A DNA stretch of 64,000 bases from an uncultured Acidobacteriia bacterium (GTDB lineage: Bacteria > Acidobacteriota > Terriglobia > Bryobacterales > Bryobacteraceae). The first letter of the stretch is position 1; each line of letters starts with the position of its first letter. Positions 1 to 64,000 of this stretch are shown in pieces. The stretch is taken from NCBI GenBank assembly GCA_903851195.1, contig CAINNJ010000066.1, positions 62,001 through 126,000 on the forward strand. Reading direction: 5' to 3'. The position numbers and the translations under genes were made by a program. The notes under the pieces are model-generated. The model had not been told where the DNA came from. It worked only from the letters and a program-made list of their open reading frames with translations, and did not search any database.

Positions 1-193
1 GGGGCACCGGCACGGGCTGGCTGTCGAGCGTGTAGCCGTGTCCCGCGAGCAGAGCTTTGGCGGTCACCAGGTTGACGGCGTCTTCATGGTAAAGGCCGAT
101 GGAGGGGGCGAACCAGGCAATCCCATACGCCACCGCGACTGCGAGGAAGAACAGGGTGATGAAAGAACGCAGGACGGCTTGGGTCAACTTCAT
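1..193 (-). CDS. Membrane protein N-terminus, glycosyltransferase-39-like (partial)
   Basis: Only the first 64 codons are present; the gene runs off the left edge. The start is an ATG (cat at 191-193). Translation gives a short basic N-terminus, one hydrophobic segment at about residues 8-30, and then a segment reading GLYHEDAVNLVTAKALLAGHGY. An acidic residue after the first membrane helix followed by A-LL-GHGY is typical of the first periplasmic loop of ArnT/PMT-type (GT39/GT83) lipid-linked sugar transferases. That assignment is inference from a short fragment. The gene diverges from the esterase at 261. Confidence 0.6.
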   Translation of the reverse strand, partial: MKLTQAVLRSFITLFFLAVAVAYGIAWFAPSIGLYHEDAVNLVTAKALLAGHGYTLDSQPVPVP

Positions 194-260
194 GGAGGAG
201 CGATTCCCTTTTGTAGCACGCGCTTGACTGGCAGAGCCCGGAGTCAGAAACTGTAGGGCA

Positions 261-1097
261 ATGGCTCTTCGACATTTAGTGACAGCTCTCGGGCTGGCGG
301 GCGCGATGTTTGCCGCCGAGAATCGGATCCCGGCGGAAAAGCATTCCCCCGGTGTGAACTACAACATTCCGCTTTGGGAGGCCGGCAAAGTACCGCTTTC
401 AAAGGGCGATGGTCCGCTGGATACTCCTTTCCTGACGGTGTTTCAGCCCGCGGAAGGCAAGCGCAACGGCGCTTCGGTGGTGATCGCGCCGGGCGGGTCG
501 AACATCATGCTGATGTACGGGGCGGAGGGCATCGATATCGCGGAGCGTTATAACGACTGGGGCGTGACGGCGTTCATCCTGACCTACCGCCTGGCGCCGC
601 GTTATGGCGACGACGCGCGGGTGGCGGACGGGAAACGCGCGATTCAGCTGGTGCGGTCGCGGGCGGCGGAGATGAAGCTCGATCCGGCGCGCGTCGGTTA
701 TATCGGCTTTTCAGCGGGCGCGAACATGGGGCGGCCGGTGGTGAACGCGTCCGGTCCGGGCGATGCGAACGCGGCGGATCCGATTGACCGGATGAGTTCG
801 CGGCCGGATTATCTGGCCTTGGTCTACGGGCCGGGGCGCGCCATGCCGGGCGAGGTGCTGAAGAATTTTCCGCCGGTGTTTTTGATGGCCGCGGCGGGGG
901 ACACGGGGCCGGCACTGGGCTCGGCGCAGTTCTTCATGGATCTGACGCGGGCGGGGGCGACGGCGGAGGTCCACCTTTATCAGAAGGGGCATCACGGGTT
1001 CGGAGACGGGTACGCGAGCGGCACGTTTTCCGACTGGATGGGCCGGCTGGAGCATTTTCTGAAGCAGGGCAATTTCATTCCGGGCGGTAAGGAATAG
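261..1097 (+). CDS. Secreted alpha/beta-hydrolase (BD-FAE/acetylxylan esterase-like)
   Basis: A 278-residue alpha/beta-hydrolase with a short N-terminal signal peptide (about residues 1-19, ending FAAE). The nucleophile elbow GFSAG lies at 149-153 (Ser151); the likely acid is Asp214 (AAAGDTG) and the catalytic His is His244 or His245 (KGHHGFG). An APGGS segment at 76-80 occupies the oxyanion-hole position where related esterases have HGGG. The family acts on acyl esters, often polysaccharide acetyl or feruloyl groups, outside the cytoplasm; the real substrate is unknown. The TAG stop overlaps the GTG start of the next gene by one base, so the two are probably translationally coupled. An AGGGC sits close before the ATG. 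Confidence 0.85.
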   Translation: MALRHLVTALGLAGAMFAAENRIPAEKHSPGVNYNIPLWEAGKVPLSKGDGPLDTPFLTVFQPAEGKRNGASVVIAPGGSNIMLMYGAEGIDIAERYNDWGVTAFILTYRLAPRYGDDARVADGKRAIQLVRSRAAEMKLDPARVGYIGFSAGANMGRPVVNASGPGDANAADPIDRMSSRPDYLALVYGPGRAMPGEVLKNFPPVFLMAAAGDTGPALGSAQFFMDLTRAGATAEVHLYQKGHHGFGDGYASGTFSDWMGRLEHFLKQGNFIPGGKE

Positions 1098-1945
1098 TGA
1101 AGCAGATCGCGATTTTCAGTCTGGCCCTGCTGGCCGGAGCCGCCGTGTGGGCGGCGGTGGGACCGAACCCTACGGTCAATGATGGCCATGGCGATTTTAT
1201 TCTGATTCCGGGCGGGGCCTTTAAGATGGGCGATAACTTCGGCGATGGCTTGCCGCGGGAACGCCCGGTCCATACGGTGGATGTGGACGCGTTCTACATC
1301 GCGAAATTCGAGACCACCAATGCCGAGTGGAAGAAGTTCCGGGACGACGCGGGCTATGACGACCCGAAGTTCTGGCCGGGCGGGCGTGCGGTGCCGAAAG
1401 ATCAGATTCCTTACTGGACGCAGGCGAATAACCATGGCGGCGGCACGCCGGACAGCGACGCCTATCCGGTGCTGGGCGTGAACTGGGACTCGGCGGTGGC
1501 CTACTGCAACTGGCTGAGCGCGAAAACGGGCAAGAAGTACCGGCTGCCGACCGAGGCCGAGTGGGAGAAGGCGGCGCGCGGCACCGATCAGCGGCGCTAT
1601 CCGTGGGGCAATGAGATCAACCACACGTTCGCGAACTATGTGGGGTCGGCAAAGTTCGACACGGGCATGAAGGTGGGGAGTTTCCCGACCGGCGCTTCGC
1701 CTTACGGCGTGATGGACATGGCCGGGAACGTGGCGGAATGGTGTTCGGACTGGTACGGCCGGGATTACTATGCGTCGTCCCCGAAGAAGAATCCGAAAGG
1801 ACCCGCGACGGGCGCGTATCGGGTGGTGCGCGGCGGCAGTTTCTTCCTTGAAGCCTTCGATATGCGGACTTATGCGCGATCGGCGGCGTGGCCGTCATTC
1901 CAGTCGCACCGGATGATCGGATTCCGCGCGGTTCGGGAACCGTAG
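1097..1945 (+). CDS. Secreted SUMF1/EgtB/PvdO-fold protein (FGE-sulfatase domain), catalytic Cys absent
   Basis: A 282-residue protein with a signal peptide (about 1-19) and one formylglycine-generating-enzyme-like domain (about 35-280). It shows the family marks IPGGAFKMG near the start, YRLPTEAEWEKAARG in the middle, GNVAEWCSDWYG and RVVRGGSFF near the end. Genuine formylglycine-generating enzymes carry a cysteine pair shortly after RGGS; here that stretch reads FFLEAFDMRTYAR with no cysteine, so oxidation of sulfatase cysteine is not supported. Members without the pair may bind ligands or have other roles. GTG start, overlapping the upstream stop by one base; the next gene begins one base after its stop. 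No sulfatase gene lies in the window. Confidence 0.85.
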   Translation: MKQIAIFSLALLAGAAVWAAVGPNPTVNDGHGDFILIPGGAFKMGDNFGDGLPRERPVHTVDVDAFYIAKFETTNAEWKKFRDDAGYDDPKFWPGGRAVPKDQIPYWTQANNHGGGTPDSDAYPVLGVNWDSAVAYCNWLSAKTGKKYRLPTEAEWEKAARGTDQRRYPWGNEINHTFANYVGSAKFDTGMKVGSFPTGASPYGVMDMAGNVAEWCSDWYGRDYYASSPKKNPKGPATGAYRVVRGGSFFLEAFDMRTYARSAAWPSFQSHRMIGFRAVREP

Positions 1946-1946
1946 C

Positions 1947-3350
1947 GTGCGGATTCTTGCTCTTGCGCTCGCGGCGGCGTTCGTACTGAGCGCGCAGATC
2001 TTGCCCGTAACGCCCGCGATGCGGCCGTTCGTGCGGGTCGGCGCGGGCACGGTGGCCCTGACTCACGTGAAAGTGATCGACGGGACGGGCGCGGCGCCGC
2101 GCGTCGATCAGACGGTGATTCTTTCGAACGGGCAGATCGCGGCGGTGGGGAAATTCGGCGAGGTCGCGGTGCCGGCCGGCGCCGAGGTTCTGAACCTGCC
2201 GAATCACACGGTGATCCCCGGTCTGGTCGGGATGCACGAGCATCTGTTTTATCCCTCCGGCAGAGGCGTGCCGATTTACACTGAGCACGCCTTCAGCTTT
2301 CCGCGGCTCTATCTGGCGAGCGGCGTGACGACGGCGCGCACCGGCGGCGGTCTGGAAGTGCAGACCGATCTGATGGTGAAGAAGTGGATCGACGAGGGGC
2401 GTTACGTGGGGCCGGAGATGCTGGTGACGGCCGGGTATCTGGAAGGGCCGGGGACATTCACGCCGCAGATGCTGGAACTGCGCGATCCGGCGGACGCGAA
2501 GGCGTTCGTGGAGTATTGGGCCGGCGCGGGCGCGACTTCTTTTAAAGCCTACATGCACATCACGCGGGCGGAACTGGGCGCGGCGATCGCGGCGGCGCAT
2601 GCGCGGAATCTGAAGGTCACGGGGCATCTGTGTTCGGTAGGCTTTCGGGAGGCGGCGGAGCTGGGCATCGACAATCTGGAGCACGGACTGATTGTGGACA
2701 GCGAGTTTATGCCGGGCAAGAAGCCGGATGAGTGTCCGAACGTGACCGCGGCGAATCTGCAGGGTTTGGATATCAACGGCGAAGCGGTGCAGACCACGAT
2801 TCGCGAACTGGTGCAGCGGCATGTCGCGGTGACGTCCACGCTGGCGGTGTTCGAATCGGCCCCGCCGGTGAGCCCGCGATTCCGGGACGCCCTTTCCCCG
2901 CAGACGCTGGCGGATTACATGTCGGCGCGGGAGAAGCAGAGCAGCGCGACGCGGGAGTTCAGCGCGGTACGGGTGAAGAAAGAAGTAGAGTTTGAACGGG
3001 CATTCGTGAAGGCCGGCGGGCTGTTGATGGCGGGCGCGGATCCGACAGGTAACGGCAGCGCGCTGGCTGGGTTCGCCGATCAGCGCGGCATCGAGATGCT
3101 GGTAGAGGGCGGCTTCAGCGCGGCGGAGGCGGTTCAGATCGCCACGCTGAACGGGGCAAAGTTTCTCGGAATGGGGGATCGGATCGGGTCCGTGGAGAAG
3201 GGGAAGTGCGCGGATCTGGTGGTGATCGAAGGGGATCCGGCGAGCCGCGTGGCGGAGATCGAGAATGTCCGGATCGTGTTCCGGAGCGGCGTGGGCTTCG
3301 ATTCGGCGAAACTGCTGGAATCAGTGCGCGGGACGGTCGGGGTCCACTGA
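1947..3350 (+). CDS. Secreted metal-dependent amidohydrolase
   Basis: A 467-residue amidohydrolase-superfamily enzyme with a signal peptide (about 1-17). The metal motif HEH is at 97-99, a candidate bridging Lys at 200 (TSFKAYMH), histidines at 227 (TGHL) and 246 (NLEHG), and the conserved Asp at 365 (MAGADPTG). The C-terminal KGKCADLVVIEGDP is the usual strand closing the composite beta-sandwich of imidazolonepropionase/prolidase-like relatives. It probably hydrolyses a C-N bond in a small imported or environmental compound; the substrate cannot be read from the sequence. GTG start one base after the upstream stop suggests an operon with the esterase and the SUMF1-fold protein. Its last 30 bases overlap the tail of the convergent ankyrin gene. 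Confidence 0.88.
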   Translation: MRILALALAAAFVLSAQILPVTPAMRPFVRVGAGTVALTHVKVIDGTGAAPRVDQTVILSNGQIAAVGKFGEVAVPAGAEVLNLPNHTVIPGLVGMHEHLFYPSGRGVPIYTEHAFSFPRLYLASGVTTARTGGGLEVQTDLMVKKWIDEGRYVGPEMLVTAGYLEGPGTFTPQMLELRDPADAKAFVEYWAGAGATSFKAYMHITRAELGAAIAAAHARNLKVTGHLCSVGFREAAELGIDNLEHGLIVDSEFMPGKKPDECPNVTAANLQGLDINGEAVQTTIRELVQRHVAVTSTLAVFESAPPVSPRFRDALSPQTLADYMSAREKQSSATREFSAVRVKKEVEFERAFVKAGGLLMAGADPTGNGSALAGFADQRGIEMLVEGGFSAAEAVQIATLNGAKFLGMGDRIGSVEKGKCADLVVIEGDPASRVAEIENVRIVFRSGVGFDSAKLLESVRGTVGVH

Positions 3351-4607
3351 CCGGAAAAACGCTTCCACTTCGTCAGAGAACTCGTATTCCGGCGGCGGCA
3401 CGGGCATGCCGTTGTCGATCAGCGCGCGGGCGCAGCCGAGCCAGTCGCCGCCTTTCACGGTAATGGCTTTGGACGCGAAGCTGAGTGTGCCCATCACGTT
3501 ATCGTGATAGCCGTGCACTTCGTTCCATGTGGCGCCGTGTTCCAGCAGAAAGCGGGCAAGCGCGGCATCCCCGCGGAAAACGGCATGATTCAGGGCGCTC
3601 GCGTGCCAGTCGCCGCCTCGCGCGGTGATCGGCCAGCCGTGTTCCACCATCACGCGGACGGCATCGCCACAGCCGTCCTGCGCCAGGTTCGGCAGCTGGT
3701 GGAGTTGTTGCGGGGAGAGTTCGTCGACGATGCCGGGGTGTTGCGCAAGGATGCGGGTGGCTTCCGCGGCGTCGGCGTAAGCGCAGGCGGCGACGAACTG
3801 GTCGGTGAGGGAGAGCGGTTCGTCCGCGCCGAGTTTTCGCAGCATGTGCGCGACCTCGGATAAGCCGTAAAGGGAGGCCATGCGATAAGCGCTGTCGCCG
3901 TCCGACGTGCGGGCGCGCGGGTCAGCGCCGGCTTCGAGCAGAAGGCGCGCGTGTTCGGCGGAACGTCCCCGGCGAATGGCGTGGAGCAAGGGGCTGTTCA
4001 GATGGCCGCTGTGTTCGTTAGGGTCGCCGCCGTGCGCCAGCAGCAGGCGGAGGCCCTCGGGATTATCGAAATCCAGCACGCGGTAGAGGGCATTGCAGCC
4101 CGTGACCTTCGCGCCGGCTTCCAGAAGCAGGCGGGCGCAGGTCAGGTCATCAGTTTCGACAGAGTGGTAGAGCGATTCGTTGTCGTTGGGATTCGCGCCG
4201 GCCCGCAGCAGCATTTCGGTAAGAGGCGCATCGTGGTTTCTGCCCGCCGCGCCGTAGAGGGCGCTCAGGGATTCGTGGCTCTGGTTGGGGTCCGCGCCGG
4301 CATTGAGCAACAGCCGGGCGCAGGAGCGGAGGCGTTCGGTGTAATCCGGCAGGCGGATCAGCGAGGAGTGCGTAACCGCGACCAGAGGCGGCATGCCGAG
4401 CGGGCCGCCAGGCTGGTTGGCCCACTGCGAGTTGGCCTGCAAGGTCTCGCGGAGAAGAGGCTCATATCCGGAGGCACAGGCCAGATACGGATCGGCCGTG
4501 GCGAGATCGGGATGCGGGCCGAAAAGCTTCTGCGCTTGCGCCGGTCGCGGGGGATGGTAGCCTTCCCCGTAAACGAAGCGCAGGAAATCGGTGACGATTG
4601 AGCTCAC
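3321..4607 (-). CDS. Ankyrin-repeat protein
   Basis: About 428 residues made almost entirely of ankyrin repeats. Typical helix-loop units include LLLNAGADPNQ, MLLRAGANPND, LLLEAGAKVTG, LLLAHGGDPNE, LLLEAGADPRA and FLLEHGATWNE. No signal peptide or enzymatic motif is visible, so it is probably a cytoplasmic protein-binding scaffold; the partner is unknown. I chose the GTG at 4607, ten bases after the stop of the upstream MBL-fold gene. The longer frame would run into that gene and its extra N-terminus looks non-native. Close spacing suggests co-transcription with the MBL hydrolase and the radical SAM gene. The 3' end overlaps the convergent amidohydrolase by 30 bases. Confidence 0.82.
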   Translation of the reverse strand: MSSIVTDFLRFVYGEGYHPPRPAQAQKLFGPHPDLATADPYLACASGYEPLLRETLQANSQWANQPGGPLGMPPLVAVTHSSLIRLPDYTERLRSCARLLLNAGADPNQSHESLSALYGAAGRNHDAPLTEMLLRAGANPNDNESLYHSVETDDLTCARLLLEAGAKVTGCNALYRVLDFDNPEGLRLLLAHGGDPNEHSGHLNSPLLHAIRRGRSAEHARLLLEAGADPRARTSDGDSAYRMASLYGLSEVAHMLRKLGADEPLSLTDQFVAACAYADAAEATRILAQHPGIVDELSPQQLHQLPNLAQDGCGDAVRVMVEHGWPITARGGDWHASALNHAVFRGDAALARFLLEHGATWNEVHGYHDNVMGTLSFASKAITVKGGDWLGCARALIDNGMPVPPPEYEFSDEVEAFFRSVDPDRPAH

Positions 4608-4617
4608 CGAAACATTA

Positions 4618-5544
4618 TCACCGACTGAAATGGTATTCCTGGCCGATATCGGTGAGGGCGACGCGTTCGATGTTTTTGTCAACAGCCGTCAGCAGGCGTC
4701 CGATCGGTTCTTCCACCGGCTCATTGCTGAGGCTGAAAGTCTGGTGATGGACCGGCAGAAGCACTTCCGCACCGGCGTCTTCCGACATGCGGAGAGCCTG
4801 TTCGGGCGTGCAGTGCGCGTGAATCCACGGGTTGTAGGCGCCGATCGGCATGATGGCGAGATCGATGGCGCGGGAGGAGCGGACTGTGCGGAAGGAGTCC
4901 GTCATGGCGGTGTCGCCGCCGAAGAGGACGCGGTAACGCGGGGTTTCGATGACGTAGCCGTTGAAGCCGCGATACGTGTCGGAACGCACGCGGGCACCCC
5001 AATGGTTCACTTCGAAGGCGCGGACGTTCAGGCCGTTCACGGTGGTCTGTTCGCCCCAGGCGAGTTCCTGCACGGAGCGATACTTCCGGACCGGCAGCAG
5101 ATCGCTGGTTTTGGAGGCTGTGACGACGCTGGTTTGCGCGGATTCCAGGCTTCGCAGGCTGGGCAGATCGAAGTGGTCCATATGCGCGTGGGAGAGGAGG
5201 ATCAGATCGGGCCGGGGAAGCTCCTGGCGGGTCAGGGCGGGCGCGACCATGCGCTTGAGGCCCAGCGTGACCGGACCGATATTCAGGCCGACACGGTTGC
5301 CCAGTACGGGATCCGTGATCAATGTCACACCGTCGATCTTCAGCAGCACTGTGGAGTGGCCCAGCCAGGCGGCGTGGAGGCCGGTATCGGGCCAGCGTGC
5401 GGGATTGGGATGATACGGGGCTTCGGCGATGGAGCGGCGTCGCTCCTTTGAATAGCGCTCCCAGAAGCGGGGCGCCATTTCGAGTGCGAGAGCGCCCAGT
5501 TTGGAGACGTTTAAACCGCTGCCACGGAAATTTCTGGTCAACAC
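4618..5544 (-). CDS. MBL-fold metallohydrolase (UlaG/NAPE-PLD-like)
   Basis: A 308-residue metallo-beta-lactamase-fold hydrolase. The metal signature HAHMDH is at 119-124 (His119, His121, Asp123, His124), followed by His181 (VNHWGAR), Asp211 (GGDTAM) and His266 (PVHHQTF), so the binuclear site is complete. The LGHSTVLLKIDG segment near residue 61 and the HWGAR segment are typical of the UlaG/NAPE-phospholipase D-like branch, which acts on lactones or phosphodiesters of lipids. The substrate is not determined. The GTG start lies three bases after the stop of the radical SAM gene, arguing for one transcript. Confidence 0.85.
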   Translation of the reverse strand: MLTRNFRGSGLNVSKLGALALEMAPRFWERYSKERRRSIAEAPYHPNPARWPDTGLHAAWLGHSTVLLKIDGVTLITDPVLGNRVGLNIGPVTLGLKRMVAPALTRQELPRPDLILLSHAHMDHFDLPSLRSLESAQTSVVTASKTSDLLPVRKYRSVQELAWGEQTTVNGLNVRAFEVNHWGARVRSDTYRGFNGYVIETPRYRVLFGGDTAMTDSFRTVRSSRAIDLAIMPIGAYNPWIHAHCTPEQALRMSEDAGAEVLLPVHHQTFSLSNEPVEEPIGRLLTAVDKNIERVALTDIGQEYHFSR

Positions 5545-5547
5545 GAC

Positions 5548-6681
5548 CTATTGGACGCGCGAGCCGGGGTCCGGGACTCCGGCAACATCCGGAGCCGGTA
5601 CGCGGGTGGCCGGTTCATGCGTGCAGAGCGGGTCTGAGGCAAGTGGATCGCCGGTGGCTTCGAACGCGCGGGCGCGGGAGCCCCCGCAGAGCATATGGTA
5701 CTGGCAGGCGCCGCAGCGACCTTCGAATTCCGTGGGATCGTGCAGAGAGCGGAACACGGGCGAGTCACGGTAAACCTGCGGCAGTTGATCCTCGCGAATA
5801 TTGCCGGCCACGAGAGGCAGAAAGCCGGCGGGGCAGATTTCGCCGGTGTGCGAGACGAAGACGATGCCGTGGCCGTCCCGGATGCCGAAACTGCGGTACG
5901 CCGAACTGCGCTTGACCTGCTCGCCGTTTAGTCCTTCAGAGAGCATCTGTTCGAGTGCCACGCGGCGGTACGAGGGCGCTTCGGTGGTGGCGACGATGAA
6001 CGGGGCGGTGCGGGAGGTTTCGAAGATCCAGCGCATCAGGTCTTCGGCCTGTTCGGATGAGACCGGCTGAAGAACTTTGCCGCGCCCGACCGAGATCAGA
6101 AAGAAAAGGCTCCAGCGCGCGATGCCGAAGGATTTCAGCAGTTCGTAGATGGCGGGGATGTCGTCCAGAGTTTCGGCTGAGACGAGGGTGTTGACCTGCA
6201 GCGGCATGTGGAGTTCCTGCGCCCAGCGCATGGCGAGCAGGGTTCGGGCGAAGGTGCCGTGGATGCCGCGGATGCTGTCGTGGCGTTCCGCCGTGGACCC
6301 ATCGAGACTGAGTCCGAGACCGTCGACGTGGTGTTCCACGAAGTCTTCCAGCACTTCACGCGTGAGGGCGGGGGTGGCCGCCGGAGTGACGGAGACGCTG
6401 ATGCCCAGGCGGTGCGCCTCGTCGATGATGGCGAAAAGTTGGGGGTGGTGCAGGGGATCGCCGCCGGTGAGGATGAGTTGCGGAAGAGGATCGCCGAAAT
6501 CTTTGATCTGTTGGAGCAGAGCCTTGCCTTCCTCAAAGCTGAGCTGTTGCGGGTCGGGGGTAAGAGAGGCTTCGGCGCGGCAGTGGCGGCAGGCGAGCGC
6601 GCAGGCACGGGTGATTTCCCAATAAACATTGACCGGGGTGCGGGAATAGTCGCGGGGAGTGGGGTGGGGGCGGTGGCTCAC
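5548..6681 (-). CDS. Radical SAM/SPASM protein (TIGR04053/AhbD-like)
   Basis: A 377-residue radical SAM enzyme. The [4Fe-4S] motif CxxxCxxC is at Cys27, Cys31 and Cys34 inside WEITRACALACRHCRAEA, followed by TGGDPLHHP and LSLDGSTAERHD. A C-terminal SPASM-type cysteine set (EICPAGF, GRCGACQYHMLCGG, DPLCTHEP) would bind auxiliary clusters. The spacing and the NTLVSAE and FFLISVGRG segments resemble the TIGR04053 group, related to the AhbD/NirJ enzymes of alternative heme and heme d1 synthesis. No NirJ pathway partner or small precursor peptide is adjacent, so a porphyrin role is only a hypothesis. It heads a minus-strand trio with the MBL-fold and ankyrin genes and diverges from the GHMP kinase gene. 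Confidence 0.85.
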   Translation of the reverse strand: MSHRPHPTPRDYSRTPVNVYWEITRACALACRHCRAEASLTPDPQQLSFEEGKALLQQIKDFGDPLPQLILTGGDPLHHPQLFAIIDEAHRLGISVSVTPAATPALTREVLEDFVEHHVDGLGLSLDGSTAERHDSIRGIHGTFARTLLAMRWAQELHMPLQVNTLVSAETLDDIPAIYELLKSFGIARWSLFFLISVGRGKVLQPVSSEQAEDLMRWIFETSRTAPFIVATTEAPSYRRVALEQMLSEGLNGEQVKRSSAYRSFGIRDGHGIVFVSHTGEICPAGFLPLVAGNIREDQLPQVYRDSPVFRSLHDPTEFEGRCGACQYHMLCGGSRARAFEATGDPLASDPLCTHEPATRVPAPDVAGVPDPGSRVQ

Positions 6682-6825
6682 TCCCTACACAGGTGCATTT
6701 CGAGCACCTCCGGATGTGACTGAAAATGCGGCAGGCGAGGCGCGGGTGCTGCGTTATTTGGCGCAGGTCGACCGAAACATCTGGGTTTCGGGGCGCAGCG
6801 GGCGATTCTAATATTCCTTTGTGTT

Positions 6826-7857
6826 ATGTTCGGTAATTCGTCCCTCAAAATGCGTGTTACTTCAAAAGCGCCCTGCCGGGTGGATCTGGCGGGCGCGACT
6901 CTCGACATCTGGCCACTTTATCTGTTCCACGACAATCCCGTGACGGTGAACTTCGCGGTGAACCGTTACACATCCTGTGAGCTGGCGACGCGGGAGGACA
7001 CGGCGATCGTGCTGCGCAGCCGCGATCTGGGTCTTGAGGAACGCTTCGAATCTCTGACGCAACTGCGCGAGGCGAAGCGTTACCGGATCCCGCTGCTGGC
7101 TTTGCTGGTGCGGTTCTTCGCGCCGGAGACGGGACTGGAACTGGAATCGGCGTCGGAAGCCCCGGCGGGCGCGGGCATTTCGGGCTCCTCGTCCCTGATG
7201 ATCACGGTGGCGAGCGCGCTGAATAAATTCACCGGAGCGGGCTATAAGATCGAAAAAATCCGGGAAATTGTGCAGAATATCGAGGCGCAGGTGATTCGCG
7301 TGCCGACCGGCGCGCAGGATTATTATCCCGCGATGTACGGCGGCGTTTCCGCCATCGAGCTGTTGCCTTCCGGGATCGTGCGGAGTGAACTCGCGGTAGC
7401 CGCGGACGAACTCAACGAACGGTTCGTGCTGGCCTACACGGGCCTGCCCCGGAATTCCGGTATCAACAACTGGGAAGTGATGAAGGCGCACATCGATGGC
7501 GACAAGGAGGTGCACCGGAACTTCACGCGCATCGCCAGTATCGCCAACGGAATGCGGCAGGCGCTGAACGAGCACGACTGGCCGGAGGCGGGGCGGCTGA
7601 TGCGCGAGGACTGGTCGAGCCGGCGCAAGAACATCCCGACGATCACGACGCCGATGATCGACGATCTGGTGACGGCCACGCGGCGCGCGGGCAGCACCGG
7701 CGCGAAGGTCTGCGGGGCGGGCGGCGGCGGGTGCGTGGTGTTTCTGGTGGAGCCGGGCGCGAAGGATCGCGTGGCACAGGTGATTGGGGAAACCGGCGCG
7801 CAGGTGCTGGACACGGCGGTCGCGCCGGAGGGTGTGAAAGTGCGCGTAAGACAATAG
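6826..7857 (+). CDS. GHMP-family sugar kinase-like protein
   Basis: A 343-residue GHMP kinase. The N-terminal strand SKAPCRVDLAGATLDIW is the usual substrate-side motif, PAGAGISGSSSLM (about 112-124) is the phosphate-binding loop, and GAKVCGAGGGGCVVF near residue 290 is the C-terminal glycine-rich motif. Overall it resembles the heptose-7-phosphate/fucose kinase-like branch (HddA-like) more than mevalonate or homoserine kinase, but the substrate is unproven. The ATG at 6826 is taken; a second in-frame ATG at 6850 lies nearer the conserved core and could be the true start, as neither has a clear Shine-Dalgarno. The CPBP protease gene follows after five bases. Confidence 0.85.
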   Translation: MFGNSSLKMRVTSKAPCRVDLAGATLDIWPLYLFHDNPVTVNFAVNRYTSCELATREDTAIVLRSRDLGLEERFESLTQLREAKRYRIPLLALLVRFFAPETGLELESASEAPAGAGISGSSSLMITVASALNKFTGAGYKIEKIREIVQNIEAQVIRVPTGAQDYYPAMYGGVSAIELLPSGIVRSELAVAADELNERFVLAYTGLPRNSGINNWEVMKAHIDGDKEVHRNFTRIASIANGMRQALNEHDWPEAGRLMREDWSSRRKNIPTITTPMIDDLVTATRRAGSTGAKVCGAGGGGCVVFLVEPGAKDRVAQVIGETGAQVLDTAVAPEGVKVRVRQ

Positions 7858-7862
7858 CTGCA

Positions 7863-8771
7863 GTGCCCGAACCGGTCCGCAGAAAACGCGACCCGATCCG
7901 CCCGTTTCTGGGAGCGGCGACCTGCGCGTTCTTCTACTGGGTGGCGCTGAACGTCATGCTGCCCATCGCTCGCTTTCTGGGCGGTGAGATGATCGCGATC
8001 ACGGTGCCGCCCCTGGTGGCCGCATCGGTGGCCTGCGCGCTTGCAATGGCGATTTTCGAGTCGCGGACGTTCGGAGAGTTGGGTGTGGCCTGGCACGGGG
8101 GGGCGGGGCGGAACCTGCTGACGGGGATGGCGCTGGGCACGGGCGCCGCGACGCTGGTGATTCTGCCGGCCGTCGCCGCGGGGCTGGCGCAGTATGCCTG
8201 GCTGCCGAGCAGCGAGCTATCCGGAAGCGGGTCCCTGTGGAGGGCGGCGCTGTTCACGCCGTTTCTGCTCTTCTGCGGGTCCATGGGAGAAGAGGTCGCG
8301 TTCCGGGGGTACATCCTGCAGGTGCTGATGCGGGGGTACGGGAAATGGGTTTCTATCTGCACCTTAGGCGCGCTGTTCGGTCTGCTGCACGGCTCGAATC
8401 CGGGGGCGACGACGCTGGGAATCGTGAACACGGCGCTTTTCGGCGTGCTGTTTGGCGCGGCTCTGCTGCGCACGCACGATTTGTGGTTTCCGATCGGGAT
8501 GCATTTCGGCTGGAATGTCATCCTTCCGTTCCTCGGGGTGGAGCTCAGTGGTCTTACAATCAGAGTGACGGGGTACAAACTCGTATGGAAAGCCGGAAAC
8601 CTCTGGAGCGGTGGCGAATATGGACCGGAGGCGAGCGTTCTCACCTCCGTGGTGCTGGTGATTCTGAGTCTCGCGGTCTGGAAAGTTCCGGTGCACCGCG
8701 GGTCGGCTTACTTTCTGGAAACGGCGGCGGCGGACGACGGCGAGATGCCCTCGGAGCTCTCGGCGTCCTGA
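7863..8771 (+). CDS. CPBP-family intramembrane protease (Abi/CAAX-like)
   Basis: About 302 residues and strongly hydrophobic. The CPBP (Rce1/Abi) motifs are in order: GEEVAFRG at 142-149 (Glu143, Glu144, Arg148), LLHGSNPG with His176, and GMHFGWN with His214. The family comprises membrane-embedded glutamyl proteases that process prenylated proteins in eukaryotes and serve bacteriocin self-immunity or unknown roles in bacteria. The GTG at 7863 is chosen because it follows the GHMP kinase stop by five bases; the open frame extends further upstream only as a shadow of that gene. No bacteriocin gene is visible beside it. Confidence 0.82.
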   Translation: MPEPVRRKRDPIRPFLGAATCAFFYWVALNVMLPIARFLGGEMIAITVPPLVAASVACALAMAIFESRTFGELGVAWHGGAGRNLLTGMALGTGAATLVILPAVAAGLAQYAWLPSSELSGSGSLWRAALFTPFLLFCGSMGEEVAFRGYILQVLMRGYGKWVSICTLGALFGLLHGSNPGATTLGIVNTALFGVLFGAALLRTHDLWFPIGMHFGWNVILPFLGVELSGLTIRVTGYKLVWKAGNLWSGGEYGPEASVLTSVVLVILSLAVWKVPVHRGSAYFLETAAADDGEMPSELSAS

Positions 8772-8830
8772 TCTCGGGCGGCTTCCTGATTTCGGGCGGC
8801 GGGCCGGGCTGCTTCAGCGCGCGGGCCGGG

Positions 8831-9577
8831 GTGATTCCCGTTCCGAAAGACAAGCTGACCGACGACGAGAAGATCGAGATCCTGCGGAACCTGTCGGCTG
8901 AGTTCGCCAAGGCGAAAACGTATCTGCCGCGTTCCAAAAAAGCGCTCGAATACGACATGGATGGCAGCTGGGACAAGGCCGCGTGGCAGCGGATGTCGCA
9001 GGGCGACAACGTGACAGCGCGCGTGGGGGATCAGATCAAGATCACGCACGTGTCCTTCGAAGGCAGCAAGCTGCTGCTCGAAATCAACGGCGGGCTGAAG
9101 AGCGGCAAACACTGGTACGACCATATCGAGACCGGGATGGGCAACTCGACCAGGCCGATGGGAAACGGGGATTACACGCCTTCCACGGGAACGAGTATCG
9201 AGATTAATTTCCACAAACCGATGGAGAATCTGACGTCGGGCGAGGTGAAGAGAATCCTGCTGCCGCTGATGGATTTCGATCCGAAATCGGCGGCAAAGCT
9301 GTACAGCGAGACACTGCCTCCGGAGACGCAAAAGGCGATTGCCGAGAAGCGGGCGACCGAAGGAATGGATCACGATCAGGTGCGGCTGGCGCTGGGAAAT
9401 CCGCTTCGTAAATACCGGGAAACCAAGGACGGGAACGATCTGGAGGACTGGATCTACGGACAACCGCCTGGCAAGGTGGTATTCGTGACTTTCCAGGGTA
9501 ATAAGGTGGTGAAGGTGAAAGAGCAGTATGCCGGTCTGGGAATTCAGACGGCTCCGCAGGTCAATATCACTCCGTAG
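8831..9577 (+). CDS. Hypothetical, probably exported protein
   Basis: At least 248 residues beginning IPVPKDKLTDDEKIEILR. The middle has a beta-rich segment (RVGDQIKITHVSFEGSKLLL, then EINGGLKSGKHWYDHIE). Near the C-terminus GMDHDQVRLALGNP followed by DWIYGQPPGKVVFVTFQG resembles the SmpA/BamE-type lipoprotein fold. I do not recognise a named family for the whole. The start is uncertain: the GTG at 8831 is the first good candidate. The frame stays open upstream of it and codes for a Gly/Leu-rich hydrophobic stretch that could be a signal peptide starting at a CTG or TTG codon overlapping the end of the CPBP gene. Confidence 0.6.
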   Translation: MIPVPKDKLTDDEKIEILRNLSAEFAKAKTYLPRSKKALEYDMDGSWDKAAWQRMSQGDNVTARVGDQIKITHVSFEGSKLLLEINGGLKSGKHWYDHIETGMGNSTRPMGNGDYTPSTGTSIEINFHKPMENLTSGEVKRILLPLMDFDPKSAAKLYSETLPPETQKAIAEKRATEGMDHDQVRLALGNPLRKYRETKDGNDLEDWIYGQPPGKVVFVTFQGNKVVKVKEQYAGLGIQTAPQVNITP

Positions 9578-9580
9578 CTG

Positions 9581-9640
9581 CCGTCGGGCGGAGCTCTAAC
9601 GGGTCGAGCGGAGCTCTAACGGGTCGAGCGGAGATCTAAC
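9581..9640. repeat. Three tandem 20-bp repeats between convergent genes
   Basis: Three head-to-tail units of 20 bp. The second (9601-9620, GGGTCGAGCGGAGCTCTAAC) and third (9621-9640) differ at one base and the first (9581-9600) is more diverged. The array fills the gap after the 8831-9577 gene and ends inside the acyltransferase gene, whose TAG stop at 9636-9638 lies in the third unit. The minus-strand reading of each unit contains GTTAG. Confidence 0.8.
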
Positions 9641-10823
9641 GGATGGATGCGGCTTCGGAATCTTCGTTCCACCACGTGGCTACCGACGAAAACCGGATGA
9701 CGATCGCCTGGGTCCATTTCGGAACCCGCGTCGAGAGCGGATTTTCGATGGTCAGGTAGACCGCGCGGGCGATCAGAATACTGAGCGAGAGAATCAGAAG
9801 CTGGCTCGACCAGAAAACGACCGGGGTAAACGCCAGAGGACCAAGCAGGGGAACCATTCCGTGTTGGAACGCTTTGATCGCGATGCCGTGGGTCAGGTAA
9901 TACGAGTAACTGACCGCTCCCAGTTCACAAAGGCTCGGGCGGGAAAGAACCCGCTTCCACCACTCCGGCCCAAAGTAGGCGACCCAGACCACGCCGAAGA
10001 GCGCCACGGCGGTGACGCCCACTCTGATGAGAGCGAGGGGAATCGGGGTATGGGGTCGCTGCAACATCAGTTCCGTCCGGATCCAGACACCGGCGACGAA
10101 AAGAGCGACCGCCGGAACCGTCAGGCGGGCGGCCCAAATGAGGCGCCTTCCCATGATGCCGTGGATTACCTCGCTCAACGCCATACCAACCCAGAACATC
10201 GCCGTGCGCGGTTCGAAGCGGTTGGTTTGCTGTCCGAAGATTGCCCACACGACACCACACGCGATCAGGATCAGGATACGAAACGGACGCATCACCGGCC
10301 AGATTCGGAAGAGTCCGGCTACCAAACCAGAGATGAAGTAGAACAGGACCACGAAACTGAGCGTCCAGGCAACGTCCATGAGCGGGTGAACCGGCAGCAC
10401 TCCAGGCAGGAAGAAAAGAGTTTCCAGCAGAAAGATGCCACATTGCAGCGGGTCGGAAGGTAGTTTGGAGTGTTTCGGGTACAGCATTTCCCCCGCGACA
10501 TAGGCGGCGCACAGGAGGAGGTACAGAGGGTAGAGACGGTAGCATCTTCCGCGGATAAACAAGCCGAAGGGTTTTCCACGCGACAGGGTTCCGTAAGCGA
10601 ACAGCCCGGATAAAAGCATGAAAAAGCTGCTGCCGATGGTGGCATCGGCGTCGATGACCCGGAGATAGATCTCGGCGAGGCCGCCGGGGTGGGGAAGCAG
10701 CGACCACATGGAGGCGAAATGCCCGAAGAACACGAAGAGCATGGCGATGCCGCGCAGGCCATCCATTTGTCTCAGGCGCTGGGCGCCGGGGGCAGACTTC
10801 GAAGGGCTCGTGGACGGACTCAC
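9636..10823 (-). CDS. Membrane acyltransferase family 3 (OafA/YrhL-like)
   Basis: A 395-residue integral membrane protein with about ten hydrophobic segments. The N-terminal RQMDGLRGIAMLFVFFGHF is the family signature, with the conserved Arg and the His in GH at the end of the first helix, and RGRCYRLYPLYLLL follows the third segment. The family transfers acetyl or other acyl groups onto surface polysaccharide, LPS or glycolipid. No polysaccharide gene is adjacent, though an O-antigen ligase lies about 40 kb away. The start is a GTG. The stop codon lies inside a 20-bp tandem repeat. Confidence 0.88.
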   Translation of the reverse strand: MSPSTSPSKSAPGAQRLRQMDGLRGIAMLFVFFGHFASMWSLLPHPGGLAEIYLRVIDADATIGSSFFMLLSGLFAYGTLSRGKPFGLFIRGRCYRLYPLYLLLCAAYVAGEMLYPKHSKLPSDPLQCGIFLLETLFFLPGVLPVHPLMDVAWTLSFVVLFYFISGLVAGLFRIWPVMRPFRILILIACGVVWAIFGQQTNRFEPRTAMFWVGMALSEVIHGIMGRRLIWAARLTVPAVALFVAGVWIRTELMLQRPHTPIPLALIRVGVTAVALFGVVWVAYFGPEWWKRVLSRPSLCELGAVSYSYYLTHGIAIKAFQHGMVPLLGPLAFTPVVFWSSQLLILSLSILIARAVYLTIENPLSTRVPKWTQAIVIRFSSVATWWNEDSEAASIR

Positions 10824-11124
10824 GCCTTCATATCTCCCGGGATTTCCCCTGCTCTCAGTCGCATTCGCGGTCTCCTCCGGCAGTGTCAGACATGTCCACG
10901 GCGGGCTGTCCTCTCACACACATAAGCATTACATAATTAAAGGTCGGATTTGTCACAAACAGGCGAAATTTTTGTGTGTTCCGGAAGCCGCCCCAATCTT
11001 CGTTAAGGCGATGTATTAACTACGGTTAGCGTTTGCGTAACGAGATATTCCCAAAGGCTTATCCGGTATGATCCAGCCCGCTCATTCGCTGCCGCAATAG
11101 CGCAGGTACGCTATATTTTGGGGA
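10824..11124. other. Divergent intergenic region, 301 bp
   Basis: Spacer between the acyltransferase (minus) and the lectin-domain gene (plus). A relatively AT-rich stretch lies at about 10918-10985. A promoter-like pair for the acyltransferase is listed separately. For the plus strand I see only isolated hexamers (TATGAT at 11067, TATATT at 11112) without a matching -35. No open frame, repeat or hairpin stands out. Confidence 0.5.
10930..10958 (-). promoter_or_regulatory. Candidate sigma70-type promoter for the acyltransferase
   Basis: On the minus strand TTGTGA (10953-10958) is followed after 17 bases by TATGTA (10930-10935), about 105 bases upstream of the GTG start. Each hexamer matches four of six consensus bases, so this is suggestive only. 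Confidence 0.3.
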
Positions 11125-12192
11125 GTGAAAGTGTCTCTGGCTGCTCTCGCTCTCTCCGCGACATTCGGACTAATCTCGTGTGCGGCGGAGGAACTACATT
11201 TGGTGGGCACGGCCGAGAGACTGGAAGACCGGATCCGCCTGACTGCCTCGTTACCCCAGCAGGTGGGAGCGGCATGGTACCCCCAAAAACAGGCGGTCCG
11301 GGGCGGCTTCGAAGTGACGTTCGAGTTCCGGATTACCGAGCCACGCGGGCTGGGTCCGGGAGCGGATGGTTTTGCCTTTGTGCTGCAGAACAGCGGGCCT
11401 GAGGCGATCGGGAACCTGGGATCGGCGGGGGGATTCGGGCTCGGAGAGCAGGATAAGTACCCCGGAAACAAGGGTATACCGCGGAGTCTGGCGGTTTTCT
11501 TCGACTCCTTTAAAAACGGCGAGGCGCACGACCCTTCCGACAATTACATCGCCATCTGCACGGCGGGCACGGTGAAGAAGATGCGCTGGCCGCCGGCGCG
11601 GCTGGGCCTGGTGAAGAAGCTGCCGTTTCAGATGAAGGACGGCCGGGTCCACGCGGTCCGGATTGCCTATAAACCGCCGATGCTGTCCCTTTACCTCGAC
11701 AATGCCGCAAAGGCGGTGTTGAGCACCCCGGTGGATCTCTCGGCGGTGACCGATGAGCAGGGGATGGCGTACGCGGGCTTCACGGCTTCGACCGGCAACG
11801 GGTTTGAAAATCACGACATTTTGAACTGGGTGATGCGGGCGGATTCGTCGTCGACGATGACCTCCGTCGATTCCAGCGTTCAGTTTCTGGAGAAGGTGAA
11901 CTGCATGGAGGGGCGAAATCTTTGCACGCCGAAGGATGGCGTCGCGGAAGCGCGCGAGGGCGGCGGCTTCCACGTGATCCTGCCCGGGCATTCGAACTGG
12001 CCGGTAAGTATCCCGAATCCGGCCGGAAGCGCGGTGGCAGTGGAGAATCTGCACGGCTACGTCTGCCGGGAGAGTTGCGCGGGACAGGTGATCACGAAGT
12101 CCGAAGGCGGGCGGACCTGGTTTTCGGTGGATAAAGTCCACCCGGACAATCAGGGCTTCTTCGAGTTCGACGCGGTTCTGAAAAAGCCCTAA
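11125..12192 (+). CDS. Lectin-domain (L-type/ConA-like) lipoprotein
   Basis: A 355-residue exported protein. The N-terminus is a signal peptide ending in a lipobox-like LISC (Cys19), so it is probably a lipoprotein. Residues about 22-235 form a legume-lectin-like jelly roll: ADGFAFVLQNSG (80-91), SLAVFFDSF (121-129) and the downstream Asn140 (NYIAIC) correspond to the conserved metal and carbohydrate-binding strands. A C-terminal part of about 100 residues has Cys pairs (NCMEGRNLC, YVCRESC) and no recognised family. It probably binds surface or environmental glycans. GTG start. Its stop overlaps by a few bases the stop of the convergent DUF1501 gene. Confidence 0.75.
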   Translation: MKVSLAALALSATFGLISCAAEELHLVGTAERLEDRIRLTASLPQQVGAAWYPQKQAVRGGFEVTFEFRITEPRGLGPGADGFAFVLQNSGPEAIGNLGSAGGFGLGEQDKYPGNKGIPRSLAVFFDSFKNGEAHDPSDNYIAICTAGTVKKMRWPPARLGLVKKLPFQMKDGRVHAVRIAYKPPMLSLYLDNAAKAVLSTPVDLSAVTDEQGMAYAGFTASTGNGFENHDILNWVMRADSSSTMTSVDSSVQFLEKVNCMEGRNLCTPKDGVAEAREGGGFHVILPGHSNWPVSIPNPAGSAVAVENLHGYVCRESCAGQVITKSEGGRTWFSVDKVHPDNQGFFEFDAVLKKP

Positions 12193-13559
12193 GCGAGAAT
12201 GCCTTTGACGATCTTGCCGTGCACGTCCGTGAGGCGGTAATCGCGGCCCGCGTGGCGGTAGGTGAGCCGGGTGTGGTCGAGACCGAGCTGATTCAGGATG
12301 GTGGCCTGCAGATCGTGCACGGAGACCTCGTCTTCGGCGACCAGACCGCCGATTTCGTCGCTGACGCCATACGCTTTGCCGCCCGCGAAGCCTCCGCCGG
12401 CCACCCAGGAACAGTACGCCGTCGCATGGTGGCCACGGCCTTCGGCGGAAGGATCCGGCACGAGCGGATCGCGGCCGAATTCGGTGGTCCAGACGACCAC
12501 GGTATCGTCCAGCATGCCGCGCGATTTGAGGTCGCGGAGCAGTCCTGCGATGGCTTTATCGACGGGCGGAGCGAGTTTATCGTAGACCGGCATGAAGGCG
12601 TGGGCGTCCCAGTTGTGATCGATGCTGGTGCCGCCGTCGATCAGTTCCACGAATCGCACGCCGCGTTCGGCGAGCCGGCGGGCCACCAGACACTGCCAGC
12701 CGAAACCGCGCGTGCTGCCGCGCTCCAGCCCGTACATTTTCAGGGTCGCGTCGGATTCCTTGGAGATATCGAAGGCTTCGGGCGCTTCTTTCTGCATGCC
12801 AAAGGCGGTCTCGAAGGATTTGATGCGAGCGGCGAGGTTGGAATCCGTCTCGCGTTCAGCGAGGTGCTGGCGGTTGAAATACTCGGTCAGCTGGAGTTCG
12901 GTCTGCTGAATCTCCGGGGTGGGAGCGCGCCGTTTCATGTTGCTGATGGGTTCGGGACCGGGAATGATGCGCGTGCCCTGGTGAAGAACCGGCAGGAAAT
13001 CGGAACCCCAGACCTGGCCACCCGCGTAGGGGAGTTCCGGGGCGATAACGACGAACGACGGCAGATTCTGGTTTTCGGTGCCGAGACCGTAGCTCACCCA
13101 GGAGCCCATGCTGGGGCGGTTGAAGGTGGCCGAACCGGTGTGGATGCCGATGGTGGCGCCGAAGTGGTCGCCATTGATGTTCTTCATGGAGCGGATGACG
13201 CAGATGTCGTCGATCACGCTGCCGGTTTCCGGGAACAGGTCGCTGACTTCGATACCGCTCTTGCCGTAGCGGCGGAACTTCCAGTCGGCGCCTTTGTAGA
13301 AAGATTTGCCCTTCGCGGGCTTGCCGTGGTTCGCGGTAAGGAACGGTTTGGGATCGAAGGTATCGATGTGGGAGACGCCGCCGGTCATGAAGAGGAAGAT
13401 GACGCGTTTGGCCTTCGGGGGGAAGTGAGGCGGCTTCGGGGCGAGCGGATTATCCAGTTCGGCGGCGCCCAGAAGTTCGGAAAGAATGCCGGGAAGCAGC
13501 AGACCACCAGCGGCCAGAGAGCGGATTGCGGTACGGCGGTTGGATGGATGGCTGAGCAT
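12189..13559 (-). CDS. DUF1501 family protein with Tat-type signal
   Basis: A 456-residue member of DUF1501, an alkaline-phosphatase/sulfatase-fold family found mainly in Planctomycetes, Verrucomicrobia and Acidobacteria. The N-terminus has a twin-arginine-like signal (NRRTAIRSLAAGG) followed by the family opening KRVIFLFMTGGVSHIDTFDPKP; later marks are WTTEFGRDP and GRGHHATAYCSWVAGGG. The start is the ATG at 13559: an AGGAG overlapping the upstream TAG stop lies seven bases before it. It forms a pair with the PSD1 protein just upstream, the usual arrangement; the two are thought to act together in the cell envelope, but no reaction is established. Confidence 0.9.
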   Translation of the reverse strand: MLSHPSNRRTAIRSLAAGGLLLPGILSELLGAAELDNPLAPKPPHFPPKAKRVIFLFMTGGVSHIDTFDPKPFLTANHGKPAKGKSFYKGADWKFRRYGKSGIEVSDLFPETGSVIDDICVIRSMKNINGDHFGATIGIHTGSATFNRPSMGSWVSYGLGTENQNLPSFVVIAPELPYAGGQVWGSDFLPVLHQGTRIIPGPEPISNMKRRAPTPEIQQTELQLTEYFNRQHLAERETDSNLAARIKSFETAFGMQKEAPEAFDISKESDATLKMYGLERGSTRGFGWQCLVARRLAERGVRFVELIDGGTSIDHNWDAHAFMPVYDKLAPPVDKAIAGLLRDLKSRGMLDDTVVVWTTEFGRDPLVPDPSAEGRGHHATAYCSWVAGGGFAGGKAYGVSDEIGGLVAEDEVSVHDLQATILNQLGLDHTRLTYRHAGRDYRLTDVHGKIVKGILA

Positions 13560-13567
13560 GGGATCTC

Positions 13568-16243
<2,676 letters not shown>

Positions 16244-16312
16244 CGAAACAATTCTACAGGCAAACAGGCGAGGGCAGAAAAGGGATGGCTACCAGAGTGC
16301 TACGACGAAGGG

Positions 16313-17020
16313 ATGACGGATCGGCACGCAGCCTTTGTCCGAAGAGTTTCCTGGTTCGTGCTGTTGTCCGTTTCGGCAGGCGTAGCGTCTACGGCGCCGG
16401 CTGACCTGCATCTCATTCGGGGCATTGAACAGGCGCAACTGGCCCGCGAAGAGGGAATCGTGTCGTATACGGTACAGGAACACTACACGCTGACCAACAC
16501 CCGCTTTAATGAGGCCGCGGAGATGCGGGTGGCGGTGATGTACGTGAAAGGCACGGGCAAGACTTACCATGTGCTTTCGCGCACGGGGCCGTCGTTCCTG
16601 CAGACTTCGGTTTTCGACCGCGTTCTGAAAGAAGAGGCGGCCATGAGCGGCGGCGAAATCCGGCTGGCCGCCCTGGTGACGCCGTCGAACTATCACATGA
16701 AATTCCTCGGCGAGCAGGTCCTGGAGGGCCGGAAGTGCGAAATCGTGGAACTGCAGCCTCTTCGAAAGAGTCCGCATCTGTTGCGCGGCAAGGCGTGGGT
16801 GGACGCGGCCAGTCATAACCTGATCCGCATCGAGGGCAAGCCAACGGCCAGCATGTCGTTCTGGGCCAGCAGTCCGTACGTGGTTCGCGACTATATGGAG
16901 GTGGGAGAGTTTTCTTTCGCCCGCGTCAGTCATGCGACCAGCCACTCGTTTCTGCTCGGGCAGAGCGAACTGGTGGTGGAATACAGCGATTATCAAGTGA
17001 AACTTGCGGAGAAGAAGTAA
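16313..17020 (+). CDS. Exported LolA/LppX-like hypothetical protein
   Basis: A 235-residue protein with an N-terminal signal peptide after a basic start (about 1-28). The body is beta-rich and includes a segment typical of outer-membrane lipoprotein-sorting-like proteins (GRKCEIVELQPLRKSPHLLRG then KAWVDAASHNLIRIEGKPT), where a half-barrel holds a lipid. Start ATG with a GAAGG immediately upstream, and the open frame further upstream is a shadow of the divergent PSD1 gene. The downstream gene begins directly after its stop, so the pair is likely co-translated; a lipid-related partnership with the phospholipase C-like protein is plausible but inferred. Confidence 0.7.
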   Translation: MTDRHAAFVRRVSWFVLLSVSAGVASTAPADLHLIRGIEQAQLAREEGIVSYTVQEHYTLTNTRFNEAAEMRVAVMYVKGTGKTYHVLSRTGPSFLQTSVFDRVLKEEAAMSGGEIRLAALVTPSNYHMKFLGEQVLEGRKCEIVELQPLRKSPHLLRGKAWVDAASHNLIRIEGKPTASMSFWASSPYVVRDYMEVGEFSFARVSHATSHSFLLGQSELVVEYSDYQVKLAEKK

Positions 17021-18238
17021 TTGTTTCGTGCGATTTTCGCTTTTCTGATTTTCCCGGCGGGCTGCGCGGGTTACTCGGTCCTGACGCATGAGGCGATTGT
17101 GGACACGCTTTGGGCGGACGGTATGGTGCCGGTGCTGCACAAGAAATATCCAGGGGCGAGCGCGGAAGATCTGAAGAAGGCGCACGCCTATGCGTACGGC
17201 GGGTGCATCATTCAGGACTTGGGCTATTACCCCTTCGGGAGCCACTTTTTCAGCGATCTGGTGCACTACGTCCGCAGCGCGGATTTCGTGCAGGCTCTGC
17301 TCGACGAGGCGAAGGATGTCAACGAGTTGGCGTTTGCGCTGGGCGCGACGGCGCACTACGGGGCGGATGTGGACGGCCACGCTATCGCCGTAAACCGCGC
17401 GGTGCCGGTGCTGTTTCCGGATCTGCGGAAGAAGTTCGGCGATGAGGTGACGTACGCGGACAGCCCATCGGCGCATCTGAAAACCGAGTTCGGGTTCGAC
17501 GTGCTGCAGGTGGCGCGGGGCCATTACGCGCCGCAGGCTTACCACGACTTCATCGGCTTCGAGGTATCGAAAGACCTGCTGGATCGGGCGTTTGAGCGGA
17601 CATACGGGCTTCGCCTGAAGGACCTGTTCGCCACGCTGGACCTCTCGCTCGGAAGCTACCGGTTCTCGGTTCGCACGCTGATTCCGAATGTGACGAAGGC
17701 GGCGTGGTCGCTGAAGAAGAAGGAAATTCAGAAAGCACAACCCACGATTTCCCGGAAGCAGTTCCTCTATAACCTCAACCGGGCGAGCTACCGGAAAGAG
17801 TGGGGCGACAACTATGAGCGGCCACGTTTCTTCGCGCGGGTGCTGACATTTCTGGCGCATCTGCTGCCGCGATTCGGGCCCTTCCGCACTCTGGCGTTCG
17901 TGGTCCCCACGCCGGCGACGGAGCGCATGTTCGAGGACAGCTTCGACGCGTCCGTGAATCGCGACCGCAGGTCTTTCGCGGAGGCTGCCCGGGGCGAGTT
18001 ACAGATCGTCAACCGCGATCTCGACACCGGCAAACTGGTGCGGGAAGGCGAGTATCAGTACACGGACCGTACCTATGACAAGCTGCTGGTGAAACTGGCG
18101 GAAAAGAAATTCGCGGGCGTGACGCCGGAGTTGAAAGCCAATATTCTGGGCTTCTACGGGCGTAAGAGCGTTCCGGATCCCCACGGAGTGTTGGGCGAAC
18201 TGGCGGCGTTGCGGGAATATACGCCTGCCGGGGAGTGA
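17021..18238 (+). CDS. Exported zinc-dependent phospholipase C-like protein
   Basis: A 405-residue protein with a short signal peptide followed by GYSVLTHEAIVDTLW, the usual mature start of the zinc-dependent phospholipase C/S1-P1 nuclease-like family where the His following the Trp or Tyr strand binds zinc. Further candidate metal residues lie in DLVHYVRSADF, and in ATAHYGADVDGHAIAVNRAV. The family hydrolyses phospholipid head groups or nucleic acids; this protein is longer than the classical 250-residue enzyme and its C-terminal half is unassigned. The start is a TTG directly after the stop of the LolA-like gene; no alternative start is closer to the signal peptide. Confidence 0.72.
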   Translation: MFRAIFAFLIFPAGCAGYSVLTHEAIVDTLWADGMVPVLHKKYPGASAEDLKKAHAYAYGGCIIQDLGYYPFGSHFFSDLVHYVRSADFVQALLDEAKDVNELAFALGATAHYGADVDGHAIAVNRAVPVLFPDLRKKFGDEVTYADSPSAHLKTEFGFDVLQVARGHYAPQAYHDFIGFEVSKDLLDRAFERTYGLRLKDLFATLDLSLGSYRFSVRTLIPNVTKAAWSLKKKEIQKAQPTISRKQFLYNLNRASYRKEWGDNYERPRFFARVLTFLAHLLPRFGPFRTLAFVVPTPATERMFEDSFDASVNRDRRSFAEAARGELQIVNRDLDTGKLVREGEYQYTDRTYDKLLVKLAEKKFAGVTPELKANILGFYGRKSVPDPHGVLGELAALREYTPAGE

Positions 18239-18326
18239 GACGGTGCTTTGAGACGTCCGGTACGGATCGGTGGAACTGAGGGCGGTCCGTGGTGGATCGT
18301 TTGTCGCGGATCCTCATCCGGTAGTT

Positions 18327-19637
18327 ATGGCACATCGGGTGGTAATTATCGGCGGCGGCTTCGGCGGGTTGTATGCCGTGCAGGCGATGAAGCGGGCGGA
18401 TGTGGAAGTGACGGTGATCGACCGGCGAAATTTCCATCTGTTTCAGCCGCTGCTGTATCAAGTCGCGACCGGCGCACTGTCACCCGGTGAGATTGCCTCG
18501 CCCTTGCGCTATGTGCTGAACCGGCAGAAGAACGCGCGGGTGCTGCTGGGTGAAGTGGTGGATTTCAACATCGCCGGGCACGAAGTCCTGATGAAGGATG
18601 GCGACCGGGTGCCGTACGACACGCTGGTGGTAGCCACGGGTTCGACGCACGCTTATTTCGGGCATCCCGAGTGGAGCAAGCTCGCGCCGGGGCTGAAGAC
18701 GATCGAAGACGCGACCGAGATTCGCACGCGGGTTTTGCTCGCCTTCGAGCGGGCGGAGAAGGAGACGGATCCGGAGGAGCGCCGGGCGAATCTGGCGTTC
18801 ATCGTGGTGGGCGGCGGCCCTACGGGGGTCGAACTGGCCGGGGCGTTGGGCGAGATTTCGCGCGACACGCTCCGGAAAGACTTCCGGAGTATCAATCCGG
18901 CGGAGGCCAACATTTTTCTGATCGAAGGGTCGGGCCGTTTGCTGCCGCCGTATCCGGAGAAACTGTCCCACGCGGCGGAAAAAGCCCTGATCGGGCTGGG
19001 CGTGCAGACGCGGGTTGGCGCGATGGTGACGCAGATCGACGCGGAAGGCGTCACGGTAAAGGCCGGGGACTCGGAGACGCGGATCAAATCGAAGACCGTG
19101 TTGTGGGCGGCCGGCGTGCAGGCGTCGCCGCTGGGGAAACTGCTGGCGGAACGGACGGGTGTCGCGACGGACAGGGTAGGCCGCGTCAAGGTTGCGCCTG
19201 ACCTCTCCATTCCGGGACATCCCGAGGTTCTGGTGATCGGCGATCTGGCTTATTTGGAACAGGACGGCAAGCCGGTTCCGGGCGTGGCGCCGACCGCGAT
19301 GCAGATGGGCCGGTATGCGGCGGATCTGATCGGGAAACGGCAGCGGGCCGAGGCCGTAAAGCCGTTCCGCTACTGGAACAAGGGAAGCGTGGCCACGATC
19401 GGACGAAATCGCGCGGTGGCGGAGATCGGACCCTTTCAGTTTTCCGGCCACCTCGCCTGGCTCACCTGGCTTTTTATTCACCTGCTGTACATTGTGGGAT
19501 TCGAGAACCGGATCCAGATCGCCTTCCAGTGGGCTTACGACTATTTCACATTCAACCGGGGAGCGCGACTGATTACCGGCGAGTGGGCGTCGGCGGACGA
19601 GGCGCTCGGCCCGGCGAGCCTCAGCGGGCGCCGCTGA
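18327..19637 (+). CDS. NDH-2-type NAD(P)H dehydrogenase (FAD-dependent)
   Basis: A 436-residue pyridine nucleotide-disulfide oxidoreductase. The FAD-binding GGGFGG lies at 9-14, the NAD(P)H-binding GGGPTGVELAG near 165, and the second FAD motif VLVIGDLAYLEQDG near 300. The C-terminal stretch contains a hydrophobic LAWLTWLFIHLLYIVGF that would anchor it to the inner membrane, as in non-proton-pumping type II NADH dehydrogenases passing electrons to quinone. ATG 18327 is chosen because it places the first FAD strand at the usual distance. It converges with the following minus-strand gene with one base between stops. Confidence 0.88.
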   Translation: MAHRVVIIGGGFGGLYAVQAMKRADVEVTVIDRRNFHLFQPLLYQVATGALSPGEIASPLRYVLNRQKNARVLLGEVVDFNIAGHEVLMKDGDRVPYDTLVVATGSTHAYFGHPEWSKLAPGLKTIEDATEIRTRVLLAFERAEKETDPEERRANLAFIVVGGGPTGVELAGALGEISRDTLRKDFRSINPAEANIFLIEGSGRLLPPYPEKLSHAAEKALIGLGVQTRVGAMVTQIDAEGVTVKAGDSETRIKSKTVLWAAGVQASPLGKLLAERTGVATDRVGRVKVAPDLSIPGHPEVLVIGDLAYLEQDGKPVPGVAPTAMQMGRYAADLIGKRQRAEAVKPFRYWNKGSVATIGRNRAVAEIGPFQFSGHLAWLTWLFIHLLYIVGFENRIQIAFQWAYDYFTFNRGARLITGEWASADEALGPASLSGRR

Positions 19638-19638
19638 G

Positions 19639-20346
19639 TCACTGGCTTCGGTGCTTTCGCGCGAACTTCCGTTCGAGGTCCGGCCAGAACTCTTTCACGA
19701 TATTCGACGCCATGTCGACGCCCAACTGCACGCCGAGTTTCGATCCGGCGTCCGCGGCGGTGCGGTTATTGGCATAGTAGGAGTTCGAGATCGCGACCGC
19801 GGTGGAATTGCCCAGAATTTCCGAGTAGTTGAACTGCACATGACCGGAATCGCCATGGGTGAGGAAAATCTGGCCGGCCGAGTACGCCATGCGGGACAGC
19901 GTGCTGCCGTGGCCGCGGCGGAAATAGCGGGGATCCTGATGCAGCAGTGAAGGGAAAACGCCTTCCGTCATGTAGTCCCCGATGACGAAATCGCCCCACG
20001 CGGTGGCAAGGTACTTAGAGTAGCCAGCCACGCCCTGGCCGAAATCCCGGTTGCCGTTCGAGAGCTGACTCTGGCCCGCGAACAGCGCCGCAAGCGCGAC
20101 CGTGCCGCGGTCGAACGAATCCTGCGAGGCGATGTGGAACTTCTCCTTCGCGTCAATCGGCTGGTAGACCTTCATCTCCGGGATGGTCCGGAAGTTCGGG
20201 ATGATGCCGAGGACGTGCTTCGACGCGGGCGGCTCCGGAACGACGGCCGGCGCCGCGTCGGAGGGGCCAGATGAAGACTGCTGCGCGAAGCAGGTCTGAG
20301 AGAAAAGCAAAACGGCGACCGTCGCAACGGCCAAACGCTGAAGCAT
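19639..20346 (-). CDS. Conserved exported hypothetical protein (acidobacterial type)
   Basis: A 235-residue protein with a signal peptide (about 1-21, ending FAQQ), a Pro/Ser-rich linker, then a globular part beginning VLGIIPNFRT. Further marks are HQDPRYFRRGHGS and SNSYYANNRTAADAGSKLG. I recall similar proteins recurring in acidobacterial genomes but know no function. GGGAG lies nine bases before the ATG. It follows hpt on the same strand. Confidence 0.7.
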   Translation of the reverse strand: MLQRLAVATVAVLLFSQTCFAQQSSSGPSDAAPAVVPEPPASKHVLGIIPNFRTIPEMKVYQPIDAKEKFHIASQDSFDRGTVALAALFAGQSQLSNGNRDFGQGVAGYSKYLATAWGDFVIGDYMTEGVFPSLLHQDPRYFRRGHGSTLSRMAYSAGQIFLTHGDSGHVQFNYSEILGNSTAVAISNSYYANNRTAADAGSKLGVQLGVDMASNIVKEFWPDLERKFARKHRSQ

Positions 20347-20402
20347 GAGAAATGTCTCCCGGCGTTTGGATGCTTCGCGACCGGGCGGAGTTGCCGGTTA
20401 AA

Positions 20403-20415
20403 GCGACAAAGTCGC
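20403..20415 (-). terminator. Weak hairpin after hpt
   Basis: A 5-bp GC-rich stem (GCGAC/GTCGC) with a three-base loop, followed on the minus strand by TTTAA, directly after the hpt stop. It is too short to be a convincing terminator. Confidence 0.25.
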
Positions 20416-20416
20416 G

Positions 20417-20938
20417 CTAAGCGTCCGGTGTGAGAACGCAGACATCGCGCAAATTCCGATACTTTTCGGCAAAATCGAGACCGTAGCCTACCACGAACTC
20501 ATCCGGTATGTGGAAGCCAACGTACGCGGCGTCCACCGGGCGAATGCGGCGGTCCGGTTTGTCGAGAAGGGCGGCGATGCGGACCGACCGCGGATTGCGG
20601 GTCTTGAGAAGGGCGGTGAGGTAGTTCAGCGTGATGCCGCTGTCGATGATGTCCTCGACAATCAGCACATCGGCGCCGGCCAGCGAAATATCCAGATCTT
20701 TGATGATTTTGACTTCGCCGGAGCTGGTCCGCTCTTTGCCGTAGCTGGAGATCGCCATGAAATCGATGAAGGCATCGCGCTGAATGGCGCGGGCGAGGTC
20801 GGCCAGAAAGAAGCAGGCGCCTTTCAGGATGCAGATCAGGTAGAGAGTGCCCTCCGGATAATCGGCCGTAATCTGCGCGCCAATTTCGAGAATACGCGCC
20901 TGAATTTGTTCTTCGGAGATGAGGGGACGGAGGGACAT
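20417..20938 (-). CDS. hpt: Hypoxanthine phosphoribosyltransferase
   Basis: About 173 residues, the usual length for bacterial HPRT. The PRPP-binding loop VLIVEDIIDSGITL is present, with the family segments ILKGACFFLADL (binds pyrophosphate), FMAISSYGKERTSSGEV (flexible loop) and VGYGLDFAEKYRNL near the C-terminus. It converts hypoxanthine or guanine and PRPP to IMP or GMP in the cytoplasm. The ATG at 20938 is preferred to one ten codons upstream because it places SLRPLISEEQIQARI at the standard N-terminus. It lies between the sensor kinase and the exported hypothetical gene on the same strand. Confidence 0.93.
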   Translation of the reverse strand: MSLRPLISEEQIQARILEIGAQITADYPEGTLYLICILKGACFFLADLARAIQRDAFIDFMAISSYGKERTSSGEVKIIKDLDISLAGADVLIVEDIIDSGITLNYLTALLKTRNPRSVRIAALLDKPDRRIRPVDAAYVGFHIPDEFVVGYGLDFAEKYRNLRDVCVLTPDA

Positions 20939-20983
20939 AAGGGGAATTAACCAGTGTACGTCCGGCAACGAAATGCGCGGGAA

Positions 20984-23383
20984 TCAGGAATCGAGCACGG
21001 CGCGCAGCTTTCGTCCCAGGGCATCGGCCGTGAAGGGTTTCTGGATGAGCTGGGTGTCGCCGGAGAGAACGCCGTGACTGGCCAGCATGTCGTCGGTGTA
21101 GCCGGACATGAAGAGCACGCGGAGGCCGGGGTTGCGGTCGCGCAGCTTATGGGCCAGTTCGCCGCCGCTCATCTGCGGCATGATGACATCGGTGAGCAGG
21201 ATGTCGACGACGCCTTTGGCCTCATCCCACCGCCGGATCGCCGAAGCCCCGGATTCCGCAACCAGCACCGTGTAGCCGAGGCGCCTGAGGATGGTATCGG
21301 CGAGCAGGCGGACGGAAACTTCGTCTTCCACGAGAAGCACGGTTTCGCTGCCGGCCGCCGAACCGGCAGCGCGAACGACAGCGGGTGTTTCCGTCGCCGG
21401 AGCGGCCTCCGGAAAGTAGAGTCGGAAGGTGGTGCCCTCGCCAACCGTACTGTCGACGTCGATGCGGCCTTTGCACTGCGAGACCACGCCGTAGACGGTC
21501 GAGAGCCCGAGGCCGGTTCCCTTCCCCGCCTCTTTGGACGTGTAGAACGGATCGAAAATCCGCGAGCGGACGGCTTCTTCCATGCCGATGCCGTTGTCGC
21601 TGACGGTGAGCAGTATCGCCAGAGGCTCCCCCTTTTCCTGGGGGATCGGGTGCGCCAGACGGCCGCAGCGAATCAGGAGTTGGCCACCGAGCGGCATGGC
21701 GTCCCGCGCGTTGACGGCGAGATTCATAATGGCCTGCTCCATCTGGTTCGGATCGGCGTGGATCAGGCAATCGTCCGAAGTGCATTTGACATCGATTTCG
21801 ACGTGTTCGCCGATGACGCGCTGGAGCAGACGGTCCATGCGCGCCAGGAGGTCGGAAAGGTTCAAAACTTTGGGCTGGACTGCCTGGCGCCGGCTGAAGG
21901 CGAGCAACTGGCCGGTGAGGCCGGAGGCGCGGCGGGAGGAATCGAGAATCTCCCGCATATACGTGATCAGGCGGTCTTCCGGGACGGTCCCGATGCTCTC
22001 GATGGCCAGCTGGCTATAGCCGGCGATTACCGTGAGCAGATTGTTGAAATCGTGCGCCACGCCCCCGGCGAGCCGCCCCAGCGCTTCCATCTTACGGGCC
22101 TGGCCGAGTTGTTCCTCAAGGATGGTGCGCTCGGTGATATCGATGCCAATGCCGCAGACCATGGTGACCCGTTCGTGTTCGATGATGGGGAACTTGTAGA
22201 TGAGCCAGGAGTGCGGGCCATCGGCGTGCAGCACGGGTTCCACCCATTCCGCGGGCCGGCGGGTGCTGACGACCACCGCGTCGTTCTGGCGATAGCGGGC
22301 GGCATGGTCGGCGGACCAGATGTCTTCATCCGTTTTGCCGACGATCGCTTCCGGGCGGATGTGGAAGAGATGCCAGGCCGCCTCGTTGTAGTAGACGTAG
22401 CGGCCGTCGAGATCCTTAATGAAAGCGATTCCCGGCAGGTGGTGCATGAACGCGGCGAAACGCTGTTCACTCTGCCGGAGGATCTCCTCCTGGATCTTTC
22501 GCTGGCTGATATCGACAACCGTGGAGACGATCGTGCCGCCAACTTCGCCGGGAGGGGCGTCGAGCATGCGGGCATTCAGCAGAACCCAGCAACGGGAACC
22601 GTCCTGCCGCCGGAAGCAGATCTCGTGTTCGCTGAGGCGGCGCGAAGTGCTCAGAAGGCGGAGAACCCGGTTGCGATCGGAGGGATCGAAGTAGATGCGG
22701 GGGGCGCGCAGGGACAGGAGGTCCTGCTTGGTGGAGTAGCCGAGCATGCGGACCAGGGCATCGTTGCAATCGACAATGCGGCCATCGACCGTTACCCGGA
22801 TAATGCCGGCGAGGCTCTCGTTATAGATGATGCCGTTGACTTTCGCGGCGTCCTCCAGCGCCAGATCGCGTTTTTTGCGATCGCAGACGTCGCGGACCGT
22901 GACGACGATGGCGCCGACCACACCGTCGGGACCGGAGACGGGCTCGGCGCCGATTTCCATCCAGCGGCGTTCGGCGGTGTGGAGCCGGCGGATCAGATAC
23001 TCCTGAAGCGGGACCGTCTCGCCGCGGAAGGCGCGGGCAAACGGGAGTTCCTGATGGAGCAGGATGCGGGTGGCGGAGGGATCGAAAAGCTGAAAGTCTT
23101 CGGCCAGGTTGATGGCCGGGAGTTCCTTTCCGGGATTGGCGGCGAGCAGAACCGAGGCTGCGGCGGGGTTCGCGAAGAGAACGCGGAACTCCGGACTCAG
23201 GACGAGGACTCCGTGAGGAAGCGCGTTCAGAATGGTCAGATACGAACTGTCTGACCCCGCGGTACTACCTGCGAGCCGGCTAAGGAAATCGGACACCGTG
23301 CGAACCCCGATTATAGCGGCGTTTCCGGGGGGAGTGGCACTGCCGAAGAGTTGCCGGACCCGCTCATCTGGCGTAAATGGCAC
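20984..23383 (-). CDS. Hybrid sensor histidine kinase (PAS x3, HisKA, HATPase, REC)
   Basis: A 799-residue hybrid kinase without membrane segments, so cytoplasmic. Three PAS-type domains lie at about 46-165, 180-295 and 305-420. The phosphoacceptor is His444 (GGVAHDFNN), the N box is NLAVNARDA near 554, the G boxes are DNGIG (597) and GTGLGL (622). A C-terminal receiver has Asp732 (LLTDVIMP) with VEDE at 685 and the conserved Lys in QKPF near 782. Signal and output are unknown; no response regulator with a DNA-binding domain is adjacent. GTG start at 23383; an in-frame GTG at 23296 is possible. It diverges from the cyclase operon. Confidence 0.9.
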   Translation of the reverse strand: MPFTPDERVRQLFGSATPPGNAAIIGVRTVSDFLSRLAGSTAGSDSSYLTILNALPHGVLVLSPEFRVLFANPAAASVLLAANPGKELPAINLAEDFQLFDPSATRILLHQELPFARAFRGETVPLQEYLIRRLHTAERRWMEIGAEPVSGPDGVVGAIVVTVRDVCDRKKRDLALEDAAKVNGIIYNESLAGIIRVTVDGRIVDCNDALVRMLGYSTKQDLLSLRAPRIYFDPSDRNRVLRLLSTSRRLSEHEICFRRQDGSRCWVLLNARMLDAPPGEVGGTIVSTVVDISQRKIQEEILRQSEQRFAAFMHHLPGIAFIKDLDGRYVYYNEAAWHLFHIRPEAIVGKTDEDIWSADHAARYRQNDAVVVSTRRPAEWVEPVLHADGPHSWLIYKFPIIEHERVTMVCGIGIDITERTILEEQLGQARKMEALGRLAGGVAHDFNNLLTVIAGYSQLAIESIGTVPEDRLITYMREILDSSRRASGLTGQLLAFSRRQAVQPKVLNLSDLLARMDRLLQRVIGEHVEIDVKCTSDDCLIHADPNQMEQAIMNLAVNARDAMPLGGQLLIRCGRLAHPIPQEKGEPLAILLTVSDNGIGMEEAVRSRIFDPFYTSKEAGKGTGLGLSTVYGVVSQCKGRIDVDSTVGEGTTFRLYFPEAAPATETPAVVRAAGSAAGSETVLLVEDEVSVRLLADTILRRLGYTVLVAESGASAIRRWDEAKGVVDILLTDVIMPQMSGGELAHKLRDRNPGLRVLFMSGYTDDMLASHGVLSGDTQLIQKPFTADALGRKLRAVLDS

Positions 23384-23414
23384 AGTCAGTAGTAAAATTC
23401 AGTCTGCGTTCATA

Positions 23415-25352
23415 ATGAAGCGGAACTGGAAAAGGACAGCGATTTGCGCTGCAATCGCTGTCAGCAGCGTCGTCCTTACGCTTCTGCTCGCGAACATTGA
23501 AGTCTTCCGGCTGGTGGATCTGAAGGCGCAGGACGCCCACTTTCTGCTCCGCGGACCCCTGCCGGTCAAGGATATACAACTCGTCGAAATCGACGACAAA
23601 GCCCGCGACAAATACCCTGAATTGCTCTCGGTTTGGCATCGGTATTACGCGGATGCCATGCGTGGCATAGCGCTCGGTGGCGCAAGGGTAATGGTGCTCG
23701 ATGTCGCATTCGGGACCAACGTCGCTAAATACGATCCCGAAGCGGACTCCGTGCTGGCGGGCGCTTTCGCGGAGACCGCGCCGCAGATGCCCGTCATCTG
23801 CGCCTTCGTGCCGGCGAAACTGGAGCAGCAGCAGAGCACGGATTTCATGGTCCCGCTCAACATGATGGCCTCCACCTTCGGCATGGCGGCCTTTCCGAAT
23901 CTCACGGCTGACGGGGATGATTTTATCCGGCGGCAGGTGCTGATCGAGACTCCTCAGCCCGGTGTCCCGACGGAAAGCCTGCTGCGGGGTCTGGCGCTGC
24001 GCGGGGCGGAAAAGTTCGCCGGCAAAGACGCCGAACTGCGGGACGGAAAGCTGTTCTTCGCCGGCCGCGAGGTCCCCCTGGACGCGGAAGGCAATCTGCT
24101 GGTGAATTTTGCCGGTCCGGCCGATACTTTCCCGGTGACTTCCATGGCGGACGTGATCGAGGCGTATCGGGCGGGCAACCGATCGCAGCTCGAAAAGTGG
24201 CTGAAGGGAAAGGCGGTTCTGCTCGGAACGGACGATCGCGGGGATCGCCGGGCGACGCCGTACTTCAGCGCCGCCGCGGTGGGCAGCAAGTGGAACACGC
24301 CCGGTGTGGAGATTCACGCGAGCGTTCTCCGCACGCTGTTGACCGGCGAGTTTCTGCGGTTCGCGCCGCGCCCCGCCCACATCCTCGCTTTGGGAATCGC
24401 CGCGATTCTGAGCGTGGCGGCCGTCACGGCGTTCGCCGCCGTGCCACAGACCGCCGCCAGTTCTCTGTTCGTCCTGCTGCTGCTGATGACCGGTACCCAT
24501 CTTCTGTTTCGCGCCGGCTGGCTGGTGTCGAGTTTCCAGATTCTGCTCGCCTTCGTGATTTCGCAGCTGGGCGGCGTGATTTACCGGTTCGCCACGGCGG
24601 AGAGGAAGAGCAGTTTCTTCCGCAATGCCGTCGCGTTGTTCGTGGGCAAGCAGGTGGCCACGAGCCTTGAGGAAACGCAGCAGATCGAACTTACCGGCAA
24701 GCGTCAGCTGGTGACGATTCTGTTTACCGACATCCGCGGCTTTACCGCGTTTTGCGAAAGCAAAGACCCCGCCGTCGTCGTCGACCTTTTGAACGTTTAT
24801 ATGTCCACCATGGTCGGGATCATCGTGAAGAACGGCGGCCATGTGAACAAGTTCATCGGCGACGGCATTCTGGCGGTTTTTTCCGACGACGACGCGGGCG
24901 CCAAACCGGGTGACCACGCGCTGCGCACTGCCCTTTGCGCGACGGAGATGGTGGAACAGGTGATCGGGGAATTCCGGACCGGCGCCGGCTTTCACTCGGG
25001 GGAAGTGGTTATCGGCAACGTCGGGTCGATCGACAAACTGGAATTCACGGTTCTCGGCAACACCGTCAACCTGGCATCCCGACTGGAGAGTCTGAACAAG
25101 GACCAGCAATCCCGGCTTCTGATGAGTGCGGAATCACATGAAATGTTAGGGGGGGCAATCGACACTGTGTACCTGGGTGCCGTACCTGTAAAGGGGAAGA
25201 CGGAAAAGATGAAGCTGTTTTCCGTGGCGTCGCTCTTCGATGAAGAGCGGCTGGCGGAGATCCGGTCCCGGCACTCTCAGGACGAGGTCAGTTTGCATAT
25301 GGGGCGCGCGGCGAGGGATGAGCGGGAGCTGCGGGCAGAACAGGTCTCATGA
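23415..25352 (+). CDS. CHASE2-domain class III adenylyl cyclase
   Basis: A 645-residue membrane cyclase. One helix at about 9-27 precedes an extracytoplasmic CHASE2 sensor (about 30-315), then three helices (about 321-391), then a cytoplasmic class III cyclase domain (about 430-610). Catalytic residues are visible: metal-binding Asp439 (FTDIRGF) and Asp483 (IGDG), Lys479 and Thr545 in the base-recognition positions, and Asn552 and Arg556 (GNTVNLASR). The Lys/Thr pair fits the class IIIb adenylyl rather than guanylyl cyclases, so cAMP is the probable product. ATG 23415 is chosen because it starts at a basic segment before the first helix. The stop overlaps the next start as ATGA. Confidence 0.9.
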   Translation: MKRNWKRTAICAAIAVSSVVLTLLLANIEVFRLVDLKAQDAHFLLRGPLPVKDIQLVEIDDKARDKYPELLSVWHRYYADAMRGIALGGARVMVLDVAFGTNVAKYDPEADSVLAGAFAETAPQMPVICAFVPAKLEQQQSTDFMVPLNMMASTFGMAAFPNLTADGDDFIRRQVLIETPQPGVPTESLLRGLALRGAEKFAGKDAELRDGKLFFAGREVPLDAEGNLLVNFAGPADTFPVTSMADVIEAYRAGNRSQLEKWLKGKAVLLGTDDRGDRRATPYFSAAAVGSKWNTPGVEIHASVLRTLLTGEFLRFAPRPAHILALGIAAILSVAAVTAFAAVPQTAASSLFVLLLLMTGTHLLFRAGWLVSSFQILLAFVISQLGGVIYRFATAERKSSFFRNAVALFVGKQVATSLEETQQIELTGKRQLVTILFTDIRGFTAFCESKDPAVVVDLLNVYMSTMVGIIVKNGGHVNKFIGDGILAVFSDDDAGAKPGDHALRTALCATEMVEQVIGEFRTGAGFHSGEVVIGNVGSIDKLEFTVLGNTVNLASRLESLNKDQQSRLLMSAESHEMLGGAIDTVYLGAVPVKGKTEKMKLFSVASLFDEERLAEIRSRHSQDEVSLHMGRAARDERELRAEQVS

Positions 25353-28150
25353 CGAGACTCCTCTGCGCCGCGGGATGGCTGTCCTTTGTTTTATCCGCGC
25401 TGCCGGTTCAGGCCGCCCCCGCGCGTGAGGAGCCCGTGGGGTTGGTGCTGGCCGCCGGTGGCGGCAAAGTGCTGCGCTCCGGCACCGAGACTCCGCTGGC
25501 CGTTCGCGCCGGCGACGTGCTCTTTTCCGGCGATGCGGTGCGCTCTGACGCCGGAGCCACCAGTTTTCTGTTCTGTCCCGGCAAGATCTCGCAGATTCTG
25601 GAACAGGGCGCCGAGGTGGCTCTCGACAGCAAAGGGCTGAAGTTGAGAGCCGGCAAACTGGGCGTCTCCAAACCCGTCAATACCTGCTTTCTGCCTCAAC
25701 TGGTGCGGGTCGCCGTGGCCAGCCAGCAACATTACGGAGTCAGCATGACGCGCGGGCTCGCCAAACCCGAGGGTGAGGTGGTCGCCTTCGACGCGCTGCC
25801 CGCGAATGTGCGGGCGGAACTGGCGCCGCTGGAGGCCAGTCTGCAACGGAATCCGGCGGATACGCAGTCGCTGGTGGAAGAAGCGGCGATTTATGATCGG
25901 GCCAAACTCGAAGCCAACGCGCTGGCGGCGTATCGCAAGGCCGCGCTGCAATGGCCGGACGCGGTGTGGATTTCCGGCCGGATCTTCGAACTGGAAGAGT
26001 CGCTCGCCACGCAGGCTGCCATCAAGGCCGCGGCCATCTCGCCCGATGCAAAGACGTACGCGATGATCGTCGGGATCGGGAAATACCAGAAACTCCCCCA
26101 AGACCTGTACCTGCAGTATCCGGAGGCCGATGCCAAAGCGTTCGCATCGCAACTCGGCAGCCCTCGCGGCGGGGCGATTCCGCCGGACCGAATGCTGGTG
26201 CTCACCGATGAGCAAGCCACCACCGCGGCGCTGCGGAACGCGTTTCAGACGTTTTTGAAGGCGCGTCCGGGGAAGAAAGACACCGTATTTATTCTGCTGG
26301 CCGGACACGGCACCGTGGACGGCCGCGGCGCGTTCATCCTGTCCTACGACAGCGATCCGCAGGACCTCTCCTCCACCGCGATTCCGATGACCGAGATTCA
26401 GGCACTGGTCGAGGAGGAACTGTCGAAAGTCGGCCGGGTGGTCTTGCTGGCCGATGTTTGCCGCGCCACCTCCATCGGCAATATCAGGAACGGCTCAATC
26501 GGCACCGCCGTGGAGAAACTGGGCGAGGCGCCGGGCGAAATGCTCGGGCTGGTGGCGTCGCGGCCAAAGGAGACGGGACTCGAAGGGACGCAGTTCGGCG
26601 GCGGCCACGGGGCGTTCGCATATTCGATAATAAAAGCCCTGGAAGGCGGCGCGGACCAGAACAAAGACCGCTCCGTGACGGCGGGCGAACTGATCGATTA
26701 CGTGCGCGCCGACGTCGCCGCGCAGACCGGCAACAAACAACATCCCCGCGATTTCGGCAGCATGGAAGGCGCCACTGCGTTGTCCGACCTTTCGAAACCG
26801 GGCCTTAACATCACGCGTTTCAAGACTTTGTTCGATTCGCGCAACGGCGGTCCGCTTCTGCTGGCTTCCGCCGCGGATCCGCCGCCTGTTTCGCAGGAAG
26901 CGCAGCGGGATATCGACGCGTTCGAGGCCGCGATCAGGGCCAGAAAACTGCTTCCCGCCGAGTCCGGCAGCGCGTTTGGACTTCTCGATAAACTGCGCAC
27001 GGAACTGTCGCCCGAACGAATGCTGATGGAAGAAAACGATCTTCGAGTGGCGCTCGAAAATCAGGCGCAGCAGATGCTGCTGCGCTATCTGGAAGGCGAC
27101 CAGAATCCGCAGGTCAAAACCGATTTCGACGCCGGGTCGCGTTATATGGAAGCCGCTCTGAAGCTGACCCCGGAGTCGCTCTGGCTGCAGGGGCGCGACT
27201 CGTTCTTTGCGGGGCGCGCGCTGCTCTTTGAAAAGCAGTTCAGCCAGGCCGCCGAGCTTCTCGAAAAGGCCGTCCGGATCGATCCGGGCGAGGCGTACGG
27301 GTATAACGCCCTGGGGATCGCATACCTTGAACAGGCGCAGTTCTCGAAGGCGATTCCGGCGTTTCGCGATGCCGCGCGGCTGGCGGCGAACTGGTCTTAC
27401 CCGCTGCACAATCTCGCGGTTGCGTCAGTGGAGGCGGGCGATTCGGAAAGCGCGGTGCGCGCTTACCGGCAGGCCATGAAACTGGCGCCGGATTTCAGTT
27501 ATCTTCCTTACAATCTCGGGCTGATTTACCAGAGGACCAACCGCCGGCGCGAGGCCGAAGAGGCTTATCGCCGCGCGGCCGAAGTCGCTCCCGGTTCGGC
27601 CGAGCCCTGGAACGCACTCGGATCCCTGAAGGCTTCCGAAGGAAAAACCGCGGAAGCCGAGAAGTATTATCGGGAAGCGCTGCGGAAAAATCCGAATCTT
27701 TTGCCGGCCCGGCATAATCTCGCTCTTTTACTTTCCGTTTCGATAGGACGCGAAGCGGAGGCCATCGCCCTGTGGAAAGAGAATCTGGCGGCTCAATCCG
27801 GTTTTCTGCCTTCGCGCCTTGGTCTGGCGGAACTCCTGGTGAAGCGCGGAGAAACCGCCGCGGCAATCGGGCAATATCGGGAAGTAATCGCGGCGCGCCC
27901 GGAGTATGTGGCCGCCAGAGTGGCGCTGGCGGAACTGCTGGGCAAAGCGAACCAGCCGGAGGAAGCGCTTTTACAGTGGCGCGCGGCGGTGCAACCCGAC
28001 GAGCAGAACGCTTCCCTTTGGGAAAAACTGGGCGACGCGGAGCGGGCGCTCAAACATGACAACGAATCGCGCGAAGCGTATGCCAGAGCTTTGCAGGCCG
28101 GCGCGACCAAAGCAGACCGAAAACGTCTTCAGACTAAAATGGCTTTCTAA
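25349..28150 (+). CDS. Exported FecR-like / caspase-like / TPR protein
   Basis: A 933-residue modular protein. A signal peptide (1-25) precedes a FecR-like beta domain (about 28-110). A peptidase C14 (caspase/metacaspase-like) domain spans about 235-480 with the His-Cys dyad: His320 in LLAGHGT and Cys371 in LLADVCRAT. TPR units fill roughly 580-930 (for example AYGYNALGIAYLEQAQFSKA and PYNLGLIYQRTNRRREAEEA). It probably acts outside the cytoplasm, as a cysteine peptidase with a protein-binding tail; substrate and activation are unknown. Its start overlaps the cyclase stop (ATGA), and the next gene starts on the base after its stop, so the three genes are a unit. Confidence 0.85.
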   Translation: MTRLLCAAGWLSFVLSALPVQAAPAREEPVGLVLAAGGGKVLRSGTETPLAVRAGDVLFSGDAVRSDAGATSFLFCPGKISQILEQGAEVALDSKGLKLRAGKLGVSKPVNTCFLPQLVRVAVASQQHYGVSMTRGLAKPEGEVVAFDALPANVRAELAPLEASLQRNPADTQSLVEEAAIYDRAKLEANALAAYRKAALQWPDAVWISGRIFELEESLATQAAIKAAAISPDAKTYAMIVGIGKYQKLPQDLYLQYPEADAKAFASQLGSPRGGAIPPDRMLVLTDEQATTAALRNAFQTFLKARPGKKDTVFILLAGHGTVDGRGAFILSYDSDPQDLSSTAIPMTEIQALVEEELSKVGRVVLLADVCRATSIGNIRNGSIGTAVEKLGEAPGEMLGLVASRPKETGLEGTQFGGGHGAFAYSIIKALEGGADQNKDRSVTAGELIDYVRADVAAQTGNKQHPRDFGSMEGATALSDLSKPGLNITRFKTLFDSRNGGPLLLASAADPPPVSQEAQRDIDAFEAAIRARKLLPAESGSAFGLLDKLRTELSPERMLMEENDLRVALENQAQQMLLRYLEGDQNPQVKTDFDAGSRYMEAALKLTPESLWLQGRDSFFAGRALLFEKQFSQAAELLEKAVRIDPGEAYGYNALGIAYLEQAQFSKAIPAFRDAARLAANWSYPLHNLAVASVEAGDSESAVRAYRQAMKLAPDFSYLPYNLGLIYQRTNRRREAEEAYRRAAEVAPGSAEPWNALGSLKASEGKTAEAEKYYREALRKNPNLLPARHNLALLLSVSIGREAEAIALWKENLAAQSGFLPSRLGLAELLVKRGETAAAIGQYREVIAARPEYVAARVALAELLGKANQPEEALLQWRAAVQPDEQNASLWEKLGDAERALKHDNESREAYARALQAGATKADRKRLQTKMAF

Positions 28151-28984
28151 ATGTCAGATGCTAGCGTACGGCTCAGATTCTGGGGAGTAAGAGGGTCCAC
28201 TCCCACGCCCCAGGTGGAAAACCTGACTTTCGGCGGCAACACGTCCTGCGTCGAAATCCGCACCGCCGCGAACGACTGCATTATTTTCGACGCCGGCAGC
28301 GGAATCCGCAATCTCGGACAGTCTCTGATGAAAGAGGCGGCCGGCCAACCCGTCAACGTCAAACTGTTCCTCACCCATTTTCACTGGGATCATATTCAGG
28401 GTTTGCCGTTCTTTATCCCGATTTACGGTCCAAAGAATCACATTTCGTTTTATACCGGGATTCAGGGCCGTCCGCTGCAGGAAACCCTGGAAGGCCAGAT
28501 GGCCAAGCCGTATTTCCCGGTCGATTTCGATCAGGTGGCGGCGCGGCGCGATTTCAACACGATCGATCCGGGTAAGCACGTGGACGCGAGTGGCATGAAG
28601 ATCATTCCGTTCCCCCTGAACCATCCGCAGAACGCTTCGGGCTATCGCATTGAAGCGCCCGGCGCCGTGATCGTCTACGCCACCGATTACGAACACGGGC
28701 ATCCGACTCTCGACTCCACGCTGCGGGAATATGCCCAGGGCGCCGATCTGCTGATCTGCGATTCCCAATACACTCCGGCCGAGTACGAAAAGCACAAAGG
28801 CTGGGGCCACAGCACCTGGCTGAATGCCGTGCACGTCGCGCGCGACGCCAAAGTGAAGCAGCTTTTCCTGTTTCACCACGACCCGACGCACGACGATCAG
28901 CAGATGATGCGGATCACCGAAGACGCCCGCATGCAGTTTGAAAACACCACCGCCGCGTGGGAAGGCTTCGCCGCCGTTCTTTAA
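28151..28984 (+). CDS. MBL-fold hydrolase, putative cyclic-phosphodiesterase type (COG1235-like)
   Basis: A 277-residue MBL-fold protein without a signal peptide. It opens LRFWGVRGSTPTP and NLTFGGNTSCVEI, the hallmark of the PhnP-like/COG1235 branch. The metal motif HFHWDH is at 76-81, followed by His158 (PLNHPQ), Asp179 (YATDYEHG) and a histidine pair near 242 (LFHHDPTHD). Relatives hydrolyse cyclic phosphodiesters such as 5-phosphoribosyl 1,2-cyclic phosphate or cyclic nucleotides. Here, no phosphonate genes are present and the gene is joined to a cyclase gene, so hydrolysis of cAMP is a reasonable but unproven idea. ATG directly after the upstream TAA; no Shine-Dalgarno, implying translational coupling. 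Confidence 0.85.
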   Translation: MSDASVRLRFWGVRGSTPTPQVENLTFGGNTSCVEIRTAANDCIIFDAGSGIRNLGQSLMKEAAGQPVNVKLFLTHFHWDHIQGLPFFIPIYGPKNHISFYTGIQGRPLQETLEGQMAKPYFPVDFDQVAARRDFNTIDPGKHVDASGMKIIPFPLNHPQNASGYRIEAPGAVIVYATDYEHGHPTLDSTLREYAQGADLLICDSQYTPAEYEKHKGWGHSTWLNAVHVARDAKVKQLFLFHHDPTHDDQQMMRITEDARMQFENTTAAWEGFAAVL

Positions 28985-29113
28985 AAATATTTTCCGCAGT
29001 CTGTCGATTCTCCCGGCCTCGCGCGTCGTATCGCTGAACAGGCAATTCCGAAACAGGCAGTTCCGGCTGAACATCCGGAGCAAGCCGTTCCACGACCGAA
29101 AAAGGAGACTCTC

Positions 29114-29461
29114 ATGATTTACGCAATGTTGATCTACACCGACCACGCTGCCGACGCGCAAGCCTCGCCCGAACAGCAGCAGGCCATTATGGGCGCTTAT
29201 TACGGCTTCACCAACGAAGTCAAAGAAAAGAACCTTTACAAGGCGGGCGAAGCGCTGCACCCGACCACCGCCGCCACCACCGTCCGCGTGCGCGACGGCA
29301 AGACCATGACCACCGACGGCCCTTTCGCCGAGACCAAAGAACAGCTGGGCGGCTTCTACCTGCTCGACTGCAAGGACCTGGATGAAGCGATCGAGTACGC
29401 CGCGAAGATTCCGGGCGCCTCGCACGGCTCGGTGGAAGTGCGCCCGATAGTAATCTGGTAG
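29114..29461 (+). CDS. YCII-related DGPF-domain protein
   Basis: A 115-residue protein of the YCII/DGPF family. The signature TTDGPFAETKEQLGGFYLLDC is complete. The gene has a clear AAGGAG seven bases before the ATG and its stop lies one base before the start of the sigma factor gene. DGPF proteins are known genomic partners of ECF42 sigma factors, but their biochemical role is not established. Confidence 0.92.
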   Translation: MIYAMLIYTDHAADAQASPEQQQAIMGAYYGFTNEVKEKNLYKAGEALHPTTAATTVRVRDGKTMTTDGPFAETKEQLGGFYLLDCKDLDEAIEYAAKIPGASHGSVEVRPIVIW

Positions 29462-29462
29462 T

Positions 29463-30734
29463 TTGTCGCCAGGGCCAGCCGCGCCGGAAACCGCGAAGCG
29501 TATCGAGCGGGTTTTTCGGGAACAATCGGGCCGGATCATGGCTTCCCTGATCCGGCTCTCCGGTTCCTTCGATCTCGCGGAGGAGGCGCTGCAGGACGCT
29601 TTTATCCTCGCCTTGCGTGCGTGGACCGAGGCGGGCGTTCCCGATAATCCGGCCGCCTGGATCACTACCGCCGCGCGCCGCAAGCTGATCGACGCCGCCC
29701 GCCGCGAACGCACGCGGCGCGAGAAACACCCCGCCCTTCGTTACGAATCCGCCGCCTGGCAGGATCCCGACACCTCATTCGAAGCGGAATTCTCCCCCGA
29801 CATGCCAGACGATCGCCTCCGGCTGATCTTCACGTGTTGCCATCCCGCGCTGCACATTGAGGCGCAGATCGCGCTCACGCTTCGCACTCTCGGCGGCCTG
29901 ACCACGGCGGAAATCGCGCGGTCGTTCCTGCTGCCCGAAAGCACGCTCGCCCAGCGCCTGGTGCGCGCGAAGAACAAAATCCGCGACGCCCGGATCCCCT
30001 ATGAGGTGCCTTCCGGGGGCCGCCTCGCCGAACGGCTGAGCGCCGTGCAGGCCGTCATTTACCTGATTTTTAATGAAGGCTACACGGCCTCGTCCGGCTC
30101 CGGCCTGATTCGGGGCGATCTGTGCAGCGAGGCAATCCGTCTCGCCCGGCTTCTTTGCGAACTCATGCCGGAGGAGTCCGAAAGCCGGGGCCTGCTCGCG
30201 CTGCTGCTGCTGCAGGATTCCCGGCGCGCGGCCCGCGTGAATCGGGAAGGAGAACTCATCACCGTTGAAGAGCAGGACCGTTCGTTGTGGAATCGCGCGG
30301 AAGTGGACGAGGCTCTCGGCCTGCTTGCGCAACCCGCCGGCCGCGAACCCAAGGCGCCGGGCCGCTATGAGCTCGAAGCCCGCATCGCCGCCGTGCATGC
30401 CCGCGCCGCTACCCCGGCCGAGACGGACTGGCGCGCCATCGCGAGGCTTTATGAAGAGCTCTCCTGGTTCATTCCGTCCGCCGTCGTCGCCCTGAACCAG
30501 GCCGTGGCTGTCGCCATGTCGGATGGCTTCGAAACCGGGCTTGCGCTGATGGACCGCATCGGCGAACTCGACGGCTACTATCTCTACCACTCCGCCCGCG
30601 CGGATCTGCTGCGGCGGCTCGGCCGGAACCCGGAAGCTGCCGCCGCGTACCAGCGCGCGCTGGCGCTGGTCACCAATCCGGTGGAACGGGCCTATCTGAC
30701 GCGGCGCCTCGAAGCCGTGCAGGCCGTACCATGA
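29463..30734 (+). CDS. ECF sigma factor, ECF42 type with C-terminal extension
   Basis: A 423-residue extracytoplasmic-function sigma factor. Region sigma2 lies at about 18-85 (LAEEALQDAFILALRAW and NPAAWITTAARRKLIDAARR), region sigma4 at about 125-180 (LGGLTTAEIARSFLLPEST). A long helical TPR-like C-terminal extension of some 220 residues follows, as is typical for ECF42, where the extension is needed for activity rather than an anti-sigma factor. No anti-sigma gene is adjacent. The start is a TTG one base after the DGPF stop. It likely controls the DGPF gene in front of it, as in other ECF42 loci. Confidence 0.9.
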   Translation: MSPGPAAPETAKRIERVFREQSGRIMASLIRLSGSFDLAEEALQDAFILALRAWTEAGVPDNPAAWITTAARRKLIDAARRERTRREKHPALRYESAAWQDPDTSFEAEFSPDMPDDRLRLIFTCCHPALHIEAQIALTLRTLGGLTTAEIARSFLLPESTLAQRLVRAKNKIRDARIPYEVPSGGRLAERLSAVQAVIYLIFNEGYTASSGSGLIRGDLCSEAIRLARLLCELMPEESESRGLLALLLLQDSRRAARVNREGELITVEEQDRSLWNRAEVDEALGLLAQPAGREPKAPGRYELEARIAAVHARAATPAETDWRAIARLYEELSWFIPSAVVALNQAVAVAMSDGFETGLALMDRIGELDGYYLYHSARADLLRRLGRNPEAAAAYQRALALVTNPVERAYLTRRLEAVQAVP

Positions 30735-30738
30735 GGGT

Positions 30739-31050
30739 ATGCAGTTCGACAGTCTCGATCATGTAGCAATCCCCGTTCAGGACATTGCGGCCTCGGTTGC
30801 CTGGTACACGCAAACCTTTCGCTGCAAAATCAAGTATCAGGACGCCACCTGGGCTCTGCTGGGCTTCGACAACATCAATCTTGCCCTGGTGATTCCCGAA
30901 CAGCACCCGGCGCATCTCGGCTTCGTGAGCCCGGAGGCGGAAAAGTTCGGAGCGCTGAAAACGCACCGGGACGGCACGCGCTCCTGTTACATCAGCGATC
31001 CTTCCGGCAATTCGGTCGAGATTCTCGCGGCCGACTCCATGCCGGCATAA
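30739..31050 (+). CDS. VOC-family (glyoxalase/dioxygenase-fold) protein
   Basis: A 103-residue single-module vicinal-oxygen-chelate protein. It opens FDSLDHVAIPVQDIAASVAWYTQTF, with a metal-ligand His at residue 8, and ends SCYISDPSGNSVEILA with the conserved Glu. Single-module VOC proteins work as dimers in isomerisation, ring cleavage or drug binding; substrate unknown. The ATG lies four bases after the sigma factor stop, so it may belong to the ECF42 transcript. Confidence 0.85.
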   Translation: MQFDSLDHVAIPVQDIAASVAWYTQTFRCKIKYQDATWALLGFDNINLALVIPEQHPAHLGFVSPEAEKFGALKTHRDGTRSCYISDPSGNSVEILAADSMPA

Positions 31051-31074
31051 CCCGGTTCTGATAGGTTGAATGCC

Positions 31075-32169
31075 ATGATCTTTCGACTCGGCCCGGTCAT
31101 CACCGCTCTGTCGTTTAACGCTGTGTGTTTCACCGCTCAACTGGCGGCGCAGAATACGCCCTCGCCGGCGCTGCTCATCCTTTCCAAGACCGATCAGACG
31201 CTGGCCATCGTGGATCCGGCGACCCTCAAGGCGGGCGTTCGGCTGCCGTCCGGTCCGAATCCGCATGAGGTGATCGCGTCGGCCGATGGAAAGCTCGCGT
31301 TTATTTCGAACTACGGCGGCGGCGCGGCGAACACGCTTTCCGTGGTGGATGTCGCGAACGGCAAGGCGCTTCCGCCGGTGGATCTGGGGCCGCTGCGTTC
31401 TCCGCACGGACTCGATTTCAACGGCGGCAAGGTCTGGTTTACGGCAGAGGGGGCCAAGGTGATCGGCAGCTATGATCCCGGCACGCAGAAAGTGGACTGG
31501 GTGCTCGGGACGGGACAGAACCGCACGCACATGATCTACGTGTTCCGGGATCAGAAGAAGATCGTCACGTCCAACGTGAGTTCCGCAACCATGACTTTTA
31601 TCGAGAAGTCGGCCGGTGGCGGTCGCGGTCCTGGACCGGGTCCGGCACGTGGGCCTGGCGGACCGCCTCCGGGTGGCTCGCCTCCGGGTGGCCGTGGCCG
31701 GGGCGGTCCCGCGCCGGACGATTGGGAAGAGACCGTGGTGGCCGTCGGCCGGGGCGCGGAAGGCTTCGACGTTTCGCCGGACGGCAAGGAACTCTGGGCG
31801 GCCAACGCGCAGGACGGCACCATCTCCATCCTGGACGTGCCGGGCAAAAAGGTTGTGCAAACCCTCGCCGCCAACGTCAACAGCGCGAACCGCCTGAAGT
31901 TCACGCCGGATGGAAAACTGGTCTTTGTCTCGACTCTCGGCGGTCCGGATCTGGCCGTCTTCGATGCCGCGACGCGCAAGGAAATCAAGCGGATCCCGAT
32001 GGGCCACGGGGCCGCCGGAATCCTGATGCAGCCGGACGGCACGCGCGCTTTCGTCGCCTGCACGCCGGATGATTACGTCGCGGTGGTGGATCTGAAAACG
32101 CTGCAGGTGACCGGGCGCATCGACGCCGGTAAACAGCCCGACGGTCTGGCGTGGGCCGTTCGGCACTGA
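31075..32169 (+). CDS. Exported YncE-like beta-propeller with Gly/Pro-rich insert
   Basis: About 364 residues. After a signal peptide (ending LAAQ) come YVTN/cytochrome-cd1-type propeller repeats such as LAIVDPATLKAG, LSVVDVANGKA, ISILDVPGKKV and LAVFDAATRKE. The propeller is interrupted near residues 178-215 by a low-complexity insert rich in Gly, Arg and Pro. Such proteins are periplasmic or secreted; ligand unknown. ATG 31075 is preferred over an in-frame TTG nine bases upstream. Confidence 0.82.
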   Translation: MIFRLGPVITALSFNAVCFTAQLAAQNTPSPALLILSKTDQTLAIVDPATLKAGVRLPSGPNPHEVIASADGKLAFISNYGGGAANTLSVVDVANGKALPPVDLGPLRSPHGLDFNGGKVWFTAEGAKVIGSYDPGTQKVDWVLGTGQNRTHMIYVFRDQKKIVTSNVSSATMTFIEKSAGGGRGPGPGPARGPGGPPPGGSPPGGRGRGGPAPDDWEETVVAVGRGAEGFDVSPDGKELWAANAQDGTISILDVPGKKVVQTLAANVNSANRLKFTPDGKLVFVSTLGGPDLAVFDAATRKEIKRIPMGHGAAGILMQPDGTRAFVACTPDDYVAVVDLKTLQVTGRIDAGKQPDGLAWAVRH

Positions 32170-32191
32170 GCCCCTCCGGCGAATCATCCGC

Positions 32192-32614
32192 ATGACGTCC
32201 GAACAGCAGCTTCGCGAGAAGCTTCGTAAGATTTCCGCGCTCTTCGAGGGCGCCACGACAACGGGCGAGCGCAATGCCGCCGCCGCTGCCATTGAGCGCA
32301 TCAAGGCTTCTCTCGCCACGCTGACGAAGACAGAGCGCCCGGCCGAGATCCAGTTCACTCTGCCGGATCGCTGGCAGCGCAGGCTGTTCGCCGCGCTCTG
32401 CCGCCGCTACGGGCTCGATCCCTATCGCTATAAAAGACAGCGCCACACCACCGTCATGGTGCGCGTGCCGAGATCGTTCCTCGATCACACGCTCTGGCCC
32501 GAGTATCTGCAGTTGAAGGAAGCGCTCGACATCTATCTGAACGAGGCCACCGAGCGCATCATCCGAGAAGAAGTCTACGGCGACGACGAGGAAGCGCAGG
32601 AGCGCGGCGGGTGA
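32192..32614 (+). CDS. Small hypothetical protein with DUF2786-like N-terminus
   Basis: A 140-residue soluble protein. The N-terminal helical pair LREKLRKISALFEGATTTGERNAAAAA resembles DUF2786. The C-terminal half contains LPDRWQRRLFAALCRRYGLDPYRYKRQRHTT, is basic, and ends with an acidic tail. It might bind nucleic acid or a partner protein; no function is known to me. The dehydrogenase gene follows after ten bases. Confidence 0.7.
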   Translation: MTSEQQLREKLRKISALFEGATTTGERNAAAAAIERIKASLATLTKTERPAEIQFTLPDRWQRRLFAALCRRYGLDPYRYKRQRHTTVMVRVPRSFLDHTLWPEYLQLKEALDIYLNEATERIIREEVYGDDEEAQERGG

Positions 32615-32624
32615 TACTGAAAAC

Positions 32625-33506
32625 ATGACCGAAACCCTCGGATTTATCGGCCTGGGAAAGCTGGGCATGCCTGTCGCGGAGAAGCTGATGGAAGGCGGCT
32701 ACGCTCTGCGGGTTTACAATCGCACGGCGGAGAAGGCGGCCGGGCTCGTCGCGAAGGGCGCTGTCGCGGTGCAGACGCCTGTTGACGCGGTGGTCCACGG
32801 TGGCACGGTGGTGACCGTCCTGGCTGACGACCGCGCGCTGCTCGAAGTCGCCAATGAGGAATTCTGCGAAGCGCTGGGAACCGGCTTGCACGTCTCGATG
32901 AGTACGGTTTCACCGGTCACCTCGCGAACTTTGTCGGAGCGCCATGCGCAGTTCGGCGGGAGGTTTGTCGCGGCGCCGGTGTTCGGACGCCCTGAAGCCG
33001 CAGCCGCGAAGAAACTGTGGATCTGCGCGTCGGGCGCGGCGGCGTCGAAAGAGGCCGCGAAGCCGTTGTTCGACGCCATGGGACAGGGCGTTTTCGATTT
33101 CGGCGAGGACGTGGGCGCGGCGAACGTCGTCAAACTCGCGGGCAATTTCCTGCTCACGGCCGCGATCGAAGCGATGGCGGAAGCCTCCGCGATGGCCGAG
33201 AAGAACGGCGTGCCGCGCGCCGATCTGCTCAACATGTTCACGTCCACCATCTTCAACTGCCCTATCTACGTGAACTACGGCAAAGCGATTGTGAACGCCC
33301 GGGTGGAGCCCGCCGGATTTCCGATTCCGCTGATCCTGAAAGACATGCATCTGGTGCAGAAGACCGCGTCGGACGCGCGGGTCCCCATGCCCATGCTCAA
33401 TCTGCTGATCGACCGGTATCTGACGATGCTCGCCAAAGGGCTCGACCGGTACGACGCGGTGGGGCTCGCTCTGGGTGTGGCGGAAGACGCGGGTTTGCAC
33501 TGGTAG
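32625..33506 (+). CDS. NAD(P)-dependent beta-hydroxyacid dehydrogenase (HIBADH/GLYR-like)
   Basis: A 293-residue member of the 3-hydroxyisobutyrate dehydrogenase superfamily. The dinucleotide motif GLGKLG is at 9-14 with Asn32-Arg33 after the second strand (favouring NADPH), the substrate-side segment APVFGRPEA near 117, and catalytic Lys170 (VVKLAGN). The family reduces semialdehydes or oxidises beta-hydroxyacids in the cytoplasm. The F-G-R-P segment resembles the glyoxylate/succinic-semialdehyde reductase branch. Substrate not decidable here. Confidence 0.87.
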   Translation: MTETLGFIGLGKLGMPVAEKLMEGGYALRVYNRTAEKAAGLVAKGAVAVQTPVDAVVHGGTVVTVLADDRALLEVANEEFCEALGTGLHVSMSTVSPVTSRTLSERHAQFGGRFVAAPVFGRPEAAAAKKLWICASGAAASKEAAKPLFDAMGQGVFDFGEDVGAANVVKLAGNFLLTAAIEAMAEASAMAEKNGVPRADLLNMFTSTIFNCPIYVNYGKAIVNARVEPAGFPIPLILKDMHLVQKTASDARVPMPMLNLLIDRYLTMLAKGLDRYDAVGLALGVAEDAGLHW

Positions 33507-33558
33507 GATACGATCAGCGGAGCGGTTCCGGCCGCTTCAGAATCAAGGAGAAATCTCA

Positions 33559-34782
33559 ATGAATTTGGCGAAAACGGCGTCGCTTTTCACGCTGTCGGCC
33601 ATGATGGCGGTGGCCCAGGTCAACGTCGGTGAACAGAAGCCCGAGGCCGGCGTGCCCTTCACGATGACCACCGTGGCCACCTTTAAGCTGCCCTGGCGCG
33701 TGGCGTTCCTGCCCGATGGCCGCATGCTGGTGACGGAAAAAGTGGGGCCGGTCTGGCTGGTGTCGCAGAAGGGCGAGAAGATCCAGGTGGGCAATACGCC
33801 CGCGGTCTACTATCAGGGCCAGAACGGCATGCACGGCGTCTTCCTCTCGCCGCACTACGCCACCGACCACAATATCTACCTCACCTACGCCGAACCGGGT
33901 GAGTATGGCGGCGGTCTGGCGTTGGCGCGCACCCAACTGAAGGTCAGCGGCACGACAGCCAATTTCGAAAAATTCGAGGTTTTGTGGCGTCAGATGCCCA
34001 AGGGCAAGGGCGGCCAGGAAGGCGCGCAGATTGCGTTCTCGCCGGACGGCAAGTATCTGTTCCTCGCGGTGGGCGACCGCCAGCGGATGACGCCCGCGCA
34101 GGATCCGGACCAGCCCGTCGGCAAGATCCTCCGCCTGACGCTGGACGGCAAGCCGGCCCCTGGCAATCCGTTCGCCGGCAAGACCGGCGCGGCCACCATT
34201 CCTCTGATCGATCCGCCCAGCGACACCGAAGCCGCGAAGAACGCCAGAGTGGTCAGCACCTACACGTTCCCCGGCCCGAACCTGACTCCGGCCGAGACGT
34301 GGGCCAGCGGCGTCCGCACGCCCTACGGCCTGGCGTTTTCGCCCAACGGCGAACTCTGGGAAGTGGAGCACGGCCCGCGCGGCGGCGACGAACTGAACCT
34401 GATCGAGAAGGGTAAGAACTATGGCTGGCCGCTGGTCTCGTTCGGCGAGAATTACAATCGCGTGCCGATTCCCAAGTCCGACACGCACGTGCAGTTGACG
34501 AGTCCCGTGCTGTACTGGGTGCCGGTGATCGCGCCGGGCAATCTGATGTTCTACACGGGCAGCAAGACCTTCCCGCAGTGGAACGGTAACGGTTTCGTGA
34601 GCGGCATGGCGACCAAATCGCTCACCCGCATCCTCTTCGACGGCCACGGCGGCGCGAAGACGGCCGAGCGCTGGGATGCGGGTCACCGCATCCGAGACGT
34701 GGAAGAAGGCCCGGACGGCTCGCTGTGGATGCTGGAAGATGCCGATCCCGGCGCTCTGATCCACGTCACTCCGAACAAGTAA
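33559..34782 (+). CDS. Exported PQQ-dependent sugar dehydrogenase (Glucose/sorbosone dehydrogenase family)
   Basis: A 407-residue six-bladed propeller of the soluble aldose sugar dehydrogenase (YliI/GDH-B) family. Signal peptide about 1-20 (ending AVAQ). Family segments: LPWRVAFLPDGRMLVTEK, the Gly-His catalytic turn region QNGMHGVFLSPHY, SGVRTPYGLAFSPNGELWEVEHGPRGGDELNLI (PQQ and calcium site) and YGWPLVSFGENY. It would oxidise an aldose in the periplasm with PQQ. No PQQ synthesis genes are in view. AAGGAG at 33545-33550 fixes the ATG at 33559. A strong hairpin terminator follows. Confidence 0.9.
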   Translation: MNLAKTASLFTLSAMMAVAQVNVGEQKPEAGVPFTMTTVATFKLPWRVAFLPDGRMLVTEKVGPVWLVSQKGEKIQVGNTPAVYYQGQNGMHGVFLSPHYATDHNIYLTYAEPGEYGGGLALARTQLKVSGTTANFEKFEVLWRQMPKGKGGQEGAQIAFSPDGKYLFLAVGDRQRMTPAQDPDQPVGKILRLTLDGKPAPGNPFAGKTGAATIPLIDPPSDTEAAKNARVVSTYTFPGPNLTPAETWASGVRTPYGLAFSPNGELWEVEHGPRGGDELNLIEKGKNYGWPLVSFGENYNRVPIPKSDTHVQLTSPVLYWVPVIAPGNLMFYTGSKTFPQWNGNGFVSGMATKSLTRILFDGHGGAKTAERWDAGHRIRDVEEGPDGSLWMLEDADPGALIHVTPNK

Positions 34783-34789
34783 ACAAGGG

Positions 34790-34816
34790 AAAGGGCCGGA
34801 GCGATCCGGCCCTTTT
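34790..34816. terminator. Bidirectional intrinsic terminator
   Basis: A perfect 11-bp stem (AAAGGGCCGGA at 34790-34800 with TCCGGCCCTTT at 34805-34815), a GCGA tetraloop and flanking A and T runs. It begins eight bases after the PQQ dehydrogenase stop and touches the stop of the convergent MmcQ gene, so it can serve both. Confidence 0.88.
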
Positions 34817-35156
34817 ACTTTGCGCCCCGCTTTTTCTTCGCGTTCTTCTCCACGCGCATTTTCCACGCCGTCCGCAGTGCCCCGGTGAGGATGTCCTCGT
34901 CCGCCGCGGCCAGCCGGATATGGGTATGGCCCATTCTTCCGAACCCGCCGGGAATGGGCATGAAAATTTCGGGTGCGTCCTCCACGAAAGCGGCCTGCTG
35001 CTCGGGCGTCAGCACCAGATTCCCATAGCCCGCAGCCTGAGAAGCGAGGGAAGCGAACCGCCGCCCTCCAACACGAAATGCCGGCAATCCGGCGTGCGGA
35101 AACTCTTCAGCTCCTTCGAAACTCAGCGCGATTCGCTGGAAGTCCGCGGGAGTCAT
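34815..35156 (-). CDS. MmcQ/YjbR family protein
   Basis: A 113-residue protein of the MmcQ/YjbR family (CyaY-like double-wing fold). Marks: MTPADFQRIALSFEGAEEF, PAFRVGGRRFASL, then a C-terminal helix ending in a Lys-rich tail (KNAKKKRGAK). Members are often called DNA-binding on weak evidence. Its stop touches the bidirectional terminator. It lies twelve bases downstream of the MFS transporter gene on the same strand. Confidence 0.87.
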   Translation of the reverse strand: MTPADFQRIALSFEGAEEFPHAGLPAFRVGGRRFASLASQAAGYGNLVLTPEQQAAFVEDAPEIFMPIPGGFGRMGHTHIRLAAADEDILTGALRTAWKMRVEKNAKKKRGAK

Positions 35157-35168
35157 GACCCACCCAAG

Positions 35169-36473
35169 TTACGCTTCCACCTGCCGCAGTTTCGGAACCA
35201 GCAGATGGATCATCAGCAGCGCGACTAAATACGCTAATCCCGAGGCCACAAACAGCGGTCCGTAGGTCTTGTGCGAATAGTCCAGCCACATCCCGATGGC
35301 CGGCGCCACCAGCATTCCCGCGATCGATCCACCCATACCGCCCAGCCCGACCACCGAACCGACGGCCTGCCGCGGGAAGGTATCCGACGGTATCGTAAAC
35401 AGATTTGCCGACCAGCCCTGATGCGCCGCCGCGGCCAGACTGATCAGCCCCACCGTCAGCCATAACTGGCCGCCCGTGAACATGATCAGCGAAACCGGCG
35501 TCACCGCAATCGCGCAGATCAGCATCGCCAGTTTGCGTGCCGAGCCTGGCGCGATGCCGCGCGCGACCAGCCCTTTCGAAAGCCAGCCGCCGCCGATGGA
35601 GCCGAAATCGGCCACCACATAAATCACGAACAGCGGCAAGCCCAGGTGCGTCAGATCGAGCCCGTATTTGTCGTGCAGGAAGCCCGGCACCCAGAACAGA
35701 TAAAACCACCAGACCGGATCCGTCATGAACTTGCCAAACAGGAACGCCCACGCCGCGCGTTTGGTCAGCAACTGCGAATATTTCAGGTGGACTTTCGGCT
35801 CGTCCGCGTGGTCGGCCTCGATCAGCAGGCGTTCCTGTGTGGTCAGGAGTTTGTGTTCGCGCGGCTGGCGATAAAAACTCAGCCACAGCACCAGCCAGAC
35901 CACGTCCAGCCCGCCGGTGAAGATGAACGAGGCGCGCCAGCCGAAGTGCGCCGCCACAATCGGCACCATCAGAGGCGCCACCATGGCGCCGATATTGGCC
36001 CCGCTGTTGAAGATGCCCGTCGCGAACGCGCGTTCCCCGCGAGGGAACCAGTCGGCCACGGTCTTGATCGCCGCCGGGAAGTTGGAGGATTCACCGATCC
36101 CCAGCGCGAACCGCGCCGCCGCGAACTGCAGCGGCGTGCTGGCAAGGGAATGACACATGGAGGCGAGACTCCACACGGCCACCGCCAGCGCGTAGCCCAG
36201 CCGCGTGCCCAGCCAGTCCATGGCGCGCCCCGCGAACGGCATCATCAGCGCGTAGGCGAGCTGAAAGGTGGACACCACCAGCCCGTAATCGGTGTCCTTC
36301 CAGCCCAGTTCCTTTTCGAGGACCGGCTTCAGGATGCCGAGCACCTGCCGGTCCACGTAGTTCACGGTGGTGGCGAAAAACAGCAGGCCGCAGATGGACC
36401 AGCGCAGCTTCGCGCCGAAGATACTGAGGCGCTCTTTGGCGGCCGGGGCGTCGGCGGGTGCTTTGGTGATCAT
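35169..36473 (-). CDS. MFS transporter, anion:cation symporter (hexuronate ExuT-like)
   Basis: A 434-residue protein with twelve predicted membrane helices. The first-helix region NYVDRQVLGILKPVLEKELGW and ALGIGESSNFPAAIKTVADWF are typical of the ACS family that includes ExuT and D-galactonate carriers. Import of hexuronates with protons is the likely role, supported by the uronate isomerase gene directly upstream, whose TGA overlaps this ATG by one base (TGATG). Regulation is not visible. Confidence 0.88.
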   Translation of the reverse strand: MITKAPADAPAAKERLSIFGAKLRWSICGLLFFATTVNYVDRQVLGILKPVLEKELGWKDTDYGLVVSTFQLAYALMMPFAGRAMDWLGTRLGYALAVAVWSLASMCHSLASTPLQFAAARFALGIGESSNFPAAIKTVADWFPRGERAFATGIFNSGANIGAMVAPLMVPIVAAHFGWRASFIFTGGLDVVWLVLWLSFYRQPREHKLLTTQERLLIEADHADEPKVHLKYSQLLTKRAAWAFLFGKFMTDPVWWFYLFWVPGFLHDKYGLDLTHLGLPLFVIYVVADFGSIGGGWLSKGLVARGIAPGSARKLAMLICAIAVTPVSLIMFTGGQLWLTVGLISLAAAAHQGWSANLFTIPSDTFPRQAVGSVVGLGGMGGSIAGMLVAPAIGMWLDYSHKTYGPLFVASGLAYLVALLMIHLLVPKLRQVEA

Positions 36474-37762
36474 CAGAATTTACGCCGCGTAAACGTTTCG
36501 AAGTTGCCGCGGAACATTCGGGTTATATCATGCCGAATATCTTCCTGCGTCACCGGACGGCCATCCTCGCTCATCAGTTGGTACGAATTCGCAAGAATCG
36601 GGGTCAGTGTCCGGCGCGTGTTGCGCCACTTGTAAATTACCTGTTCCAGCACGCGCGCGTCGGAATGCTGCGGAATGAAGCTGGTGCCCAGCATCTCCAG
36701 CCGTTCCCGCGTCATCTCTTCCACCACCGACGGATTGTTGAGGAACCACCAGCAGCCGAACGGCATCAGATTGGCGAATTTTCGCGCATAAACGCAGAGT
36801 TCATGCTGATTTTCCCGGCTTAAGAGACTGGTGAGGAAGCGGTTCTCCGGGAAATCGACGCAGAGCCGTTCAAGCGCCCGCAGGTCGGCCTTCCCCGCCC
36901 CGTCCCCCGCCAGGCGCAGTTCCGGATTCACCAGATAGCGCACGCCGATCATCACCGACAGCGGGATCCCGCGCTCGCGGCACACCGGCAGCACGCACTC
37001 ACGCAGGAAGCGCACGCGCAGGCTGTCTTCGGGATAAGCGAAGGTATCCGGCAGCGAAACGGCCATGTACACCGGATCCATCCGCGCGGACCACTCTTCC
37101 AGAAAACGCCGCACTTCGGACATCGTCTTGCCTGACCCGTCAGCCGCCACGGCAAAACCCTTTTGCTCCAGCGTTTGCCAGTTCTGTTCCCATTTATTCA
37201 GAATGCGGTCGAGCCGCAGGACGGCGTGGAACTGTGAATCGCCTTCGGCGCCGGCTTCCCAAAGCGGCGCTTCGTCGGGATCCAGCGGATCGTTGGTCAT
37301 CACCACTTCGCTGATGCCCGCCATGCGGAACACGTCTTTGATGTGGCTGCGGAGTTCGCGCCCGGCGAAGAACTCACGCGCGTCTTTCAGGTCGCCGCTG
37401 GTGGGCAGTCCGAACGCGTTCAGCACGGCCACCACGCCGCGGGTGGCTTCCGAAAGAGGGGCGTTTTCCACGAACAGCGTCTGCCAGATCAGATCGGCTT
37501 TGGCGCGCTTCGAGAGTTCGAAATACGCGGCGGGCTGGATATCGTGCGAACGGAACAGTTCGGCTTCGAGGTAATGGTAGGTGATCAGTTCATCGATGCC
37601 CCACAGCCCGATGCTGCCGAGCGAAGGCATGAAGAGATGCGTGTGGATATCGATGAAGGGGATGGCGTTGAGTTCCCGCTCAACGGCGGCCCGGATCTGA
37701 TCGGAAGGAATGACGGAAGAAGGCACTTTCTTATGAGTACCGAATCCCGGACCAATGCGCAA
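36473..37762 (-). CDS. uxaC: Uronate isomerase (glucuronate isomerase family)
   Basis: A 429-residue amidohydrolase-superfamily protein of the uronate isomerase family. The metal motif is HTH at 40-42 (PFIDIHTHLF); further family marks are VVMTNDPLD, LSVMIGVRYLVNP, and GCWWFLNNPSVVEEMTRERLEMLG near the C-terminus. It would convert D-glucuronate to D-fructuronate (or galacturonate to tagaturonate). The sequence diverges from E. coli UxaC and is nearer the shorter Bacillus halodurans-type enzymes. Start TTG at 37762 is taken; an in-frame GTG at 37726 is equally plausible. Coupled to the transporter gene; diverges from eutB. No uxuA/uxuB or kdg genes are in the window. Confidence 0.82.
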   Translation of the reverse strand: MRIGPGFGTHKKVPSSVIPSDQIRAAVERELNAIPFIDIHTHLFMPSLGSIGLWGIDELITYHYLEAELFRSHDIQPAAYFELSKRAKADLIWQTLFVENAPLSEATRGVVAVLNAFGLPTSGDLKDAREFFAGRELRSHIKDVFRMAGISEVVMTNDPLDPDEAPLWEAGAEGDSQFHAVLRLDRILNKWEQNWQTLEQKGFAVAADGSGKTMSEVRRFLEEWSARMDPVYMAVSLPDTFAYPEDSLRVRFLRECVLPVCRERGIPLSVMIGVRYLVNPELRLAGDGAGKADLRALERLCVDFPENRFLTSLLSRENQHELCVYARKFANLMPFGCWWFLNNPSVVEEMTRERLEMLGTSFIPQHSDARVLEQVIYKWRNTRRTLTPILANSYQLMSEDGRPVTQEDIRHDITRMFRGNFETFTRRKF

Positions 37763-37826
37763 TTCAGGATTGCTGAACGCACCGTTCAGAGTTTCGGCGG
37801 CGAGGCGTTAGACTCAAGGGACACGC

Positions 37827-39173
37827 GTGGCTTTTTCGCATACCATCGGCGGTGTGGTGCACCGGTTTGACGACCTCAAAACGCTGCTGGCGAAGGCGTC
37901 GCCCGCCCGTTCCGGTGACGATCTGGCGGGCATTTCCGCGCGCTCCGCCGAAGAGCGCGTGGCCGCGCAGATGACGCTGGCGGACCTGCCGCTGCGCGCG
38001 TTTCTCGAGGACTTCGTGATTCCGTACGAGTCCGACGAGGTCACCCGCCTGATCGCCGACAGCCACGATGCCGAGGCCTTCGCGCCGGTGTCTCACCTCA
38101 CGGTCGGCGAGCTTCGCGACTGGCTGCTGACGGATCAGGCTACCGGCGACGTGCTGGCGAAACTGGCGCCCGGTCTGACGCCGGAGATGGTCGCGGCGGT
38201 TTCGAAACTCATGCGCGTGCAGGATCTGATCGCGGTCGCCGCGAAGATCCGGGTCGTTACCCGTTTCCGCACCACCGTGGGGCTGCCCGGCCGGCTCTCC
38301 ACGCGCCTGCAGCCGAACCATCCGACCGACGATCCCGCGGGCATCGCAGCGGCCATTGTGGACGGCCTGCTGCTCGAAAGCGGCGATGCCGTGATCGGCA
38401 TCAACCCCGCGTCGGACAGCGTGGAGAGCACCATCACGTTGCTGCGTTTGATCGATCTGCTGCGGACCAGTTACAGCATCCCCGTGCAGAGTTGCGTGCT
38501 GGCCCACGTGACCACGCAGATGGAGGCCATGCGCCGGGGCGCTCCCGTGGACCTGGTCTTTCAGTCGATTGCCGGTACCCAGGCGGCGAATGCATCATTC
38601 GGGGTCGATATCGCGCTGCTCGACGAAGCGTGGCAGGCGGCCCGCGAACAGCGGCGCGGCGAGATCGGCGAGAACGTCATGTACTTCGAAACCGGTCAGG
38701 GGAGCGCGCTCTCCGCCAATGCGCACCACGGCGTGGATCAGCAAACCTGCGAAGCCCGCGCCTATGCGGTGGCCCGGCGTTATCGTCCCATGCTGGTGAA
38801 TACCGTGGTGGGCTTTATCGGCCCGGAGTACCTGTACGACGGGAAGCAGATCATCCGCGCGGGTCTGGAAGACCACTTCTGCGGCAAGCTGCTGGGCCTG
38901 CCGATGGGCTGCGACGTCTGTTACACCAACCATGCCGAGGCCGATCAGGACGATATGGACGTGCTGCTCACGCTGTTGGGGAACGCGGGCGCGAACTACA
39001 TCATGGGCGTGCCGGGCGGAGACGACATCATGCTCAATTACCAGAGCACTTCTTTTCACGATGCGCTGTATCTGCGATCCCTGCTCGGGCAGCGCCCCGC
39101 CCCGGAGTTCGAGGCTTGGCTGCAGCGGACACGAGGCGAACTACCCGGCGCCATGGCCCGCCTGATCGCATGA
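37827..39173 (+). CDS. eutB: Ethanolamine ammonia-lyase large subunit
   Basis: A 448-residue protein, close to the length of E. coli EutB. Family segments include [80 protein letters not shown] and [22 protein letters not shown], which carry the substrate and cobalamin contacts of the TIM barrel. With EutC it converts ethanolamine to acetaldehyde and ammonia using adenosylcobalamin. The gene begins with GTG and its stop overlaps the eutC start (ATGA). There are no microcompartment shell, EutA reactivase or EutR genes nearby. Confidence 0.95.
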
Positions 39174-39838
39174 CCGGCCGGCCGAAGTTCACGCCCGTGC
39201 GGGAGATGCTGGCCTTCCAGCTGGCGCATGCCCGGGCGCGCGATGCCGTCTACTTTCCGCTGAACGCGGGCGAATTCGAAGGCGTTGCCCTGAAGAGCGC
39301 CGCGCGGGACCGCGCTGAATATCTGCGAAGGCCGGACCTCGGGCGGCGCCTCTCCGACGCTTCCGCGGCGCAACTAAAAGCACTGCGAGGCCGCTACGAC
39401 GTGGCTTTCATCGTGGCCGACGGGCTGTCGCCTCTTGCCGTGCATCGCCAAGCGCCGGACCTGCTGCGACAGGTGACCGCGCATCTGGAAGGCTGGAAGA
39501 TCGCGCCGCTGACCGTGGTGGAACAGGGCCGGGTCGCCATTGGCGATGAGATCGGCGCGGCACTGGGCGCGTCTCTCGCCGTGGTCCTGATCGGCGAACG
39601 GCCGGGCCTGAGTTCGCCGGACAGCCTCGGCGTCTATCTCACGTGGGAGCCGCGTGCGGGACGCACCGACGCCGAGCGCAACTGTATCTCGAATATCCGT
39701 AACGAGGGGCTCACCACCGGGGCCGCCGCCGAACTGCTCTGGCTGCTTATGAGCGAAGCGCGAAGCCGGCGGCTTTCCGGCGTGCAACTGAAGCCGGACG
39801 GAAAGTTCTTGCCACCACCCGGAATCCCAGCAGGATAG
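39170..39838 (+). CDS. eutC: Ethanolamine ammonia-lyase small subunit
   Basis: About 222 residues, shorter at the N-terminus than E. coli EutC (about 295). Core segments [70 protein letters not shown] and [15 protein letters not shown] are the cobalamin-binding half of the lyase. ATGA overlap with eutB fixes the start. The last 92 bases are antisense to the 3' end of the PepSY gene. Confidence 0.94.
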
Positions 39839-41171
39839 ACGTCGCGGCCAAGGCGACACCGCCGAGCAGCAGCGCGATCACCAGCAGGTCCCACGCTGGA
39901 CGGTGATTGTAGAGCCACGGGAGATCGAGTGAGTGCAGTCCGTGATAGAGATACCGCGTGACCCAGCCTTGCGGGCTGTAATTCCCTTCCACCTTTGCGG
40001 TGCGCGGGTCCACGTAGTAGCGGCTGCCGTTGCGCATTTGTACCAGCAGCACCGGTAACGGACGGCGCCGCTCGCGGTCGAGGTAGTAAAGATCGTACTG
40101 CGTGAGCGTCCGGATTTCCTGCGTCTCGCCAGCCGGCAGCATAGCCCTGATTACCCGCTCCATCCGCGACGCTTCGAATTTCTCCGCCGGGGCTCCGTTG
40201 ACCGGCACAATCCGGCTCTGCCCGGATTCGCCGTACGCCACATAGACGGGCTCGCCATCGAAGGAGGTAAACTCCAGTTCCTTCACCGCCCAGCCGCGCA
40301 GCAACCGCAGCGCTTCAGCCGGCGGCCTTGCCGCGAAACTTTCCAGTGCTGCCGGATCGGCGCGGAACGAAGGCAGTTCGCCATCACGTTCCAGGTGAAA
40401 CGGATCCATCGACATCATCCCGCTGAACGACCACGTACACGCCATCACGCCAAAGAACAGCCCGAGCAGCGTATGCAGGCGTTTCGGGCCCCGGTATGGA
40501 ACCCGCTTCGCCGGCCAGTACAACGAAAGTCCCACCAGAAGGCCGAGCAAGGCAGCTACCGACGCGAGGCCCGAAGCCGCGATCACCACGTTGGTCCACA
40601 ACTGCAGATGTTTGCGGAAAGGCAGGAAGTACAGCCAGTGCGGAATCGGCCCCAGATAGGCGAAGAACCGCGACCGGGCCGTGGTGTACTGCACCACTTC
40701 GCCGGTCCGCTCCGAGACATAAACCTGCTGCCCGTCCGGCCACGAACACTTCAGCAGCGGACGGAACTTCCGAAACGTGCCTTCGACCGTCCACTGATCC
40801 GCGTCTGTCAGCTGTTCCACCGCCGCGAGCCCTGCCGGCTGACGGACCCAGGCCGCGGCCGTGCGCAGATTCAGGTCGCGGGGAAAGCCCTGCTGCTTCT
40901 CGCCGGTATCGGCGTACACGATTTCACCGTTCCCGTAGACATACGCGGGCCGGCCGTCGAACATCCGAAGCCGTGCCGAATCCGACCGCGCGCGATCCGG
41001 CGGAAACCGGACCGATCCCGCGTTTAGAGGCCACGCATGAGCCAGCCGGTCCGCCGCGGTGACGCCGGGAAAATCCGCGTACATCATGAACAGACCGGAC
41101 ACGAACCACCACGCGAACAACAGACAAAACGCCAGCCCCATCCAGCGATGGCAGAAGATGGCGATCCTCAT
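39747..41171 (-). CDS. PepSY-domain membrane protein
   Basis: About 474 residues with four main membrane segments: near 9-33 ([22 protein letters not shown]), about 190-220, 232-255 and close to the C-terminus. Two periplasmic PepSY-like loops lie between ([33 protein letters not shown]). The HRWMG start and the late [13 protein letters not shown], each with histidines, resemble PepSY-associated TM proteins often linked to ferric reductase or iron uptake. ATG 41171 is preferred because GAGGG lies at a good distance upstream; an ATG at 41186 and a GTG at 41192 are alternatives. The 3' end overlaps eutC antisense by 92 bases. Confidence 0.85.
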
Positions 41172-41202
41172 CGCTGCCGCCCTCATCGCCACCGCCGCGG
41201 CC

Positions 41203-42318
41203 TCACTTCGTCGCGCCGGTCAGTTCACGAATCAGCGCGACCTCTTTCGGGTCATATGGCGCGCCGTCGGTTCGAAACACCTCGTGGAACCAGACGGCCG
41301 GCTCGCGGTCCGTGTAAGGTTTCTGCCACGAATCCCAGGGCAGGAACGTCTGCGTCTTGCCGGCCACGAAGCCCCAGTTCATGGCCGCCACATGATGCTT
41401 CTTCGCGATCGGCAGACTGCCCTCGAAGGTGCTGCCGTTTCCGCGCGCCATGTACTCGGTGCAGAGCAGCGGCTTGCCGAGTTTTTCGAGATCGGTAATC
41501 CGCTTCTCGAACGCCTCGGGCTTCTCATAGCTGTGGAAGGAGATCACGTCGGACAGCTGAATCTGCAGCTTGCCCATTGGCCCCATGGCGTCGAGAGACG
41601 TCCAGTCGCCCTTCCAGATGCCGCTGGTCAGCGGCTGCGACGGCTTGGCCTCGCGCGCCCAGGCAAACGCCTTCGGCAGCAACGCCAGCACGAGTTCGGT
41701 CTTGTTCTTCGGTTCTCTTGTTCCGTAGCTCGAATGGTTGTCGTTGTCCGGCTCATTCCAGACATCCCAGGCCAGCACCCGCGGATCCTGCCCGAACGCC
41801 GCGACCACGCCTTTCACATAAGCATGCAGGCGGACCTCCTGCGCGGGATCCTGCAGCGCCGCCATGCCGGGCCCCTGCACCCAGCCGGAGTTGTGCACGC
41901 CCGGTACCGGCTCGCGCTGTTTGCCCTGCGCGGGCGCGGGGTCCCAGCACGAATCGAAGAGGACGAACATCGGCTTGATGTGGTGCTTCGCGGCGATTCC
42001 CAGGAACGTGTCGATCCGCTGCCGGAAGCCCTCCGAACCTTCCTGCCAGACCAGGTCATGCAAAAACACGCGCATGGTGTTCATGCCCAGGCTTTCCGCC
42101 CAGCCCAGTTCGAGGTCGATGCGCCGCGGGTCGAACGTCTCGGCCTGCCACATCTCCAGCTGGTTGATGGCGTTGGCCGGCATGTAGTTGCTGCCCACCA
42201 GCCAAGGCTGTTTACCGTACCAGTCCTGGGCTTGGGCGGCGGTCCAAGTCGTATTCTGTGCAAAAAGCGGACAGGCGCCCAGCAGCGCCAGCGTCAGAAG
42301 CAGCGAACGTCGTGTCAT
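41203..42318 (-). CDS. Secreted cellulase-type glycoside hydrolase (GH5-like)
   Basis: A 371-residue exported TIM-barrel glycosidase, signal peptide about 1-20 (ending LFAQ). The clan GH-A acid/base is the Glu of WDVWNEPDND, and the nucleophile is the Glu of LLCTEYMARG; MNTMRVFLHDLVWQ and FVLFDSCWDP are the strand-associated segments. The catalytic pair is intact. Likely substrates are beta-linked plant or fungal polysaccharides (glucan, mannan or xylan). It lies just upstream of the PepSY gene on the same strand and diverges from dnaB. Confidence 0.88.
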   Translation of the reverse strand: MTRRSLLLTLALLGACPLFAQNTTWTAAQAQDWYGKQPWLVGSNYMPANAINQLEMWQAETFDPRRIDLELGWAESLGMNTMRVFLHDLVWQEGSEGFRQRIDTFLGIAAKHHIKPMFVLFDSCWDPAPAQGKQREPVPGVHNSGWVQGPGMAALQDPAQEVRLHAYVKGVVAAFGQDPRVLAWDVWNEPDNDNHSSYGTREPKNKTELVLALLPKAFAWAREAKPSQPLTSGIWKGDWTSLDAMGPMGKLQIQLSDVISFHSYEKPEAFEKRITDLEKLGKPLLCTEYMARGNGSTFEGSLPIAKKHHVAAMNWGFVAGKTQTFLPWDSWQKPYTDREPAVWFHEVFRTDGAPYDPKEVALIRELTGATK

Positions 42319-42528
42319 GAAGCTGTATTTTATAGCCCGCCCCCTGTACGATCCCGAGCCGGTTCACGGTCCAAAACATTTGTCAGCTAAAATGTGGTTG
42401 TGGATATCCGGAGGTTTTCTGTGAATATCCCGCGCTCCGGCGCGCCGGAATCGGCGTCCCGGGGGATTGCGATTTGCACAGTTGTATTCCTCAGGCGCCT
42501 CCGGTTACTGTAAGGTCCGTCCCCTGCC
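42319..42528. other. Divergent region upstream of dnaB with a possible leader frame
   Basis: This 210-bp spacer holds a strong GGAGG (42410-42414) six bases before a GTG (42421) that opens a 30-codon frame ending at TAA 42511-42513, some 15 bases before the dnaB ATG. A short upstream frame ends in GTGA at the same GTG. The peptide would be Arg- and Leu-rich at its end. No clear promoter pair is visible. Confidence 0.35.
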
Positions 42529-45408
42529 ATGTCCGTGAACCCCCGATCCGCGATGGAGCATGCCGCCCTCGAAAGAGGTCTGCCGGTCAACATAGACGCC
42601 GAGCGCTTTATTCTCGGCTCCGTGATGCTGGACGATGCCCGTTTCATCGAAATCGCTGGCGTGATCATGGAGGAGGATTTCGCGCTCGAAAAGCACCGCC
42701 GCATCTTCCGGCGGATGAGCGAACTGCACGCGCGCAACGAGAAGATCGACCGCGTAACGGTGGCGAACGAACTGCTCCGTTTCGGCGAACTGGAATCGGT
42801 GGACGGGCTCAGCTATCTGGTCTCGCTCGACGACGGACTGCCGCAGATTTCCAATCTCGACAGCTACACCCGGATCGTTCGGGACAAGGCGATTCTTCGC
42901 CGGATCGCCGTCTCCGCGCAGCATCTGATGAACCGCGCGCTGGCGGGCGAAGAAGACCCCGCGGACATCCTCGCCGGGGCCGAAGAGACGCTGCTCAAGC
43001 TGGGCGAAGCGCGCACGGAAAAGGGGCTGATGACCCCGCTCGACGTCATCCAGAATTATGCGGGCGGTCTGAACGCATTTCTCGATCCGAGCCGTCGCGT
43101 CAAGGGCGTCAGCACCGGTTTCACCAAGTTCGACGAGATGACCGGCGGCATGCACGGCGGCGAGCTTATCATTCTGGCCGCCAGGCCGGCGATGGGGAAG
43201 TGCCTGGGAGCGGACGCCGAAATCGTGCTGAGCGACGGATCCGTCAAAACCATCGCGCAGATCTGCTCGGAGCGCGCCGGGCACATTCTAACCCTGCGAA
43301 ACGACGGCAAGCTCCAAACCACCACGCCGTCAGCCTTTGTCGACGATGGCATCAAGCCGCTCTTTCGGGTCACGACGCGCCTCGGACGAAGCGTGGACGC
43401 GACCTTGCCCCATCCTTTCCTCACCTTCGGCGGCTGGAAGAAGCTGCAGGAGCTTCGCCCGGGCGATACCATCGCCGTGCCCCGCCGGATTCCGGTCTTC
43501 GGTGCCGGCGAAGTGCGCGAGGAACACGCGAAGATTCTTGGCTATCTGCTTGGCGACGGCTGCCTCACCGACACCACGCCGGAGTTCACGAACTCCGACC
43601 CGAGGCTGCGGGACGAGTTTGTGGAATGTCTCTCCGCCTTTGAGGGGGTCGATTTCCGTATCGACGATTCCGGCGGAACCCGCACTCCCACCGTGTGCGT
43701 CGCAAAGGACCGGGAGTTCGTGTTCGGGGAACGGGTCCGGTTCGCTGCCTCACTCGGCGACGCGCTGAAAAAAAGCGGCCGTTCGGACGGAAGTCTGGCG
43801 CGTGAACTGGGCGTCAGCGCCTCGCTGGTCTGCATGTGGAAGCAGACGCGCTGCGTTCCGGTCGGCGAAATGACGACCCAGCTGTCCGGTGCGCTCGGCG
43901 TGGAGGCGGAGAGCTTGTTTCCCCTGGGCGCCGACGCGATCAGCGGCAACGCGAAGAACGAACTGACCAGGTGGTTGCAAAACCACGGGCTGTGGGGAAA
44001 ATCCTCCGCGCACAAGTTCGTGCCGGATGTGATTTTCCGGGCCCGCCGGAACTCCGTCGCCTTGTTCCTGAACCGCCTGTTCGCCACCGACGGCTGGGCC
44101 ACCGTGTTGGCCAGCGGACAGGCGCAGCTTGGTTTCAGCAGCATTTCCCGGCGGCTTGCGGGACAGGTGCAGCATCTGCTGCTTCGCTTCGGCGTCATCG
44201 CCCGGTTGAAGCGGCGCTCCGTTCTTTACCAGGGGGAGCGAAGAAGCGCCTGGCAACTCGATATTACCGACGCGGAATCGATTCGGACATTCGCGGCGGA
44301 CATCGGAATCTTCGGCAAAGAACGGGCGCTCGAACGTGTCCTGAGCGCGCTGGCATCGAAGAAGGCTCACAACAATCGGGATTTGCTCCCGAAGGAAGTG
44401 TGGACGCGGATTGAAGCGGCGAAAGGGGATCTGTCGTGGGCTGAGGTTTCACGGTTACTGGGCAGCGGTCCCGCCGGAAGCAACCTTCATGTCGGCAAGA
44501 GGGGCGTTTCCCGGCGAAGACTGTTACGCATCTCGGAAGCGCTGCAATCGCCGGAGCTCAGAGCGCTGGCGGAAAGCGATCTGTACTGGGACCGGATTGT
44601 TTCCATCGAATATCTTGGCGAGGAACAGGTCTACGATCTGACGGTACCGGAAACACACAACTTCGTCGCCAACGATATTTGTGTCCATAACACCGCCTTT
44701 GCGCTGAATATCGCCTGGCATGTCGCCACGCAGAAGGAGCCGCTGCCGGTCGCCATCTTTTCGCTCGAAATGTCGCAGGAATCCCTGCTGACCCGTATGC
44801 TGTGCGCCGCCGCCCGCGTCGATTCCCAAAGGTTCCGCGCCGGTTACCTGACCGCGCAGGAGCGCCATCACCTTCGCGAGGCCGCCAACCGGATGGTGGA
44901 ATCGCCGATTTATATCGACGACACCTCGGGCGTCCACCTGATGGACATGCACGCCAAGCTTCGCAAGCTGGTCCAGTCGGGACAGAAACTGGGCCTCGTG
45001 GTGGTCGATTATCTGCAGCTGATGAGTTCCAAGGGCCGGGTGGAAAACCGCAACCAGGAAGTCAGTCAGATCTCGCGCGGTCTGAAGCTGATGTCGAAGG
45101 AGCTGGACTGCCCGTTTCTGGTGCTCTCGCAGCTCAGCCGCGCCACGGAAACCCGCGTCGGCGACCACCGCCCGCAGCTGAGCGATCTTCGCGAATCGGG
45201 ATCGATCGAGCAGGACGCCGATATCGTCGGCTTCATCTTCCGCGAGGAAGTCTACAAGCGCGATCGCGAAGATCTGCGCGGTCTGGCCGAATTCATCGTC
45301 GCCAAACAGCGTAACGGGCCGGTGGGCAAGGTGGATCTGGTGTTTCTGCACGCGCAGACGCGCTTTGAAAACCGCGCCGAGGACCTTGGCGAGCCGCCGC
45401 CCGCGTAG
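42529..45408 (+). CDS. dnaB: Replicative DNA helicase DnaB, intein-containing
   Basis: A 959-residue precursor. The host protein after splicing would be 462 residues, normal for DnaB. The N-terminal domain ([19 protein letters not shown]) is followed by the RecA-like domain: Walker A is split as ARPAMGK before the intein and [10 protein letters not shown] after it. Walker B ([12 protein letters not shown]) and the arginine-finger region ([29 protein letters not shown]) follow. It unwinds DNA at replication forks as a hexamer. Since the intein interrupts the ATP-binding loop, the helicase should be inactive until splicing. ATG preceded by AAGG about 13 bases upstream. Confidence 0.96.
43201..44691 (+). 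mobile_element. DnaB intein with LAGLIDADG endonuclease and HTH-like insertion
   Basis: A 497-residue in-frame intein. It begins with Cys1 directly after the Walker A Lys and ends with His496-Asn497 before the +1 Thr of the host. Hint motifs: [14 protein letters not shown] (block A), [10 protein letters not shown] (block B, T68-x-x-H71), [21 protein letters not shown] split across blocks F and G. Two dodecapeptide LAGLIDADG motifs are present: [10 protein letters not shown] (111-120) and [11 protein letters not shown] (288-298). Between them residues about 186-240 look like an XRE-type helix-turn-helix ([17 protein letters not shown]). A second helical segment lies at 403-450 ([11 protein letters not shown]). 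Confidence 0.93.
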
Positions 45409-45422
45409 GCGATAATACAGGG

Positions 45423-46265
45423 GTGCAGACCACTCCTCTCGAATCCCTCGACCAGTGGGACGACGCTGTCCGGGACCGCTACGATCCCAACCGGAAAAAA
45501 GATGAGTTTCGCGTCTACGACGATAAAACTCCGCCCGTCGTGCGCGAGTTTTACCGGCAGAATCATCAGTTCCAGACCCTCGACTCGGTGCTCGCGCGCG
45601 AGAAGGAGTTCGGCCCGCTGAACCGCGGCGAAATGGGCATCTGGGAGGCCATGGAAAAGCTGAATACGCTGGTGGACGACAGCGATCCGGACACCTCGCT
45701 CTCGCAGATCGAACACAATTTGCAGACCGCCGAGGCCATTCGCCGGGACGGGCATCCGCGCTGGATGATTCTCACCGGTTTCATTCACGATCTGGGCAAA
45801 ATGCTCTGCTTTTACGATGAGCCGCAGTGGGCGGTCGTCGGCGATACCTTTCCGGTGGGCTGCGCGTGGTCGGACAAAATCGTTTATCCCGAGTTCTTCG
45901 CCGCGAACCCCGACCGCAACCGGCCGGAACTGCAGACACCCAACGGCATTTACGAGGAAGGCTGCGGACTGCGCAGCGTGCATCTCTCCTGGGGGCACGA
46001 CGAATACCTGTACCGCGTGACCCGCGAGTATCTTCCCGAGCCCGCGCGGTACATGATCCGGTACCACTCCTGCTATCCGATTCATCGCGAGGGCGCCTAC
46101 ACGCACCTTCTCGATGCGCACGACCGCGAAATGCTGGAATGGGTTCGGAAATTCAATCCGTACGATCTCTATTCGAAGAGCCATTCCCGGCCGGAACTGT
46201 CGCAACTGCGCCCGTATTACGACGAGCTGGTCGCGGAATTTTTCCCGAGCCGGATCCGCTGGTAA
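45423..46265 (+). CDS. myo-Inositol oxygenase (MIOX)
   Basis: A 280-residue HD-fold diiron oxygenase, full length compared with mammalian MIOX. All six metal ligands known from the mouse enzyme have counterparts: His98, His122, Asp123 (FIHDLGK), His192 (WGHDEYLY), His215 (YHSCYP) and Asp248 ([10 protein letters not shown]). It oxidises myo-inositol to D-glucuronate with O2 in the cytoplasm. The uronate isomerase and hexuronate-type transporter about 8-10 kb away would handle the product. GTG start 14 bases after the dnaB stop; its own stop abuts the stop of the convergent reductase. Confidence 0.93.
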
Positions 46266-46955
46266 TCAGTCGTATTTTTCGTAGATGATGCGTTTGCGAT
46301 CGAGGCCCGCGGCCTTGAGTTGCAGGCGCAGTTCGTCCACCATCTCACGCAGACCGCAGATATAGACGTCCACGTCGCGGCGTTCGCCCAGCGCCGCGAG
46401 CGCATGCGGCTGCACGCGGCCCGTCAGACCCTTCCAGCCTTCCGGCGGTCGCGTCAGCGTGGGGCGGTAGTGAAAGCCCGGGTAGTCGCGCTTCAGCGAT
46501 ACAAACTCATCGTGGTAAAGCAGCCCTTCTTCGTGCCGGACACCGAAGATCAGCGTGAAATGCCGGTCCTGATTCTCGCGCATTTTCGCGTGCAGCATGG
46601 AGCGGAACGGCGCGATGCCGGTTCCGGTGGCCACCATGATGGAATCCGACACCGGACGCCGCAGAATGAATGCGCCGTAGGGGCCTTTAAAGCCGATCTC
46701 ATCGCCCGCCTGCAGATGGAACAGAAACGGAGAGAAACGCCCGTCCGGCACCAGATTGGCGCACAGCGCGAAACGGTTCCCGCGCGGCGGCGAGGCGATC
46801 GAATAGGCCCGCGTAATTTCGTCGTCGCCGATCCGCTGCGTCACGGAAATAAACTGTCCGGGCTCGAAGGCCAGAGGCTCCTCCTCCGCGGTTTCGAACT
46901 CAAAGTGCCGTGTGTTCGGGCCGACCTCCCGCGATAACACCAGCCGTGCTTTCAC
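46266..46955 (-). CDS. Ferredoxin/flavodoxin-NAD(P)H reductase family protein
   Basis: A 229-residue FNR-type flavoprotein. FAD motif RAYSIASPP near 49, FGVRHEEGLLYHDEF and GTGIAPFRSM for the nucleotide-binding lobe, and a C-terminal YICGLREMVDE. It lacks an iron-sulfur domain, so it would pass electrons between NAD(P)H and a separate ferredoxin or oxygenase partner. MIOX, a diiron oxygenase, is the convergent neighbour, but a functional link is speculative. The start overlaps the stop of the upstream CbiX-like gene by four bases (ATGA), indicating an operon. Confidence 0.88.
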   Translation of the reverse strand: MKARLVLSREVGPNTRHFEFETAEEEPLAFEPGQFISVTQRIGDDEITRAYSIASPPRGNRFALCANLVPDGRFSPFLFHLQAGDEIGFKGPYGAFILRRPVSDSIMVATGTGIAPFRSMLHAKMRENQDRHFTLIFGVRHEEGLLYHDEFVSLKRDYPGFHYRPTLTRPPEGWKGLTGRVQPHALAALGERRDVDVYICGLREMVDELRLQLKAAGLDRKRIIYEKYD

Positions 46956-47314
46956 CCCAGCACCTCCGCCGCGCGCGCGACCAGAATCCCGGCAAGCGCC
47001 GGATGCCCGTGCAGCGGCGGCGTCACGCGGATCCGGATCCCGTGCTGCTCTTCGAGCCCGGTTACCAGCTTCGGCAGATCGCGCTGCAGGTGAATCCCGA
47101 GTGTCAGGAAATACGGCAGCACCAGGATATCGTCCGCGCCCGCCGCAACCAGCTTCGCCACGGCCTCCTCCAGCCGGGGAGAGACTTCGAGGAAGGCCGT
47201 CTCACACAACTGCCACTGCCCCGCGCCGGCCGCGGCTTCCGCCACGGTGCGCACCGCGTCATTGGCGGACGCCACGCTCGATCCATGCCCGAATACGACG
47301 ATTCCCGTTTGCAC
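46952..47314 (-). CDS. Small CbiX/SirB-type chelatase
   Basis: A 120-residue protein, the size of the single-domain CbiX-small chelatases that act as dimers. It opens GIVVFGHGSSVASAND with metal-ligand His10 and carries the second His in FLTLGIHLQRDLP (His75). Such enzymes insert Co or Fe into sirohydrochlorin for cobalamin or sirohaem. No other tetrapyrrole gene is adjacent; the window does hold a B12-dependent lyase (eutBC). GTG start. Its stop overlaps the FNR gene start. Confidence 0.82.
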   Translation of the reverse strand: MQTGIVVFGHGSSVASANDAVRTVAEAAAGAGQWQLCETAFLEVSPRLEEAVAKLVAAGADDILVLPYFLTLGIHLQRDLPKLVTGLEEQHGIRIRVTPPLHGHPALAGILVARAAEVLG

Positions 47315-47317
47315 AGC

Positions 47318-47995
47318 TTATAGGATGATCAGCGGTTCTTCCGGGTCCACGGTTTCCGCGGATTCTTCCGCGTCGAGGCCCGGCACATGGAACTGCAGCA
47401 GAAAATCGAGAAACGCGCGGCTGCGCTTCCGCCCGTTGTTGTTGGAATATTCCAGACGCTGCAGGAAAACCACGATGGCGAGCACGGTTGCGTCCGGCAG
47501 CCTCATCGGCGCCGCAACTTCCACTTCCGTTTCCGGCGGCGCGGCTGCCATCCGTTCGCGGATCTCTTCCACCCGCGCCCGCACGGCATCCACGATGTTC
47601 GCCGCGAAGGGATTCGCCGGTCTCGCTTCGATGATGAGCCCGGACTGCAACGCCCGGTACGTTCCGATCAGCGATTCCAGCCCGGCGCGGATGTCGTAAT
47701 CGGTGGTCGCGGCGGCCTGTAAAGCACCATCCACCACGGCTGAACTGAGCAGAACCAGCAGCCACTCGTGTTCTTCCACGAATTCTTCCGGAACGCGGAT
47801 ATCCTGGTTGGGCAGCGTGGAGGGATCCAGTTCCGCGATGCGCTCGTGTTTGTGCGCCTCTTCCAGATACTCGCAGCCCAGCGGGCAATCGATCGATTCT
47901 TCCCGCTCCCGGCCGCAACAGATGGCACAGATCTGGCCGTTTACTCCGGGGCACTGCCGCTTCGCTTTGCGGATTCCGCAGACAACACAAGTCAC
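47318..47995 (-). CDS. Hypothetical protein with N-terminal zinc-binding Cys cluster
   Basis: About 225 residues. The N-terminus has a cluster of nine cysteines in CVVCGIRKAKRQCPG, QICAICCGREREESID and CPLGCEYL, which probably bind two zinc ions in ribbon- or B-box-like fingers. The rest is helical and acidic, without a known motif. GTG 47995 is preferred, as it places the first Cys pair at residues 3 and 6 and an AAAGA lies just before it; a GTG ten codons upstream is possible. Function unknown. It ends three bases before the CbiX-like gene start. Confidence 0.72.
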   Translation of the reverse strand: MTCVVCGIRKAKRQCPGVNGQICAICCGREREESIDCPLGCEYLEEAHKHERIAELDPSTLPNQDIRVPEEFVEEHEWLLVLLSSAVVDGALQAAATTDYDIRAGLESLIGTYRALQSGLIIEARPANPFAANIVDAVRARVEEIRERMAAAPPETEVEVAAPMRLPDATVLAIVVFLQRLEYSNNNGRKRSRAFLDFLLQFHVPGLDAEESAETVDPEEPLIIL

Positions 47996-48052
47996 TCTTT
48001 CAGTATAGGAACAGCCGGGACGCACGAGCGCGGTTCAGAATAGGAGAGAGAC

Positions 48053-48202
48053 ATGCGAACGAACTTATTTATTAAGGTCCTGGTGGAACACGACTCCAAA
48101 GAGCAGCCGGAGAAACTGGGCGCGGAATTGTGCCGTCAGCTGGAGAAAAACTACGTGGTGCGCGACGCCGAACTGTCGACCTACGCGACCGTTGAAGACT
48201 AA
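48053..48202 (+). CDS. 49-residue hypothetical protein
   Basis: A short frame with a good Shine-Dalgarno (AGGAGAG six to eight bases before the ATG). It encodes MRTNLFIKVLVEHDSKEQPE, then an amphipathic helix-like segment, ending LSTYATVED. It is charged and soluble with no membrane segment. Its stop overlaps the stop of the convergent dgt gene by four bases, so the frame exactly fills the gap. The ribosome site and fit support a real gene; function unknown. Confidence 0.65.
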   Translation: MRTNLFIKVLVEHDSKEQPEKLGAELCRQLEKNYVVRDAELSTYATVED

Positions 48203-49299
48203 GCGAAGAGCTTGCCGTAAACCTGCAGGAAATAGCGGTCCGTCATTCCCGCAATGTAATCGCAGACCGCCCGGTGCCGGGGTGTTTGGGCCGCGTCCAG
48301 TCCGGCTTTTTCCGGGTTCTCCATCAGATACCGGAACATCTGTATCAGGTGTTCCATGCTGGCCCGGCGATCTTCGCCGAGTTTCCCCGAACTGTACACG
48401 TGCGCATGTAAGAAACGCTTTAGTTGCAGGCTCGTTTCGCGCGTTTCACCCGAGAAAGTCGCCAGTCGCACGGCATGGCGGCGCACACCGTCGGCCCCTT
48501 GCACTCCGGCGGCGCGCGCGGCGGACACGGTACCTTCGATCAGGCCGGAAACCAGGTCGTCCACCAGTTGCCGGATGGATTCCTGAAAACGCTCCCGGTC
48601 GGTCGCGCCGGGGAACTGCGTTTCCACGGTATCGAGAATCTCCGCATAGGCCGGCACCTCCGCGGCTACCTGTTCGGGCCGCAGCAATTCCGCCTCGAAA
48701 GCATCGTCCAGGTCCGCCGTGTTGTACGCGACTTCGTCCGCCAGATCGATGAGCTGAGCTTCCAGCACCGGGCGCAGACCGGGCAGATACTGATCGAGAA
48801 AAGGCGATTCGCCGGGCTCGAAATCCCGCGAGTGTTTCACGACGCCTTCGCGCACTTCAAAGGTCAGATTCAGACCGGGGAATCGGGGATAGCGGTGTTC
48901 GATTGAGTCGACGGCGCGCAGGCTCTGAATATTGTGGTCGAAGCGCTCACCGAACTGCTGCATCATCTGGTCAAGCGCGGCTTCGCCGGCATGAGCGAAG
49001 GGAGGATGTCCCACGTCGTGAACCAGCGCCAGGGCTTCGGTCAGGTCTTCGTTCAGACCCAGCACGCCGGCGATGGTGCGCGATATCTGCGAGACCTCAA
49101 TAGTGTGGGTGAGGCGGTTGCGGAAATGATCGGAGAGAGTGGGCGCGAAAACCTGGGTTTTGTGTTCCAGCCGCCGGAACGCGCGGGAATGCACGATGCG
49201 ATCGCGATCCCGCTGAAACGCGTTCCGGTAGGGATGCTCCGGCTCCGGATAACGGCGACCGAGCGAAGACCCGACCGGGAACCGCAGGTGCGAAAGCAT
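48199..49299 (-). CDS. dgt: dGTPase-like HD-domain deoxynucleotide triphosphohydrolase
   Basis: About 366 residues. The HD motif residues are His65 (RLTHTIEVSQI), His94-Asp95 (LVHDVGHPPFAHAGE) and the late Asp in IDLADEVAYNTADLDD. The N-terminal RNAFQRDRDRIVHSRAFRRLEHKTQV is the dGTPase family opening. It hydrolyses dNTPs to deoxynucleoside and tripolyphosphate; this length corresponds to the type-2 dGTPases. ATG 49299 lies 19 bases after the upstream stop; the frame is open further upstream but does not match the family. Confidence 0.92.
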   Translation of the reverse strand: MLSHLRFPVGSSLGRRYPEPEHPYRNAFQRDRDRIVHSRAFRRLEHKTQVFAPTLSDHFRNRLTHTIEVSQISRTIAGVLGLNEDLTEALALVHDVGHPPFAHAGEAALDQMMQQFGERFDHNIQSLRAVDSIEHRYPRFPGLNLTFEVREGVVKHSRDFEPGESPFLDQYLPGLRPVLEAQLIDLADEVAYNTADLDDAFEAELLRPEQVAAEVPAYAEILDTVETQFPGATDRERFQESIRQLVDDLVSGLIEGTVSAARAAGVQGADGVRRHAVRLATFSGETRETSLQLKRFLHAHVYSSGKLGEDRRASMEHLIQMFRYLMENPEKAGLDAAQTPRHRAVCDYIAGMTDRYFLQVYGKLFA

Positions 49300-49318
49300 C
49301 GTGAAAAAACGAAGCGAT

Positions 49319-50023
49319 TTATTGAGGAGGCAGATCCTGCATCGCCGCGACCGCCGCCTGGCCGCCTTCACCGCCGGCACTCGCCAACGGCAACAGCAGC
49401 TTGCGCGCTTCCGCCGGCTGCGTCGAAACCAGACCGCGGGCGAGGGTGAAGGTCGCCTGATTCTTCGACACCAGATCGGTCGGATGATCGATCAGGTCTT
49501 TCAGAATCGTTCTGGCGTCGGAAATCTTGTTCTCCGCGAAGTCCAGTTGCGCCAGACCGAGCTTGGCCAGCGAAGCGTAGTTCGTTTCGGCGTGGTCGGC
49601 AACGTCCTGAAACTTCGTCCGGGCGTCGGGATACTTGCCCGCCTCGGCGTCCATGGTTCCGAGCGTATATTCCGCGATGTAACCCTCAACGGAGCCGCCA
49701 AATTCGGTGGTCAGCTTCGAATAGGCCTTGACGATGGCGTCTTTTTTCGCAGCTTCCGTGGGGAAATTCATACCGCCATTCGGCGGCGGGGCGCCGACCG
49801 GAGCGCTCTGCATCTGAATGGCATCGGCCAGTGCCTGCTGACGCACGCCCTGCTTGTAGCCGGTGTAGTAAAAGCCGGCCCATACAATGACGGCCACCGC
49901 GAGGATGCCCCCGGCAATGCGAATCGTCTGTTGGCGGTGCGTGGTGAGGAAACTGAACGTTTCCCCAACTTTGAGCGCAACGTTATCCTGCGTCAACTCT
50001 TTGCGCGTAAGATGATCGGACAC
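49319..50023 (-). CDS. YfgM-like membrane-anchored TPR protein
   Basis: A 234-residue protein with a short cytoplasmic N-terminus (LTRKELTQDN), one membrane helix at about 35-55 (IAGGILAVAVIVWAGFYYTG) and an extracytoplasmic helical part with TPR-like repeats (EYTLGTMDAEAGKYPDARTK; LAKLGLAQLDFAENKISDAR). This architecture matches YfgM, an ancillary SecYEG partner, and similar tetratricopeptide proteins. GTG start with AGAGG at good distance. It precedes dgt on the same strand. Confidence 0.8.
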   Translation of the reverse strand: MSDHLTRKELTQDNVALKVGETFSFLTTHRQQTIRIAGGILAVAVIVWAGFYYTGYKQGVRQQALADAIQMQSAPVGAPPPNGGMNFPTEAAKKDAIVKAYSKLTTEFGGSVEGYIAEYTLGTMDAEAGKYPDARTKFQDVADHAETNYASLAKLGLAQLDFAENKISDARTILKDLIDHPTDLVSKNQATFTLARGLVSTQPAEARKLLLPLASAGGEGGQAAVAAMQDLPPQ

Positions 50024-50145
50024 GAAAACCTCTGAATGGATTAAACTTCCATGCTAACACGCGGTGCGAAGCGCACTTTATCGGGGGACGGGACGGAGAA
50101 ACGCCGGCTGCGGAACAGGCGTACTATAGAAGGCAGGAATTTCCT

Positions 50146-51633
50146 ATGCGCCTCCTGGCACCACCGCTGCTCGTCCTCCTGCTTTCCGCGCCGGCTGGCG
50201 CCCAGTATGGGGGCCAGTATCCCGGTGGACAGTACCCCGGTGGGCAGTACCCGCAAGGCGGCCAGTACCCGCAGGGTGGCCAATATCCCGGCGGTCAGTA
50301 TCCGCAGGGCGGACAATACCCGCAGGGCACCGTGCCAGGCCCCATGGGGATCCCGATCGGCATTCCGGGCATTCACATGCCGAAGCGGAAATCCAAAGAC
50401 TCGGCAACCTCCAAAGTCACGGTCGAATCAGTGGATGGCACGCTGCGCCGTCTGAATGAAAAAGATCTGCTGCTGCAGACCCAGCCCAACCGGATTCTCC
50501 GTTTCCGTCTGATCGCCAAAACCGAATTCCGCGGGAAGGACGCCAAACCGATCCGCGATTCCCTGCTCCACCCCGGCGACCACCTCACCATCGACACCAC
50601 GCCCGACGACCCGGAAACCGCTATCCATGTAATTCTGGTCCGTGCTGGTAGCGCTTCCGAGCGGGAGGCAGGCGAGGTTCCCGTCGATCAGGCCCGCATC
50701 GCCACGCCGGAGGCCGGCGACTTCGGCCGCCCTCACACTGCCACTGAACGCAACACCGACGCGACGGGTTCCGACTCCGCTTCTTCGGACGATTCCGACC
50801 GCCCTGTATTGCAGCGGAAAACTCCCGACAAAACCAGCGAGGAACCCGCGCCCGAGCCTGCCGCCAGAACCTCCGCCGCACCGCTGAAGCGCGAGGTGGA
50901 AGCGAAGCGCGAGGTAGAAGCGAAGCGCGCTGTGGATACCGATCCGAATTTCGACCCCGTCATCAGCGACGCGCGATCCGCCGCTACTTCGTTTACGTCC
51001 GATCTGCCGAACTTTCTGGTGCAGCAGATCACCACGCGCTACACCGGCTCCCGCTACGTCGATAACTGGCGCGCCATGGATGTGGTTACCGCCGATGTCG
51101 CCTCGGTGGACGGCAAGGAAGATTACCGGAATATTCGTGTCAACGGCCGCCCCACCACACGGCCCGAAGACTCCGGCTCGTGGTCGACCGGCGAATTTCA
51201 GATCACCCTGGAAGACATCTTTTCGCCCATGACCGCGGCCAACTTCAAGCGCATCGGGGAAGACCGCATCGCCGGCCGCCCCACCGTTGTCTACAGCCTG
51301 AGCGTGGAGCAACCCCGGTCGCACTGGACTCTGGTCGCTCAGAGCGGTCGCAAATACAACCCGGCTTACAAAGGCACGGTCTGGATCGATAAGGAAACCA
51401 GCCGCACGCTGCGCATCGAGCAACAGGCGATCGGCATGCCGCGCGATTTCGCCTACGACAAGACCGAGACCGCGCTCGAATACGGCTTTGTGAGTATCGA
51501 AGGACAAAAATATCTGCTGCCGATTCAGAGCGTGAACATGGCCTGCATGACCGGAACGCCGAGCTGCAGCCGCAACGTTCTGGAGTTCAAAAACTATCGG
51601 AAATTTTCGTCCGAAACCAGCATTACGTTTTAA
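50146..51633 (+). CDS. Exported hypothetical protein with GGQYP repeats
   Basis: A 495-residue protein. Signal peptide 1-19 (ending AGAQ); residues about 20-61 hold seven GGQYP units; 88-170 a small beta domain (VESVDGTLRRLNEKDLLLQ); 180-265 a Ser/Glu/Pro-rich disordered linker with the doublet KREVEAKREVEAKR; and 270-495 a beta-rich domain (VVYSLSVEQPRSHWTLVAQ; GTVWIDKETSRTLRIEQQ) resembling outer-membrane lipoprotein-sorting (LolA-like) folds. Probably periplasmic or surface-attached; function unknown. AGGAA ten bases before the ATG. Confidence 0.75.
   Translation: MRLLAPPLLVLLLSAPAGAQYGGQYPGGQYPGGQYPQGGQYPQGGQYPGGQYPQGGQYPQGTVPGPMGIPIGIPGIHMPKRKSKDSATSKVTVESVDGTLRRLNEKDLLLQTQPNRILRFRLIAKTEFRGKDAKPIRDSLLHPGDHLTIDTTPDDPETAIHVILVRAGSASEREAGEVPVDQARIATPEAGDFGRPHTATERNTDATGSDSASSDDSDRPVLQRKTPDKTSEEPAPEPAARTSAAPLKREVEAKREVEAKRAVDTDPNFDPVISDARSAATSFTSDLPNFLVQQITTRYTGSRYVDNWRAMDVVTADVASVDGKEDYRNIRVNGRPTTRPEDSGSWSTGEFQITLEDIFSPMTAANFKRIGEDRIAGRPTVVYSLSVEQPRSHWTLVAQSGRKYNPAYKGTVWIDKETSRTLRIEQQAIGMPRDFAYDKTETALEYGFVSIEGQKYLLPIQSVNMACMTGTPSCSRNVLEFKNYRKFSSETSITF
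50203..50331 (+). repeat. In-frame GGQYP coding repeats
   Basis: Seven copies of a 15-21 base unit encoding GGQYP with or without a following Gln, arranged head to tail right after the signal peptide. The base-level similarity suggests growth by slippage or unequal exchange. Confidence 0.85.
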
Positions 51634-51667
51634 GGCGGCAACGCTGCCTGTGGGATCCTGACAGACG

Positions 51668-52909
51668 TTGGTTCCTCCACCCTATCTTGAAAAACTGAGC
51701 CTCTGGCTCGCCTGCGCGTCGGCCATCGCGATCCTGCTGGGCATCTCGGTTTCGCAGATCCTGCTGGCGGTCGCATTGGGCGTTCTTCTGCTTTCCGGCG
51801 TGCCGTTGCAATGGCCGCGCATCAGCCTGCCGCTAGGGCTTTTTCTCCTCTGGACGCTGCTTTCCCTCGCGTTCTCGCCGGACCCCGCCGGCGGCCTGGA
51901 TCAGGTCCGCAAGATGTTCGTGTTTCTCACGCTGCTCATCGTGTTTTCGAACGTGCGCAGCGTCAAAACCGCCAAATGGCTGATCTTTGGCTGGATGGCC
52001 GTGGGCACCTTCACGGCGGGGCGCGGACTGTTGCAGTTCGCGCGGGACGTGGCCGGCGCGCGCGCCGCGCACCGCGATCTCTATCACTACTACATTGCCG
52101 ACCGCATCAGCGGCTTCATGAGCCACTGGATGACGTTCTCGGGCCAGGAACTTTTCATCCTGCTGCTGCTCGCCGCGTTTTTGCTCTTCGCGCCGAACGT
52201 GAAGAAGCACCTCTGGCTCGCCATTCCGTGCGCGCTCGCCGTGGGACTCGCGCTGATTCTGAGCGACACCCGCTCCATCTGGATCGCTTCCGTGGTGGCC
52301 GGTTTTTACCTGCTTTGGAACTGGCGACGGGCCGCCGCGCTCGCGATGCCGGTGGTTCTCGCGCTGGGCCTGCTGGTGGCCCCGGCGCCCATCCAGAAGC
52401 GGGCGAAATCGATTGTTTATCCGGAGACCCAGACGGATTCCAACCAGCACCGTAAGATCTGCTGGCGCACCGGCTGGCAGATGATCCAGGCGCATCCCGT
52501 GCTGGGCCTGGGGCCCGATGAGATCCGGAAAGAAAAGATCTTCTTCGCCTACCTGCCGGCGGACGTTACGAAGCCTCTGCCGGATGGCTTTTACCAGCAT
52601 CTGCACAACATCTACATCCAGTACGCGGCGGAGCGCGGCGTTCCCGCGGCGCTGTTTATCACGGGCGCGATGCTGCTGGCGCTGTGGGATTTCCGGCGCG
52701 CCCTCGCCCTGCTGCCGCCGGGCCGGTCCGACGCGCGCTTCCTGCTCCAGGCCGCGATCGCCTGCATCATCGGGACCATGGTGAGCGGCGTGTTCGAGTA
52801 CAATCTCAACGATTCCGAAGTGCTCGCCATGTTCCTCGCGCTGATGTGCGTCGGGTATATGGTTCGGGCCAGAACCGGCGAGGAAAGCCAACCGAATGCC
52901 GTTGCGTAA
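51668..52909 (+). CDS. O-antigen ligase / Wzy-like polymerase family membrane protein
   Basis: A 413-residue protein with roughly ten membrane helices and a large extracytoplasmic loop near 245-325 (the Wzy_C region, containing WRTGWQMIQAHPVLGLGPDEI and the HLHNIYIQYAAERG His). The conserved Arg in LILSDTRSIWIA lies before it. The family joins polysaccharide to lipid A core or polymerises repeat units at the periplasmic face. TTG start; no stronger start is available before the first helix. The 3' end overlaps the SDR gene start by 14 bases. Confidence 0.85.
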   Translation: MVPPPYLEKLSLWLACASAIAILLGISVSQILLAVALGVLLLSGVPLQWPRISLPLGLFLLWTLLSLAFSPDPAGGLDQVRKMFVFLTLLIVFSNVRSVKTAKWLIFGWMAVGTFTAGRGLLQFARDVAGARAAHRDLYHYYIADRISGFMSHWMTFSGQELFILLLLAAFLLFAPNVKKHLWLAIPCALAVGLALILSDTRSIWIASVVAGFYLLWNWRRAAALAMPVVLALGLLVAPAPIQKRAKSIVYPETQTDSNQHRKICWRTGWQMIQAHPVLGLGPDEIRKEKIFFAYLPADVTKPLPDGFYQHLHNIYIQYAAERGVPAALFITGAMLLALWDFRRALALLPPGRSDARFLLQAAIACIIGTMVSGVFEYNLNDSEVLAMFLALMCVGYMVRARTGEESQPNAVA

Positions 52910-53594
52910 CCGCGCGATTGTGCTGGCCGGCGGTTCCGGAGGCCTGGGGGCAGCCTCGGCTCAACTCCTGGCGGACCACGGAGCCGACCTTGTGATCGGT
53001 TACCATCGGGACCGAACGCGCGCCGAGGAACTAGCCCCGCTCGGCCGGATCGTGCAGGCCGATATCACGCAACCGGACAACCGCGCGCGCCTTTTGGACG
53101 CGGCGCCGGCGCTGTACGGGCTGGTGATTTTCACCGGCATGGCCGCGCGCGTTTCGAGCGACTGGGATGAGCAACTCCACGTGAACTACACCGGCCCCAT
53201 TCTGCTGGCCCGCGAAGCCGCGGAGCGGATGAAGGCCGCGGGCGTCTCCGGCGCCATCGTTCTGATCGCCACCATGCAGACCGTGGGTCTCTTCCCCGGC
53301 TCCAGTATTTACGCGGGCGCGAAGGCCGCACTGGTGCATGCGGGACGAATTCTGGCCAAAGAAAATCGCGGGCCGGGCGGCATCCGCGTGAATATTGTCA
53401 GCCCCGGCGTCATGAATGCGGGCATGGCGGCCGTGAGTATTCAGTCCGGCAAGTACGACCGCTATCTGCAGGATCAGGCCATCCCGCGCTGGGGTCATGC
53501 GGACGACATCGCGAAAGCCGTCCGGTTCTTTCTCGAACCGGATAATTACATCACCGGCCAACATCTGCTGGTGGATGGCGGTCTGAATCTCTAA
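52896..53594 (+). CDS. Short-chain dehydrogenase/reductase (SDR)
   Basis: A 232-residue classical SDR. The cofactor motif GGSGGLG is at 12-18, the active-site YAGAK near 147, and VNIVSPG after it; the C-terminal GQHLLVDGGL is typical of FabG-like members. The residue 13 positions before the Tyr, usually the catalytic Ser, is Thr (IATMQ). Thr can substitute in some SDRs, so activity is possible but not assured. Start ATG overlaps the end of the O-antigen ligase gene. Substrate unknown. Confidence 0.87.
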   Translation: MPLRNRAIVLAGGSGGLGAASAQLLADHGADLVIGYHRDRTRAEELAPLGRIVQADITQPDNRARLLDAAPALYGLVIFTGMAARVSSDWDEQLHVNYTGPILLAREAAERMKAAGVSGAIVLIATMQTVGLFPGSSIYAGAKAALVHAGRILAKENRGPGGIRVNIVSPGVMNAGMAAVSIQSGKYDRYLQDQAIPRWGHADDIAKAVRFFLEPDNYITGQHLLVDGGLNL

Positions 53595-53597
53595 GTC

Positions 53598-54602
53598 ATG
53601 AAATCACAAGCCCTGCTTCTTTTCTTCGCCCTTTGCAGTCCCGCCCTTGCCCGGGACTGGTCGCGTTTCCCGGCCGTCGTCGAAGTCGACAAGGCCCCCG
53701 AAATCTTCGCTGTCGGCGACGCGCACAGCGATCCCGTGCGGCTCGCCAAAGTCCTGCAGGCCGCTCATGTTATCGACGCCCAGCAAAACTGGATCGCCGG
53801 GTCCGCCGTGCTCGTCAGCACCGGCGACATGATCGACAAGGGGCCCAGTGGACTCGGCGTCATCCGCCTGCTTCGTAAACTGCGCGACACCGCGCCCGCG
53901 AAGGGTGGCCGCGTCGTCCTCCTCGCCGGCAACCACGAAGCCGAGTTCCTGTCCGATCCCACTCTCGCCAAAGTGAAGATGTTCGCGGCCGAACTGAAAG
54001 CCGCCGGAATCCAGCCCGCCGATGTGGCCGCCTGCAAGGGCGAGATCGGCGAATTTCTCTGTACCCTGCCCTTCGCGGCGCGAGTCAACGACACCTTCTT
54101 CTCCCACGCCGGCAACTCCGGGGGCCGCACCATAGCGCGCCTCGAAAAGGACATCGAGACCGATTTCGACCAGCACGGCTTCGCGGCGGCGCAGTTAATC
54201 GGCGATGGCTCCGTGATCGAAGCCCGTCTTAATGGAGAAGGCAAAGGCCGGGAGCCCTGGATCGACGCCGGCCTGCCGCAGCGCAGCGAAAAGCAACTGC
54301 TCACGGACTACACAAAGGCGCTGGGCGTCGCGCGCATCGTGGAAGGGCACGTCCCCTCGGAAGTGAAGTTCGAGGACAATGTCACACGGGCGCACGGCGA
54401 AATGTTCCAGAAATCCGGCCTGCTCTTCCTGATCGACACCGGCATGAGCGAAGGCGTGAATGACAGCCAGGGCGCCGTGCTTCACGTGACGTTCAAAGCC
54501 CCGGCCAGCGCCGAGGCCATCTGTCCGGACGGACACCCCACGCCGCTCTGGGATGCCGCCGCGAACCAGCCTTTCGGACGCGCCGCGGCGTGCGGCCGCT
54601 GA
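53598..54602 (+). CDS. Exported calcineurin-like metallophosphatase
   Basis: A 334-residue protein with a signal peptide (1-18). PPP-type motifs in order: GDAHSD at 40-45 (Asp41, His43), GDMIDKG at 76-82, GNHEAEF at 111-117, FSHAGN near 170 and EGHVP near 250. It resembles the Shewanella-type and plant/bacterial shewanella-like phosphatases acting outside the cytoplasm. ATG follows the SDR stop by three bases. Its stop abuts the convergent TonB-dependent receptor gene. Confidence 0.88.
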   Translation: MKSQALLLFFALCSPALARDWSRFPAVVEVDKAPEIFAVGDAHSDPVRLAKVLQAAHVIDAQQNWIAGSAVLVSTGDMIDKGPSGLGVIRLLRKLRDTAPAKGGRVVLLAGNHEAEFLSDPTLAKVKMFAAELKAAGIQPADVAACKGEIGEFLCTLPFAARVNDTFFSHAGNSGGRTIARLEKDIETDFDQHGFAAAQLIGDGSVIEARLNGEGKGREPWIDAGLPQRSEKQLLTDYTKALGVARIVEGHVPSEVKFEDNVTRAHGEMFQKSGLLFLIDTGMSEGVNDSQGAVLHVTFKAPASAEAICPDGHPTPLWDAAANQPFGRAAACGR

Positions 54603-54603
54603 C

Positions 54604-57600
54604 CTACCACTTCAGCCGCGCCGTCAACTGAACCTGCCGCGGCCGGAACCCGAAGCCGCCGTAGGAACTGCCCAGCGTCACGATGCCTTCACTCGATGGC
54701 GTCACCGTGCCCTGATTGTTGGTCACATTGAACAGATCCACATTCATCTGCAGCTGCACGCTTTCCCGGATCCGCACCTGCTTCTGGAACGAGGCGTCCA
54801 TGTTCCAGTTGAACGGTCCGAGCAGATACTGGTTGCGCCACGGATGCAGCCCGCCGTTGTCGTAAGCGATCCGCTGCGTGGACCCGTCCTTCAGCTTCAG
54901 ATAGACCACATTGGTGTCGTACTGAGCGCCGTTCGGATCGCTGGTCGAACCGCCCGCCGGCCACGGTGTGATCGGCAGAATCGCGGGCTGGTAATTATCC
55001 GGCAAGCCGAACACGCCGTTGCGCAGGCCCGCGGCATTCCGGCTGTTGATCACCCGCTTTGAGATGTAGCCGTTGAAGTAGAGATAGCCTTCGGTGCACC
55101 GTTCGTCCGACACCTTCGTGCCGTTCGCCGGTGTGCCGCGGCAATCGAGAATCTTATATTTCTTTCCGTAAACTTCCACTTTTCCCAGATAGCCCCAGTT
55201 GTCGGTGGGCAGCGCGAACCAGGAACTCACAATCGTGCCCGAGCCGGAAAAATGCCAGTTGCCCAACACGACGTCGAGGGCCTTCGGGATCCGTCCGCCG
55301 AACCTCTGCCCGCGCCCGAACGGGACATCGTAGAGCCAGTTCCACCGCACCCGATGCTGCGGCACGGAGGTGTCGCGCGCATAATTCTCAAACCGGTTAA
55401 TTGCGTCGAAGTCCGTCGACGGCAGCGCACCCGGCAGGTAGGCCGAGGGCGGCTGATAAACGCCATCCCGGAAGGAGTTTCCCGCCAGGCGCATCGTGTT
55501 GGTGAGCGTGTAGAAAGCCTGAAAACCCAGCCCCTTCGTGAAACGCCGCTCCACCTGCGCGGTGAACTGCTGCGAGTTGATCAGTCCCGTCTTCTGCAGC
55601 AGGCGCACGGAGGCGTACGCGCTCTGGTCATAGGGCCGCGTCGCCACACCCGAATAAGCTCCGGTTGGCGGCACCGTGCCGGTCTCCGTCTCCCATGCAT
55701 AAGTGGTCGGCGCGGGATTGATCTCATTCAGCTGATCCATATGCACGCCGTGTTTGCCGTCGTAAGTCAGCCGGACTACCAGGGTCGGGCTGACCTGCTT
55801 CTCCAGCACCAGATTCCACTCGTGCACTTTCGCGCTGGGCTGATCGGGAGAAAGCCCCACCACGGTCTGCCCGCGTCCAACCTGCGACGGATTATTCAGA
55901 TCGATCAGATTCGACGTGTTCACGCCCGCCACGTAGCCCGGATTGACGCGCAGAAGATAATTGGGAATCGAATCCGGACTGTAAGTCGCGTTGTTCGGGT
56001 TGTACTGGAAGGTCGAACGGAACGGCGCCATGCTGGAGAACTGCGCCAGCAAAGTGCGCATCGGCAGTGGGGAAATATACACGCCGTAACCGCCCCGCAC
56101 CACCAGTTGTTTGTTGCCGTCGAACAGTCGGTACGCGACTCCCAGCCGCGGCCCGATATCGAAGTAATTATTCGGAAAAATATCGGGCGAGATCCCGGCC
56201 TGCTGCGCCGTCTCGAACGTGACGCCGACGTTCGAGTAAATATCCACCACCTTTTGACTGGTGAGCCCCAGTTTCGTGTAGTAATCGATCGGCTTGGGCA
56301 GCACGATCGCGTGGTTCTTTACGTCGAAGGAATTCAGCTGGTAGTTCTTCTCCGTGAAAGCCGGACTGATATCCCAGCGCAGCCCGGCAAACACCGTCAG
56401 CCGGGGCGAGACTTTATAGCTGTCCTGCGCGTAGCCGAAGAAAGTCCGGTTGGTCAGGTGCATCACGCTGCGCTTCAGAGTCACCGTGTAACTGGCGGCG
56501 TAACCCAGATAAAAATTCGCCGCGTCGAAGCCCGTCTGCGCCACGGCCGAAGGGCTCGCGTCGGAGCCGCTGGTGGAGCTTTCGAGAGCCGTTGCCAGGC
56601 TGTTGAACGCGGCGGATCCGGAAATCGCGCCTTCGTCCGGCAACAGATTCTGGTTCTCCTGGGAGATTCCGCCGCCGAACTGAACATTATGCGTGCCTTT
56701 GATCCACGAATAATTCTGCTGCGCGCCGAAGATTTTGCTGTGCAGGCCGCGGCGGTTGTCGCCTTCCACATAATTCATGAACTGCACGCTCGTAATATTC
56801 GGAAAACCGATATCGCCCAGGGGATTCGGCAGACCGAGAGCCTTCGCCCAGTCCTGCTGCACCGGCCCGTTCACGGTCTGCGTCGCCTGCCACGTCTGGT
56901 TCGCGTTCGTCTCCACGAAGAATGATGACGAGAACACGTGCGTCCAGCTGGCCGCCACGGTAATGGCGTCCATTGGCAGGTAGGTGACGTTCGCTTCCTG
57001 TCCGTTGGTCGGCGCGCCGGTGGTGCTTCCCGTGCCCTGGAAATTCGTGTGGCGATTGCCGCCGTTCACTTTCACGAAGAAATTGTCGTTGTTCCCGACG
57101 CGGTGATCGATCTTGACGGTGGTCGGGTTGTCGCTCAGATTCGGCAGCCCGTTGGTCGGCACCGCGACCCGCAGATTGCCGGTGAATACGGGATCCGTGG
57201 AGTCGGAAGGCAGCGGCGTGAATCCCCAGACGGTCTTTGCCAGCGGGCTTTCCAGACTCGCCGGAATGATGTTGCGGGGGAAAGGCGTGCGCATCGCGAT
57301 GTGGCGCGTTCCCACCGGAACGATTGTCGTCGTGCGCGGATCGTAGATCGTGAGCGGACGGTAGGACGTGTCGGTGATCCCGCTGAAATCGCCGCCGCGC
57401 ATGGCCACGGTCGGAACGCTGAACGATTTCGTCAGCCCCTCGCGCAACTCCGTCCCTTCGCGCGACACGAAGAAGAACGTCCGGTTCCGCCCGTCATAAA
57501 GCCGGCGGCCGTTCAGCCCGAAAGACGGCAGAAAAACCGGGCCGCCAATGGTGCCGCCGAACTCGTTGCGAATGAGTTTCGGCGTCTGATAAGGAGCGCC

Positions 57601-58392
57601 GCTCAGATTGACGTCCTGCCGCGCCCGCGCCACGCCGAACGCGTTGTTGCGCGCCGTCTCATAGAGCGAGCCGTGAATCCGGTTGGTGCCGCTTTTCGTG
57701 GTCACCACCACGGAGGTCGGCGTGTTGTAGCGCGCCGACGACGTGCTCGTCTCCACTCGAACCTCGCCAATGGAATCGAGGCCCTGCTGATTCATCGAGC
57801 CGCCGAACTCCCGGTTGTTCGACGGGGCGCCGTCCTGCACGAAACCGGTGCCGTACACCATCAGCCCGCCGGACCGCACGCCGCCGTTCACGTCGATCAC
57901 CTGCTCCACGCCGGGGGAAGTCTGCTCGATGAGCGTGTTCAGATTCCGGCCGTTAATCGGCAGTTCTTCGATTCGTTTCGCGTCCAGGGTGTGCGCGTTG
58001 GTGGGCTCCGTGGTGGTGACCAGGGGAATGGAATCGGTCACCTCCACGGTATCGGAGACCTGCCCCGGCGAAAGCACCGGTTCCAGGTTCTCGATATGCC
58101 CGGTTTCGAGTGTCAGTTCGCTTTCCCAGGCCTTCATTCCCGTGGCTTCCACACGGACTTTGTAGCGCCCGATCTTCAGCGGCGGCGTGGAAAAGAAACC
58201 CGCGCCATTGGCGCCGGACCGGATGACTTCCCCCGTTTCGACATGCGTGATCTGCAGACGGGCGAGCGGAAGCGTGGCGCCGGAGATGTCTTTAATCGTC
58301 CCCTGAATGGTGCCCCCGCCCGCGCTCGATTGCGCGAAACAGCAGGTGGAAAGGAGTAATGAGACGAATATTCCGTACATTCGGGAAATCAT
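54604..58392 (-). CDS. TonB-dependent receptor, Oar-like, with carboxypeptidase-regulatory domain
   Basis: About 1262 residues. Signal peptide (ending CCFAQ), a CarboxypepD_reg-like domain (about 25-115: GTIQGTIKDISGATLPLARL), a plug domain (about 125-245, including RIEELPINGRNLNTL and TKSGTNRIHGSLYE), then a long 22-strand-type barrel ending in an aromatic residue (VQLTARLKW). These receptors are numerous in Solibacter-type genomes and take up oligosaccharides or other large ligands with TonB energy. ATG 58392 is preferred; a TTG nine codons upstream is open. It diverges from the Asp-box protein gene. Confidence 0.9.
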   Translation of the reverse strand: MISRMYGIFVSLLLSTCCFAQSSAGGGTIQGTIKDISGATLPLARLQITHVETGEVIRSGANGAGFFSTPPLKIGRYKVRVEATGMKAWESELTLETGHIENLEPVLSPGQVSDTVEVTDSIPLVTTTEPTNAHTLDAKRIEELPINGRNLNTLIEQTSPGVEQVIDVNGGVRSGGLMVYGTGFVQDGAPSNNREFGGSMNQQGLDSIGEVRVETSTSSARYNTPTSVVVTTKSGTNRIHGSLYETARNNAFGVARARQDVNLSGAPYQTPKLIRNEFGGTIGGPVFLPSFGLNGRRLYDGRNRTFFFVSREGTELREGLTKSFSVPTVAMRGGDFSGITDTSYRPLTIYDPRTTTIVPVGTRHIAMRTPFPRNIIPASLESPLAKTVWGFTPLPSDSTDPVFTGNLRVAVPTNGLPNLSDNPTTVKIDHRVGNNDNFFVKVNGGNRHTNFQGTGSTTGAPTNGQEANVTYLPMDAITVAASWTHVFSSSFFVETNANQTWQATQTVNGPVQQDWAKALGLPNPLGDIGFPNITSVQFMNYVEGDNRRGLHSKIFGAQQNYSWIKGTHNVQFGGGISQENQNLLPDEGAISGSAAFNSLATALESSTSGSDASPSAVAQTGFDAANFYLGYAASYTVTLKRSVMHLTNRTFFGYAQDSYKVSPRLTVFAGLRWDISPAFTEKNYQLNSFDVKNHAIVLPKPIDYYTKLGLTSQKVVDIYSNVGVTFETAQQAGISPDIFPNNYFDIGPRLGVAYRLFDGNKQLVVRGGYGVYISPLPMRTLLAQFSSMAPFRSTFQYNPNNATYSPDSIPNYLLRVNPGYVAGVNTSNLIDLNNPSQVGRGQTVVGLSPDQPSAKVHEWNLVLEKQVSPTLVVRLTYDGKHGVHMDQLNEINPAPTTYAWETETGTVPPTGAYSGVATRPYDQSAYASVRLLQKTGLINSQQFTAQVERRFTKGLGFQAFYTLTNTMRLAGNSFRDGVYQPPSAYLPGALPSTDFDAINRFENYARDTSVPQHRVRWNWLYDVPFGRGQRFGGRIPKALDVVLGNWHFSGSGTIVSSWFALPTDNWGYLGKVEVYGKKYKILDCRGTPANGTKVSDERCTEGYLYFNGYISKRVINSRNAAGLRNGVFGLPDNYQPAILPITPWPAGGSTSDPNGAQYDTNVVYLKLKDGSTQRIAYDNGGLHPWRNQYLLGPFNWNMDASFQKQVRIRESVQLQMNVDLFNVTNNQGTVTPSSEGIVTLGSSYGGFGFRPRQVQLTARLKW

Positions 58393-58432
58393 GGTTTCGA
58401 AGCGCTCTTTATCGAGCAAGTATATCGGCTGT

Positions 58433-58460
58433 TTGCGAACACGGAACCGCCGGGTATGAT
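58433..58460 (+). promoter_or_regulatory. Candidate promoter for the Asp-box protein
   Basis: TTGCGA (58433-58438) and TATGAT (58455-58460) with a 16-base spacer, 58 bases before the ATG. An AGGAG at 58504-58508 supplies the ribosome site. Matches are 4 and 5 of 6. Confidence 0.42.
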
Positions 58461-58518
58461 GTCATTACAATCACCTCTTTCCCCACGCCGCTGAAACAGG
58501 TCCAGGAGCTTTTAATCG

Positions 58519-61500
58519 ATGGCGTTCAACTTCCGTTTTTCCCGGCGCGTCCTGTTACCGGTCGCCGCGGGTTCCCTTGGTATCGCGGGTCTTTTGTGGG
58601 CGCAGGTTGCAACGCGCCCCGCGGCGCCGAAACCCAACCAGTCCACCGACCCGCTTTTGCGGGGCTTTGAATTCCGGTCCATCGGTCCGGCCGTGATGAT
58701 GGGCCGTCTCGACGACATCCAGGGCTCCGCGAAGGACCCGATGTTGTTGTACATCGGCTTCGCCACCGGCGGCCTCTGGAAATCGACCGACGGCGGCAAC
58801 CACTGGAAGTCGCAGTTCGACAACATGCCGAATGAATCGGTGGGCGCCATCGGCATTGCGCCGTCCGATCCAAATGTCGTTTACGTCGGCATGGGCGAGG
58901 CGAACAACCGCCAGAGTTCCTCCATTGGGGACGGCGTCTGGGGCACCACGGACGGCGGCAAAACGTGGAATCATCTGGGTCTTGACGACACGCAGTCCAT
59001 CAATCGCGTGGCGGTCGATCCCACCAATCCGAAGATTGTCTTTATCGCGGCCATGGGCCATCTTTTCGGGCAGAACGCGGAACGCGGCCTCTATCGCTCG
59101 GTGGATGGCGGCAAGACGTGGACAAAATCGAAATACATCGATCCCGACACCGGTTTCAACGATGTGGCCATCGATCCCGCGAATCCCAAAATCGTCTACG
59201 CTTCTTCTTTCCAGCGGCGTCGCACGTGGTGGGGTTACAACGGCGGCGGACCGGGCAGCGCGCTCTGGAAATCGACGGACGGCGGCAACACCTGGGCCAA
59301 GCTTGAGGGACCGGGCTGGCCAAAGCCGAAGGACAATATTTACGGGCGAATCGCGATTTCCATCTTTCCCGCGAAATCGACCACGATTTACGCCCAGGTG
59401 GAGGCCGGAGCGAGCGCCGGCACCGGCGGCGGCACCACGGCCGAGGGCGGTCCCGCTCCGGCCGGCGGACGCGGCGCGGCGGCAGGCGAATCCTCCGGAC
59501 CCGCGGGTGAAGCGGCAGCCGGAACGCCCGAGGCGGCGGCAGCGGCGGGCGGAGGTCGCGGAGGACGCGGCGCGGCCCCGCCCCCGCCCAATCCGAACGG
59601 CAGCGGCGTGTTCCGCTCCGACGATGGCGGCGCGACCTGGACCTTCCTCAGCAACCAGAACCAGCGCCCCACCTACTTCAGCCAGATCCGCGTGGACCCC
59701 GTCAACGACCAGAAGGTCTTCGTCGGCGGCACCCCGGGCCAGATGTCGCTCGATGGCGGCAAAACATGGAAGGGCCTGACCGGCTCCCACACCGACTACC
59801 ACGCGTTCTGGATTAACCCCTCGGATCCCCGAATTGTCGCCGTGGGCCACGACGGCGGGCTCGATATCAGCCTGGACGGCGGCTACACGTGGGATTACCA
59901 CAACACCATCGCGACCGGCCAGTTCTATCAGGTCTCCGCCGACATGCGCCGCCCCTATTTCGTCTGCGGCGGTCTGCAGGATAATAATGCCTGGTGCGGA
60001 CCCAGCGCGCTACGTTCCACCGGCGGCGCCGTGAATACCGACTGGTACACCATCTCCGGCGGCGATGGCTTCTACACGCGGCAGGACCCCACCGACTGGG
60101 CCACGGTCTACGGCGAATCGCAGGACGGCAACATGAGCCGGCACGATCTGCGCGCTTCGACCCAGAAGAGCATCAAGCCGACGGTGGCGCCTCCCCCGCC
60201 CACCACGACGGCGGCGACTGCAACACCGACTGCAACGCCGGCTGCAACCCCGGCCAACGAAAACCCGACGCCGGCCAATCCGGCCGCGACCAATCCGACA
60301 GCCGGTTCGGCGCCCGCTGAAGCCGTGCAGGCCGCGGCCGGCGGACGTGGCGGCGCAGGTGTTGGCGGCGGTGGACGCGGCGGTACCCCGAACGTGATCA
60401 ACGCGCCCCCGAAGCTCGATCCGCTGCGCTTCTACTGGAACGCCCCCTTCGAGATCTCCCCGCACAATCCTGCCGTGCTCTACATGGCGTCGCAGTATTT
60501 CTTCAAGTCCACCAACCGCGGCGACACGTGGAAGATGAATCCGAAGGACCTGACGAAGAACGTTTATCGCTGGTCCCCCGAACTGCCCATCATGGGCGTG
60601 GCGGGCGACAAGCCGATGGCCGAGAAGCACGACGGTTATTCGGCCAATTCCCTTGCCACGCAGGTGCGCGAATCGCCCTCGAAGCCGGGAATCATCTGGT
60701 TGGGCACCGACGATGGCAGTCTGCAGGTCAGCCAGGACGGCGGCGACAACTTCACAAGCGTTTACGCCAACATCACCGGCGCGCCCAAAGGCAACGTGCA
60801 GATCTCCCGCATCGAGCCTTCGCACTTCGACCCCGGCACGGCCTACGTCGCACTCGACGCGCATCGTCTGGACGACTGGGCGCCGTATCTTTTCAAGACC
60901 ACCGATTACGGCAAGACCTGGACCAACGTCACGCGCGATCTGCCGAAGAAAGGCAACATCAACGCGTTGCGCGAAGACCTGGAAAATCCGGATCTCCTCT
61001 TCGTCGGTACCGAGTTCGGCCTCTACGTCACGCTCGACGGCTGCAAGTCATGGAAGAAGTTCATGAACAACATGCCGAGCGTGCGCGTGGACGATATTCT
61101 GATCCATCCGCGCGACCGCGACCTGATCGTCGCCACGCACGGCCGCTCGATTTTTATTGCGGATGACATCTCGCCGCTGGAACATCTCGGGCAAGCCGGC
61201 GCGCAGGAGGTCACCCTCTTCGATCCGCGCCCCGCGATTCTCTGGAAGAACGATGTGCAGAGCCAGCGCCATGCGGCGAACCGTGAATTCGTCGGCCGCA
61301 ATCCCGAAGGCGGCACCGCGATCAGCATCCTCGCCAAATCCGCGCTCGGCGCGGGCAAGGTGGAATTCCTGCAGGCCAATAAGGTGGTCAGCACCATGGA
61401 TGTGAACATCGAGGCCGGCATGAATCGCTTCCAGTGGAGTATGCGCGGGCCCGTTCCGGCGGGCGCCGGTCGTGGCGGCGGCGGCTTCGGCGGGGGCGGT

Positions 61501-61782
61501 GGTGGTGGCCGTGGCGGCCCGCCGCCGGAGATGGTTCCGGAAGATCCCACAGCCCCGCCCGTTCCCCCCGGCGCGCGTCCGGCCGGGCCTGTCCCGGTGC
61601 CGTTCGTCGCGGGTGGACGCGGCGGTGGTGGCGGAGGCGGCGGTGGTGGTGGATTCGGGGGCGGCGCGCCCGCGGGGCCGCTCCTCGAACCCGGCACGTT
61701 CATGATCCGTCTGACCGTGGGTGGCCAGACTGTCATGTCGTCGGTCAACATCCTCGAAGATGTCTGGCTGCGTCCCCTGTAA
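58519..61782 (+). CDS. Exported VPS10/sortilin-like Asp-box propeller protein
   Basis: A 1087-residue exported protein, signal peptide about 1-29 (ending LLWAQ). It has about ten Asp-box (BNR) motifs, among them KSTDGGNHW, GTTDGGKTW, RSVDGGKTW, KSTDGGNTW, RSDDGGATW, MSLDGGKTW, ISLDGGYTW and KTTDYGKTW, indicating two multi-bladed propellers. Three low-complexity Gly/Ala/Pro/Arg-rich inserts interrupt it (about residues 295-357, 555-626 and 980-1055). Such proteins are annotated as glycosyl hydrolases, but no catalytic residues are assignable and substrate is unknown. It faces the TonB receptor gene in a divergent pair. Confidence 0.88.
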   Translation: MAFNFRFSRRVLLPVAAGSLGIAGLLWAQVATRPAAPKPNQSTDPLLRGFEFRSIGPAVMMGRLDDIQGSAKDPMLLYIGFATGGLWKSTDGGNHWKSQFDNMPNESVGAIGIAPSDPNVVYVGMGEANNRQSSSIGDGVWGTTDGGKTWNHLGLDDTQSINRVAVDPTNPKIVFIAAMGHLFGQNAERGLYRSVDGGKTWTKSKYIDPDTGFNDVAIDPANPKIVYASSFQRRRTWWGYNGGGPGSALWKSTDGGNTWAKLEGPGWPKPKDNIYGRIAISIFPAKSTTIYAQVEAGASAGTGGGTTAEGGPAPAGGRGAAAGESSGPAGEAAAGTPEAAAAAGGGRGGRGAAPPPPNPNGSGVFRSDDGGATWTFLSNQNQRPTYFSQIRVDPVNDQKVFVGGTPGQMSLDGGKTWKGLTGSHTDYHAFWINPSDPRIVAVGHDGGLDISLDGGYTWDYHNTIATGQFYQVSADMRRPYFVCGGLQDNNAWCGPSALRSTGGAVNTDWYTISGGDGFYTRQDPTDWATVYGESQDGNMSRHDLRASTQKSIKPTVAPPPPTTTAATATPTATPAATPANENPTPANPAATNPTAGSAPAEAVQAAAGGRGGAGVGGGGRGGTPNVINAPPKLDPLRFYWNAPFEISPHNPAVLYMASQYFFKSTNRGDTWKMNPKDLTKNVYRWSPELPIMGVAGDKPMAEKHDGYSANSLATQVRESPSKPGIIWLGTDDGSLQVSQDGGDNFTSVYANITGAPKGNVQISRIEPSHFDPGTAYVALDAHRLDDWAPYLFKTTDYGKTWTNVTRDLPKKGNINALREDLENPDLLFVGTEFGLYVTLDGCKSWKKFMNNMPSVRVDDILIHPRDRDLIVATHGRSIFIADDISPLEHLGQAGAQEVTLFDPRPAILWKNDVQSQRHAANREFVGRNPEGGTAISILAKSALGAGKVEFLQANKVVSTMDVNIEAGMNRFQWSMRGPVPAGAGRGGGGFGGGGGGGRGGPPPEMVPEDPTAPPVPPGARPAGPVPVPFVAGGRGGGGGGGGGGGFGGGAPAGPLLEPGTFMIRLTVGGQTVMSSVNILEDVWLRPL

Positions 61783-61830
61783 ACACCCGCTCTGATAGCA
61801 TGTGAGCCGTACCGGAAAGGTTGCGGACAC

Positions 61831-63045
61831 ATGAGCACTGATTTGTCGGGAACCCGACGAGACCTGTTACGCGGCGCCGCCGTCACCATGGGCGCCGCGT
61901 CTTACTCCCGCGTCATGGGAGCCAATGACAAACTGCGTTACGGCATCATCGGCGCGGGCGATCGCGGCCAGCATGACATGGATCTGTTCACCACGAATTC
62001 CAACGTGGAAGTCGCCGCGGTCTGCGACGTCTACGCCGCGAAGATCGATCAGGTGAAGACGAAGCATCCCAACGCGAAATCCTACAAAGATCACCGCGCC
62101 TTGCTCGAGCAGAAAGATCTGGATATCGTGCAGGTCACCACGCCCGATCACTGGCACGCCGTCTGCGCCATCGACGCGCTGAATGCCGGCAAGGACGTCT
62201 ACTGCGAAAAGCCGCTCACACTGAAGATGGAGGAAGGCCCGAATATCGTCAAGGCCGCCCGCGTGAATGAACGCATCTGCCAGGTGGGCATGCAGCAGCG
62301 TTCCGGCAAGCACTATCTGCAGGCGAAGGCCGAGTACATCGATTCCGGAAAAATCGGCAAGGTGACGCTCTGCCGCACCTGGTGGCACGGTAACACCTAC
62401 CACCTGCGCAAAGCGCCGGCCTCGCTCGCCACGCGCCCTTCCAACCTCGACTGGGCGCATTTCCTGGGACCGCTCAAATGGCGCGATTACGATCCGCAGC
62501 AGTATTTCAACTGGCGGGCTTATTTAGACTTCGGCGGCGGCCAGGTGACCGATCTGTTCACGCACTGGATCGACGTGGTCCATATGTTCATGGGCCAGGA
62601 CATTCCGTTTTCCGCGCAGGCCGCCGGCGGCGTCTACAACTACAAGGACGGCCGCACCGCGCCCGACACCATCAACGTACTGCTGCAGTATCCCGGCGAT
62701 TACACGGCCACTTTTGAGGCCACGCTCGCTCCCGGTATCAGCGGCGCGGCGGTCGAAATCTGCGGCACCCAGGGGCGTCTGTTCATCGACCGCAGCCACT
62801 TCGAATTCTTCCCGGTGGGCCGCGGCGCGCAGTCCACGGTCGTCAAAGTCGAGCCCGGTCCCGACCCTCTGACGCAGGCCCACGTCAACAATTTCCTCGA
62901 CTGCGTGCGTTCGAGGAAACTGCCGAACGGCGACGTGCTCATCGGCCATCGTTCCGCGCAGGCTTCGCACCTGGGCAACATCTCCTACATGCAGAAGCGG
63001 CGTCTCGATTTCGACCCGATCCGCGAAGAGATTCTCCCGTTCTAA
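61831..63045 (+). CDS. Tat-exported Gfo/Idh/MocA oxidoreductase
   Basis: A 404-residue protein. The N-terminus is a twin-arginine signal (GTRRDLLRGAAV). The Rossmann motif YGIIGAGDRG follows near 37, then VTTPDHWHA and the catalytic CEKPLT near 124, and GGGQVTDLFTHWIDVVHMF in the C-terminal domain. Such exported members probably act on sugars or inositol-type polyols in the periplasm with tightly bound NAD(P). Its TAA overlaps the start of the next gene by one base (TAATG), so the two are coupled. Confidence 0.9.
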   Translation: MSTDLSGTRRDLLRGAAVTMGAASYSRVMGANDKLRYGIIGAGDRGQHDMDLFTTNSNVEVAAVCDVYAAKIDQVKTKHPNAKSYKDHRALLEQKDLDIVQVTTPDHWHAVCAIDALNAGKDVYCEKPLTLKMEEGPNIVKAARVNERICQVGMQQRSGKHYLQAKAEYIDSGKIGKVTLCRTWWHGNTYHLRKAPASLATRPSNLDWAHFLGPLKWRDYDPQQYFNWRAYLDFGGGQVTDLFTHWIDVVHMFMGQDIPFSAQAAGGVYNYKDGRTAPDTINVLLQYPGDYTATFEATLAPGISGAAVEICGTQGRLFIDRSHFEFFPVGRGAQSTVVKVEPGPDPLTQAHVNNFLDCVRSRKLPNGDVLIGHRSAQASHLGNISYMQKRRLDFDPIREEILPF

Positions 63046-64000
63046 TGACAAACACCAGCCGACGTGAGTTCGTGATGGCCGCCTCCGGCGCGGCCCTCAC
63101 TGCCGTGGAGGGCACAGCGCAGACCGCGCCGGCGGCGAAACTCCCCTGGTATCGCCGCACCATCCGCTGGGGCCAGACCAACATCACGGAGAAAGATCCC
63201 GACCGCTACGACATCGCCTGGTGGCGCGCCTTCTGGAAACAGACCGGCACGCAGGGCGTGATCATCAACGCCGGCGGCATCGTCGCGTACTACCCGAGCA
63301 AATACCCGCTGCAGCATCGCGCCGAATTCCTCAACGGCCGCGATCTCTACGGCGACCTCGCCAAAGCGGCCCATGACGATGGGCTGACCGTCATCGCCCG
63401 CATGGATTCCAACCGCACCACCGAGGATTTCTTCAAAGCCCATCCCGACTGGTTCTGCCGCGAGAAAAACGGCAACCCCTATCGCGCCGAAGACAAGTTC
63501 GTCACCTGCGTCAACAGCCCGTATTACGACGAATATCTGCCCGCCGTGCTCACCGAAATCATCGAGCGCAGCCACCCCGAGGGGTTCGCCGATAACAGCT
63601 GGAGCGGCCTCACGCGGGACAGCATCTGTTACTGCGACAACTGCGCCCGCAAATTCCGCGAAAAAGCCGGCTCGGCACTGCCCGCCAAAACGGACTGGAA
63701 AGACCCCGCCTACCGCAAGTGGATCGACTGGAATTACGCGCGCCGCATCGAGATCTGGGATCTGAATAACCGCGCCACGAAAGCCGCAGGCGGCCCCGAC
63801 TGCCTCTGGTTCGGCATGAACAGCGGCTCGGTTTCGTCGCAAAGCCGTTCGTTCCGCGACTGCAAAGCGATCTTCGGCCGCGCCGAGATGGTGTTCCTCG
63901 ATCACCAGGCCCGGGGCGTCGGCGGCTTTCAGGAAAATGCCGACACCGGCAAACTCGTCCACGGCGTTTTAGGCTGGGACAAATTGGCGCCGGAAAGCAT
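63045..64000 (+). CDS. Tat-exported glycosidase-like TIM-barrel protein (partial)
   Basis: The first 318 codons of a gene cut by the right edge. A Tat signal (SRREFVMAASGAAL) leads into a segment that looks like a putative glycoside-hydrolase TIM barrel (GHL6-type or GH29/GH42-adjacent): HDDGLTVIARMDSNRTTEDF, HPDWFCREKNG, GFADNSWSG and the Cys pair ICYCDNCARKF. The Asp in FADNSW may be catalytic by analogy. The coupled Gfo/Idh/MocA neighbour suggests the pair acts on the same sugar outside the cytoplasm. Confidence 0.72.
   Translation, partial: MTNTSRREFVMAASGAALTAVEGTAQTAPAAKLPWYRRTIRWGQTNITEKDPDRYDIAWWRAFWKQTGTQGVIINAGGIVAYYPSKYPLQHRAEFLNGRDLYGDLAKAAHDDGLTVIARMDSNRTTEDFFKAHPDWFCREKNGNPYRAEDKFVTCVNSPYYDEYLPAVLTEIIERSHPEGFADNSWSGLTRDSICYCDNCARKFREKAGSALPAKTDWKDPAYRKWIDWNYARRIEIWDLNNRATKAAGGPDCLWFGMNSGSVSSQSRSFRDCKAIFGRAEMVFLDHQARGVGGFQENADTGKLVHGVLGWDKLAPES

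What the first reader, a model, noticed from the sequence alone, without database searches (positions are those of the whole stretch)
23415..28984. CHASE2 adenylyl cyclase, FecR-caspase-TPR protein and MBL-fold hydrolase in one coupled operon
Seen: the cyclase stop and caspase start share ATGA, and the MBL gene starts on the base after the caspase stop. Cyclase metal residues (Asp439, Asp483), the caspase dyad (His320, Cys371) and the MBL site (HFHWDH) are intact. Known: CHASE2 is an extracytoplasmic sensor, and COG1235-type MBL enzymes can hydrolyse cyclic phosphodiesters. Inference: a synthesis and degradation pair for a cyclic nucleotide, bracketing an exported caspase-like protease. The caspase and CHASE2 domains should both face the periplasm, so the protease may cleave or bind the sensor rather than respond to the nucleotide directly. 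I know of no described system with this make-up.
Basis: partly seen in the sequence, partly recalled or inferred. Interest (0 to 1): 0.72.

Follow-up and report, generated by a model that had tools for sequence, protein, structure and literature searches.

The report
Caspase-bearing cyclic-nucleotide signalling operon
A bacterium of a little-studied group carries three tightly linked genes that look built to make a small signalling molecule, break it down again, and place a caspase-like protein on the outer side of the membrane beside the sensor; this is read from sequence and not yet tested at the bench.

Summary
The three genes, the ATGA overlap, the stop-to-start junction and the named catalytic residues are there. 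The trio is conserved in the window's genus (Bryobacterales): the caspase gene lies directly before the MBL gene in 17 of 17 same-genus relatives with a close MBL match, and the cyclase before that in 14 of 14 where the contig reaches far enough.

The cyclase-caspase pair also occurs in six other genera of the family. The MBL joins the operon only in this genus, among loci examined. Elsewhere its homologue sits next to other class III cyclases (9 of 29 loci) or proteins with a cyclic-nucleotide-binding domain (2 of 29). Its solved relatives include YhfI, a proven cAMP/cGMP phosphodiesterase. The synthesis-degradation pair is well supported but unassayed.

Two corrections. 'FecR' fails Pfam; the domain is at most FecR-like. 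And the plan is not wholly undescribed: Campylobacterota have CHASE2 cyclase + phosphodiesterase + FecR + TPR clusters (PMC9239204). New here are the caspase inside the exported partner and an MBL enzyme as the likely phosphodiesterase. What the protease cleaves is unknown.

The parts
23415..25352 (+). CHASE2-class III nucleotide cyclase gene, 645 aa
   Evidence: orthologues
23475..24410 (+). CHASE2 sensor domain (residues 21-332), between one N-terminal and about three later hydrophobic segments, predicted periplasmic
   Evidence: PF05226 E 4.3e-30; hydrophobic segments 6-36 and 319-394, and one at 452-472 inside the catalytic domain
24705..25220 (+). cyclase catalytic domain (residues 431-602); Asp439, Asp483, Lys479, Thr545, Asn552, Arg556
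   Evidence: PF00211 E 2.4e-22; D439, D483, K479, N552, R556 the same in 36 of 37 aligned rows, the other (L142) lacking the region; Thr545 in 34, Asp in 2 non-orthologous cyclases
25349..25352 (+). ATGA overlap of cyclase stop and caspase-protein start
   Evidence: 4-base overlap in 10 of 13 genus relatives with both genes in the table
25349..28150 (+). FecR-like-caspase-TPR protein gene, 933 aa, predicted exported
   Evidence: model of residues 26-933, mean pLDDT 87
25349..25417 (+). signal-peptide-like N-terminus (residues 1-23)
   Evidence: hydrophobic stretch 4-22; similar N-termini by eye in most of 25 orthologues; no signal-peptide program was run
25424..25651 (+). small beta-rich FecR-like domain (residues 26-101), with Cys76; its partner Cys113 lies just after
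   Evidence: strands in the model; Pfam FecR not met; weak profile match
26057..26746 (+). Peptidase_C14 (caspase) domain, residues 237-466; His320 at 26306-26308, Asp369, Cys371 at 26459-26461
   Evidence: PF00656 E 4.7e-12; H320, D369, C371 in 39 of 39 rows
26654..26689 (+). EF-hand-like acidic loop (residues 436-447) near the end of the caspase domain
   Evidence: D436 37 of 39, D440 31 of 39, E447 37 of 39 rows; weak EF-hand matches in 5 of 24 orthologues
27215..28099 (+). TPR array (residues 623-917)
   Evidence: TPR matches; helical repeats in the model
28151..28984 (+). MBL-fold hydrolase gene, 277 aa, predicted cytoplasmic cyclic-nucleotide phosphodiesterase
28376..28393 (+). HxHxDH metal site (residues 76-81); H158, D179, H220 and H243 also invariant
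   Evidence: invariant in 17 of 17 rows of A3, 14 of which are of the window's genus besides the window itself or near it

Best explanation
A self-contained envelope-to-cytoplasm cyclic-nucleotide module. The inner-membrane CHASE2 cyclase senses from the periplasm and makes a cyclic nucleotide, most likely cAMP, in the cytoplasm. The second protein is exported and acts as the periplasmic partner of CHASE2: its FecR-like domain contacts or tunes the sensor, its TPR array binds a client, and its caspase domain is an active cysteine protease that adds a proteolytic input. The third, cytoplasmic protein is a phosphodiesterase that removes the nucleotide and resets the signal. Shown by sequence: gene order, conservation, intact active sites, domain content. 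Inferred: cAMP as the product, phosphodiesterase activity, export, contact between CHASE2 and the partner, and that the protease acts on the sensor, on itself or on a bound client.
For: Conserved order with near-zero spacing in the genus. Pair in other genera: 12 genomes of 6 other genera in the family; in the genome scan a cyclase or cyclase fragment lies upstream in 32 of 45 loci with the FecR-like-C14 protein, 16 of 29 if loci of the window's genus (66% identity or more) are left out. Five cyclases are followed instead by a FecR-like-only protein (L137, L138, L140, L141, L233), so that domain is the constant part next to CHASE2. One locus (L210) reads cyclase and partner in one 1859-aa frame. 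MBL homologues outside the genus neighbour FHA-, FHA-GAF- and Reg_prop-cyclases, an MscS channel with a cNMP domain and an NDH-2 with a cNMP domain: 11 of 29 loci, while cyclases are few, 44 matches in 41 family genomes. Co-occurrence: 13 of 14 MBL-positive and 8 of 27 MBL-negative genomes have a cyclase, Fisher one-sided p 1.2e-4; counting only MBL matches at E <= 1e-70, 11 of 12 and 10 of 29, p 9e-4. Motif and fold fit YhfI/Rv1339-type PDEs. The genome has 16 cNMP-binding matches, three of them in one frame, so receptors exist.
Confidence: 0.6

Rival explanations
1. The caspase domain is a scaffold or regulator rather than a working protease: the partner is a periplasmic binding protein that merely retains the fold.
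For: FecR-like-only partners do without the caspase domain altogether.
Against: His320, Cys371 and the Asp two before the Cys are kept in 39 of 39 rows down to 35% identity, which is hard to explain without catalysis.
Confidence: 0.18
2. Caspase-driven death or defence module, like the EACC1 or other conflict-system caspases, with a cyclic nucleotide as the alarm.
For: Caspase plus nucleotide cyclase recalls such systems (PMC8195603, passages); weak match to the EACC1-associated caspase model.
Against: 70.5 bits against a cut-off of 140; kept in 17 of 18 genus relatives; the protein looks exported; no NTPase or effector-associated domain named in the three proteins. A PADLOC scan was not run.
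Confidence: 0.08
3. The MBL is an RNase Z-like RNA enzyme that happens to be co-transcribed.
For: RNase Z models are its best NCBIfam matches and RNase Z its best PDB sequence and fold match.
Confidence: 0.1

Closest known systems
CHASE2 adenylate cyclase / phosphodiesterase / FecR protein / TPR protein cluster of Campylobacterota (PMC9239204, passages read)
   Different: There FecR and TPR are separate proteins and no caspase is mentioned in the passages read; the family of the phosphodiesterase is not named there. No Campylobacterota sequence was compared here.
BiofilmReg operon of Burkholderia (PMC5192318, passages read)
   Same: CHASE2 sensor with an exported FecR-domain partner gene beside it.
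   Different: The CHASE2 output is a histidine kinase; the partner carries LysM, not caspase or TPR.
mtxA next to a CHASE2 cyclase gene in magnetotactic bacteria (PMC4439547, passages read)
   Same: Signal-peptide protein with a TPR fold next to a CHASE2 adenylate cyclase gene.
   Different: MtxA has an Ig-like fold; no caspase.
CHASE2 cyclase and cAMP regulon of Sinorhizobium meliloti (PMC5498481, passages read)
   Same: A CHASE2 cyclase (CyaD1) makes cAMP; among targets of the cAMP regulator are an envelope FecR-domain and a TPR protein.
   Different: Partners are regulon members, not one operon with the cyclase; no caspase.
Caspase-CHASE2 proteins and metacaspase operons (PMC3501461, PMC2853523, PMC8195603; passages read)
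   Same: Caspase and CHASE2 in one protein (Trichodesmium; EACC2 systems); Lactamase_B named among the commonest enzymes in metacaspase operons.
   Different: The Trichodesmium fusion is described with its caspase domain in the cytoplasm; no cyclase-plus-MBL operon is described in the passages read.
Atypical class-II phosphodiesterases Rv1339 and YhfI; Apyc1 (PMC9293780, PMC9117128; passages read)
   Same: PF12706 fold, [T/S]HxHxDH motif, among the nearest folds.
   Different: Not described in those passages as operon partners of a cyclase; Apyc1 is a phage counter-defence enzyme.

Membership tests
CHASE2 adenylate cyclase | CHASE2 and class III cyclase domains over Pfam cut-offs | tested here: met
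CHASE2 adenylate cyclase | both metal Asp and the purine-selecting Lys/Thr pair (the pair is recalled, from no call) | tested here: met
CHASE2 adenylate cyclase | makes cAMP | not testable with these tools
   no assay
Peptidase C14 (caspase/metacaspase) | PF00656 over cut-off | tested here: met
   46.5 bits, cut-off 21.4
Peptidase C14 (caspase/metacaspase) | His-Cys dyad | tested here: met
   39 of 39 rows
Peptidase C14 (caspase/metacaspase) | fold match to solved caspases | tested here: inconclusive
   the 50 fold hits shown are helical-repeat proteins; PDB sequence search found nothing at E <= 0.01
Peptidase C14 (caspase/metacaspase) | peptidase activity | not testable with these tools
   no assay
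EACC1-associated caspase | NF047832 cut-off | tested here: not met
   70.5 of 140 bits
FecR domain | PF04773 match | tested here: not met
   none at E <= 1 in 24 orthologues, nor in the window's N-terminal part or 5 FecR-like-only partners
FecR domain | profile similarity to FecR domains of related genomes | tested here: inconclusive
   hhalign E 0.008 (probability 4.9%) and, reversed, 0.015 (2.9%); C14 control E 0.3 (0.2%); hmmsearch best E 0.19
Atypical class-II phosphodiesterase (Rv1339/YhfI type) | PF12706 and [T/S]HxHxDH | tested here: met
   motif residues invariant in 17 of 17 rows
Atypical class-II phosphodiesterase (Rv1339/YhfI type) | fold nearer to this group than to RNase Z | tested here: inconclusive
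Atypical class-II phosphodiesterase (Rv1339/YhfI type) | NF041851 equivalog cut-off | tested here: not met
   73.7 of 400 bits
Atypical class-II phosphodiesterase (Rv1339/YhfI type) | hydrolyses cAMP | not testable with these tools
   no assay
Ribonuclease Z | TIGR02651 cut-off | tested here: not met
   91.2 of 292.95 bits
PhnP | TIGR03307 cut-off | tested here: not met
   44 of 272.25 bits
Campylobacterota CHASE2-AC/PDE/FecR/TPR cluster | all four functions in one cluster | tested here: inconclusive
   cyclase and TPR present, PDE predicted, FecR only FecR-like; no Campylobacterota sequence compared

The most novel reading that the evidence does not exclude
A periplasmic, calcium-sensing caspase that gates a second-messenger cyclase: the exported protease, docked on CHASE2 through its FecR-like domain and armed by its EF-hand-like loop, cuts the sensor, itself or a TPR-bound client when the envelope is damaged, and so turns proteolysis outside the membrane into a cAMP pulse inside, which the co-encoded MBL phosphodiesterase then clears.
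Probability: 0.25. Interest if true: 0.85.

Novelty: new variant of a known kind. Interest (0 to 1): 0.58.

Why it matters
What most bacterial caspases cut, and what CHASE2 senses, are open questions (the latter is stated for CHASE2 in PMC5192318; the former is general knowledge). Here a conserved, apparently exported caspase is encoded with a CHASE2 cyclase and a predicted phosphodiesterase, so caspase activity could be read out as cAMP in a simple reconstituted system. It also points to a group of MBL enzymes as partners of class III cyclases in this bacterial family.

Tried and rejected
FecR membership: Pfam scan of 24 orthologues and of the partners, and an hhalign test against 24 of 25 FecR domains fetched from 13 genomes (one of 80 aa dropped): not supported, only suggestive.

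Autocleavage site: Arg498 in the low-confidence linker after the caspase domain is present in only 21 of 39 rows, so no site is claimed.

Order of events: cyclase trees did not settle whether the caspase was gained or lost. In one search the FecR-like-only rows lay on one side of a branch (96/93), but that run by my mistake held the unrelated cyclase row L036_0 and left out L036_1. One search corrected this: two changes in the tree, one change in 43% of bootstrap trees, and long branches meeting.

Phylum search: the FecR-like-C14 query matched 28 of 297 genomes at E <= 1e-8, but only the own genome and G247 matched in the N-terminal domain as well; of 18 regions fetched around such hits, only the G247 one (L098) held a relative of the cyclase query. 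So the pair was not seen outside the family there.

Fold search of the caspase protein: the 50 rows shown are, by their titles, helical-repeat proteins, so it neither confirmed nor denied the caspase or FecR fold. PDB sequence search with the FecR-like-C14 profile found nothing at E <= 0.01.

Rows dropped or partial: MBL hits L163 and L164 (partial) were not followed; neighbours of L053, L055 and L058 were seen by local profiles only; for 15 other loci one or two main neighbours were Pfam-scanned. The 39-row alignment holds the window and 38 of the 45 FecR-like-C14 loci; L189, L193, L197, L214, L218, L221 and L227 were left out.
Full report
What is there. The window lies in a 7.7 Mb genome of 67 contigs; the relatives named in the genome scan are mostly Bryobacterales (Acidobacteriota) MAGs. 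Three genes follow each other on the + strand: a 645-aa CHASE2 class III cyclase, a 933-aa protein with a signal-peptide-like N-terminus, a caspase domain and TPRs, and a 277-aa MBL-fold hydrolase. The cyclase keeps both metal aspartates, as do 36 of 37 aligned rows, the other lacking the region. The caspase dyad and the Asp two residues before the Cys are in 39 of 39 rows. HxHxDH, H158, D179, H220 and H243 of the MBL are invariant in 17 of 17 rows.

Conservation of the trio. Of 18 same-genus relatives, 17 hold a close MBL match; the one without, G005, is 88% complete. In all 17 the caspase gene lies directly upstream; in 14 the cyclase (two of them cut at contig ends) lies upstream of that, and in the other 3 the contig ends inside the caspase gene. 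Of 13 such loci with cyclase and caspase genes in the table, 10 overlap by 4 bases, one by 8, and two have gaps of about 30 bases; caspase-MBL spacing runs from a 1-base overlap to a 7-base gap. The flanking YCII and sigma-factor genes were found in 6 of the 17 loci (some contigs are short) and the upstream histidine kinase in none at E <= 1e-20, so the trio is the conserved unit.

Beyond the genus. A cyclase search in 150 family genomes hit 24 at E <= 1e-30. The cyclase is followed by the FecR-like-caspase-TPR protein in 12 genomes of 6 other genera (in G247 split over two contigs, in G361 cut by a contig end), by a FecR-like-only protein of 222-231 aa in L137, L138, L140 and L141, and by neither in L130, L139 and L143; L142 is a CHASE2 protein without a cyclase match. 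L125, L126 and L128 carry a second, solitary caspase gene right after. A scan of one genome each for 84,980 species with two short patterns gave 59 loci: 45 with the FecR-like-C14 protein, 1 cut off before the caspase domain, 1 FecR-like-only (L233), 12 with C14 only. Of the 45, 32 have a cyclase or a cyclase fragment at a contig edge upstream and 13 do not; of the 13, L219 and L232 have too little upstream sequence. Leaving out 16 loci of the window's genus (66% identity or more), it is 16 of 29. MBL directly downstream was seen in 14, all among those 16; in the other two (L197, L221) the contig ends first. L210, L212 and L213 have an MBL within about 3.5 kb. The caspase hits from Cyanobacteria-related MAGs (Melainabacteria, Obscuribacterales and others) are C14 only. 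A phylum search (28 of 297 genomes) found the cyclase relative beside the caspase only in G247 among the 18 regions fetched.

The MBL. Outside the genus I looked at 29 distinct loci with close homologues (L050-L058, L097, L165-L183). In 9 the neighbour is a class III cyclase: seven FHA-cyclases, one FHA-GAF-cyclase, one Reg_prop-cyclase, on either side and in several orientations. In L168 it is an MscS-type channel with a cNMP-binding domain, in L097 an NDH-2 with such a domain. In the other 18 none was found, 15 of them checked by Pfam on one or two main neighbours. Eight more distant homologues (L059-L066), seven with a receiver domain, have no class III cyclase found nearby; the eighth, L065, is itself fused to a cNMP-binding and a GGDEF domain. 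L055 and L058 carry PilZ. Class III cyclases number 44 matches in 41 family genomes, so adjacency by chance would be rare. In those 41 genomes 13 of 14 with an MBL match at E <= 1e-40 and 8 of 27 without have a cyclase (p 1.2e-4); two of the 14 are in the score range of the receiver-fused kind, and with E <= 1e-70 it is 11 of 12 and 10 of 29 (p 9e-4). Relatedness of the genomes makes both optimistic. The closest solved relatives are RNase Z, an ELAC homologue (1zkp) and YhfI. YhfI prefers cAMP/cGMP in assays (PMC9117128, passages); Rv1339, a broad cNMP phosphodiesterase with [T/S]HxHxDH, was modelled on YhfI (PMC9293780, passages). The window protein has THFHWDH. I call it a predicted cNMP phosphodiesterase, not a proven one: it misses the cut-off of the curated cAMP-PDE model by far, and RNase Z models score higher though also under cut-off.

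The partner protein. AlphaFold gives a model of mean pLDDT 87: a small beta domain, a helical linker, an alpha/beta stretch where Pfam places the caspase, and a helical repeat array. The beta domain does not reach Pfam FecR; profile comparison gives only a hint. Cys76 and Cys113 are present together in 36 of 39 rows and absent together in L224-L226, as expected for a disulfide and hence an oxidising compartment; those three rows look closely related, so it may be one event. An EF-hand-like acidic loop near the end of the caspase domain is largely kept (D436 and E447 37 of 39, D440 31 of 39). Calcium dependence is inference, as is a basic P1 preference from Asp369 (recalled from metacaspase work). 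In L210 cyclase and partner are read in one frame; this may be a natural fusion or a sequencing slip.

Mechanism and status. Best reading: the CHASE2 cyclase senses outside and signals inside; the exported partner docks on or tunes CHASE2 and adds proteolysis; the MBL enzyme clears the nucleotide; cNMP-binding proteins (16 matches in the genome) receive it. Docking and the protease's target are inference.

Prior work. Campylobacterota CHASE2 cyclases cluster with a phosphodiesterase, a FecR protein and a TPR protein (PMC9239204, passages). Burkholderia has a CHASE2 kinase with FecR-LysM (PMC5192318, passages), magnetotactic bacteria mtxA with a CHASE2 cyclase gene (PMC4439547, passages), S. 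meliloti a CHASE2 cyclase with FecR and TPR proteins in the cAMP regulon (PMC5498481, passages). Trichodesmium has a caspase-CHASE2 protein (PMC3501461 and PMC2853523, passages); EACC2-caspase-CHASE2 architectures are described (PMC8195603, passages); and a 2012 survey names Lactamase_B among the commonest enzymes in metacaspase operons (PMC3501461, passages), whose supplementary operon table I could not see. Searches for CHASE2+FecR, CHASE2+caspase, CHASE2+adenylate cyclase+periplasmic, FecR+caspase+cyclase, and Acidobacteria+caspase+adenylate cyclase listed no paper that I recognised as describing this trio; the library is open-access only, and I read passages, not whole papers.

Noticed in passing
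L065:4186-6396 (+): One 736-aa protein joins MBL, a weak receiver-like region (under cut-off), a cNMP-binding domain and GGDEF.
   Followed up: no
L125:8425-9414, L126:10079-11029, L128:10408-11265 (+): A second, solitary caspase gene with His and Cys in place follows the partner gene in three genomes of one genus; Pfam C14 matches the L125 copy but not the L128 copy at E <= 1, and L126 was not scanned.
   Followed up: partly
L099:7952-8797 (-): The window's own genome has a solitary caspase paralogue with His and Cys in place and, by eye, a signal-peptide-like start on another contig.
   Followed up: partly
L210:4106-9685 (+): Cyclase and FecR-like-caspase-TPR protein read in one open frame, possibly a natural fusion.
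   Followed up: no
L228, L222: Record titles name Bordetella parapertussis (L228) and an Acidimicrobiia bacterium (L222) for this Bryobacterales-type operon or protein; the L228 contig has the same length as a contig of G247, a genome of the window's own family. Perhaps mislabelled MAGs.
   Followed up: no
L001 / L100 (own genome, C52): A second CHASE2 gene in the same genome, with a histidine-kinase match just downstream, perhaps in the same protein.
   Followed up: no
L168:2248-3684 (-) and L097:4473-6077 (+): MscS-type channel and NDH-2, each with a cNMP-binding domain, encoded directly beside an MBL homologue.
   Followed up: no
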